34,315 nt of DNA from a virus: IMG/VR virus record IMGVR_UViG_3300042549_002156, positions 1 through 34,315 of that record, one strand, 5' to 3'. Positions 1 through 34,315 of this stretch are shown in pieces. The translations under genes and the position numbers were made by a program. The notes beneath the pieces were generated by a model. The model had not been told where the DNA came from. It did no database searches and was given only the letters and a program-made list of their open reading frames with translations. The first letter of the stretch is position 1, and each line of letters begins with the position of its first letter.

Positions 1-127
1 CGCAAGCGCAAATTGGCATCATGGGCGTTGTCCGTGCCTTTGGTGCAATGGTGGCAGCAGCTACAATGGCAATCGTAACCAACCCTATTTTATTGGGCAT
101 AGCTGCGGCTGCAACTGCTGCTTATGT
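1..127. repeat. Direct terminal repeat, left copy
   Basis: These 127 bases are identical to the last 127 bases of the window. The repeat lies inside the tape measure coding sequence and the reading frame runs through it unchanged. An exact repeat of 127 bp, a common maximal assembly k-mer, is what a circular or circularly permuted molecule gives when assembled as one contig. I infer it is an assembly overlap and not a biological terminal repeat. Confidence 0.95.
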
Positions 128-3100
128 AGCGTTCAAGCAGTTTCAGTCAGCGGTTGCTGAAACTGGCGAGATTAAAGATTATGCCAATTCCCTTGGCCTA
201 ACCAAAAAGGAATTGCGCGAACTTGAAAACGTCCATGTTACCTTTGGCGATGTGCTGTCAGGTGTATGGGCGACAATCAGCGAAGGGCTTGGGCTGGATA
301 AGGTCTGGCAATCCATAAGCGAATTTGCCACCAACGCTTTCGATGTAATATTAAAAGGTGCTGGCATGGCAACTGCTGGCATCTATGCGTATTTTGCTGG
401 CTCTTTTGACGCCATCAAGATTGTATGGAAAAACCTTCCCGCAGTTTTGGGCGACCTATTTGTTCAAGCGGTAAATCTTTCAATCAAATCCGTCGAAATG
501 CTGGTCAACACCGTGCTTGATGGCATTAATTATGTCACCACAAAGGCCAACGGCGTCCTGACATCAATGGGATTGGCTGCTGTTTTTGCACAGGTCGAAA
601 GCGTTAAATTGGGCAGGGTTGCCAACGAAAATGCTGGCGCTGCTGCAAGAACCACTGTTGCTGTTTTTGATGCCTATGCCAGCCGTTACAGCGAAGCATT
701 GTCTGGCATGAAGGCAATTGGCCTTCAGATTAAACAAAACACATTGGACGCAACCAAGTCACGTTTGGCGGCACAGGCTGCTGCGCTTATCGAAAAGCGT
801 AACGAAGGTAAGCCTAAGAAGGCTGGCTTGTCTGATGAGCAAAAGCAGTTTGAACGTGACCTGAAGTCCGCTGAAGATTATTTGGTTTCGTTGGAAAAGC
901 AAGCTGCGGCTATTGGCAAGACTACCATTCAATTGAAAGAAATGGAGATTGCTGAAAAGGCTGCTGCGGCAGCTAAGGTCGGCTTGAAAGAAGAAACACT
1001 GGCATTGGGCGCTGCGCTTCTTGAAGGAATGCGCGCAAAAGAACGTGCCGACGCAAACAAGGAGTTGGACAAGACGCTAAAGGGGCTTGCTGATGAATAT
1101 GCGCTCCTTGGACTTACAGGCCGTGCGCGTGAAATTGCTGCACTGCGTATGAAGGAAGAAGCTTTCAAAGCTGACTTATTGGCTAAGGGGCTAACCAATG
1201 TCAGTGCGGCTTGGCTGGCATATTACACCGCTGAAATGCGCCTCATCAATGGTCAAAGTGCTTTAGACCTAAAGCAAAAAGAGGCTGAAAAGCTAAAAGA
1301 GACAATTGCAGGCCTTGTCAGCATGACTGACGAACTCTTTGGTGGCGCTGGTTCATTTTTGCAGAACCTTGGAAAGCAGACAACCATTGTTGCCCCAGAA
1401 TTGAAAAATGACCTGAAGGCAATTTTTGACGAATTGCCACAAAATATGCAGGAAGTTTTCAAGGACTTTGGTGGTTCGCTTTCGACCATACTTGCCAATG
1501 CTGCAATCGGTAAAATGGTTGGCGGCGGCGCTGGTGGCGCTGTTGGTGGCGCTATCGGCGGTGCGCTTGGCAAGGAATTTTTGACCAAGGGATTGCAGGA
1601 CATCGGCGGCAAGGTATTTGGCAAGGCGCTTGGCTCTTTGGCTGGGCCACTTGGCGCAATAGCTGGCGGCTTGCTTGGTGGCCTTGTTGGTGGATTGCTG
1701 ACAAAAACCAAGACGGGTAGCGCAACGCTTACACAGATTGCTGGTGGCGCGATGGAGCGCACCCTGACGGGTAACAGCGCACAGCTTAAAGGTATTGCCG
1801 ACAACATGGCTAATGGCTTGCTCAAAGGCCTTGGTAGCATGGCAGAACAGCTTGGCGGCACATTGGGTGGCAACGTAAGGGTTAGCCTTGGTCAACGTAA
1901 CAAGGACTTTGTGGTTGACCCAACTGGCGCTGGCCGCACCAAAGGTTCAGGCGTTAAGAATTTCGGCACTGACCAAGCGGCTGCGGTTGCATACGTTACG
2001 CAACTGGCAATCCAGCAAGGCATTGTTACGGGTATCAGCGCAGGGGCGCAGACCCTTATCCGTGCAGGCAATGACCTAAATGAGCAAGTTTCCAAGGCTC
2101 TTAAGTTTGACCAAGTTTTCAAGGACTTAATGAGCGAAAGCGACCCGCTTCGCGCAAGCCTTGATAGCCTATCCGTCGAGATGGAAAAGCTAAAGACTAT
2201 ATTCAAAGAAGCTGGCGCTTCGGCTGCTGACTACGCCAAGCTTGAAGAACTTTATGCTATCAAGCAAGCCAAGGCGATATTTGAAGCTAACAGGCCGCGC
2301 CGTGAGTTGGAAATTCAGCTTATGGAAGCGCAAGGCCGTTCGGTTGAGGCACTTGCGGCGACCCGTCAGCTTGAGTTGGAGGCAATGGACGCAAGCCTTC
2401 GCAGTATCCAGCGCCAAATCTTCGCTCAACAAGACTTAAATGCTGCCCGTGAAGCAGAGCAAAGCGCCATTGCAGACCTGCAAGCTGCCGTTGATATGCT
2501 AAATTCCAATGTAGCAAACGCAGAAGCACAGCTTTCTGAAGCGGTAAGGGCGCAACGCCAGCGTCAGATGGAAAGCTATCGGGCGCAAATGGCTGACCTT
2601 GATGTTATCATTGCCAAGCGCGAAGATGCACAGGCGGCATTGCGCCGAGCCTATGATGCTGAAATTGCTATCATTGATGAAGAAATTGGCAAGCGCAACG
2701 CAAACATTCAATCGCTTGAAGACGCATATTCCAGCCAATCCAGTATCTTGCAAGACACGATTGACCAATTCCGTGATTTCGCAACAACGCTGCGCGAATT
2801 TGCTGCAACCATTGTCCCCATGAATGGGAATGGAACACAATCTTTGGAAGGGCTTCGTCGCCGCTTCGCAGAGGTAACGCAAGCGGCATTGGGCGGCGAT
2901 AGGGCCGCAATGGGCCAAGTAACTGGCGTTGGTGGTCAATTGCGCGAAAGCATTATTGCGAACGCTACTGACCGCACATCTATGCTGCGTCAGCTTTATG
3001 CGCTGCAAGCCCAGACTAACGCATTCGCTGACCAAGCCGACACACAAGCCACCATTGCTGAACAGCAACTGGCTACTGCCAAGCTGCAAAACGAATATCT

Positions 3101-4043
3101 TATCAGCATTCAGAAGAACGCCATTGCACAACTTGAAGCGCAAAAGAGCACGACTACTGCACTGGTTGGTCAGTTTATTCAGCTAAATGAAGCTACCCTT
3201 TCGGTTGATGAGGCTATCCGCCAGCTTCAAACAGCAGAGCAAGCAGCATTTGCCGCAGAACAGCAGAAAACTTATCTGCAAGCGCAGATTGATGCTCTTG
3301 CTGCTCTTGATGCAAGCGTGATGAGCGTTGAACAGGCCCAACGCGAATTGGATGAGGCAAAAGCAGAGCGCGACTCTGTGCTGGCTGAAATTAACCAGCG
3401 GGGTTTTAAAGACCTAATTCAAGTGACAAAGCAAACTGGCGCTGAAATGGCAAAAGTTGCTATGGCTGCAATAAGCACTGCACAAGCGGCAGCGGCGCAA
3501 GCTCAAGCTGCTATGGCGGCTGCTGCGGCTGCTGCGGCTGCTGCTGCGGCTGCTAGACCACCTGTTGTTGCCCCTGTTGTTACTACAGTTACTCCCCCTG
3601 TAGTTGCTGTCGTGCCTCCTACTGTATCTCCAAACCCCGTTATGGACGGCGGTTTTGGCCCTGCTGGTGGTTCACGCAACCCAATACTTCCTGAATTTAT
3701 ACCGCAAAACTTTTATGGCGGCGGTTCAGGTGGTGGCAGTTTCCGTGAATTTGGCCTTAATGATAATGTGCAACTATTCGCCAATGGCGGAATGCATAGT
3801 GGTGGCCTTCGCATCGTTGGAGAGAATGGCCCTGAGCTTGAAGCAACAGGCCCATCACGCATCTACAATAGCAACCAGCTAGGCAATATGCTAAATCACG
3901 GCGCGACTTCTGAAGAAATAAAAGCAATGCGCGATGAATTGAGAGTTGCAATGTATCAAATCGCCAAAAATACTGGTAAGAGCTATGACCTAATGAACCG
4001 TTGGGATGGTGATGGTCTACCCCCTGAAAGGAATGTCGGCTAA
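1..4043 (+). CDS. Tail tape measure protein, 3' part (cut by contig end)
   Basis: This is the C-terminal ~1347 residues of the tail tape measure protein; the first full codon is at base 3 and the 5' part is at 33825-34315. Joined across the contig ends the gene encodes about 1468 residues. Tape measure proteins fill the tail tube, set its length and pass out during DNA delivery. Visible features are a hydrophobic stretch near the junction (window positions ~45-150), a Gly/Ala-rich hydrophobic region at ~1515-1700, long Ala/Gln/Glu-rich coiled-coil segments at ~2100-3450, and a poly-Ala run (~3490-3555) made of GCT/GCG codons followed by Pro/Val repeats. The last ~60 residues contain the motif GGLRIVGENGPELEATGPS, common at the C terminus of such proteins. 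The stop shares its last A with the next start (TAATG). Identity is strong from length, composition and position after the tail chaperones. Confidence 0.93.
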   Translation, partial: QAQIGIMGVVRAFGAMVAAATMAIVTNPILLGIAAAATAAYVAFKQFQSAVAETGEIKDYANSLGLTKKELRELENVHVTFGDVLSGVWATISEGLGLDKVWQSISEFATNAFDVILKGAGMATAGIYAYFAGSFDAIKIVWKNLPAVLGDLFVQAVNLSIKSVEMLVNTVLDGINYVTTKANGVLTSMGLAAVFAQVESVKLGRVANENAGAAARTTVAVFDAYASRYSEALSGMKAIGLQIKQNTLDATKSRLAAQAAALIEKRNEGKPKKAGLSDEQKQFERDLKSAEDYLVSLEKQAAAIGKTTIQLKEMEIAEKAAAAAKVGLKEETLALGAALLEGMRAKERADANKELDKTLKGLADEYALLGLTGRAREIAALRMKEEAFKADLLAKGLTNVSAAWLAYYTAEMRLINGQSALDLKQKEAEKLKETIAGLVSMTDELFGGAGSFLQNLGKQTTIVAPELKNDLKAIFDELPQNMQEVFKDFGGSLSTILANAAIGKMVGGGAGGAVGGAIGGALGKEFLTKGLQDIGGKVFGKALGSLAGPLGAIAGGLLGGLVGGLLTKTKTGSATLTQIAGGAMERTLTGNSAQLKGIADNMANGLLKGLGSMAEQLGGTLGGNVRVSLGQRNKDFVVDPTGAGRTKGSGVKNFGTDQAAAVAYVTQLAIQQGIVTGISAGAQTLIRAGNDLNEQVSKALKFDQVFKDLMSESDPLRASLDSLSVEMEKLKTIFKEAGASAADYAKLEELYAIKQAKAIFEANRPRRELEIQLMEAQGRSVEALAATRQLELEAMDASLRSIQRQIFAQQDLNAAREAEQSAIADLQAAVDMLNSNVANAEAQLSEAVRAQRQRQMESYRAQMADLDVIIAKREDAQAALRRAYDAEIAIIDEEIGKRNANIQSLEDAYSSQSSILQDTIDQFRDFATTLREFAATIVPMNGNGTQSLEGLRRRFAEVTQAALGGDRAAMGQVTGVGGQLRESIIANATDRTSMLRQLYALQAQTNAFADQADTQATIAEQQLATAKLQNEYLISIQKNAIAQLEAQKSTTTALVGQFIQLNEATLSVDEAIRQLQTAEQAAFAAEQQKTYLQAQIDALAALDASVMSVEQAQRELDEAKAERDSVLAEINQRGFKDLIQVTKQTGAEMAKVAMAAISTAQAAAAQAQAAMAAAAAAAAAAAAARPPVVAPVVTTVTPPVVAVVPPTVSPNPVMDGGFGPAGGSRNPILPEFIPQNFYGGGSGGGSFREFGLNDNVQLFANGGMHSGGLRIVGENGPELEATGPSRIYNSNQLGNMLNHGATSEEIKAMRDELRVAMYQIAKNTGKSYDLMNRWDGDGLPPERNVG

Positions 4044-4936
4044 TGATTATTATTCAGCCAGTCCCTATCACGGCGACCATGCTGACGGCATCTAACGTCC
4101 CTGAGACAGATGCCCCTGCTTGGACGGCTGGCACTTATACGCTTGGCACAAAACGCATCTATGAACATCGTGTCTATGAGGTGATTGTAAGCAGCACGAC
4201 TGCCCGTCCTGACATTGGCGCGGTTGCAACTCCACCTTCATGGCTAGACCTTGGGGCAACTAATCGCTTCAAGATGTTTGACCAGATTATCAGCACCCAA
4301 ACCGTTAAAAACGCTGAGATTGACGTTGACATTGTTCCCGCAGCCATTGTCAATTCTGCTGCATTTTTCGGGCTGTTTGGTAGCTCAATTACGCTTACAA
4401 TGACCGACCCAACTGAAGGGGTGGTCTATACTGAAACCAGAAGCCTACAAGACAACACGTTAATAATTGACTGGTATCCTTACTTTTTTGAAGAAGTAGC
4501 CTATTTACCAGACATAGTTTTTCTAAACCTTCCTGCATATGGTAGTGCCACCCTTAACGCTGTCATTGATGGTGGTGCTGGAGATGCCAAGGTTGGTGAG
4601 GTTGTCATTGGTAAGCAGCGCAGTCTTGGCGTTACCAATTTTGGCAGCAGTGTCAGCATTCAAGACTATTCAATCAAATCTACTGACGATTTTGGCAACA
4701 CAATCATTGTGCAACGTGCTTATAGCAAACGGGCTGATTATGATGTTACGGTTGAAACATCGGCTGTAGCTGCCGTTCAGAAGGCGCTTGCTGATATTCG
4801 CACCACACCCACTGTTTTTGTTGGTGACCAGAACCGACCTGAAACTGTGGTCTATGGATTTTACAAACAATTTAATATAGTGCTATCTACACCGAGCATC
4901 TCAGGTTGCTCCATTGAGGTTGAAGGATTGGTATAA
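4043..4936 (+). CDS. Distal tail / baseplate protein
   Basis: A 297-residue protein directly behind the tape measure gene, the usual place of a distal tail or baseplate hub protein. The N terminus (MIIIQPVPIT, then SNVPETDAPAW and a TYTLGTKRIYEHRVYE segment) resembles a family of phage tail proteins that open with a short carbohydrate-binding-like motif. The rest is beta-rich with alternating hydrophobic residues. No signal peptide or membrane segment is present. The start overlaps the tape measure stop by one base and the stop overlaps the next gene in the same way, so the tail genes are translationally coupled. The function is inferred from position and N-terminal resemblance; a catalytic role is not visible. 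Confidence 0.7.
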   Translation: MIIIQPVPITATMLTASNVPETDAPAWTAGTYTLGTKRIYEHRVYEVIVSSTTARPDIGAVATPPSWLDLGATNRFKMFDQIISTQTVKNAEIDVDIVPAAIVNSAAFFGLFGSSITLTMTDPTEGVVYTETRSLQDNTLIIDWYPYFFEEVAYLPDIVFLNLPAYGSATLNAVIDGGAGDAKVGEVVIGKQRSLGVTNFGSSVSIQDYSIKSTDDFGNTIIVQRAYSKRADYDVTVETSAVAAVQKALADIRTTPTVFVGDQNRPETVVYGFYKQFNIVLSTPSISGCSIEVEGLV

Positions 4937-6006
4937 TGCCCGCACCACAGATTTCCCCGCTTCCTAATCCACCATCTCGCTCGCAATCGCCTGAGACTTT
5001 CAGTGCAGATGCAGATGCCTTTTTGGGCGCTTTGCCTGATTTTCAGGAACAAGCTAATGACCAAGCTGATTATCTAGATGCCCTTGCGATTGCTGTTGAC
5101 GCTGATGCTGCTGCGGCTGATGCTGATGCTGCGTCCGCTCTGTCAAGCAAGAATGCAGCATCAGCATCAGAAACTGCCGCTGCTGCCTCTGCTGCTGCTG
5201 CCTTGGTAAGCCAGAATGCTGCTGCTGCAAGTTTCGATAGCTTTGATGACCGCTACCTTGGTGCAAAGAGCAGCAATCCAAGCGTTGATAATGATGGTGG
5301 TGCGCTTTTGACAGGTGCGCTTTATTTTAACACCACATCAAACCAAATGCGCGTCTATACAGGAAGCGCATGGGAGGCGGCTTATTTGCCAGCTTCCGCC
5401 TATGTTGAAGGCCCAGCATCTGCAACAGACGGAAATGTGGCGTTGTTTGACGGCACAACTGGCAAGCTAATTAAGCAAGGCCCAAGCCTCTCGGCCTATG
5501 CGCCGATTGACGCCCCGTCCTTCACAGGAACCGTTGTTCTGCCATCGACCACAAGCATTGGCAACGTCAGCGCAACTGAAATTGGGTATTTGGACAACGT
5601 CACAAGCGCCATTCAGACGCAGCTAAATGCTAAAGCGCCTCTTGCTTCCCCGACTTTTACGGGAACTGCTACAACTGCAACGCTTGATGCCCTTGGTTCG
5701 GTTCGCAGTAATATTACAACTGTCGCAGCAAGTGCTATTGATTGCTCTGTAGGTAACTATTTCATCAAGACAGCATCTGGCTCATTGACTTGGACAACAA
5801 TTAACATCCCAGCAACCCGTGCTTATAGCTTCATTCTTGAATTGACCAATGGTGGCGCTGGAACGCAGACTTGGATGTCTGGCACAAAATGGCCTAGTGG
5901 GACTGCTCCAACGCTGGTTGCAAGCGGCGTCGATGTCTTAGGCTTCATTACGGATGACGGTGGAACCACTTGGCGTGGTGTCCAGCTTATGAAGGATAGC
6001 AAATAA
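4936..6006 (+). CDS. Tail fibre protein with shared C-terminal tip
   Basis: A 356-residue fibre-like protein. Residues 1-45 resemble the N-terminal attachment part of tail fibres (TFSADADAFLGALPDF). Residues ~55-105 are an Ala/Ser/Asp-rich heptad-like segment expected to form a trimeric coiled coil. A short beta domain follows (YFNTTSNQMRVYTGSAWE), then repeats of the APIDAPSFTGTV / APLASPTFTGT type found in phage fibres. Residues 234-356 match the last 123 residues of the head-cluster fibre (25528-27456) without a gap, with about 20 substitutions counted by eye. The protein probably contributes to host binding. It is coupled to both neighbours by TAATG overlaps. Confidence 0.8.
   Translation: MPAPQISPLPNPPSRSQSPETFSADADAFLGALPDFQEQANDQADYLDALAIAVDADAAAADADAASALSSKNAASASETAAAASAAAALVSQNAAAASFDSFDDRYLGAKSSNPSVDNDGGALLTGALYFNTTSNQMRVYTGSAWEAAYLPASAYVEGPASATDGNVALFDGTTGKLIKQGPSLSAYAPIDAPSFTGTVVLPSTTSIGNVSATEIGYLDNVTSAIQTQLNAKAPLASPTFTGTATTATLDALGSVRSNITTVAASAIDCSVGNYFIKTASGSLTWTTINIPATRAYSFILELTNGGAGTQTWMSGTKWPSGTAPTLVASGVDVLGFITDDGGTTWRGVQLMKDSK
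5635..6006 (+). repeat. Fibre-tip module, copy 1
   Basis: This 372-bp segment encodes residues 234-356 of the tail fibre and corresponds codon for codon to 27085-27456. The proteins differ at about 20 of 123 positions, while many third codon positions also differ, so the copies are old and kept by selection on the protein. Both copies end with the same sequence through the stop codon and a following ATG (TAATG). Confidence 0.9.
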
Positions 6007-7337
6007 TGTTTGAGCGCATTCTTCTAAGTAGCGGTGTCGATAACGGAGGCCCATTTTGGTTGTCATTCTACGGAGGTGACGTAGACAACTATCAGATTAA
6101 CACAGATGGAGTTGCTGTTGATGCTAACTTAAATGTTTATGTTATGGGAGCACCTAATTATGACTCCAATCTTGGCCGAATAGTAAAATTTACAAAAACG
6201 GGAACTATTGAATGGCAATATAAGCCGTCATCTTTCAGGTTTTGGTATAAAGACCCGACAACTGGTGGCGGACGGAGCCAAGGAAAAACAATCGCCGTTG
6301 ATGCGTCTGGCAATATTTATTATCGCTATAAATATGCGGCCAGCGATGCTTCAACTCTTTGGGGTTCGTTTAAACTTGACCCCTCTGGCACAAAATTGTG
6401 GGATAGAAATTATTCAATTCAGCCTTACGGAGGATTTAGTGCTTTAAATTCGGGTGGCTTTCTATATTCCGTGAATTCAGGCCCAACTCATTTCGTAAGA
6501 ATTGAAAGCCAATCTGCTGGCGTTGAAGTTACCACATATGTTGTGCAAGAAGCGAGTGGTTATTATGCGTTTCTGAAAGGTTTATCTTTATCTTTCAACG
6601 GAACATGGGGTATTTCTATCGGCAGTGTTGGTGGCTTGCAAGATAATGCTATATTCCGAATAACTTGGAATGGGGCAGGTTATTATACGCCTCAAGTTTG
6701 GAATGTTGACCCTGCTTTGGGGTGGACTTTTAATAGAGCGCATGACTGTGCTTTTGATGCCAATTACAATACATATATTGTTGGCCGAAACGGAAGTGGA
6801 TGGGGCGGATATGTTTTACAATCAGGATTTTTAAGCTCTGGTATTTACTGGACTAGAAGTTTTGCAGGCTGTCAGTTGAACCAAGTGGTTGTTGATAGTG
6901 TTGGTAACATAATAGTCGCTGGCTCAACGTTTTCAGGTAGCTACGCTGATGGTGTATTTATTGCCAAATTAAACATCAGCGGGACAGTGCTATGGCAGCG
7001 GCGCTTGACCATTTCTGGGTATTCGAATTTATCCGCATATAACATTTCACTTGATACTATTGGAAACATTTATCTTGGAATAAATGGCTTTGCGACCGGA
7101 AATAGAAGCCCAATGATTGTAGCTAAGTTACCTTCTGATGGTTCTTTAATTGGAACCTACGGCAACATAACTTACGCATCGCATTCTGCGGCAGTGAATA
7201 CAACAACATTTCTTGTCGATATAACAGGTCAATCTGGTGGTAATATCACTCTATCAGAAAATCCTTTAGGTGGTTCTTCAACTACAAACACTTTAGTAGC
7301 AACAACAGAAACAAACACAGTGGTGACATTATCATGA
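6006..7337 (+). CDS. Beta-propeller-like tail protein, candidate receptor-binding protein
   Basis: A 443-residue protein with at least four to five blade-like repeats: a V/I-A-V-D-x-x-G-N-x-Y strand followed some 20-30 residues later by K-L/F-x-x-x-G-T-x-x-W. Examples begin near residues 36 (VAVDANLNVYVMG), 95 (IAVDASGNIYYRY), 250 (CAFDANYNTYIVG), 295 (VVVDSVGNIIVAG) and 345 (ISLDTIGNIYLGI). This pattern is typical of beta-propellers of the SBBP/NHL type. A Thr/Ser-rich tail ends the protein. Lying between the fibre and the tail-fibre chaperone, it is a good candidate for the receptor-binding tip. The gene looks more AT-rich than its neighbours, which suggests recent exchange. Its start overlaps the fibre stop (TAATG). 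Confidence 0.65.
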   Translation: MFERILLSSGVDNGGPFWLSFYGGDVDNYQINTDGVAVDANLNVYVMGAPNYDSNLGRIVKFTKTGTIEWQYKPSSFRFWYKDPTTGGGRSQGKTIAVDASGNIYYRYKYAASDASTLWGSFKLDPSGTKLWDRNYSIQPYGGFSALNSGGFLYSVNSGPTHFVRIESQSAGVEVTTYVVQEASGYYAFLKGLSLSFNGTWGISIGSVGGLQDNAIFRITWNGAGYYTPQVWNVDPALGWTFNRAHDCAFDANYNTYIVGRNGSGWGGYVLQSGFLSSGIYWTRSFAGCQLNQVVVDSVGNIIVAGSTFSGSYADGVFIAKLNISGTVLWQRRLTISGYSNLSAYNISLDTIGNIYLGINGFATGNRSPMIVAKLPSDGSLIGTYGNITYASHSAAVNTTTFLVDITGQSGGNITLSENPLGGSSTTNTLVATTETNTVVTLS

Positions 7338-7777
7338 TTTATGCTCGAATTGAAAACGGCTCGGTTGAAGAATATCCTCTTTATGAAGGAGACATCCGAC
7401 TGCGCTTTCCTAACGTCAGCTTCCCGTTAGAGTTTGTTCCGCCAGAAGGCTATGTCTTGGTGACGCAAGCGCCTTACCCCGCTGTAGATTACACCAAAAA
7501 CGTGGCAAATGGCACTCCCAAAAATGTCAATGGCGCATGGGTGGATGAATGGAGCGTCACAGATGCGTCACCAGAAGAAGCCAGCGCCCGTTATGAAGGA
7601 CTTTGCCAAGTAGAGCGGAACAATCGCAATCAATTGCTGGTAAATTGCGATTGGACGCAATTGCCTGACGCACAAGTCAATGCCGCTGATTGGGCTGCAT
7701 ATCGCCAGCAGCTACGGGATGTGTCCGAGCAATCAGGCTTTCCGTTTAGCTTTACTTGGCCCACAAAGCCTGAATAA
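7334..7777 (+). CDS. Tail fibre/tail assembly chaperone (Phage_tail_APC-like)
   Basis: A 147-residue protein whose C-terminal half (RNNRNQLLVNCDWTQLPDAQ, then WAAYRQQLRDVSEQ and the FPFSFTWPTKP ending) has the pattern of the phage tail assembly chaperone family Pfam Phage_tail_APC. The N-terminal half is a small variable domain. In related phages this gene follows the host-binding protein and helps it fold or attach, which fits its place just after the beta-propeller gene. The start overlaps the preceding stop by four bases (ATGA). Confidence 0.85.
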   Translation: MIYARIENGSVEEYPLYEGDIRLRFPNVSFPLEFVPPEGYVLVTQAPYPAVDYTKNVANGTPKNVNGAWVDEWSVTDASPEEASARYEGLCQVERNNRNQLLVNCDWTQLPDAQVNAADWAAYRQQLRDVSEQSGFPFSFTWPTKPE

Positions 7778-8007
7778 TGGACACCACCACCCTTTTCACC
7801 ATCCTTGGCTTTGTTATCACCGCCCTAAGCTTTATTGGGGCGTTGATTACTGTTTGGGTCAATCTGACCAATAAACTGACGCTGCTTGAAGCGCGACTGG
7901 GCTTTGGTGACGAAAAGTTTCAAGCCATTGATAAGAAGTTTGACGAAGTAATGATGCACCTTCGCCGCATTGAAGACAAACTGGACAACAAGGCTGACCG
8001 ACCATGA
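7777..8007 (+). CDS. Small membrane protein with coiled-coil tail
   Basis: A 76-residue protein with one N-terminal transmembrane segment (about residues 6-29, FTILGFVITALSFIGALITV) followed by a charged amphipathic helix (residues ~35-72) predicted to form a coiled coil. No signal cleavage site is evident. The layout resembles small holin-associated or haemolysin XhlA-like phage proteins, though with the membrane segment at the N terminus. It overlaps the preceding stop by one base. Function unknown; a lysis role is only a possibility because the clear lysis genes lie 3.5 kb downstream. Confidence 0.75.
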   Translation: MDTTTLFTILGFVITALSFIGALITVWVNLTNKLTLLEARLGFGDEKFQAIDKKFDEVMMHLRRIEDKLDNKADRP

Positions 8008-8948
8008 AACAATTTGTGTTGGGTTTTATCGCTGTAACTGCGTCATCGTCTATGGTGTTGGCACAAACCACATCCACAGCGCCAACGTCATACGTCTATG
8101 ACACGACAACCAACAGCACCAATACCAACACTAATACGTCCACCAGCACAAACACGAACAACAATAACAACACTTCGACCAGCACATCGACGAACACCAA
8201 CAATAACGTGAACACCAGCACTTCGGCCAGCACGAACACCAACAATAATGTCAGCACATCGACCAACACGAACATCAACCAAAACTCTGGGACGATGACC
8301 AATGTCAACCACAACATTATGTCTGGCACGATAACAAACATAAACCAGAACACTTCAACCAGCACATCCGATAACACAAACCGCAATTTCAATACGGATG
8401 TCAGCAACAGCACCATCAATCAGACGGTCAACAGCAACAGCAACAACAACAGCACCGTCAACACAAACAACACCAGCAACGACACCAGCACGATTAACCA
8501 AACGACGAACAGCAACAACAACAACAATAACGTCAACCAGAACAACAACGTCAACGTCAGCGACAGCAAGAGCTACAGCGAAAGCGTTAATCGTCAGGTA
8601 ATCGACCAGAACATCAAATCGCCACCGCCGAGCGCCATTGCGCCGTCGATGATGTCCTACAGCCAAGACCTTTGCACCACTGGGCAATCAGGCGCTGTGC
8701 AGACACAAATCATTGGCTTGTCGGCTGGCCGCACTGTGCGCGACCAAAACTGCGAACGGATGAAGCTGTCCAAGACCCTGTATGATATGGGTATGCGTGT
8801 CGCCGCTGTTAGCCTTCTATGCCAAGACTTTCGCGTCTTTAGGGCAATGGAGATGGCCGGAACACCCTGCCCATTCTTGGGATTGATTGGCGATGAAGCC
8901 CGCGCTGCGTGGACAGAGAACGTCGAGCTTCGCCCTGTTGAAAAATAA
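8004..8948 (+). CDS. Exported Asn/Thr/Ser-rich repeat protein
   Basis: A 314-residue protein with a clear Sec signal peptide: MKQF, a hydrophobic core, and a VLA|Q cleavage site after about residue 20. Residues ~30-195 are almost only Asn, Thr, Ser, Val, Ile and Gln, including 14-residue units of the NTSTS(T/A)STNTNNNV kind and later STINQT(V/T)NSN units. The last ~100 residues are a normal-composition domain with four cysteines (LCTTG, QNCERM, LLCQDF, TPCPF) that could form disulphides outside the cytoplasm. No family is named with confidence; I recall similar C-terminal domains in other aquatic phage proteins of unknown role. It overlaps its upstream neighbour by four bases (ATGA) and is followed by a second exported protein. 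Possible roles are a virion appendage or a cell-surface factor. Confidence 0.85.
   Translation: MKQFVLGFIAVTASSSMVLAQTTSTAPTSYVYDTTTNSTNTNTNTSTSTNTNNNNNTSTSTSTNTNNNVNTSTSASTNTNNNVSTSTNTNINQNSGTMTNVNHNIMSGTITNINQNTSTSTSDNTNRNFNTDVSNSTINQTVNSNSNNNSTVNTNNTSNDTSTINQTTNSNNNNNNVNQNNNVNVSDSKSYSESVNRQVIDQNIKSPPPSAIAPSMMSYSQDLCTTGQSGAVQTQIIGLSAGRTVRDQNCERMKLSKTLYDMGMRVAAVSLLCQDFRVFRAMEMAGTPCPFLGLIGDEARAAWTENVELRPVEK
8115..8560 (+). repeat. Low-complexity AAC/ACC/AGC repeat tract
   Basis: This tract inside the exported Asn/Thr/Ser-rich gene is built of imperfect ~42-bp units (clearest at about 8157-8270) and later looser units. It encodes the NTSTS..TNTNNNV repeats. Such a tract is prone to recombination and length variation. 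Confidence 0.75.
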
Positions 8949-10566
8949 GACATACGTTTTGCAGGTTATTCTGCTGGCTTGCGCTACACCCGTTTTCGCG
9001 CAGACCTACGAACCTGCGCTTATTGCGCCGCAAATCCTTGGTGCTCCGACAACGATGACGCCACTTAATCTGGGCGACGACAACACGCGACAGGTGTCCC
9101 TTGGCTTTGAGTTTGAATATTGGGGCCAGACCTTCACCGACGTTTGGGTGTCCAGCAATGGCTTCGTATCGTTTCAAAGCGCGGCGAACCTTTGCTGCAA
9201 TGGTCAGCCTCTCGAACAGGCGCAGCGCAACACTATTTACGCATACTGGTCTGACCTAATCAGCTTCACTGGCAACCCCTACTATCGCGTAACTGATGGG
9301 GTTGCGCTCTTTGGTTGGTATGGCGTCCAAGAATACGGCACAAACAATCAAAATACGTTTGAAATAGGGCTGTTCAGCAACGGTAATATCCAATTCAACT
9401 ACGGGTCTTTGTCTGCATCGGGTGGGCGGGACTTTACGGCTGGCATCACTGGCCCTGAAGCGGATGACAATATTTCGCTTTTCTACGGGCGCAATCCTCA
9501 ATACCTGCAAAACCAATCTGGCCTTTTAACATATGGTGCGCCAATCCCTGATGAAGTGGCAATAGACTGCAATGCAACGCCTATGCACCCATCCTGCCCA
9601 CCAATATCAATAGCTATTGATGTGGGCGCACCTGACCCGACTGAAAGTGCGGCTGAAAGTGCGCTTGAAGCTGCTGTGGCTTCTGTCGAACAAGCGGCAA
9701 TGGAAGAAACCCAAGAAGAAGTGCAGATTGAAGATGTTGCCGACATCGAACAGGTGCTTGAAACCGCGCAAGAGGCATTGGAAACAGCAGAAGCATCTGT
9801 TGAAGCTGACGCTGCGATTGAAACAGATGATATTGTCGAAGATGATGCCATCGAAGAATTGGTCGCAGAACGGGATTTGGAAGACCTTGGTTCTGATGAA
9901 GAACGGCTATCCCCTGATGAAGTCGCTGCGCTTGCCGCAGACGGCACAGAAAGCGATTTAGAAGGACAAGGTGCATCTTCTGGTGAATTAGAGCAGGAAG
10001 CATCAAATCAGCTTGCTACGGCGATTGAAGAAGGCGCAGGGGGTATGCAAGACGCATCCTTTGGCGATGCTGCACAATCCAGCCAATCATCGGCGTTTGA
10101 AAACAGCGCCCAATCGTCACAAGGCTTTGGCAGCTTCCAAATGCGTGTTGATTTTGGTTCAGGCGGTGCTGGTGTTGGTGGCGGTGGCGGAAATAATGGT
10201 GGCGTTGGTTCTTCGCCACTTGATGCTGCCATTTCCGCTGGTGGCCCTGTTTCAATGACCACCACGTTTGAAATCCTGAACAATGCTGGTGGCGGAAGCA
10301 ATGCAGCGCCCGTGGCTGCAAGCGCATCATCTGAAAAATCAGAAAGCGAAATGGCGGAAGGGCAATCGGATACCATCGCTGAAATGGGTTCTGTTCCCGC
10401 CTTCAATGCCTACCGACAAGTAGCGTTATCTGACAGGGCTGACTTTTACGCCATTCGTGATATATACCGCAACAGAAGACTGCGTGACGCGAACTTTGAG
10501 ATGTATCGGATGACCCAAACTAATGACGCCAAATGGCGGGAGATTGTCGATGCCCAATACAAATGA
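8893..10566 (+). CDS. Exported nidogen-like (NIDO) domain protein with acidic coiled region
   Basis: About 557 residues from ATG 8893; TTG 8938, overlapping the previous stop, would give a cleaner 542-residue form starting MKNKTYVLQ. Either way there is a Sec signal peptide ending VFA|Q. The next ~150 residues resemble a nidogen-type extracellular domain: SLGFEFEYWGQTFTDVWVSS, NGFVSFQS, a CC pair, AYWSDL, then FEIGLFSNGNIQFNYGS. A long Glu/Asp/Ala-rich segment (roughly 130 residues, coding ~9640-10030) is probably helical, followed by a Gly-rich linker (~10150-10220). The last ~60 residues are basic-acidic mixed and contain YRQVALSDRADFYAIRDIYR. Exported NIDO proteins are unusual in phages. 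Function unknown; surface adhesion or a virion fibre anchored by the C terminus are options. Confidence 0.8.
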   Translation: MKPALRGQRTSSFALLKNKTYVLQVILLACATPVFAQTYEPALIAPQILGAPTTMTPLNLGDDNTRQVSLGFEFEYWGQTFTDVWVSSNGFVSFQSAANLCCNGQPLEQAQRNTIYAYWSDLISFTGNPYYRVTDGVALFGWYGVQEYGTNNQNTFEIGLFSNGNIQFNYGSLSASGGRDFTAGITGPEADDNISLFYGRNPQYLQNQSGLLTYGAPIPDEVAIDCNATPMHPSCPPISIAIDVGAPDPTESAAESALEAAVASVEQAAMEETQEEVQIEDVADIEQVLETAQEALETAEASVEADAAIETDDIVEDDAIEELVAERDLEDLGSDEERLSPDEVAALAADGTESDLEGQGASSGELEQEASNQLATAIEEGAGGMQDASFGDAAQSSQSSAFENSAQSSQGFGSFQMRVDFGSGGAGVGGGGGNNGGVGSSPLDAAISAGGPVSMTTTFEILNNAGGGSNAAPVAASASSEKSESEMAEGQSDTIAEMGSVPAFNAYRQVALSDRADFYAIRDIYRNRRLRDANFEMYRMTQTNDAKWREIVDAQYK

Positions 10567-11080
10567 CGAAAAAGAAGAACCCAAGGTATCCTTTGACGAA
10601 AGCGGCTTTAGCTTCAACATTGGTGGCCTAAGCAGCGGCAAGATTGCCATTATCTTTGCTGCATTCTCAACAATCCTTGGTGGCCTGTGGGCTGGCTTCC
10701 AAGTGTATCAGCAATTCCTGACGATGCAGGAAGTGACCGCCGCTTATGTGCCGCCTGACTTGTCTGGCATTGAAACCCGCATTTCGGTTATTGATGAGCG
10801 GGTCACAAGCGTTGAGCGTTTGACCAAGGGCAATAGCGAAGCCCTTAACTATTTAACTGGTAGCATCTCCAGCAGCGTCAGTGGGACACGCCAGACGGTT
10901 GATGCTGTTTCAAGCAGCGTTAGGAGCAGCGATGCTCAAAATATGGCAATGCAACGTGCGGTAATTGACCAATTGCGGCAGCAAGACCAAGAACAGCAGC
11001 GTCGTATCAAACAGTTGGAAGCGGAAACTAACGAACGTATCCAAAAGACGCTGGCAAATCCGCTGGCAGGAAAGGACTAA
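10550..11080 (+). CDS. Single-pass membrane protein with periplasmic coiled coil
   Basis: A 176-residue protein: ~30 acidic cytoplasmic residues, one transmembrane segment (about residues 32-53, IAIIFAAFSTILGGLWAGFQ), then ~120 residues rich in Ser, Gln, Arg and Glu with heptad character (residues ~105-165). ATG 10550 is chosen because GGGAG lies 9-10 bases upstream; an in-frame upstream codon at 10523 is less likely. It overlaps the NIDO gene by 17 bases. The N-in/C-out layout with a coiled coil recalls an Rz-type inner-membrane spanin, and it lies close to the endolysin, but no sequence match to spanins is evident. It may instead work with the two exported proteins before it. Confidence 0.75.
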   Translation: MPNTNDEKEEPKVSFDESGFSFNIGGLSSGKIAIIFAAFSTILGGLWAGFQVYQQFLTMQEVTAAYVPPDLSGIETRISVIDERVTSVERLTKGNSEALNYLTGSISSSVSGTRQTVDAVSSSVRSSDAQNMAMQRAVIDQLRQQDQEQQRRIKQLEAETNERIQKTLANPLAGKD

Positions 11081-11082
11081 GG

Positions 11083-11598
11083 ATGGACGATAAATTACTA
11101 GAGGCGCGGATTAAAGCCTTGCTGCTGGCTGCAAAAACGATGGCGTTTGTCATTGTTGCCATCACTTGCGCGATGATTGTTGGCCTATTCATATCAAATG
11201 AGGTTATCGACAACAAAGACGTATTCGGCTTGCTGTCATACGTCATGACTTCGGTTGTTGGCGCTGTGGCTGGCTCCTACGCCACCCTGATGGGCATGAA
11301 GGGCGAGTTGGTTCCACCACCCCCAGAAGACCGCAACGACCCAGAACCAGAGCCTATGGCCCCTGTAGCGCCTGAACCAGACCCGCTACCGCTTACGCCT
11401 GATATGGTTGCACCAGCAACAATTATTAAAGATGCTGCGACCAGTGCAATTGCTGATGAACCATCATTCGATGACGATGACGATGACGATGACATGGAAC
11501 CGTGGGAAAAGTATCGCGGTGACTTGCGCTATGATGCCAACGGTGACGGCGTAGTCGATGAACTTGATTTCCCTGATTGGCGGAGTGCTGGCAAATGA
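11083..11598 (+). CDS. Two-pass membrane protein (holin candidate) with calcium-binding-type loop
   Basis: A 171-residue protein with two predicted transmembrane helices (about residues 19-39 and 47-70), a Pro/Glu-rich linker, a run of seven Asp and a C-terminal canonical EF-hand/dockerin-type loop at residues 151-162 (D-x-N-G-D-G-x-x-D-x-x-D). Two helices in the N-terminal part just ahead of the endolysin gene make it the best holin candidate. The long acidic tail with a calcium-binding loop is not typical of holins. SD AAGG lies immediately before the start and its stop overlaps the endolysin start (ATGA). Confidence 0.75.
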   Translation: MDDKLLEARIKALLLAAKTMAFVIVAITCAMIVGLFISNEVIDNKDVFGLLSYVMTSVVGAVAGSYATLMGMKGELVPPPPEDRNDPEPEPMAPVAPEPDPLPLTPDMVAPATIIKDAATSAIADEPSFDDDDDDDDMEPWEKYRGDLRYDANGDGVVDELDFPDWRSAGK

Positions 11599-12209
11599 GC
11601 TTGATGAACCTTCAAAGTAAATGCGGATGTCACCCAGATGGTGCGTTCGGCCCATCAACACTGAAAAAAGCTTGCGACCACTTCAAGCTGAACAAGAACC
11701 GTGCCGCGCACTTCTTCGCCCAAACAGCGCATGAAAGCGGCAATTTTAAAGCGTTCAGTGAGAACCTGAACTACGGCGCAAAGGGTCTGCGCGGCATCTT
11801 TGGGAAGTATTTTCCCACGGATGCTTTGGCCCGTGCTTATGAGCGTCAGCCACAAAAGATTGCCAATCGCGTTTATGCAAATCGCATGGGCAACGGCGAC
11901 GAAGCGTCAGGCGATGGCTGGAAATACCGTGGGCGCGGCCCCCTCCAATTGACGGGCAAGAACAACTATCGCGCATTCGGTAAGTATATCGGGCGCGAAC
12001 AGGAGATTTTGGACAATCCAGACCTTGTGGCTACAGAACTGGGCTTTGAAAGCGCATTGTGGTTCTTTGACGCAAACAAGTTGTGGAGCATCTGCGACCA
12101 AGGCATCAATGATGCTGCAATCCTTGCCCTCACAAAGCGCATCAATGGTGGAACACATGGCCTTGATGACCGCAAACTGAAGACCAAGAAATACGCAACT
12201 TGGTTATAG
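11595..12209 (+). CDS. GH19 endolysin (chitinase-like peptidoglycan hydrolase)
   Basis: A 204-residue glycoside hydrolase family 19 protein, which in phages cleaves peptidoglycan glycan strands for lysis. Characteristic segments are AAHFFAQTAHESGNF with the catalytic Glu of HESG, LNYGAKGLRGIFGKYF, WKYRGRGPLQLTGKNNY and ALTKRINGGTHGL. It has no signal peptide and so would need a holin. ATG 11595 is preferred because it overlaps the preceding stop (ATGA); an in-frame TTG at 11577 would add six residues. Length is normal for a single-domain phage GH19 enzyme. Confidence 0.93.
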   Translation: MSLMNLQSKCGCHPDGAFGPSTLKKACDHFKLNKNRAAHFFAQTAHESGNFKAFSENLNYGAKGLRGIFGKYFPTDALARAYERQPQKIANRVYANRMGNGDEASGDGWKYRGRGPLQLTGKNNYRAFGKYIGREQEILDNPDLVATELGFESALWFFDANKLWSICDQGINDAAILALTKRINGGTHGLDDRKLKTKKYATWL

Positions 12210-12213
12210 GAGA

Positions 12214-12426
12214 ATGAACATGGATATTAAAAGCAAGCTGCAAAAAGAAGCTGGCAAGGCTTTGAAGAAAGAAGCCGAAAAAGCCATCATCAAGAAAGCC
12301 ACTGGCAAGCTGCTTCCTATGGAAGATGTTGCTGAAAAGAAGCTGGGCTGGAAAACCACGGTTGCTGCTGCGCTGGCGTTTATAGCCGCAACTGCTGCTG
12401 GCCTGTTGCAAATTATCAACGGTTGA
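12214..12426 (+). CDS. Small membrane protein after endolysin
   Basis: A 70-residue protein with a strong SD (AGGAG) before ATG 12214. Residues 1-45 are a Lys/Glu-rich amphipathic helix and residues ~46-68 (WKTTVAAALAFIAATAAGLL) form one transmembrane segment. Its location directly after the endolysin suggests a part in lysis, for example a second holin or antiholin, but no family is recognised. It is the last gene of the rightward late operon, eight bases before the bidirectional terminator. Confidence 0.8.
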   Translation: MNMDIKSKLQKEAGKALKKEAEKAIIKKATGKLLPMEDVAEKKLGWKTTVAAALAFIAATAAGLLQIING

Positions 12427-12433
12427 CTTGATA

Positions 12434-12463
12434 AAATCCCGTCACTTTCGGGTGGCGGGGTTT
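12434..12463. terminator. Bidirectional terminator between converging operons
   Basis: A 12-bp stem (12434-12445 with 12452-12463, two G-U pairs) closes a 6-base loop. It starts with AAAT and ends with GTTT, so transcripts from both strands end the stem in T-rich sequence (GTTTA on +, ATTTTAT on -). It sits exactly between the last rightward gene (ends 12426) and the last leftward gene (stop at 12462-12464). Confidence 0.8.
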
Positions 12464-12590
12464 ACCCCCACCATTCGTCTTCCATTTCTTTGCGTTCTTG
12501 CTCTGTTATCTTTGGCGCTGTCGCGGTAAGATAGGCGGTAAGAATAACCACCCCCATGACCAATATGAAAAGCCAGTTGTCTGCGGTCAC
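12462..12590 (-). CDS. 42-residue membrane protein
   Basis: A short gene read leftward from GTG 12590, whose GTG overlaps the stop of the upstream gene (GTGA). It encodes MTADNWLFILVMGVVILTAY then a charged tail KITEQERKEMEDEWWG: one transmembrane segment (residues ~6-24) and an acidic cytoplasmic end. Its stop codon lies against the bidirectional terminator, so it is the final gene of the leftward operon. Function unknown. The four-base overlap and membrane-like composition are the reasons for calling it. Confidence 0.65.
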   Translation of the reverse strand: MTADNWLFILVMGVVILTAYLTATAPKITEQERKEMEDEWWG

Positions 12591-13015
12591 TGACCCTTCT
12601 CCCGTATCTCAAAGCCAAGGGCGTCCAGTGCGGCGCGAACATCGCCAGCCCAATGTTGCGCGGCGGGTTTATGAACGCCTAAGCTTTTCGCCACATCCAC
12701 CAGCGGGTCAGGCTTGGGCTTGGGATTGAGAAAATCCAATAGCGACAACAAACGGTCATGGCACATGGAAGCATCCGCACTTTTGTCAAATCCAATAATA
12801 ACCCGATAATTTGATAGATGTGGTTCCATTTCACTGACAGTAAATGCCATTTTATTATAAGCTGACGCTATATCGCTCACCTCTTGCTTAAAGGCTTCGT
12901 GCTGTTCGATGGCGCGGCATAGTGCAATGTGGCGCGCAGTGTATTCAGTGCCGATTGGATATTCGCGGCGCACCTCATTCAGCAGCGCCAAGGCTTTTGC
13001 TTCAATGTCTGTCAT
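12587..13015 (-). CDS. Hypothetical early protein
   Basis: A 142-residue soluble protein. The first ~55 residues form helices (IEAKALALLNEVRREYPIG, ARHIALCRAIEQHEAFKQEV), followed by a Pro/Lys-rich middle (NPKPKPDPLVDVAKSLG) and a helical end (WAGDVRAALDALGFEIREKG). The N-terminal 'KALALLNEVRRE' pattern is common among phage hypothetical proteins. The SD AAAGGA is inside the end of the preceding gene. Function unknown. Confidence 0.8.
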   Translation of the reverse strand: MTDIEAKALALLNEVRREYPIGTEYTARHIALCRAIEQHEAFKQEVSDIASAYNKMAFTVSEMEPHLSNYRVIIGFDKSADASMCHDRLLSLLDFLNPKPKPDPLVDVAKSLGVHKPAAQHWAGDVRAALDALGFEIREKGQ

Positions 13016-13020
13016 TTGCT

Positions 13021-13707
13021 TTATTCCTTTGCTAAACGCTCACGCTTTCTTGCTATCTTTAATAATGCAAGGCGGTCTTCAAGCTTTTCTGTTTTTCGTA
13101 TTATGTTCTGGAACATCTCTACGTTTTTAAATTGTTCGTATGGCAAAAATACCCAACGGCCTTTCATTAAAACCAGCCTGTCACCAGAACGGCTGTCACA
13201 AAGGTTGAACGGTGCATAGGTGTTTTGGAAAACATAGCTTACGTTATGCTTCTTCGAGATTTTAGAAACTATTGCATGAACAAAATCACTTATTTCATTT
13301 TTGCAGGTTAGTGTCTTTTTGCTCATCCGAAGTGCGCGATTATAAACCGCAAATGCGTAACCGTTTGGCGACAACGCACCTGCCGATAGCCTGTGCTTTA
13401 CATATGCTACCTCAAGAGCGCCTTTCATAATGACGGGCCTTCTTGGGTGATTATAAAATTCACTTGGCACAATAGAACGTGCATAGCTTGTGATAACTTC
13501 GCTATAATTTCTTGCAAAGGTTATAGGCGCTTTTGCTCCGCAAACCTTCTGTGCTTTGCACATGATTTCCTCATCCGTCCCATTATCCAGCAAGTCTTGC
13601 CATGAACGCAAATCGCTTTGTTTACTTTCATGTCTTTCAATGATGCCTTCTAAGTGACGAACGAGGTCAGCGGGTAAGGATGTGAAGTCAGTTGAAGTCA
13701 ACGGCAT
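13021..13707 (-). CDS. Hypothetical early protein
   Basis: A 228-residue basic protein of unknown function. It has a helical N-terminal part (ADLVRHLEGIIERHESKQSDL), a central region with scattered aromatic residues and a Lys/Arg-rich C terminus (RKTEKLEDRLALLKIARKRERL). There is no signal peptide or membrane segment, and no motif I can name. It overlaps the end of the upstream 66-residue gene by 20 bases and lacks a clear SD, so translation is probably coupled. It is more AT-rich than the recombination genes upstream. Confidence 0.75.
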   Translation of the reverse strand: MPLTSTDFTSLPADLVRHLEGIIERHESKQSDLRSWQDLLDNGTDEEIMCKAQKVCGAKAPITFARNYSEVITSYARSIVPSEFYNHPRRPVIMKGALEVAYVKHRLSAGALSPNGYAFAVYNRALRMSKKTLTCKNEISDFVHAIVSKISKKHNVSYVFQNTYAPFNLCDSRSGDRLVLMKGRWVFLPYEQFKNVEMFQNIIRKTEKLEDRLALLKIARKRERLAKE

Positions 13708-13888
13708 CTAAAGTCTGACCATTTAACTTAGCTTTAGACAAAGCTATTTTGACTTCGATATTTATGGTGTTGTAAATCTGCTGAGACAGGTTGGAAATTG
13801 ATTTAGCCTTCTCGCTGTTGACTTTGCCAGAAGCCACACCTTGCATTTGCTCAACCAGAAATGCTCTTAGTTCGCGTGTATTATTCAT
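13688..13888 (-). CDS. Small conserved phage protein, function unknown
   Basis: A 66-residue protein starting MNNTRELRAFLVEQMQGVAS. It carries a very good SD (AAAGGGGAAAGTAAA then ATG). The sequence is helical and contains ISNLSQQIYNTINIEVKIAL, a pattern I associate with a small protein found in other alphaproteobacterial phages. Its start overlaps the stop of the 53-residue gene upstream (ATGA). Role unknown. Confidence 0.8.
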   Translation of the reverse strand: MNNTRELRAFLVEQMQGVASGKVNSEKAKSISNLSQQIYNTINIEVKIALSKAKLNGQTLDAVDFN

Positions 13889-14046
13889 TTTACTTTCCCC
13901 TTTTGATTAACAAGTTTTGCTTCTGCAAACGTCAGGCCATCCGCATTCCGCAGGGGCCATGCCGATTGAGGGCTGACACGATGATTTAGGCCCATTGGGG
14001 CGGCAGTGCGGATGGTTAATTTAGAAGTCGTGCTTTGCTGCGTCAT
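13885..14046 (-). CDS. 53-residue hypothetical protein
   Basis: A short gene in the leftward operon, starting MTQQSTTSKLTIRTAAPMGL and ending AEAKLVNQKGKVK. The start overlaps the stop of the upstream small gene (ATGA) and its stop overlaps the start of the 66-residue gene (ATGA), so it fills exactly the space between them. It is rich in Arg, Pro and Thr and has no obvious domain. The chain of four-base overlaps is the main evidence that it is translated. Confidence 0.65.
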   Translation of the reverse strand: MTQQSTTSKLTIRTAAPMGLNHRVSPQSAWPLRNADGLTFAEAKLVNQKGKVK

Positions 14047-14216
14047 TTTGAAATTCCCCGTGTTGTGTAAAAATCAAAGCGTCCGCCATCGTAATCGTCG
14101 GGATGTGGAACATTTATATCAGCATCTAAGCCTTCTCTTTTTATGCGTTCCCACAGGGCTTCAGTAACCCCCTTATAAAACTCACGGCGTTCTTCAACTG
14201 TAAGAGATTTCTTCAT
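14043..14216 (-). CDS. 57-residue hypothetical protein
   Basis: A short gene starting MKKSLTVEERREFYKGVTEA and ending DFYTTRGISK. It is a charged, mostly helical protein (EALWERIKREGLDADINV) with an acidic loop (HPDDYDGG). It overlaps both neighbours by four bases (ATGA at each end). No function is recognised. Confidence 0.65.
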   Translation of the reverse strand: MKKSLTVEERREFYKGVTEALWERIKREGLDADINVPHPDDYDGGRFDFYTTRGISK

Positions 14217-14326
14217 GGCAGCACCACCATCAATGCGACAAACAGGATGGGCAAAACAATTACCATTGCAATGCCACTGATGATTTCGCTCAATGGCTGC
14301 GATTGGATAATTTCACGAATGGTCAT
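14213..14326 (-). CDS. 37-residue single-pass membrane peptide
   Basis: Starts at ATG 14326 with a strong SD (AAGGAG). The peptide reads MTIREIIQSQPLSEIISGIA followed by a hydrophobic segment (MVIVLPILFVALMVVLP), so it is a tiny membrane protein. It is the first gene after a 93-base non-coding gap that contains a promoter-like element, and its stop overlaps the next start (ATGA). Confidence 0.65.
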   Translation of the reverse strand: MTIREIIQSQPLSEIISGIAMVIVLPILFVALMVVLP

Positions 14327-14369
14327 AATCAAAACTCCTTAGATGGCGGAGCATTTGCCCCTGTCCACC

Positions 14370-14400
14370 CCTGTAAAGTCGCCTGATATATATGTAAAGC
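14370..14400 (-). promoter_or_regulatory. Possible internal leftward promoter with half operator
   Basis: Read leftward, the 11 bases GCTTTACATAT (14390-14400) equal the leftward half of the main early operator/promoter at 17895-17908, and both are preceded by an A-run. TTTACA could serve as a -35 box; the -10 region at the proper distance (TACAGG, 14370-14375) is poor. The element lies in the 93-base gap before the small-gene cluster at 14326-12462. A second regulated start, or only a regulator-binding half-site, is inferred. Confidence 0.4.
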
Positions 14401-14419
14401 CCTTTTTTCAATTATCGCG

Positions 14420-14755
14420 TTATAAAAGCCCAAAATCTGGGTTTAGCTTTGAAACTGCGGCAAAAAATCTTTCCCTATTTAGCCAATGATGCCCTGTTTC
14501 CAGTTGCTTGATAAGAAGGCTTTGGCTTGCAATCTTGATGCTTTCAGCTTCATTTTTATAACGCAACGTCGCTTGGCAATGCTTACCAGTATCTTCGTTT
14601 ATCCCTAAATCATCGCGCCTATGCCCACGACTGTAAATCATCGGCCTACAGGCTTCGACCAAAGTGACGGGGCAGTTGAGCACCGCCGCCACCTTTTTAT
14701 CGCAAGTGTAAATCCTGCACTGGTCAACGACTTCTTTGATTGTGATTTTTTTCAT
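14420..14755 (-). CDS. Hypothetical early protein, possible DNA-binding
   Basis: A 111-residue protein; ATG 14755 is chosen because AAGGA lies 10 bases upstream and it follows directly after SSB. The N-terminal ~40 residues (ITIKEVVDQC, KKVAAVLNCPVTLVEACRPM) look like a helix-turn-helix-type segment, followed by a basic region (YSRGHRRDDLG) and a helical C terminus (SLLIKQLETGHHWLNRERFF). No named family is recognised. DNA binding is an inference from helix pattern and basic charge. Confidence 0.7.
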   Translation of the reverse strand: MKKITIKEVVDQCRIYTCDKKVAAVLNCPVTLVEACRPMIYSRGHRRDDLGINEDTGKHCQATLRYKNEAESIKIASQSLLIKQLETGHHWLNRERFFAAVSKLNPDFGLL

Positions 14756-14765
14756 GGTGCAATCC

Positions 14766-15206
14766 TTAGAACGGAACGTCATCGTCAAGGTCATTGTCCC
14801 AAGTGTTATGTTCACCCTTTGATGGGTCAACAGACGCATCCAATGGCTTTGCTTCACCTTTGCTGCCTAGCAAAATCAGCGCCGCCTTCGGGCCGTTCAA
14901 CACAATCTCCGTGCTGTATTTGTCGTTTCCGCTGGCGTCCTGCCATTTGCGGGTCTTTAGCTGGCCTTCGATATAAACCTTGCTGCCCTTGGTCAGAAAA
15001 CGCTCTGCAACGCCGACCAACCCATCGCTAAAGATAGACACGCTGTGCCATTCGGTCGTTTCTTTCTGCTCACCCGTGCTTTTGTCTTTCCAGCGTTCAG
15101 ATGTTGCCAGCCGCAAATTGCAAACGCGACCACCATTCTGGAACGATTTTATTTCTGGGTCTGCGCCAAGTGAACCTAGCAAACTTACTTTATTCAATGA
15201 TGACAT
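14766..15206 (-). CDS. ssb: Single-stranded DNA-binding protein
   Basis: A 146-residue SSB with an OB fold: MSSLNKVSLLGSLGADPEIK, then NLRLATSERWKDKSTGEQKE, TEWHSVSIF, LTKGSKVYIEGQLKTRKWQD and YSTEIVL. The C terminus ends DDDVPF, the acidic tip through which SSBs recruit partner proteins. ATG 15206 with SD AAAGG is preferred over an in-frame TTG five codons upstream. It protects single-stranded DNA and acts with the ERF and exonuclease proteins encoded upstream in the same operon. Length and the intact tip indicate a functional protein. Confidence 0.95.
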   Translation of the reverse strand: MSSLNKVSLLGSLGADPEIKSFQNGGRVCNLRLATSERWKDKSTGEQKETTEWHSVSIFSDGLVGVAERFLTKGSKVYIEGQLKTRKWQDASGNDKYSTEIVLNGPKAALILLGSKGEAKPLDASVDPSKGEHNTWDNDLDDDVPF

Positions 15207-15217
15207 AATCTTACCTT

Positions 15218-15451
15218 TCAAAGACCAAGGGCGGTCATGTATGTATCAAGCACAGCCTGATATTCTTGGCGGTCATTATCGCCCATCGCACGAAGGCGGA
15301 TGACAGCGCGGACAATTTTGGTGTCGTAACCATGCGCTTTGGCTTCATTGTAAACATCGCGTATGTCATCCTGAATGCCCTTCTTTTCTTCGTTCAGGCG
15401 TTCAATACGCTCAATCAAAAGGCGAAGCTGTTCGCTGTGCGGCTCACTCAT
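15218..15451 (-). CDS. GapR-like nucleoid protein (DUF2312)
   Basis: A 77-residue all-helical protein matching the alphaproteobacterial GapR/DUF2312 family over nearly its full length: [39 protein letters not shown] and [15 protein letters not shown]. In Caulobacter, GapR is a nucleoid-associated protein that binds overtwisted DNA and is important for replication. ATG 15451 has SD GGAG; the gene overlaps the NinB stop by eight bases. Being in the recombination/replication operon, it may help the phage manage supercoiling or interfere with the host protein, which is inference. Confidence 0.88.
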
Positions 15452-15824
15452 ATTTTTCACTCCATTTTACGTTGTTCTTTGCGCCGTATGCGTAGATAAA
15501 TTCTATCAGGTCGGACATCTGGGCCTTGGTTAGCTTTGATGTTCTAAACCCTATTGGAAAGGGCTGGTTGTCCAAACCCATTTCAAACTTTGTTTCGTGG
15601 CCCAGTGCAGCCATAAAGATGCACTTCCACACTTCAGGTATATGCGCCCTGCCTTCTGGCTTGGCTCGGCTTATATCCGATAGCATGGCCCACATCTTTG
15701 CGTTTTGGTCATCTGACCGCTTGGCTGCGCTGATTGATACAACACCATCGACGGGCGCTTTATCAATTAACTGCTTTGCTAATTCGCGCTGCAATTGGCC
15801 CCGCAAAATAACTGTCTGCGTCAT
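15444..15824 (-). CDS. ninB: NinB-family recombination protein
   Basis: A 126-residue protein with the NinB pattern: [55 protein letters not shown] and [13 protein letters not shown]. Lambda NinB (Orf) binds single-stranded DNA and SSB and helps replace RecFOR functions. Position next to SSB, an HNH protein, YqaJ exonuclease and ERF supports a role in phage recombination. Its start overlaps the HNH gene stop (ATGA). Confidence 0.92.
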
Positions 15825-16168
15825 AACCCCAATTCCCGCTTCTTTGCAGCTATTTCAGCCGCCTTTGGGCTGGCCTTTGCAAACGCTTCAGCCAACGCGA
15901 ACGGGTTGATGTTATAGTTTGCCCAGAACGTGCGTTCACCGACGCTGTGCTGGTTCGTATGGCATTGCTTGCACAGGCTGACAGTAAACCAGTCGTGCGG
16001 CTTCTGACCCATGCCAGCGCCGCTTCCGTAGCGGATATGGGCAACTTCAATCCCTGCCATGCTGTCGCATATGGAACAGGCGTGGCCCCTGACAAAATTG
16101 CAATGCGCTGGCGACTTCCACCTGCTTTGGCGCTTTGGCTCTTTTGGTATCTTGCGCGGTAACATCAT
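15821..16168 (-). CDS. HNH-type nuclease-like protein (DUF968/Ref-like)
   Basis: A 115-residue protein with a zinc/HNH arrangement: C31-x2-C34, the EVAHIRYG motif with H44, GQKPHDWFTVSLC, and C66-x2-C69-H70 with H74. The pattern AHIRYG...PHDWxxxxLCxxCHxxxH is that of DUF968/Ref-like HNH proteins found in phage recombination regions, often beside NinB. Likely a structure-specific or RecA-dependent nuclease. It overlaps the genes on both sides by four bases. Confidence 0.85.
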   Translation of the reverse strand: MMLPRKIPKEPKRQSRWKSPAHCNFVRGHACSICDSMAGIEVAHIRYGSGAGMGQKPHDWFTVSLCKQCHTNQHSVGERTFWANYNINPFALAEAFAKASPKAAEIAAKKRELGL

Positions 16169-16443
16169 GACATCAACGTCGATTGCCAGATGATGATGTG
16201 TCGCCCGTGCGTGGAGGCGCTTTTTGACCGCATGGTTTCAAACTCAACCATGATGCCATTCTTGCTGGCTGTCTTTGCAATATGCCCCCATGCGCTGTTG
16301 TTTGAGGCCGCAGGGACGTTCTTTGCTGACTTCCGCACATCTTCGGTGGTAAAGAACCTGTGGCGTTTGGCGTGTTCAACATAAGCCTGATATGCAGCCG
16401 CTTGCCATTCTGGGCCTTGCTTATTCGCTGACAATTTAGCCAT
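16165..16443 (-). CDS. Winged-helix-like protein of the recombination operon
   Basis: A 92-residue protein. ATG 16443 is chosen because AAGGG lies at the right distance and it overlaps the exonuclease stop by only eight bases; upstream in-frame starts would overlap it by over 90 bases. The sequence (FFTTEDVRKSAKNVPAASNN, SAWGHIAKTASKNGIM, HGRHIIIWQS) has the helix-helix-wing layout of a small winged-helix domain often seen beside phage recombinases and replication genes. DNA binding is inferred; no precise role is known. Confidence 0.75.
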   Translation of the reverse strand: MAKLSANKQGPEWQAAAYQAYVEHAKRHRFFTTEDVRKSAKNVPAASNNSAWGHIAKTASKNGIMVEFETMRSKSASTHGRHIIIWQSTLMS

Positions 16444-17077
16444 TTTTAACCCTTGCTCTAATGCCGTCGATGGCTGCGAGGTCGGCTTCGACTTCTGCGA
16501 GAAATTCGCAAACAGATTGCTCCAATTCCAAAATTTGTTCGTCATTGCGATAGTGCCTTTTGATAAAAAGTTTGAGGTCTTCGGGAAAGTCTGGGTTGTA
16601 ACAAACGTAATCAACCCACTGGCGTTCTGGCATACAAGCAAGCTGCCAGTTGATTTGCGTCACATACTGCGATGGTATTTCGCCAGTCGTTAGCGTTTCA
16701 AGATGTCCTGCTGGCTGACGGCACTTGATTTCGACAAGTCCTTCATCGCCAACAAGACCATCGGGCGAACAGTGCGTCCACGGGATGCTTGAATGCCTGA
16801 CCAAGCCCGTTTCCGTAACCGTGACGTTCTGTTCAAACGAATAGGCTATTTTGGCTTCAGCTTCGGTGTCGATGCCATGCTGCATTGCCGCACTGACAAA
16901 ACCACCCGCTTGCTTGCCCGTCAGCCTTTCCAGCGCCAGCTTGACCCGCAAATTGGTTCTGGTGGCGCTGTATCCGCTTTTAGTGCGGGATAAGGCGTCA
17001 GCAACCTGTGACGCCCCCAGCGAACCGCATCGTGCAGTATACCAATCTTCACTGCGCTGTTCGACATCAACCCGCAT
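16436..17077 (-). CDS. YqaJ/lambda Exo-like recombination exonuclease
   Basis: A 213-residue YqaJ-type nuclease. It starts MRVDVEQRSEDWYTARCGSL followed by GASQVADAL, the usual opening of the family; the PD-(D/E)XK core is SPDGLVGDEGLVEIKC with D106, E116 and K118, plus an acidic helix around residues 70-77 (DTEAEAKIAY). Such enzymes resect double-stranded ends 5' to 3' and hand the single strand to an annealing protein, here the ERF protein encoded just upstream. Its start overlaps the ERF stop. Catalytic residues look intact. Confidence 0.93.
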   Translation of the reverse strand: MRVDVEQRSEDWYTARCGSLGASQVADALSRTKSGYSATRTNLRVKLALERLTGKQAGGFVSAAMQHGIDTEAEAKIAYSFEQNVTVTETGLVRHSSIPWTHCSPDGLVGDEGLVEIKCRQPAGHLETLTTGEIPSQYVTQINWQLACMPERQWVDYVCYNPDFPEDLKLFIKRHYRNDEQILELEQSVCEFLAEVEADLAAIDGIRARVKNG

Positions 17078-17639
17078 TTTGCACCTTCCGCTCTAATGCC
17101 GCCTTTGCTGTTTCGAATGCAGTAGATGGAAGCATTGCGATTGCTGGCACTTTGTAATGCGCTGCCATGACAGTTGCGTCAGTGCCTGTGCGGTCGATAA
17201 GGTCTTGCAGCAACGAAAGTTGTTCCAGCGTGATGGGCTTTGCTGGCGCTGGCTGTTGCGATTTAACCGCTGCGTTGCCGTCATCATCTTCTGTGGGCAG
17301 ACCAAAGCAAGTTTGCAGTGCGTAGCGCCGCGCATAAGTTAGGGCCGACCCATAACCATGTGCGTCCTGCCTATTGGCTGGCACAAACAATACGCCCATC
17401 GAAAGCTTATCGCCGCTGCTGTGTATTAGGATGGTTTCGATTGATATGCCGCCGTCGCTTGGTTTTGGCATCTGCATGAATGCAAGGCCATGCTTGGCAA
17501 GGTGCGGCTTGATTGCGTCAATCACTGTAGGCAAGTCAGCATATTTGGATTTAAAATGCGGATTGCTGGCAGTCTTTGTTGCCGCCTCCAATTCAGCAAA
17601 TGCTGCAACATATGCAGCGCATATTTTATCTTCACTCAT
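17067..17639 (-). CDS. erf: ERF-family single-strand annealing protein
   Basis: A 190-residue protein with the ERF pattern: MSEDKICAAYVAAFAELEAA, NPHFKSKYADLPTVIDAIKP, LAFMQMPKPSDGGISIETIL, LFVPANRQDAHGYGSALTYA and RRYALQTCFGLPTEDDDGN. ERF proteins anneal complementary single strands and promote genome circularisation and repair. ATG 17639 is preferred because it has SD AAGGGGAAG and begins the conserved domain. The C-terminal ~65 residues are a helical tail outside the ERF core. With the exonuclease and SSB it makes a complete RecA-independent recombination set. Confidence 0.93.
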   Translation of the reverse strand: MSEDKICAAYVAAFAELEAATKTASNPHFKSKYADLPTVIDAIKPHLAKHGLAFMQMPKPSDGGISIETILIHSSGDKLSMGVLFVPANRQDAHGYGSALTYARRYALQTCFGLPTEDDDGNAAVKSQQPAPAKPITLEQLSLLQDLIDRTGTDATVMAAHYKVPAIAMLPSTAFETAKAALERKVQNAG

Positions 17640-17649
17640 TTTCTTCCCC

Positions 17650-17859
17650 TTAATAAAATCGTGGATAAACTTTGCGGACGTTGATGAGCGTATGCCAATC
17701 ATTGTCAGCGAGAATCTTGCCGATTTTTTCCGCCAACGCTTCTTTGAAATTTGGGTGACAACCGCCAGCTTCAACGATTGCGTCAGCCGCATCGCAAGCT
17801 GGGCAGCAGAAAGTTGGCGTCAACTCAAAGCCGCAAATTGTGCAAGTTTCAATGTTCAT
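17650..17859 (-). CDS. Small zinc-ribbon protein, first gene of the leftward operon
   Basis: A 69-residue protein starting MNIETCTICGFELTPTFCC. Cys pairs C6-x2-C9 and C18/C19-x2-C22 fit a zinc ribbon, followed by an Ala-rich stretch and a helical end (FKEALAEKIGKILADNDW). ATG 17859 has a strong SD (AAAGGGGAAAGC). It is the first gene downstream of the leftward early promoter. Function unknown; small zinc-ribbon proteins of this kind may bind DNA or RNA polymerase. Confidence 0.8.
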   Translation of the reverse strand: MNIETCTICGFELTPTFCCPACDAADAIVEAGGCHPNFKEALAEKIGKILADNDWHTLINVRKVYPRFY

Positions 17860-17879
17860 AATGCTTTCCCCTTTGGCTT

Positions 17880-17923
17880 TTTCTAAAAGAGGCATTTACA
17901 TATGTAAAGCATTTTTTTATAGG
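17880..17923. promoter_or_regulatory. Divergent early promoters sharing a palindromic operator
   Basis: The perfect 14-bp palindrome TTTACATATGTAAA (17895-17908) contains a -35-like TTTACA on each strand. Rightward: -35 at 17895-17900, 17-base spacer, -10 TATAGG at 17918-17923, leading to the HTH gene at 17954. Leftward: -35 at 17903-17908, 17-base spacer, -10 TAGAAA at 17880-17885, leading to the zinc-ribbon gene at 17859. One dimer bound to the palindrome would cover both -35 boxes. The adjacent HTH protein is the obvious candidate ligand (inference). Confidence 0.7.
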
Positions 17924-17953
17924 CGCGTTGTATCTAACGAAAAGGAACACCAC

Positions 17954-18166
17954 ATGACGTTAAGCCATCAAGCCGTAATGCGTATCTATGGACGCGCTGC
18001 GGAACATCAAATCACCGCTGGGAAACTTGCCGCTGCTGCTGGCCTTAGTCGGGTCACATTAAGCAACTGGAAGTGCCAAAGAGCTACCCCAATGTTGGAA
18101 GCATATCTGGCTGTTGAACAGGCATTGGAAGAATTGATTGCAGCCAAGACCAATGGCGCTGTTTAA
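17954..18166 (+). CDS. Small HTH regulator (Cro-like)
   Basis: A 70-residue protein with a helix-turn-helix: ITAGKLAAAAGLSRVTLSNW is a good match to the Cro/CI/XRE type, followed by a helical end (LEAYLAVEQALEELIAAK) that may dimerise. The SD AAAGGAA precedes ATG 17954. It is the first rightward gene after the palindromic divergent promoter and likely binds that operator to switch off early transcription in both directions. It is too short to be a CI-type repressor with a cleavage domain. Confidence 0.83.
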   Translation: MTLSHQAVMRIYGRAAEHQITAGKLAAAAGLSRVTLSNWKCQRATPMLEAYLAVEQALEELIAAKTNGAV

Positions 18167-18506
18167 CCGTCGGTCAAAATTCAACGCCAAGAAAGCGTAT
18201 TGCGCCCATTGCCACAAGCACGACAGCAAGCGTGAAGCAGCGCGATGTGATGAACTGCACGTTTTATGGGCTGCGGGTGTAATTGGCGATTTGGTCATCC
18301 ACCCGCAGTTTTGGTTCGTCATCAACGGCAGTCAGGTGAAGCACGATAACGGGCGGCGCGTTGGTTATAAGCCTGACTTTGCCTACACGGAAGGCGGTCA
18401 AGAATGCGTTGAGGATGTGAAGGGAATGGTAACGCCTGACTTTACGTTACGGAAAGCTATATTCAAAGCCCTGTTCCCCACAATCGACTTTCGGCAAACA
18501 AAGTAG
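18153..18506 (+). CDS. DUF1064-family protein (putative nuclease-like)
   Basis: A 117-residue protein starting MALFNRRSKFNAKKAYCAHC. The pattern matches phage DUF1064: SKREAARCDELHVLWAAGVI, GDLVIHPQF, KPDFAYTEGGQECVEDVKGM and TLRKAIFKALFP. The D-(x)n-E-D-V-K arrangement near residues 85-98 resembles a PD-(D/E)XK-type active site, so a nuclease or resolvase role is plausible but unproven. It overlaps the HTH gene by 14 bases. Confidence 0.8.
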   Translation: MALFNRRSKFNAKKAYCAHCHKHDSKREAARCDELHVLWAAGVIGDLVIHPQFWFVINGSQVKHDNGRRVGYKPDFAYTEGGQECVEDVKGMVTPDFTLRKAIFKALFPTIDFRQTK

Positions 18507-18539
18507 CTTTATAAAAGGCTGATATTGATGTAAGAGGGG

Positions 18540-18575
18540 GGCCAGCGAAAAAAGGGGAAACAATTTTCGCTGGCC
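18540..18575 (+). promoter_or_regulatory. Perfect 12-bp hairpin upstream of replication genes
   Basis: GGCCAGCGAAAA at 18540-18551 is the exact inverted repeat of 18564-18575, with a 12-base loop containing AAGGGGAAA. No T-run follows, so it is not a classic terminator. It lies 32 bases ahead of the leader peptide and 79 bases ahead of the replication initiator start. It could act in attenuation, as an RNA-level control element or as part of a replication origin. Confidence 0.65.
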
Positions 18576-18607
18576 GCAATGCTTAACCAAGGGAGGTAGC
18601 ACCGCAT

Positions 18608-18658
18608 ATGAAGAATTATACACGCCACAGAACCATAGCGCAAGGCTTTGCGTTATGA
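18608..18658 (+). CDS. 16-residue leader peptide coupled to replication initiator
   Basis: ATG 18608 is preceded by a strong SD (GGGAGGT, 10-base spacing). It encodes MKNYTRHRTIAQGFAL and its stop overlaps the initiator start (ATGA at 18655-18658). The initiator itself has only a weak SD (AAGG), so it is probably translated by ribosomes coming off this leader. It contains a DnaA-box-like sequence (TTATACACG). That it is translated is inferred from the SD and the overlap. Confidence 0.5.
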   Translation: MKNYTRHRTIAQGFAL

Positions 18659-19515
18659 GCGGATTGCAATGGTTCCGACTATACCACCGAATAGTTGATG
18701 ACGAAAAGCTGCGCTTGTTGGCTTTTGAAGACCGCTGGCACTTTGTCGCACTGTGTTGCTTGAAGGCTGATGGCCTGATTGACACGCCAAACGATAATCT
18801 TCGCTCCCGCAAAATTGCTGTTAAATTGGGCGTCCAGTTACGCGAACTGGATGAGATTGGAAGGCGCTTGCAAGAGGTAGATTTGGTTGATGAAAACCTG
18901 TCACCAGTTGCTTGGGATGAACTGCAATACAAAAGCGACAACAGCACAAACAGGGTGAAAAAATACAGGGAAAAACAACAACGTAACGCTGTGAAACGGG
19001 AATGTAACGTTTCAGTAACGGGCCAAGAGACAGATACAGATACAGATACAGAGATTAATACTAACGTATTAATAGCAAAACGCAGGAGCGTTTCCGCTTC
19101 TAAACCTGATGGATTTTGTGACCAGCTTTGGAAGGATTGGAAGAACCATCGGAAAGCGGCTTTCACTGAAACCGCATTGAAGGGCATCCAGCGTGAGGCT
19201 GCGTTGGCAGGGTGGACGTTGGAAGCCGCAATCACGGAGGCCATTGAACGGGGATGGCAGGGTTTCAAATCAGAATGGGTAAAGGAACAACGAAATGGCA
19301 AACTATCCAAGGGACAATTCAACGATATTGGAACATCAGAACGTGCAGCCAGACAAGCATTGCACGAAATATCAGGCGGCACTGGAAGCTTTGAAAGCAG
19401 CGCAGGACAAATATCGGCAAGCGACACCACAGGAAATCATAACACTATTAGCACCATGCCTGATGCTGTGCGCTCCATCGGGTATGCAGGAGGCGGAACG
19501 GACAGCTTGGTATAA
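18655..19515 (+). CDS. Replication initiator / O-like protein
   Basis: A 286-residue protein. Residues 1-90 (LQWFRLYHRIVDDEKLRLLA, HFVALCCLKADGLIDTPNDN, IAVKLGVQLRELDEIGRRLQ) form a winged-helix-type DNA-binding domain as in phage replisome organisers. A charged linker with a TDTDTDTE run follows, then a second helical domain (FCDQLWKDWKNHRKAAFTET, ALAGWTLEAAITEAIERGWQ, GFKSEWVKEQ) typical of initiator C-terminal parts. Its last 73 codons overlap the next gene in another frame. It is expected to bind the origin and recruit the host helicase. Confidence 0.82.
   Translation: MSGLQWFRLYHRIVDDEKLRLLAFEDRWHFVALCCLKADGLIDTPNDNLRSRKIAVKLGVQLRELDEIGRRLQEVDLVDENLSPVAWDELQYKSDNSTNRVKKYREKQQRNAVKRECNVSVTGQETDTDTDTEINTNVLIAKRRSVSASKPDGFCDQLWKDWKNHRKAAFTETALKGIQREAALAGWTLEAAITEAIERGWQGFKSEWVKEQRNGKLSKGQFNDIGTSERAARQALHEISGGTGSFESSAGQISASDTTGNHNTISTMPDAVRSIGYAGGGTDSLV
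19031..19048 (+). repeat. CAGATA tandem repeat
   Basis: Three tandem CAGATA units, followed by a degenerate CAGAGA, inside the initiator gene. They encode the Thr-Asp repeats of the interdomain linker. Initiator genes of many phages carry repeats at this place, sometimes serving as origin iterons. Confidence 0.7.
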
Positions 19516-19807
19516 AGCTGCCATCATGACCATCAGCGACATCCCATTGCAGATATTGCGCCGTGCCTGTGAGCAAGCCCGTCGCACCTGTGACCATCCC
19601 GCAAAGATTGTTCCGTTCATCTGTAATTTTGAGCCTGAAGCAGTGCGATGGTCAAAGGAGGCACTGCGCCATGCACAGGCACAGGTCGATAACTTCAATG
19701 CGCCGCGCATCGCCAAGCATGAACCTGAATACATAACCGCAGAAGATTTGGCAGAACTGAAGGCTGAATTGACGCAATCACTGAAAACCAAAGAAGGAAT
19801 AAATTAA
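19295..19807 (+). CDS. Replication-associated protein overlapping the initiator gene
   Basis: A 170-residue protein whose start (SD AAAGGA, 9-base spacing) lies 221 bases inside the initiator gene in the +1 frame. The conserved-looking centre is LLAPCLMLCAPSGMQEAER then AWYKAAIMTISDIPLQILRR and ACEQARRTCDHPAKIVPFIC, a pattern I know from hypothetical proteins placed after initiators in phages of Alphaproteobacteria. No ATPase motif is present, so it is not a DnaC-type loader. It may assist initiation. Its stop overlaps the next start (TAATG). Confidence 0.8.
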   Translation: MANYPRDNSTILEHQNVQPDKHCTKYQAALEALKAAQDKYRQATPQEIITLLAPCLMLCAPSGMQEAERTAWYKAAIMTISDIPLQILRRACEQARRTCDHPAKIVPFICNFEPEAVRWSKEALRHAQAQVDNFNAPRIAKHEPEYITAEDLAELKAELTQSLKTKEGIN

Positions 19808-20103
19808 TGATTTACGGAAACTCAATTCGCCAATGGGCAGAAGACCGCAACCTTATTAAAGGCAGCACGGTGCAAGCGCAATTCGTTAAGCTGATTGAGG
19901 AGATAGGCGAACTTGCTGAAGCCATTGCCAAGGGCAAGGATGAGCAATTCATGGACAGCATTGGTGATGCCTTTGTCGTGCTGACCATCTTGGCAGCGCA
20001 AAAGGATTTGGAAATTGAAGAATGCGTCGTTCACGCATGGCATCAAATCAAAGACCGCAAAGGCCGCATGGTGGACGGTGTTTTTATCAAAGAGGATAGC
20101 TGA
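19807..20103 (+). CDS. MazG-like nucleotide pyrophosphohydrolase
   Basis: A 98-residue protein with the MazG signature: EEIGELAEAIAKG (E31, E32, E35) followed by DSIGDAFVVLTILA with D50 and D54, which coordinate magnesium in this family. The C terminus (WHQIKDRKGRMVDGVFIKED) also fits. MazG-type enzymes hydrolyse nucleoside triphosphates and in phages are thought to alter host nucleotide or alarmone pools. It is the last gene of the rightward early operon before a terminator. Confidence 0.88.
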   Translation: MIYGNSIRQWAEDRNLIKGSTVQAQFVKLIEEIGELAEAIAKGKDEQFMDSIGDAFVVLTILAAQKDLEIEECVVHAWHQIKDRKGRMVDGVFIKEDS

Positions 20104-20110
20104 AACAGGA

Positions 20111-20138
20111 ATGGCCCCACCAATCAAGGCGGGGCCAT
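20111..20138. terminator. Terminator between converging genes
   Basis: The 8-bp stem ATGGCCCC (20111-20118) / GGGGCCAT (20131-20138) closes a 12-base loop and is followed by CTTTG. It lies between the ends of the MazG-like gene (20103) and the converging leftward gene (20144). The T-run is short, so efficiency is uncertain. Confidence 0.6.
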
Positions 20139-20143
20139 CTTTG

Positions 20144-20380
20144 TCAGAAGGGCATCATTGCCTTGCATCTAACGCCACGTTCAAATTCAAGCTTCCGTAA
20201 CGCTTCGCTCAACTCCTGATGGTCGGAACAATAATTTTCATCATCCCAGACGCCTTCATTGGTCTTTTCATCAATGAGCCAATAGCCCCAGAAGTTGCCG
20301 CCCACTGGAACGTCAAAGCGTTCAGCTTCAATGCGGATGCCAATGGACGCAGCCCGTGCGCGTAGGTCTTTCAAAGTCAT
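20144..20380 (-). CDS. Hypothetical orphan protein
   Basis: A 78-residue protein starting MTLKDLRARAASIGIRIEAE; ATG 20380 has SD GGAG and follows a near-consensus promoter. It contains an aromatic segment (GGNFWGYWLIDEKTNEGVW), an acidic part (DDENYCSDHQELSEALRKLE) and a basic end. It is the only leftward gene inside the rightward region and has its own promoter, a moron-like arrangement. Function unknown. Confidence 0.78.
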   Translation of the reverse strand: MTLKDLRARAASIGIRIEAERFDVPVGGNFWGYWLIDEKTNEGVWDDENYCSDHQELSEALRKLEFERGVRCKAMMPF

Positions 20381-20447
20381 ATCAATCTCCAAATTGTCAA
20401 AGAGCGGGGCCAAGCCCCATCAACAGCTTTGTGCTGCTGACAAAGCC

Positions 20448-20476
20448 CTTATAGCAGGTTCGAAACACAATGTCAA
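20448..20476 (-). promoter_or_regulatory. Leftward sigma70-type promoter
   Basis: Read leftward: TTGACA (20471-20476), 17-base spacer, TATAAG (20448-20453). The -35 is perfect and the -10 matches at 4 of 6 positions. It drives the 78-residue gene starting at 20380. Confidence 0.8.
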
Positions 20477-20523
20477 GAGGCTTTGTCATATATAAAAAAA
20501 GTTTTATTTTATGAAAAAAGGTG

Positions 20524-20552
20524 TTGACAGGATAAGCCGACGCTCATATAAG
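20524..20552 (+). promoter_or_regulatory. Rightward sigma70-type promoter
   Basis: TTGACA (20524-20529), 17-base spacer, TATAAG (20547-20552), the same boxes and spacing as its leftward partner. A 47-base AT-rich stretch with A- and T-runs separates the two -35 boxes. It drives the gene at 20598; the untranslated leader has a small GGGGC/GCCCC hairpin (20566-20578). Confidence 0.8.
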
Positions 20553-20597
20553 GGGGCATCAACAAGGGGCAGCGCCCCGCCACATAAGGAAACGACC

Positions 20598-20945
20598 ATG
20601 ACTATCACAGCTACTTTTTCAAACGGCCACACCGACACTTACAAGGGCAAGCGCGAAGTTACCGCTGCTTGGGCCATCATCCGCAAAGCTGACGGCAAGG
20701 TTATGATGTCGGGACATTCGATGGACACTGCCAAGGCTCTTAAAACAGGAACTGGCAACATCCGCACATATTTCGCCCACGGTCAGCACGTTGACAAGCC
20801 AAGCAATTATGCGGCTGCTATCATCGTATTTAACAAAATTGCCCGTGAGCATGGTTTTCGTAACTGGAAAGATTGGTATGCCGCTGACCAACTGGTTCGT
20901 GACGAACAAGCCAAGGCCTTCACAGTCGAAGTAGTAAGCATCTAA
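20598..20945 (+). CDS. Hypothetical protein under a strong promoter
   Basis: A 115-residue soluble protein starting MTITATFSNGHTDTYKGKRE; ATG 20598 has SD AAGGAAA. It contains AAWAIIRKADGKVMMSGHSM, a central beta/alpha part and a helical segment (KIAREHGFRNWKDWYAADQL). The family is not recognised. It has its own near-consensus promoter and a GC hairpin with a TTCG loop right after the stop, so it is probably made in quantity early in infection. A host-takeover role is possible but not shown. Confidence 0.78.
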   Translation: MTITATFSNGHTDTYKGKREVTAAWAIIRKADGKVMMSGHSMDTAKALKTGTGNIRTYFAHGQHVDKPSNYAAAIIVFNKIAREHGFRNWKDWYAADQLVRDEQAKAFTVEVVSI

Positions 20946-20951
20946 CCCAAC

Positions 20952-20967
20952 GGGGGCTTCGGCCCCC
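20952..20967 (+). terminator. TTCG-loop hairpin after the 115-residue gene
   Basis: GGGGGC-TTCG-GCCCCC is a very stable stem-loop six bases after the stop codon. No T-run follows, so it may be a partial terminator or protect the 3' end of the transcript. The next gene starts 39 bases later. Confidence 0.6.
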
Positions 20968-21005
20968 AACCACCAGAGGCCCAGCTTCGCCACAAAGGAA
21001 ACACA

Positions 21006-21248
21006 ATGACACCCCGCGAAAGAAACCTGACCATCATTGACCACATCGCATCAGATTACGGATATGATAGGCATGACATTCTTGGGCCACGACGGTTTAA
21101 GGTGCTGGTTGAGATACGTCACGAATGTATAAAGTTTTTCCGTGAACAGGGCTTTAGCACTCCCGAAATCGGTCGCATAATGCGCCGCGACCATAGCACC
21201 ATCGTTCATGCCCTGCAAAAGATGGCAAAAACGGAAGCAGCACAATGA
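21006..21248 (+). CDS. Free-standing DnaA domain IV-like protein
   Basis: An 80-residue protein made only of a DnaA C-terminal DNA-binding domain: IIDHIASDYGYDRHDILGPR, RHECIKFFREQGFSTPEIGR and RRDHSTIVHALQKM, which aligns with the bacterial DnaA signature (GGRDHTTVLHA type). It lacks the AAA+ domain. It should therefore bind DnaA boxes without ATP control and could compete with host DnaA or mark the phage origin; that is inference. SD AAAGGAA precedes ATG 21006 and the stop overlaps the next start (ATGA). Confidence 0.85.
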   Translation: MTPRERNLTIIDHIASDYGYDRHDILGPRRFKVLVEIRHECIKFFREQGFSTPEIGRIMRRDHSTIVHALQKMAKTEAAQ

Positions 21249-21490
21249 AACCATCAGACCTAAAGACAGCAAGAAATTATCTTGGCTACAGCCTGAACGA
21301 CATGGCCGACGCATTGCGCTTGTCACCAACAACGGGGGCGACCACCTTACGCAAGATGGAAGCTGGCAAGGTCAACATCACGGGGCCGATTTCCGTTGCT
21401 GTCGATGCCATGCTAAAGGGTTATGACCCTTTTGAAGACGAAAACGATGATGACTGCCACGGACTATATGACCGACCTGATACGCTATAA
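21245..21490 (+). CDS. XRE-type helix-turn-helix protein
   Basis: An 81-residue protein with an XRE-like HTH: LKTARNYLGYSLNDMADALR, LSPTTGATTLRKMEAGKVN. The C terminus is acidic (DPFEDENDDDCHGLYDRPD). It overlaps the DnaA-like gene by four bases and the next gene by about 40. Its place right before the terminase genes makes it a candidate regulator of late transcription, which is inference. Confidence 0.82.
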   Translation: MKPSDLKTARNYLGYSLNDMADALRLSPTTGATTLRKMEAGKVNITGPISVAVDAMLKGYDPFEDENDDDCHGLYDRPDTL

Positions 21491-21605
21491 GGGAAGCACG
21501 GTTAAGGATAAGGCGTCGCTGCTTGCCAAATGGCGAAAGCATGAATGGTCAAATGACGCAATGCGGCAATGGGCTAACTGGCAATGGAAAGAAATGGTCG
21601 GCTAA
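21450..21605 (+). CDS. 51-residue hypothetical protein
   Basis: Starts at ATG 21450 (or the adjacent ATG 21447) within the end of the XRE gene: MTATDYMTDLIRYKGSTVKD, then a Trp-rich helical end (KWRKHEWSNDAMRQWANWQW). No good SD is visible, so it is likely coupled to the gene before. Function unknown. Confidence 0.65.
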   Translation: MTATDYMTDLIRYKGSTVKDKASLLAKWRKHEWSNDAMRQWANWQWKEMVG

Positions 21606-21616
21606 TTATGGCACGG

Positions 21617-21643
21617 TTGCCAAAATGCAAACGGAAGTATAAA
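21617..21643 (+). promoter_or_regulatory. Weak promoter candidate before terminase genes
   Basis: TTGCCA (21617-21622) and TATAAA (21638-21643) are separated by 15 bases, shorter than optimal. It lies in the 46-base gap ahead of the small terminase gene, a natural place for a late promoter, but the support is weak. Confidence 0.3.
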
Positions 21644-21651
21644 TAGAGGCA

Positions 21652-22044
21652 ATGACCAACCCAAAATTATCCGCAAAGCAGGAAGCCTTTGCCCAGTGCA
21701 TTGCCAATGGTGATGACCAAGGAACCGCATATCGCAACTCTTACGATGCTTCTGGAATGAAAGACGCCAGCATTTACATAGAGGCATCAAGGCTCATTAA
21801 AGACCCTAAGATAGCCCTAAGAGTTGATGAATTGAAGGCAGAAGTGGCGCAGCAGCACCTATGGACACGCGAAATGTCCGTGCTGGGGCTTATTAAGGCA
21901 TTTGAGGTAGCTAATGCCGAGAAGTCTTCATCAGGCATGACAGGGGCTGTAAAAGAGCTAAACATTATGCACGGCTTCAACCAGCCGACCAAAGTTTCGG
22001 TCGATTTGCAGTTTAAGCCTATTACGGATGAAGATTGGCTTTGA
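21652..22044 (+). CDS. terS: Terminase small subunit
   Basis: A 130-residue protein with the Terminase_2-type opening: LSAKQEAFAQCIANGDDQGT, AYRNSYDAS, then IYIEASRLIKDPKIALRVDE. The N-terminal helix-turn-helix-like part recognises the packaging site and the helical rest oligomerises. It directly precedes the large subunit and overlaps it. Identity rests on the motif order and gene order. Confidence 0.9.
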   Translation: MTNPKLSAKQEAFAQCIANGDDQGTAYRNSYDASGMKDASIYIEASRLIKDPKIALRVDELKAEVAQQHLWTREMSVLGLIKAFEVANAEKSSSGMTGAVKELNIMHGFNQPTKVSVDLQFKPITDEDWL

Positions 22045-23288
22045 CCTTTACCGAAAGCCAAAGAGCGTTCGTATTTAGCCAAGAGCCATTCCCTGCCTTT
22101 GTCGGTGGGTTTGGTTCTGGCAAAACTGCTGCTGGCATTGCGCGTATCATGCGGCTTAAACGCTATTGCCCGTATCAGGATGTCGCATATTACTTGCCGA
22201 CCTACCCGCTGATTGAGGATATTGCCTTCCAGCGTTTCCCTGCCTTGTTTGAAAAGAACGGCATTCCATTCAAGTTGAACCAGCAGAAGGCTGTGATGGA
22301 AACTGAACTGGGCCGAATTATTTTCCGCAACATGGAACAACCTGACCGCATCGTCGGTTATGAGGTTGCACATAGCGTAGTGGATGAACTTGATACGCTG
22401 CCGCTAGACAAGGCACGGGCTGTCTGGAACAAGATTATCGCCCGTAACCGCCAGAAGGCTTTCACGGTGTCTGGTAAGCCTGTAAAAAACACGGTGGGCG
22501 TAGCTACAACACCAGAGGGCTTCCGCTTTGTCTATGACCGCTGGGTAAAGAACAAGGCCGACGGCTATGCGCTGTATAAGGCCAAAACATCTGACAACGC
22601 AGCCAACCTGCCTGAAGACTACATCAGGAACCTACAGAACAGCTATTCGTCAAGCCTATTAGCCGCATATCTGGATGGTGAGTTTGTCAACCTGACGGCT
22701 GGCAGCATATACCCAGAGTTTGACCGTAAGCTTAACATTACGTTTGCGACCATCCAACAGCGCGAACCGCTACACATCGGCGTTGACTTTAACGTCAACA
22801 ATATGAGCGCCGTGGTATGCGTGATACGCAACAATGACCCGCTGGCACTGGATGAATTGTCAGGGGTGCGCGATACGCCAACACTGATACGGATATTGCA
22901 CGAACGCTTTGCTGGTCACCAGATAACAGTTTACCCAGATGCCTCTGGCGGCGCGACCAAGAGCGTCAATGCCAGCTTGTCAGATATAACGCTGCTGCGC
23001 TCGGCTGGCTTCACGGTATTGGCAAATAGTAAAAACCCTGCGGTCAAAGATAGGGTTATGGCAATGAACCAGATGATTTACAGTCAAGGCAAGCGTAGGC
23101 TGCTGGTAAACCCTGACAAATGCCCCAATGTTATTGAAGGTTTGGAGCGCCAAGCCTATGCAAAAAATGGGGAGCCAGATAAATCAAGCGGCTTTGACCA
23201 TTTGAATGATGCTATCGGCTATTTTATTGCATATAAATATGCTATCGGTAGAGGAACGGTTTCCTTTGCTCAAATTTCTGGGGTGTAA
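22035..23288 (+). CDS. terL: Terminase large subunit
   Basis: A 417-residue packaging ATPase-nuclease. Walker A GGFGSGKT is at residues 24-31 and Walker B VVDELD at 115-120; the RNase H-like nuclease has D251 (HIGVDFNVNN), D302 (VYPDASGG) and D392 (FDHLNDAIGY). No ATG lies upstream of Walker A, so it must start at TTG 22035 or TTG 22041, both overlapping the small-subunit stop; translation is probably coupled. All key residues are present and the length is normal for this type. Confidence 0.95.
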   Translation: MALTFTESQRAFVFSQEPFPAFVGGFGSGKTAAGIARIMRLKRYCPYQDVAYYLPTYPLIEDIAFQRFPALFEKNGIPFKLNQQKAVMETELGRIIFRNMEQPDRIVGYEVAHSVVDELDTLPLDKARAVWNKIIARNRQKAFTVSGKPVKNTVGVATTPEGFRFVYDRWVKNKADGYALYKAKTSDNAANLPEDYIRNLQNSYSSSLLAAYLDGEFVNLTAGSIYPEFDRKLNITFATIQQREPLHIGVDFNVNNMSAVVCVIRNNDPLALDELSGVRDTPTLIRILHERFAGHQITVYPDASGGATKSVNASLSDITLLRSAGFTVLANSKNPAVKDRVMAMNQMIYSQGKRRLLVNPDKCPNVIEGLERQAYAKNGEPDKSSGFDHLNDAIGYFIAYKYAIGRGTVSFAQISGV

Positions 23289-24797
23289 ATGTCTGTCTCC
23301 AACACCAACACCGAATATGACGCCAACCGCTTTAAGTGGAAGCGTTGCCGCGATGTCATTGCTGGTCGGGATGCCCTAATCCAGAACTATGTCAGCAACA
23401 CGCGATATACTGGAAGCCTCTACAACCCTTCATTCGACACCAACAACTATCTGCCACGGCTCACAGGCCAGACAGATGTTGAATATATCACCTATCAGGA
23501 ACGTGCTGCTTTCTTCAACGCCAGCGCACGAACCTTAGACGCCTTTACGGGAATGATATTCTCTAAAGACCCAGTTTATAAGCTGCCTACCGCCATTGAG
23601 CCTTACGCCAATGACATCACGCTTGGCGGCGACAATCTGCGTGAGTTTGCAGAACAGGTTGTGGAGCAGCAGATTGCCGTTGGTCGCGTTGGCATCATGG
23701 TCGATTACCCAGCCAATGCGCCGACCAACATCACGATTGCCGCAGCGGAAGCCTTAAACATCCGCCCATTCTTGCGCTACTACACAGCCGAAAGCATCAT
23801 CAACTGGCGCACAAGCTACATTAACGGCGCACAAGTGCTGACACTGGTGGTGCTTAAAGAAACCATTGATGTGCAGGAAGATGAATTCACATCCAATCAG
23901 GTTGTGCAATATCGGGTGCTTGACCTTACGGAACAGGGCTATCGCGTTCGCGTAATGGACGATAACAACGCACTGAAAAGCGAAACGTATCCCATACAGA
24001 ACGGTGGCCCGTTGTTGTATATTCCGTTCGTTATTCTTGGTGCTAACAGCGCGACTGCCACAGTGCAGAAGCCGCCATTGCTTGACTTGGTGGACACAAA
24101 CCTTGCCCACTATCGCAACAGCGCCGATTATGAGCATGGCTTGCACTTCACGGGATTGCCTACCCCATATGTTGCTGGTGTCCAGCTTCCAGAGGGCGCA
24201 ACCCTTGCTGTAGGCTCAATGAGCGCATGGATATTCCCTGACCCAGCCGCAAACGCTGGCTACCTTGAATTTAAGGGCGATGGCCTGAAGACGCTGCGGG
24301 AAGCACTGAAAGACAAAGAACAGCGCATGGCTGTATTGGGCGCACGGATGCTTGCCGACGATAAGCGCACTGCTGAAGCCTTTGGAACGGTCGAATTAAA
24401 GACTGCTGGCGAACGCTCCATTCTTGCTTCAATTAGCCGCTCGGCATCCGACGCTATGACACGGGTGCTTAACTGGATGGCTGAATGGGTAGGCGCACCG
24501 CAGGACGTTGAGTTTGACCTAAATACAGACTTTGGCGCAGCGCGTATGGCTCCGCAGATGGTTACAGCATTGCTTGGTGCATACCAAGGCGATGCAATGC
24601 CACTTTCGGTATTGTTTGATAACTTCCAGCGCGGCGAACTTATTGCGCCAAGCATGGAGTTTGAAGAATACGAAGCGCAGTTGGCCGACGAAGGCCCATC
24701 CTTCGCAGATGATATGTCACAAGATAACAATGGTGACAGTAACGATGCTGAAGAACAAACATTGATTGCCAGCATCCGTCAGAGGCTTGGACTGTAA
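23289..24797 (+). CDS. Portal protein (DUF4055 family)
   Basis: A 502-residue portal protein. Recognisable parts are YLPRLTGQTDVEYITYQERA then FFNASARTLDAFTGMIFSKD, which mark the DUF4055 portal-like family, and the central AVGRVGIMVDYP strand. The C terminus is acidic. The portal ring is the DNA gate of the capsid and docks the terminase. The start follows the terminase stop without a gap. Confidence 0.92.
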   Translation: MSVSNTNTEYDANRFKWKRCRDVIAGRDALIQNYVSNTRYTGSLYNPSFDTNNYLPRLTGQTDVEYITYQERAAFFNASARTLDAFTGMIFSKDPVYKLPTAIEPYANDITLGGDNLREFAEQVVEQQIAVGRVGIMVDYPANAPTNITIAAAEALNIRPFLRYYTAESIINWRTSYINGAQVLTLVVLKETIDVQEDEFTSNQVVQYRVLDLTEQGYRVRVMDDNNALKSETYPIQNGGPLLYIPFVILGANSATATVQKPPLLDLVDTNLAHYRNSADYEHGLHFTGLPTPYVAGVQLPEGATLAVGSMSAWIFPDPAANAGYLEFKGDGLKTLREALKDKEQRMAVLGARMLADDKRTAEAFGTVELKTAGERSILASISRSASDAMTRVLNWMAEWVGAPQDVEFDLNTDFGAARMAPQMVTALLGAYQGDAMPLSVLFDNFQRGELIAPSMEFEEYEAQLADEGPSFADDMSQDNNGDSNDAEEQTLIASIRQRLGL

Positions 24798-25490
24798 ATG
24801 GCTATAAGCGCAGAAATCATTGACCTGCTAATAGAGGCTGTCGCTGGGTTAAATCAGCGCGTCGATGATGCATTGTCAAGAACAATGATATCAGGGCCGC
24901 AAGGTGAAGCTGGCCCACAAGGTGAACGGGGCGAGGATGCACCTCCTGTTACTGACGAACAAATCAAAGCTGCTGCTGTCGCTTGGCTGCAAGACAACAT
25001 ATCGCAGCCAGCAGACGGTGTTGACGGACAAGACGGACAGCAAGGCCCAGAAGGTCGCCCACCAACGGATGAGGAGATACAACTTGCCGTCGATGTCTGG
25101 TTTGAAATTAATCGCGCTTCACTGGTTGGCCCTGCTGGAAGCAATGGCCGCGATGGTGCTGATGGTCGGAATGGTCGGGATGGTAGCAATGGTCGGGACG
25201 GTGCTGCTGGTGCTGCTGGTTCCGACGGCGTTGGTGTGGCACTGGTGGAACAGCGCGACGATACGTCTTTCTACATAACACTGACAGACGGGCAAGAGTT
25301 TCAGATTAAATTGCCTAAGCCTAAAACTAGTGGATTTTACGGCGGCGGTGGTGGCGGCGGTGCAAAGAAGTTGTCGGAATTGACGGATGTTTCAATTACA
25401 GGTGTTTCCGACTTTGATGTCTTGCAGTATGATGCCGCAACATCATTATGGAAAAATGGCGCTGGCATTTTTGACGGCGGAACATATTAA
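24798..25490 (+). CDS. Collagen-like protein in the head cluster
   Basis: A 230-residue protein with an N-terminal helical part (residues 1-32), three collagen-like Gly-X-Y blocks (about residues 34-47, 74-87 and 112-146, e.g. GRDGADGRNGRDGSNGRDG) separated by helical acidic segments, a beta domain (SFYITLTDGQEFQIKL), a Gly-rich linker and an end resembling fibre-joining motifs (LSELTDVSITGVSDFDVLQY). Phage collagen-like segments form trimeric stalks. Being between portal and the head-cluster fibre, it may be a head fibre or neck appendage. The start follows the portal stop directly. Confidence 0.8.
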   Translation: MAISAEIIDLLIEAVAGLNQRVDDALSRTMISGPQGEAGPQGERGEDAPPVTDEQIKAAAVAWLQDNISQPADGVDGQDGQQGPEGRPPTDEEIQLAVDVWFEINRASLVGPAGSNGRDGADGRNGRDGSNGRDGAAGAAGSDGVGVALVEQRDDTSFYITLTDGQEFQIKLPKPKTSGFYGGGGGGGAKKLSELTDVSITGVSDFDVLQYDAATSLWKNGAGIFDGGTY

Positions 25491-25527
25491 AGATTAACCC
25501 AGCTATATAGCAAAAAAGGGATGCCAC

Positions 25528-27456
25528 ATGGCGTTGATGAAGTTTAAGCGCAGCGCGGTTCAATCCAAGGTTCCAAATGTTGCAGACCTTGCTTTGGGCG
25601 AAATTGCTATCAATACTTATGATGGCAAACTGTTCCTTAAAAAAGATAATGGCACTGAAAGCATTGTCGAAATCGGCAGCGGCGGCGGCGGCGGCTCTGG
25701 AACAGTTACAAGCGTATCTGGCACTGGAACGGTAAACGGAATTACGCTTACAGGCACAGTCACATCATCAGGCAGCTTAACGCTTGGCGGAACACTATCT
25801 GGCGTTGACCTATCAACGCAAGTTACTGGAACACTTCCTATTGCCAATGGCGGAACGGGTGGGACTACTGCGGAAACAGCACGGTCAAACCTTGGGTTAG
25901 GCACTGCGGCAACAACAGATGCATCTGCATACGCAACAGCCGCTCAAGGAACTAACGCCGATACTGCTGTTCAAACCATTGCATCTGCTGATGGCTCTGT
26001 AACTATTACTGGAACAACGGAGATAGACCTATCGGTTGCCGTTGCTGGTTCAACAACCACTGTGCTTTTGCCAATCCGCAATAATACGGGCGCAACGCTA
26101 ACAAAAGGCACGGCTGTATATATTAGCGGCGCTACTGGTCAGATTTCTACTGTCAGCAAGGCACTTGCTACCAGCGATGCAACGTCAGCGCAAACACTTG
26201 GCTTGGTCACAGCCAATATCGCCAATAATTCAAATGGCAATGTGACGCTAATTGGAACCATCACTAACATTGATACATCTGCCTACACGGATGGCGCTCA
26301 ATTATATCTAAGCCCCACAACGGCTGGAACACTGACAGCAACCAAGCCCCATGCGCCACAGCATTTGGTTTACGTTGCTATTGTTGAACACGCTCACCAT
26401 ACGCAGGGTAAATTATTCGTCAAAGTGCAAAACGGCTATGAGATGGATGAGCTACACGATGTGGCGGTTCAAAACCCAAGCAACGGTCAAACTATCGTTT
26501 ACAACAGCACAAATGACCTTTGGGAAAAGAACACTGTATCTTTAGCAATCGGCGTTAATGGCACATTGCCTATCGCCAACGGCGGAACCAGTGCGACAAC
26601 TGCTGCTGGTGCATTAACTGCCCTTGGCGCATATCCTGCTGCAAATCCTGATGGATACACATCAAACACGGGAACAGTAACTGGCGTAACGGGAACTGCT
26701 CCAATTGTTAGCTCTGGTGGGAATGCCCCTGCCATTTCCATAAGCGAGGCGACAACTAGCACCGCTGGCAGCATGAGCGCGGCAGATAAGACTAAGCTAG
26801 ACGGCGTTGCAACTGGCGCAACTGCCAACACAGGCACAGTCACATCTGTTGGCGGCACTGGAACCGTTAATGGCATTACGCTTACTGGCACGGTAACTGA
26901 GTCAGGCTCACTAACGCTTGGTGGCACATTGTCTGGCATAAGCCTTTCCAACCAAGTCACAGATACACTTCCCGTCGCAAATGGCGGCACAGGCGCAACA
27001 ACCCTTACTGGATACGTTAAGGGTAACGGAACAAGCGCAATGTCGGCTTCGGCTGCAATCCCAGTGGCTGATGTCACAGGAGCAGCGCCACTTGCTTCGC
27101 CTACTTTTACAGGCACAATGACAGCGGCAACTGCTGACCTGCTTGGTTCAGTGCGTGGCAGCGTGACCACAGTAGCGGCAAGCGCCATCAATTGTTCTTT
27201 GGGAAATTACTTCATCAAGACGGCATCTGGCTCTCTTACATGGACTGCCACTAACGTCCCAGCCTCGCGCTATTACAGTTTTATCCTTGAATTAACCAAC
27301 GGCGGAACTGGAACACAGACTTGGTTTAGCGGCATCAAGTGGCCGTCTGGCACTGCCCCTTCGCTTACATCGTCAGGCGTAGACGTTCTTGGCTTCATAA
27401 CTGATGATGGCGGCACAACGTGGCGTGGCGTTCAGCTAATGAAGGATAGTAAATAA
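25528..27456 (+). CDS. Large fibre protein in the head cluster
   Basis: A 642-residue fibre. Residues 1-50 have a short anchoring motif (LALGEIAINTYDGKLFLKKD) common in phage structural proteins. Two near-identical 54-residue repeats begin at residues 58 and 436 (GTVTSV.GTGTVNGITLTG ... ANGGTG), with further LPIANGGT units. A central domain (residues ~160-330) contains LPIRNNTGATLTKGTAVYIS and VAIVEHAHHTQGKLFVKVQN. Residues 520-642 match the tip of the tail fibre at 4936-6006. SD AAGGGA precedes ATG 25528. A head fibre or a second tail fibre encoded out of place are both possible. Confidence 0.8.
   Translation: MALMKFKRSAVQSKVPNVADLALGEIAINTYDGKLFLKKDNGTESIVEIGSGGGGGSGTVTSVSGTGTVNGITLTGTVTSSGSLTLGGTLSGVDLSTQVTGTLPIANGGTGGTTAETARSNLGLGTAATTDASAYATAAQGTNADTAVQTIASADGSVTITGTTEIDLSVAVAGSTTTVLLPIRNNTGATLTKGTAVYISGATGQISTVSKALATSDATSAQTLGLVTANIANNSNGNVTLIGTITNIDTSAYTDGAQLYLSPTTAGTLTATKPHAPQHLVYVAIVEHAHHTQGKLFVKVQNGYEMDELHDVAVQNPSNGQTIVYNSTNDLWEKNTVSLAIGVNGTLPIANGGTSATTAAGALTALGAYPAANPDGYTSNTGTVTGVTGTAPIVSSGGNAPAISISEATTSTAGSMSAADKTKLDGVATGATANTGTVTSVGGTGTVNGITLTGTVTESGSLTLGGTLSGISLSNQVTDTLPVANGGTGATTLTGYVKGNGTSAMSASAAIPVADVTGAAPLASPTFTGTMTAATADLLGSVRGSVTTVAASAINCSLGNYFIKTASGSLTWTATNVPASRYYSFILELTNGGTGTQTWFSGIKWPSGTAPSLTSSGVDVLGFITDDGGTTWRGVQLMKDSK
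25699..25860 (+). repeat. Fibre internal repeat, copy 1
   Basis: Encodes residues 58-111 of the head-cluster fibre. The 54-residue unit recurs at 26833-26994 with few substitutions (for example SGVDLSTQVTGTLPI against SGISLSNQVTDTLPV). Confidence 0.85.
26833..26994 (+). repeat. Fibre internal repeat, copy 2
   Basis: Encodes residues 436-489 of the head-cluster fibre, in phase with copy 1 at 25699-25860. It probably represents a repeated shaft or knob unit. Confidence 0.85.
27085..27456 (+). repeat. Fibre-tip module, copy 2
   Basis: Encodes residues 520-642 of the head-cluster fibre and aligns without gaps to 5635-6006 in the tail fibre. The match includes the invariant ending GVDVLGFITDDGGTTWRGVQ followed by LMKDSK, the stop, and the overlapping ATG. 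Confidence 0.9.
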
Positions 27457-27482
27457 TGATTGTCTGGATTGTCGCGCAATGA
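27456..27482 (+). other. Eight-codon mini-ORF linking fibre and MuF-like genes
   Basis: ATG 27456 overlaps the fibre stop (TAATG) and encodes MIVWIVAQ; its stop overlaps the start of the next gene (ATGA at 27479). It may couple translation across the gap or be a remnant of a gene start carried along with the fibre-tip duplication. Whether it is translated is unknown. Confidence 0.35.
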
Positions 27483-28501
27483 GCGTATCAGACAAACTCC
27501 TTGACCTGACTATTATACGGCAACTGCTTTTAGAGCGGGTTATTGCTGGTCAAAATGCTGCGGTAAACAAGCAGCTTAATGACATTGCTGCTGCCCTGCA
27601 AAAACAACTAAAAGGCAAGGAGCTTACCGAATACCAAGGTAGGCGGTTAGATAAGGCCATTGATGAACTAAAAGCCATTGTAAACGTCAAGAAGCCTGAT
27701 TTAAGTGACCTTACAGGTGCAGAGGCTGCATTCTTTAAGGATGCTATGTTGAACGTCGGTATCGACGCTGTGTTGCCCCCTGTTACCGCTTTGGAAACCA
27801 TTGCACAAAGCAGCTTGATACAAGGCGCGACAATAGGTGATTGGTTTTCCCGTTTGAACGATAGCGCAAGGTTTGACGTTGAGCGCGTTGTTAAAAATGG
27901 CGTATTGCTTGGGCAGACTAACGCACAGATTGCTAAAGAACTTATCGGCATTGGCGACAAGGGTGGTCAGCCGATTGCCAAAGCGCGGCGCGATGCAATG
28001 GCTATTACACGCACAGCCGTTCAAACTGTAGCAAACGAAACAAGGTTAGCGTCATTGGAGGCTAACGCCAAAATCATTAAGGCAGTGCAATGGGTGTCCA
28101 CCTTGGATAGCCGCACTAGCGAAATATGCATGGCGCGTTCGGGCAAGACATGGACTTACCCTGACTTTAAGCCAATTGGTCACAAGATACCTTGGAATGG
28201 TGGGCCACCCGCCCATTGGAATTGCAGAAGCACGTTTATACCAGTTACAAAGTCATTTGCGGAACTGACGGGTGGTAAAATTAAAGATACAATTGAGCCA
28301 GCAACCCGCGCAAGTATGGATGGTTCTGTTGCTGCCGACTTGACCTTTGACCAGTTTTTAAAGAATAAGCCGCCCGAATTTGCAGACAAGATGCTTGGCA
28401 AAGGCCGTGCAGAGCTTTGGCGCAGCGGAAAGATTACGTTAAACCAACTGCTAGACCAGCGTGGAAACCCGCTGACTTTAGAACAATTGAAGCGTCTATA
28501 G
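27479..28501 (+). CDS. MuF-like head morphogenesis protein
   Basis: A 340-residue protein. The conserved MuF-type part (about residues 180-255) reads RDAMAITRTAVQTVANETRL, then VQWVSTLDSRTSEICMARSG, KIPWNGGPPAHWNCRS, with the Cys/His pattern of Phage_Mu_F (PF04233). Such minor head proteins enter the procapsid near the portal. The C-terminal part ends in charged helices. The order portal, fibres, MuF, scaffold, capsid is typical except for the inserted fibre genes. Confidence 0.88.
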   Translation: MSVSDKLLDLTIIRQLLLERVIAGQNAAVNKQLNDIAAALQKQLKGKELTEYQGRRLDKAIDELKAIVNVKKPDLSDLTGAEAAFFKDAMLNVGIDAVLPPVTALETIAQSSLIQGATIGDWFSRLNDSARFDVERVVKNGVLLGQTNAQIAKELIGIGDKGGQPIAKARRDAMAITRTAVQTVANETRLASLEANAKIIKAVQWVSTLDSRTSEICMARSGKTWTYPDFKPIGHKIPWNGGPPAHWNCRSTFIPVTKSFAELTGGKIKDTIEPATRASMDGSVAADLTFDQFLKNKPPEFADKMLGKGRAELWRSGKITLNQLLDQRGNPLTLEQLKRL

Positions 28502-28598
28502 TAATGTAGTGTTTACCGTGATATTAAAGAAGTTACGCCAAGGCTGTGCTGCGGCATAAACCGCCCCCGTGGGGCAACAAAGTCCAGAGGACAAACTT

Positions 28599-29192
28599 AT
28601 GAGTGAAGAACGGATTGCAGAGTTAGAAGAAGCGATGGAAGCATTGAATGCTAAAAACCGCGAACTTTTAGGAGAAGTCAAGATTGCCAGAGCGAAAGCA
28701 AAAGGCGTCGAGATAGACCCAAACGATTTTATGGCGCTTCAGAATGAAAATGAAACGCTTAAGTCGCAACTCGACAAGGTTGCAAAGGAAAACACGAAGG
28801 TGATTGAAGGATTGCAAGCAACGATTTCTGAAAAGGATGGTGCGCTTCAATCTTATCTAATCGACAACGGGTTAAACGATGCAATGCTAAAGGCTGGTAT
28901 CAAACCTGAATTTATGACTGCTGCAAAGGCCATGCTGAAGTCACAAACAAAGTTGATGGCAGAGAATGGTCAATATTCCGCACTTATGGGTGAAAAACCG
29001 CTGAATGAAGCAATTGCTGAATGGGCTGCTGGGGATGAAGGTAAACACTTTGTTTCTGCACCCGCAAACTCTGGTGGCGGAGCCACTGGCGGGACTGGCA
29101 ATGGCATTGCTATAGCACCCAAGGGCAACCTTGGAGGCGACAAGACGCAGCGGACAAACGCAATTAAACAAATGTTCCCTGACCTAGCATAA
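28599..29192 (+). CDS. Scaffolding-like protein
   Basis: A 197-residue protein: a long acidic coiled coil (residues 1-90, IAELEEAMEALNAKNRELLG), a central helical segment (DNGLNDAMLKAGIKPEFMTA) and a Gly-rich linker before a basic end (KTQRTNAIKQMFPDLA). The pattern of coiled coil plus basic C-terminal capsid-binding helix just ahead of the capsid gene is that of a scaffold. ATG 28599 has SD AGAGGA. The 97 bases before it hold a small GCCCC/GGGGC hairpin (28563-28575) and no clear promoter. Confidence 0.82.
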   Translation: MSEERIAELEEAMEALNAKNRELLGEVKIARAKAKGVEIDPNDFMALQNENETLKSQLDKVAKENTKVIEGLQATISEKDGALQSYLIDNGLNDAMLKAGIKPEFMTAAKAMLKSQTKLMAENGQYSALMGEKPLNEAIAEWAAGDEGKHFVSAPANSGGGATGGTGNGIAIAPKGNLGGDKTQRTNAIKQMFPDLA

Positions 29193-29204
29193 GGATTTTG
29201 AATT

Positions 29205-30176
29205 ATGTCACTTTCGCAAATGAAGGTATTTAACGAATACGTCATGCCAGCAACCATCGAGACACTTGCTCAGATGGTCGAGAAGTTTAACGCAGCATCG
29301 AACGGCGCAATCCGTTTGACCACAACTGGCTTTGACGGCGATTTCTACCAAGAGTCGTTCTTCGCTGCCGTGCATAGCGCACAGCGTCGCGTTGACCGTT
29401 ATGCAAACCAAGCATCGGCAACAGCAACTGACCTGACCCAGCTTCAGCTTAACGGCGTAAAGGTTGCTGGTGGCTTTGGCCCAATCCGCTTTGAGCCTTC
29501 GCAGCTTACATGGTTGCAGAAGCCAACATCGGAAGGCATTGAAGTTGCATCGCGTAACTTTGCTGAAGCACTGATGGCTGACCAGCTTAACACCGCAATC
29601 GCTGCTCTTGTTGCTGCAATCGCCAACCAAGGCGCTGCAACAACTGTAGACGTTTCGGATGATGCTGCTGTAACCTATGGCACGATGAACTCCGCCAACG
29701 CTTTGTTCGGTGACAATTCGTCGAGCATCGTTGCAAACGTTATGAACGGTGCTGCGTATCACAAGCTGATTGCACAGAACTTGACCAATGGCGCACAGTT
29801 GTTCGTTGCACAGAACGTTCAGGTTGTTGACATCCTTGGCCGTCCTGTCGTCGTGACTGACGCTCCTGCGTTGTATGCTGCTGGCACACCAAATCTGTCG
29901 AAGGTTCTTGGTTTGGCCGATAGCGCAGCCATCGTTTATGACGGCGGCGACGTTATCAGCAATATCTCGACCAACAACGGTCAGACCCGTATCGAAACAA
30001 CGATGCAGGTCGATTACACCTTTGGCGTGGCTTTGAAGGGCTATAGCTGGGATGTTTCCAACGGCGGCAAGTCGCCAACGGATGCTGAACTTGCAACTGG
30101 TTCCAATTGGGATAAGGTCGCAACGTCAATCAAGCACACCGCTGGTGTCTTGGCAATTGGTGACGCTGACGCTTAA
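29205..30176 (+). CDS. Major capsid protein
   Basis: A 323-residue protein starting MSLSQMKVFNEYVMPATIET. The composition is rich in Ala, Asn and Val, with codons of a highly expressed gene. Segments such as VNGAAYHKLIAQNL-like (VMNGAAYHKLIAQNLTNG), VQVVDILGRPVVVTDAPALY and TTMQVDYTFGVALKGYSWDV are typical of HK97-fold capsid proteins of this class. Position directly after the scaffold, and a stable hairpin after the stop, support the call. SD AAGGA is 11 bases upstream. Confidence 0.9.
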   Translation: MSLSQMKVFNEYVMPATIETLAQMVEKFNAASNGAIRLTTTGFDGDFYQESFFAAVHSAQRRVDRYANQASATATDLTQLQLNGVKVAGGFGPIRFEPSQLTWLQKPTSEGIEVASRNFAEALMADQLNTAIAALVAAIANQGAATTVDVSDDAAVTYGTMNSANALFGDNSSSIVANVMNGAAYHKLIAQNLTNGAQLFVAQNVQVVDILGRPVVVTDAPALYAAGTPNLSKVLGLADSAAIVYDGGDVISNISTNNGQTRIETTMQVDYTFGVALKGYSWDVSNGGKSPTDAELATGSNWDKVATSIKHTAGVLAIGDADA

Positions 30177-30186
30177 ACCATAGTGA

Positions 30187-30215
30187 GGGGGCTGTCGGTT
30201 GGAAGGGCAGCCCCC
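30187..30215 (+). terminator. Hairpin after the capsid gene
   Basis: GGGGGCTG (30187-30194) pairs with CAGCCCCC (30208-30215) around a 13-base loop. It is followed by AATCTGTTT, not by a T-run. It probably reduces downstream transcription or protects the capsid message. Confidence 0.55.
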
Positions 30216-30234
30216 AATCTGTTTGGAGGATTTT

Positions 30235-30549
30235 ATGGCTAAAATCATTTATGAACCGCATCCAATGAACCCAGCGCGTAAAGCTAAATTGCAAGCGCAA
30301 GGTTACAAAATCATTGATGCTGTTTTTGCCCCTGCTGGCACACCTTTGCACCAAAAACTGGATGTAGAAGAAATCGTTGCTGAAGCTCAAGCCGTCATTG
30401 CCCCAGAGGTAGTGGAAGTGGTAGAAGCACCAGTAGAAGAAACACCAGCGGTTGATGAGCCTGTTCAAGAAGCACCTGTGGTTGAAGAAGACCCAGTTGC
30501 AGAAGAAGCAGAGCCAGCAGCTAAAACTGGCAAAAGCCGCAAGGAGTAA
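30235..30549 (+). CDS. Hypothetical head protein with acidic Pro/Val/Glu tail
   Basis: A 104-residue protein with a short basic N-terminal domain (MAKIIYEPHPMNPARKAKLQ, AQGYKIIDAVFAPAG) and a long tail of Glu, Val, Pro and Ala (VVEVVEAPVEETPAVDEPVQ) ending in a basic GKSRKE. The SD GGAGG is strong. Similar small proteins follow capsid genes in many phages and may be head decoration or joining proteins. No family is recognised. Confidence 0.78.
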   Translation: MAKIIYEPHPMNPARKAKLQAQGYKIIDAVFAPAGTPLHQKLDVEEIVAEAQAVIAPEVVEVVEAPVEETPAVDEPVQEAPVVEEDPVAEEAEPAAKTGKSRKE

Positions 30550-30552
30550 CAA

Positions 30553-31065
30553 ATGGCATTCGTGGTCGAAACAGGTGCAGGGCTTTCTAACGCAAATAGC
30601 TATGCCAGCGTTTCGGCTGCGGATAGCTATGTTGCTGACCGTGGCATAACGGGCTGGGCAAGCCTGTCGCAAACAATCAAAGAGCAATCGCTAGTTAAGG
30701 CAACAGACTATCTGGAAGCCACATACCGCGATGCTTGGAAGGGCAATCGCGTTAAGGAAACGCAAGCATTGTCATGGCCCCGCTATAACGTGGTCGTGGA
30801 TGGCTTTAATTACGCCAGCAATGTTGTGCCGCCACAGGTCGTAAACGCTTGCGTCGAGATGGCGCTACGGGCTTCGGCTGGTGAAACGCTAATTGCTGAC
30901 CAAGGCCAAAAGGTGAAGCGCGAAAAGATTGACGTAATTGAGATTGAATACCAAGATTATTCCGACCCGACGCAGCGTTACCCATTGGTCAATCGGATGC
31001 TTACCCCTTACCTTTTGTCGTCATCGGAAAGCGGCTTTAGCGTAACACGGGTTATCCGCACATGA
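30553..31065 (+). CDS. Head-tail connector protein (DnaT_2-like)
   Basis: A 170-residue protein matching phage proteins usually called 'DnaT-like ssDNA-binding' (Pfam DnaT_2): GLSNANSYASVSAADSYVAD, RGITGWASLSQTIKEQSLVK, ATDYLEATYRDAWKGNR and LSWPRYNV. Despite the database name, gene order (after capsid, before head closure and tail terminator) points to a head-tail adaptor. SD AAGGAG precedes the start; the stop overlaps the next start (ATGA). Confidence 0.87.
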   Translation: MAFVVETGAGLSNANSYASVSAADSYVADRGITGWASLSQTIKEQSLVKATDYLEATYRDAWKGNRVKETQALSWPRYNVVVDGFNYASNVVPPQVVNACVEMALRASAGETLIADQGQKVKREKIDVIEIEYQDYSDPTQRYPLVNRMLTPYLLSSSESGFSVTRVIRT

Positions 31066-31415
31066 GCAGCCAAGCGCAAACAGCATCACGGCTGCTTGCT
31101 AAATATGGCGAAGCTGTGTCCATCATCTTTCCTGTTTATGGCGCAACAGACCCTATCACGGGCGCAGTCATCGGGACAGACACCAGCACGACAATAATCG
31201 GCAAGGGCTACCCCGCTGCTTATCACAAGACCGATATTGACGGCACGGTCATTCAGGCGGGTGATATACGCCTAATCCTTGAACTTATCGCCACACGCCC
31301 CGCTGTGGGCTGTTTATCGACCATTGACGGCACAACTTACCGTGTCATGGACGTTCAGCCTATCCGCCTGACAGGTGAGGATGTAATTTACATATGCCAG
31401 CTAAGGTCAAACTGA
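31062..31415 (+). CDS. Head closure-like protein
   Basis: A 117-residue beta-rich protein starting MSSQAQTASRLLAKYGEAVS. It has the gene-order position and the strand pattern (TIIGKGYPAAYHKTDIDGTV, VIQAGDIRLILEL, TTYRVMDVQPIRLTGEDVIY) of small head-closure proteins. No exact family is named. It overlaps both neighbours. Confidence 0.72.
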   Translation: MSSQAQTASRLLAKYGEAVSIIFPVYGATDPITGAVIGTDTSTTIIGKGYPAAYHKTDIDGTVIQAGDIRLILELIATRPAVGCLSTIDGTTYRVMDVQPIRLTGEDVIYICQLRSN

Positions 31416-31582
31416 TGTTGCCGATAGGCCAGAGGGTTTTCTTTCCATCGCAATGGGACTCTGGCATATTGGATAGCGTTCTGCATGACACGCAAAACCA
31501 CGTTATCGCCTATATAATTCTGCTCGATAATGGTAAAAAGGTCGCCATAGATATGCAAATCGTGGAGCCTTTATATGATTAA
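31415..31582 (+). CDS. 55-residue beta-rich hypothetical protein
   Basis: Starts at ATG 31415, which overlaps the preceding stop (TGATG) and has SD AAGG; an upstream ATG at 31394 would overlap the previous gene by 22 bases. The sequence (MLPIGQRVFFPSQWDSGILD ... IILLDNGKKVAID) suggests a small SH3-like beta barrel. Function unknown; joining-region position suggests a structural part. Confidence 0.7.
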   Translation: MLPIGQRVFFPSQWDSGILDSVLHDTQNHVIAYIILLDNGKKVAIDMQIVEPLYD

Positions 31583-31970
31583 CAGCAAAATAAGCGCGGC
31601 ACTTGCGACCCAACTGGACACGCTTGACCTGCCGACGCACTGGGAAAATGCAAAATTCATTCCCCCTGCTGGCGACATTTATTTGAGCGAAAGCCTGTTA
31701 AGCGGCGACACCAACCCTGTCGGCATAGCAAGCGCGGCTTCTGATGAGTTTAGCGGCGTTTACCAAGTGCTTGTGTATGCCCCTGCTGACGCCAACAAAG
31801 GCCCAGCACGTTCAACTGCTGATGATGTGGCCGCTGCCTTCCAGCGTGGCGATAGGCTCGTTTATGATGGCATTACAGTTACCATCCAGCGCACAACGCA
31901 GAACCCGCCATTTATGTCTGGTGACCGCTTTGTCATACCTGTAAGCGTGACTTACAGAGCCTTCGCATGA
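31575..31970 (+). CDS. Tail terminator-like protein (DUF4128-like)
   Basis: A 131-residue protein: ISAALATQLDTLDLPTHWEN, FSGVYQVLVYAPADANKGPA, DDVAAAFQRGDRLVYDGITV and FVIPVSVTYRAFA. This matches the pattern of phage tail terminator/completion proteins (DUF4128-like), which cap the tail tube at the head side. It overlaps its neighbours at both ends (8 and 4 bases). Confidence 0.82.
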   Translation: MINSKISAALATQLDTLDLPTHWENAKFIPPAGDIYLSESLLSGDTNPVGIASAASDEFSGVYQVLVYAPADANKGPARSTADDVAAAFQRGDRLVYDGITVTIQRTTQNPPFMSGDRFVIPVSVTYRAFA

Positions 31971-32350
31971 CCACGTTTAGCTTAGACGTAAAGAAGTTTG
32001 CTCAACAAGCTGAAGAAGCCGCTGATGCCGTGATTAGCAAAGTCTGCTTAGACCTGTTGTCGGACATCGTTTTGAACACCCCCGTAGATACGGGCAGGGC
32101 TAGGGCCAACTGGTTTACAAGCATTGGCTCACCTTCAGCAGCGACTATTGAATATGAAGGCGCTCCATCTGCTGCTGGCGTTGCCATCAGTAGGGCTTCT
32201 GATGATATAGCCAGTGCGCCGCGCAATATCTTTTGGATAAGTAACAATCTGCCATACATTTATCGACTTGAATTTGAGCAATGGTCAAAGCAAGCGCCAA
32301 GTGGTATGGTGCGGTTAGCAATCAACCGCGCAGAACGCATAATGCGTTAA
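31967..32350 (+). CDS. Neck / HK97 gp10-like protein
   Basis: A 127-residue protein with the gp10-like pattern NTPVDTGRARANWFTSIG near residues 38-55 and FWISNNLPYIYRLEFEQWSK near residues 88-107. Proteins of this family sit in the head-tail joining region and contain the conserved PVDTGRARANW motif. The gene lies exactly between tail terminator and tail tube genes, as expected. Confidence 0.87.
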   Translation: MTTFSLDVKKFAQQAEEAADAVISKVCLDLLSDIVLNTPVDTGRARANWFTSIGSPSAATIEYEGAPSAAGVAISRASDDIASAPRNIFWISNNLPYIYRLEFEQWSKQAPSGMVRLAINRAERIMR

Positions 32351-32356
32351 GGTGAC

Positions 32357-32386
32357 TTGGCTGCTTTTTTGTGTTAAATGTTAAAT
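32357..32386 (+). promoter_or_regulatory. Weak promoter candidate before the tail tube gene
   Basis: TTGGCT (32357-32362) and TTAAAT (32381-32386) are 18 bases apart, inside a 57-base gap ahead of the major tail gene. GTTAAAT is repeated in tandem (32373-32386). A 10-bp palindrome CCATGCATGG follows at 32388. Weak support. Confidence 0.3.
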
Positions 32387-32407
32387 CCCATGCATGGAGA
32401 TTGAATT

Positions 32408-32866
32408 ATGTCTGATATTGTTTCTTCCGTTGGCACTATTGTTTCAGTGTCGGCTGCTGCCCCTGCCACTTACAATGCTACTGGCTTTGCTGCCCTTACT
32501 TGGTCGGCTTGCGGCGAACTGGCTGAATTGCCTTCGTTCGGCGCTGAAGCTGCTCTTGCTACACACACCCCGCTTGCTACTGGCATTGTTGCCAAGCGTC
32601 GCGGTTCGCTGAACTACGGTTCGGTAGCATTGACGATGGCTGTGTCAGAAGATGACGCTGGTCAAACCATTCTGCAAGACTCGGCTGAAGCTGGTGCTGG
32701 CTCTGACGCTACTGTTTCGGTTAAGGTTGCCTTGGTCAATGGTGAAATCCAGTATTTCACAGCCCAAGTTATGTCATACAAAACCAATGTCGGTAACGCT
32801 GACGCTATCACGATGGCTGAAGTTACGCTTGAAATCGACAATTCGGTTGTTAAAGTTGCTGCATAA
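32408..32866 (+). CDS. Major tail (tube) protein
   Basis: A 152-residue protein starting MSDIVSSVGTIVSVSAAAPA. It has the pattern of small phage tail tube proteins: FAALTWSACGELAELPSFGA, a central VAKRRGSLNYGSVALTMAVS and DDAGQTILQDSAEAGAG, then a strand pair (YFTAQVMSYKTNVGNADAIT). Codon use is biased like the capsid gene and a strong hairpin follows the stop, both fitting a very abundant product. SD GGAG. Confidence 0.87.
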   Translation: MSDIVSSVGTIVSVSAAAPATYNATGFAALTWSACGELAELPSFGAEAALATHTPLATGIVAKRRGSLNYGSVALTMAVSEDDAGQTILQDSAEAGAGSDATVSVKVALVNGEIQYFTAQVMSYKTNVGNADAITMAEVTLEIDNSVVKVAA

Positions 32867-32878
32867 GTAGCTAATAAA

Positions 32879-32916
32879 CTTCCCCGTCGTGGCTGCATCC
32901 GACCACGGCGGGGGAG
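32879..32916 (+). terminator. Strong hairpin after the tail tube gene
   Basis: Bases 32879-32892 pair with 32903-32916 (14 pairs, two of them G-U) around a 10-base loop. The following ACTTTC is not a proper T-run, so it is more likely a partial terminator or mRNA-stabilising structure that lets the tube protein be made in excess of the chaperones. Confidence 0.6.
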
Positions 32917-32952
32917 ACTTTCAACATCGGTGCATTCGGATGGAGTTTTAAA

Positions 32953-33399
32953 ATGTCTTTTGACCTAAATTCGCTGAAGCCAGTTATGGCTGACGATGGC
33001 GCTGTTCTAAATATTGTGCATCCTGAAACAGAAGAACTGATTGACGGCATGACGATTACCCTTCTTGGGCAGGACAGCAAAGTTTACCGCAAATTGCAAA
33101 TGGGCAAGCAACAGGCTGCACTTAACCGTATGGCTAAGGGCAAAAAGGCTATCGACCTTGACGCTGAAAAGCTGTCGGAAGATAGCATTGAAGATTTGGT
33201 CAAGCTTACAACTGCATGGACGGGCTTTGCCCTTGATGGCAAAAAACTTGAATTTACGCCTGATAACGTCCGCATGGTCTACACCGACTGGGCATGGATT
33301 AAAGAGCAAGTGCAGGAGTTTGTCGGCAATCGCGCTAACTTTTTTCGCACAGACGCTCCAGCAACTGCTCCTGTTCGTAAAACAATCAGCTTGGATTAA
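32953..33399 (+). CDS. Tail assembly chaperone (gpG-like)
   Basis: A 148-residue protein starting MSFDLNSLKPVMADDGAVLN, with ELIDGMTITLLGQDSKVYRK, a Lys-rich helix (QAALNRMAKGKKAIDLDAEK) and TTAWTGFALDGKKLEFTPDN. This is the pattern of the first tail assembly chaperone between tube and tape measure genes. Its stop is followed after five bases by a strong hairpin, and the next gene is in the +1 frame, so a frameshifted fusion as in other phages is possible. Confidence 0.87.
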   Translation: MSFDLNSLKPVMADDGAVLNIVHPETEELIDGMTITLLGQDSKVYRKLQMGKQQAALNRMAKGKKAIDLDAEKLSEDSIEDLVKLTTAWTGFALDGKKLEFTPDNVRMVYTDWAWIKEQVQEFVGNRANFFRTDAPATAPVRKTISLD

Positions 33400-33404
33400 T
33401 ACAA

Positions 33405-33435
33405 TTCCGTCGGGGGCAAAACGTCCTCGGCGGGA
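33405..33435 (+). promoter_or_regulatory. Hairpin just after the chaperone stop, possible frameshift stimulator
   Basis: An 11-bp stem (33405-33415 with 33425-33435, with G-U pairs) and a 9-base loop start five bases after the TAA at 33397-33399. This is the spacing seen for structures that stimulate frameshifting. No canonical slippery heptamer is evident. Confidence 0.5.
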
Positions 33436-33451
33436 AACCAAGTCGGACGCC

Positions 33452-33790
33452 ATGCCTCCATTTGAGGCTGGCGCTCACTTGCTTGAAATATTATTTGAAG
33501 TTGGCCCATCTAAATCATCTGGCATGGGGCAGCAAATCGGCATTGATGAAGTTGACCTTGTGGCTTGGCAATACAACCAAGGTGTTAGCTTAAGTCCTTG
33601 GGAAGCAAGGGCTGTCCGCACTTTATCCAAGGAATATGCCTATATGCTTGGGCAAGCCAGTGATGTTAATTGCCCACCGCCTTGGGTAGACCCAAACATC
33701 TTGTCGGAGCAGCGCAGGCAAAAGATTTCTGATGCAATGTCATCATGGGCTGATAAAATCAATGTGGGCAAGACAAGCAGAAAGTTTTAA
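33452..33790 (+). CDS. Second tail assembly chaperone (gpT-like), maybe a frameshift product
   Basis: A 112-residue region from ATG 33452 that has no SD. It contains FEAGAHLLEILFEVGPSKSS, VDLVAWQYNQGVSLSPWEAR and VRTLSKEYAYML, the pattern of the T part of tail chaperones. The open frame extends upstream across the end of the first chaperone gene (with RPRRETKSDAMPPF read in this frame), so expression as a C-terminal extension of that protein by a +1 or -2 shift is as likely as independent initiation. Confidence 0.72.
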   Translation: MPPFEAGAHLLEILFEVGPSKSSGMGQQIGIDEVDLVAWQYNQGVSLSPWEARAVRTLSKEYAYMLGQASDVNCPPPWVDPNILSEQRRQKISDAMSSWADKINVGKTSRKF

Positions 33791-33824
33791 GGTATAGGCA
33801 ATTAACTTTGGACGGGGTTATAGC

Positions 33825-34315
33825 GTGGCAGATTTAGCAAACCTTAAAATTAGCGTTGATAGCCGTGATGTTAAGTCCGCCACGACTGACCTTAATGCAC
33901 TTGGTGCGGCTGCTGGAACCGCAGAAAAAGATGTTCGTAATGTAGGCACTGCCGCTCAAAGCACGGGTTCGGCAATGCGTAACATGACGAACATCATTCA
34001 GCAGGGCGAACAAGCACAAATCGCTGCTGCAAATGCCAACCGTGCAGTTGGTCAAACTGGTCAGCTTGCTCGGCATCACATGATGAACCTTGGCTTCCAG
34101 TTTCAGGATTTGGGTGTTCAGATTGCCAGTGGCGCAAACCCATTGACCGCCTTCATTCAGCAGGGCGCTCAAATTGGCGGCATTATGACGCAAGCGCAAA
34201 TTGGCATCATGGGCGTTGTCCGTGCCTTTGGTGCAATGGTGGCAGCAGCTACAATGGCAATCGTAACCAACCCTATTTTATTGGGCATAGCTGCGGCTGC
34301 AACTGCTGCTTATGT
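33825..34315 (+). CDS. Tail tape measure protein, 5' part (cut by contig end)
   Basis: Starts at GTG 33825 after a G-rich SD region (GGACGGGG). The first residues, MADLANLKISVDSRDVKSAT, are typical of tape measure N termini in siphoviruses of Alphaproteobacteria. The coding sequence runs off the end of the window; its last 127 bases are the same as bases 1-127, and the frame continues at base 3 of the window (128 codons precede the ATG at window position 21). An internal part reads HHMMNLGFQFQDLGVQIASG, also typical. Confidence 0.92.
   Translation, partial: MADLANLKISVDSRDVKSATTDLNALGAAAGTAEKDVRNVGTAAQSTGSAMRNMTNIIQQGEQAQIAAANANRAVGQTGQLARHHMMNLGFQFQDLGVQIASGANPLTAFIQQGAQIGGIMTQAQIGIMGVVRAFGAMVAAATMAIVTNPILLGIAAAATAAY
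34189..34315. repeat. Direct terminal repeat, right copy
   Basis: Identical to bases 1-127. It shows that the contig closes on itself, giving a unique length of 34,188 bp. Confidence 0.95.

Follow-up and report, generated by a model that had tools for sequence, protein, structure and literature searches.

A phage site with exchangeable small, probably early genes and an rRNA-type boxA-like element in one leader

A pair of divergent promoters in a phage genome appears to serve as an expression site for small host-interaction genes that are interchangeable and probably early; one of its two arms would be under host Nus-factor control. We hold this reading at a probability of roughly 60%. The material was a single virus record (IMGVR_UViG_3300042549_002156), the whole 34,315 bases of which are here called the window. 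According to the proposed mechanism, two near-consensus promoters of the host type would fire outward from an A-tract-rich core, each starting an mRNA with a GC hairpin leader, a ribosome-binding site and a small gene (A, the minus-strand side with the 78-residue gene; B, the plus-strand side with the 115-residue gene; Table 1). This noncoding chassis is retained, and the small genes to either side of it are exchanged one at a time, each side independently of the other, which would happen through recombination among phages with a common chassis. The host RNA polymerase would most likely transcribe the cargoes as soon as infection begins, and their products would target the host or its defences. 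The A leader also displays an rRNA-type boxA beside the ribosome-binding site. Like BoxA at suhB, this element would most likely bring host NusB-S10 to the RNA as it is made, and such recruitment, whatever the direction of its effect, would tie the output of the 78-residue gene to the host Nus machinery. The sequences themselves establish the promoters, the leaders with their covarying hairpins, the identity and invariance of boxA, the exchange of cargoes and the reuse of modules. A tentative proposal, which we consider possible rather than probable, is that a leader with an rRNA-type boxA puts interchangeable early genes under the host NusB-S10 machinery, with no phage N protein taking part.

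To the left of the site, on the plus strand, lie a MazG-like gene and a gene for a replication initiation protein, and further left a minus-strand recombination block (Erf, exonuclease, SSB, NinB); to the right follow a DnaA-domain-IV-like protein, a small regulator-like protein and then the terminase, portal and other structural genes. The nearest relative of TerL is in Caulobacter phage DMCA (59%), so that the host is likely, by sequence similarity, to be an alphaproteobacterium. The protein encoded at 21006-21248, between the cargo site and the terminase genes, is a stand-alone DnaA domain IV protein that is kept in relatives. Elsewhere in the window, the perfect palindrome TTTACATATGTAAA (17895-17908) holds the -35-like boxes for two promoter-like sites that diverge and overlap, and adjoins a small HTH-looking ORF (17840-18166), an operator-like arrangement; B promoters in relatives without an A unit resemble this site (TTTACATcATGTGAA). 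A second, weaker B-type module occupies 14398-14213 on the minus strand (TTTACA-17-TACAGG, hairpin GGGGC/GCTCC, GCC, AAGGAG) and precedes a 37-residue hydrophobic ORF with its start at 14326.

Table 1. Features of the divergent expression site, in window coordinates.
Feature	Position	Strand	Basis
Strong hairpin between the convergent 78-residue and MazG genes, possibly a shared terminator	20111-20138		z -5.5
78-residue gene (cargo A)	20144..20380	-	ORF, relatives, purifying selection, model pLDDT 80
boxA-like element GCTCTTTGACAATT, core as in alphaproteobacterial rrn leaders	20392..20405	-	sequence comparison
Leader hairpin 2 of the 78-residue transcript (GGGGC/GCCCC), immediately 5' of boxA	20406..20418	-	covariation, fold
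Leader hairpin 1 of the 78-residue transcript	20419..20441	-	covariation, fold
Sigma70-type promoter A, TTGACA-17-TATAAG, serving the 78-residue gene	20448..20476	-	promoter scan and shuffles
A+T-rich spacer, two outward-facing A-tracts, UP-element-like	20477..20523		sequence, relatives
Sigma70-type promoter B, TTGACA-17-TATAAG, serving the 115-residue gene	20524..20552	+	promoter scan and shuffles
Leader hairpin of the 115-residue transcript (GGGGC/GCCCC)	20566..20578	+	covariation, fold
115-residue gene (cargo B)	20598..20945	+	ORF, relatives
GC hairpin 3' of the 115-residue gene, without T-run	20952..20967	+	fold

The original prediction from the sequence placed identical promoter boxes on both strands around an AT-rich spacer and called them the best promoters in the genome, and our analysis bore out both points. 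At a spacing of 16-18, promoters A and B are the sole sites in the record that match the consensus at 11 or more of 12 bases, each falling one base short of it; among 200 dinucleotide-shuffled sequences the number of such sites averaged 0.465 and never exceeded 3, and not one sequence contained a divergent pair within 200 bp. An automatic promoter scan had overlooked both, as its -10 pattern must end in T. Between the -35 boxes lies a 47-bp spacer that is 77% A+T, with A-tracts that read TTTTTTCAT and ATATGAAAAA in relatives; it is 10 bp, or one helical turn, shorter in L024, L025, L027 and L028, with the flanking A-tracts retained. Viral loci with a relative of the 78-residue protein numbered 28 at first and 31 later, and a strict pattern applied to 29 loci including the window recovered promoter A in 28 and promoter B in 13, all of the latter in the closer group. 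Two further candidates were rejected: a perfect 10-bp inverted repeat (TGACAAAGCC/GGCTTTGTCA) around promoter A, considered as an operator, is absent in L008 and L014 and was taken as chance, and GCTCTTTGACA, considered as a second -35 box, has by eye no properly spaced -10 in the sequence.

The A transcript runs through hairpin 1, hairpin 2 (GGGGC/GCCCC) and the boxA-like element GCTCTTTGACAATT to the ribosome-binding site, with GCTCTTTGACA just 5' of the latter. Both hairpins covary: hairpin 1 maintains 14 of 14 pairs, two of them with double changes, across 12 distinct leaders (168 of 168 pair cells are standard pairs), and is wholly different in sequence yet perfectly paired in L341, while the 5-pair stem of hairpin 2 has two pairs with double changes among 22 distinct leaders. 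Three pairs with double changes were found in the B-leader hairpin (13 leaders), which in the window has a z of -1.6. All 25 A leaders that were folded are stabler than shuffles (z -2.3 to -6.3). The leaders fall into two types, 1 and 2, which differ in sequence and retain TCTTTGACA 5' of the ribosome-binding site. An Rfam scan of 20000-21100 gave no match at E up to 1. The A leader RNA UGUUGAUG (20418-20425) and the B leader RNA CAUCAACA (20557-20564) are perfectly complementary over 8 nt, a complementarity that is partly retained in relatives and absent in L288.

Within the 34,315-base record TCTTTGACA occurs once, in the boxA-like element, and boxA was present in all of the 78-residue-side leaders examined. 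Two counts are independent of boxA itself: the set gathered via the 78-residue protein, in which 32 of 32 loci (31 relatives and the window) carry it, and a scan keyed on the A-tract and promoter, which yielded 61 distinct leaders. Of these, the 19 A-type leaders all have boxA, and the other 42 lack it and show the B hairpin architecture, imperfect in two. Seven type-1 and six type-2 loci came via the boxA pattern and have boxA by construction, and the A units reached from MazG that carry it (L341, L364, L371, L379 and L384) were found by a boxA-keyed scan.

The element was compared with 56 readable regions upstream of 16S genes in alphaproteobacteria (26 from the order Sphingomonadales and 30 at class level), located with a 16S-start pattern instead of the Rfam family search, which found the SSU in one of eight genomes. 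YTTTGACA lies within 500 bases in 33 of the 56 regions (22/26 at order and 11/30 at class level), and TCTTTGACA is present in 30. The commonest boxA forms are GCTCTTTGACATTG (12) and GTTCTTTGACATTG (6), the form in the window, GCTCTTTGACAATT, has exactly one occurrence, and so does the L341 form, GCTCTTTGACATCG. The phage elements, whose forms are shared with alphaproteobacterial rrn regions, are therefore rrn-type boxA as judged by sequence. The pattern CCCCGCTCTTTGACA alone is uninformative at the scale of genome contigs, where it occurs in at least 117 stretches, one of which, among those listed, has a 16S start within 1500 bases.

The boxA-like element lies 36 nt 3' of the predicted transcript start and is mostly unpaired in 25 folds, the best fold of the window leader pairing three of its bases. 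The A unit has a single gene, which converges on the replication-side gene in all of the 21 loci examined, so that an antitermination signal would have no downstream gene to serve and boxA would not be there for a long operon; its likeliest role would be Nus-dependent control of translation or of Rho termination at the single gene. A hairpin just 5' of boxA is not consistent in the rrn leaders compared (mean z -0.64, n = 29), which would disfavour full rrn mimicry. The same lack of a consistent rrn counterpart would fit another explanation, to which we give a minor share of credence, namely that the boxA-like string is not a Nus site, that the hairpins simply protect the mRNA 5' end and that the conserved GCTCTTTGACA has another target, such as the ribosome-binding site, with which it would pair, or a phage factor. 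The fold of the window leader can indeed pair CUCU with GGAG of the ribosome-binding site, and B leaders do well without boxA (42 of the 61 distinct leaders). However, the core is identical to that of the rrn boxA in the probable host group and is unpaired in most folds, and it is retained in two otherwise different leader types as well as where the ribosome-binding site and the gene behind it vary, all of which counts against this explanation.

The two genes are, as predicted, 78 and 115 residues long and orphans, neither matching a known family: there was no Pfam or PHROG match at E 0.001 and no tblastn match in 50,697 phage records, and a search for a DNA-binding regulator, made as a test for a lysis/lysogeny switch, gave no Pfam, PHROG or NCBIfam match above cut-off for either protein. 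PADLOC returned nothing and NCBIfam only rows far below cut-off; the Imm41, DhaS, PorW and EF_HD rows were disregarded as below the curated cut-offs. An earlier AlphaFold model of the 78-residue protein had a pLDDT of 49 and was not taken to a structure search; a second, built from 15 sequences with more divergent relatives, reached 80 with the order helix-strand-strand-helix. Its best match among solved structures is T7 gp1.2 (7u66_G; Z 5.4, rmsd 2.0, 60 of 78 residues aligned) and an "inhibitor of dGTPase" ranks 8 in the viral library; the Z for gp1.2 is below 8, and double-stranded RNA-binding domains tie with it (Z 5.1). No sequence match to T7 gp1.2 was found, and the modelled gp1.2-like fold is only a lead.

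Moron loci typically have strong promoters of their own and small orphan genes as cargo, as far as the available text of one account goes (PMC7067206), and the genes might accordingly be morons expressed in lysogens, for lysogenic conversion or superinfection exclusion, instead of lytic early genes. We consider this rather unlikely, since the PHROGs scan, which covered part of the window ORFs, revealed no recognisable integrase or repressor, and the GTDB genome contigs searched, where prophages would appear, yielded no relative of the 78-residue protein.

The original prediction also described a self-contained cassette bounded by hairpins, a description that suits the minus unit, with its two leader hairpins and strong 3' hairpin, and suits the plus unit less clearly. 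There the 3' hairpin is not stronger than shuffles (z -0.64) and lacks a T-run, so that transcription probably runs on into the DnaA-like gene at 21006. With genes running rightward on the same strand and no intrinsic terminator found between 20945 and the terminase genes, promoter B could also be read as the main late promoter, its cargo merely the first gene of the packaging and structural operon. This, too, seems rather improbable, because a consensus host promoter would make a late activator unnecessary and because relatives have several complete modules, each with its own promoter, in series before the DnaA-like gene. A further and still less probable alternative is that the leader RNA itself is the product, an abundant boxA decoy titrating NusB-S10 from the host rRNA operons. 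A strong promoter, a single-stranded boxA and a leader that is kept as the gene changes would all fit a decoy, but the 78-residue gene is under strong purifying selection (pN 0.05-0.07 versus pS 0.43-0.60 in seven comparisons, the eighth pair being too similar), and the RNA would thus not be the sole product.

The exchange of cargoes is apparent on both sides of the chassis. The gene behind promoter B encodes one of eight unrelated proteins among loci with a 78-residue gene at least 84% identical, and a motif scan for the 78-residue leader found the same leader before other genes. A combined table of 45 loci including the window, from which L271, L279 and L287 were omitted (motif inside unrelated sequence, no promoter leader), holds seven unrelated A-side families, and the B side of the 30 leader-type-1 loci holds ten, families being blastp clusters of short proteins at E 1e-3, some of which may be distant relatives. 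Three A families (the 78-residue family, the GGSS type of 95-98 residues and MTYLTAKY) occur with both leader types, and in L044 a close relative of the 78-residue protein (88% to the window) is joined to the other leader type. The prediction that the two genes form a pair did not hold: they are exchanged independently, in 13 A/B combinations, with three B families each paired with two A families, and this argues against a two-part system, the genes not travelling together as those of a toxin-antitoxin system would. A fixed two-gene system, whether toxin-antitoxin or anti-defence pair, is thus very improbable, for although the genes are adjacent and divergent in the window, their partners are freely exchanged, the combinations found already contradict it, and 18 of the 25 loci examined beside the DnaA-like gene showed no minus unit (one of the 18 is cut off upstream).

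Variation in presence, which the original prediction had proposed as a check, was found as well, the whole minus unit being missing from many relatives. The DnaA-anchored set comprises 25 of 28 loci, with L063, L067 and L073 excluded for little upstream sequence or no promoter; among the 18 loci without a seen A unit, promoter B has TTTACA instead of TTGACA in 16, L086, which is cut off upstream, shows an A promoter, and L089 showed no promoter. A MazG-anchored scan found the A unit in 8 of 80 loci, an undercount, as its distance rule missed others. In six relatives the A-tract and promoter B follow immediately after the MazG stop codon, and this arrangement is the natural empty state. A broader module rule gave 304 instances and 94 distinct modules with 31 cargo families, "distinct" merging identical leader-protein pairs only, and many IMG/VR contigs being near-duplicates. 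The MTYLTAKY family stands behind both leader kinds, A and B, and several loci have two B modules and L088 three modules, which implies that a small gene travels with, or inserts behind, its own promoter-hairpin unit.

The cargo families that were scanned have almost no database match, and none of the cargoes matched a known anti-defence protein in the library searches made. Because the cargoes are small, unrelated and replaceable and stand behind strong host-type promoters, our analysis points to early host-directed functions, as in an archaeal virus system (PMC11065993), and the predicted cassette made immediately on infection, for host takeover or anti-defence, is plausible. New here are the interchangeable chassis and the rrn-type boxA leader; the original prediction had overlooked the boxA-like element and the promoter's reuse in modules. 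If the proposal of NusB-S10 control without a phage N protein is true, phage early-gene output would read, or draw on, the capacity of the host to build ribosomes. The chassis would also be a searchable tag, making the small genes behind it, in 31 unrelated families, candidate host-takeover or anti-defence genes. The site also lends itself to direct tests of how a phage may use the rRNA antitermination signal of the cell at single small genes; the open literature searched, which leaves most subscription journals uncovered, provided no earlier example of such use.

The lambda nut site, in which a boxA is followed by a boxB hairpin and works with the N protein, is similar in being a phage leader with a boxA and a hairpin. 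Unlike lambda nut, the leader described here has its hairpins 5' of boxA, the ribosome-binding site comes after boxA and the unit carries a single gene; the window proteins scanned included none recognisable as N-like. T7 gp1.2 is an inhibitor of the E. coli dGTPase, and its likeness to the 78-residue protein is one of modelled fold only.

Closer in placement are the cellular mRNAs of suhB and a ParE-like toxin gene, with an rrn-type boxA within 50 bp of the start codon, where boxA recruits Nus factors at suhB and regulates the toxin gene (PMC5725501, Baniulyte et al., in its available text, which gives the gammaproteobacterial boxA as GYTCTTTAANA). The start codon 8 to 21 nt 3' of the boxA core (45 loci) resembles this suhB-type placement (PMC5725501), whereas the elements described here belong to a phage, read GCTCTTTGACA or GTTCTTTGACA, have hairpins 5' of boxA and precede interchangeable genes. 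The SAS/ESAS elements of Cluster K mycobacteriophages, in the portion of the source available (PMC3203893), likewise repeat before the start codons of genes of different families, with a 13-bp sequence GGGATAGGAGCCC proposed to act in translation initiation and an inverted repeat just upstream in about half; unlike the phage chassis they are described without a promoter or boxA, and GGGATAGGAGCCC had no match here with up to two mismatches. In SIRV2 and other archaeal viruses, a shared promoter with varying cargo was used to find anti-defence genes, and early timing and two activities were tested (PMC11065993). The promoter elements there are archaeal, and the available text of that study describes no divergent chassis, leader hairpins or boxA; the phage chassis nevertheless shares with it the central arrangement of one conserved strong promoter, or regulatory sequence, before many small, unrelated genes of unknown function (PMC11065993).
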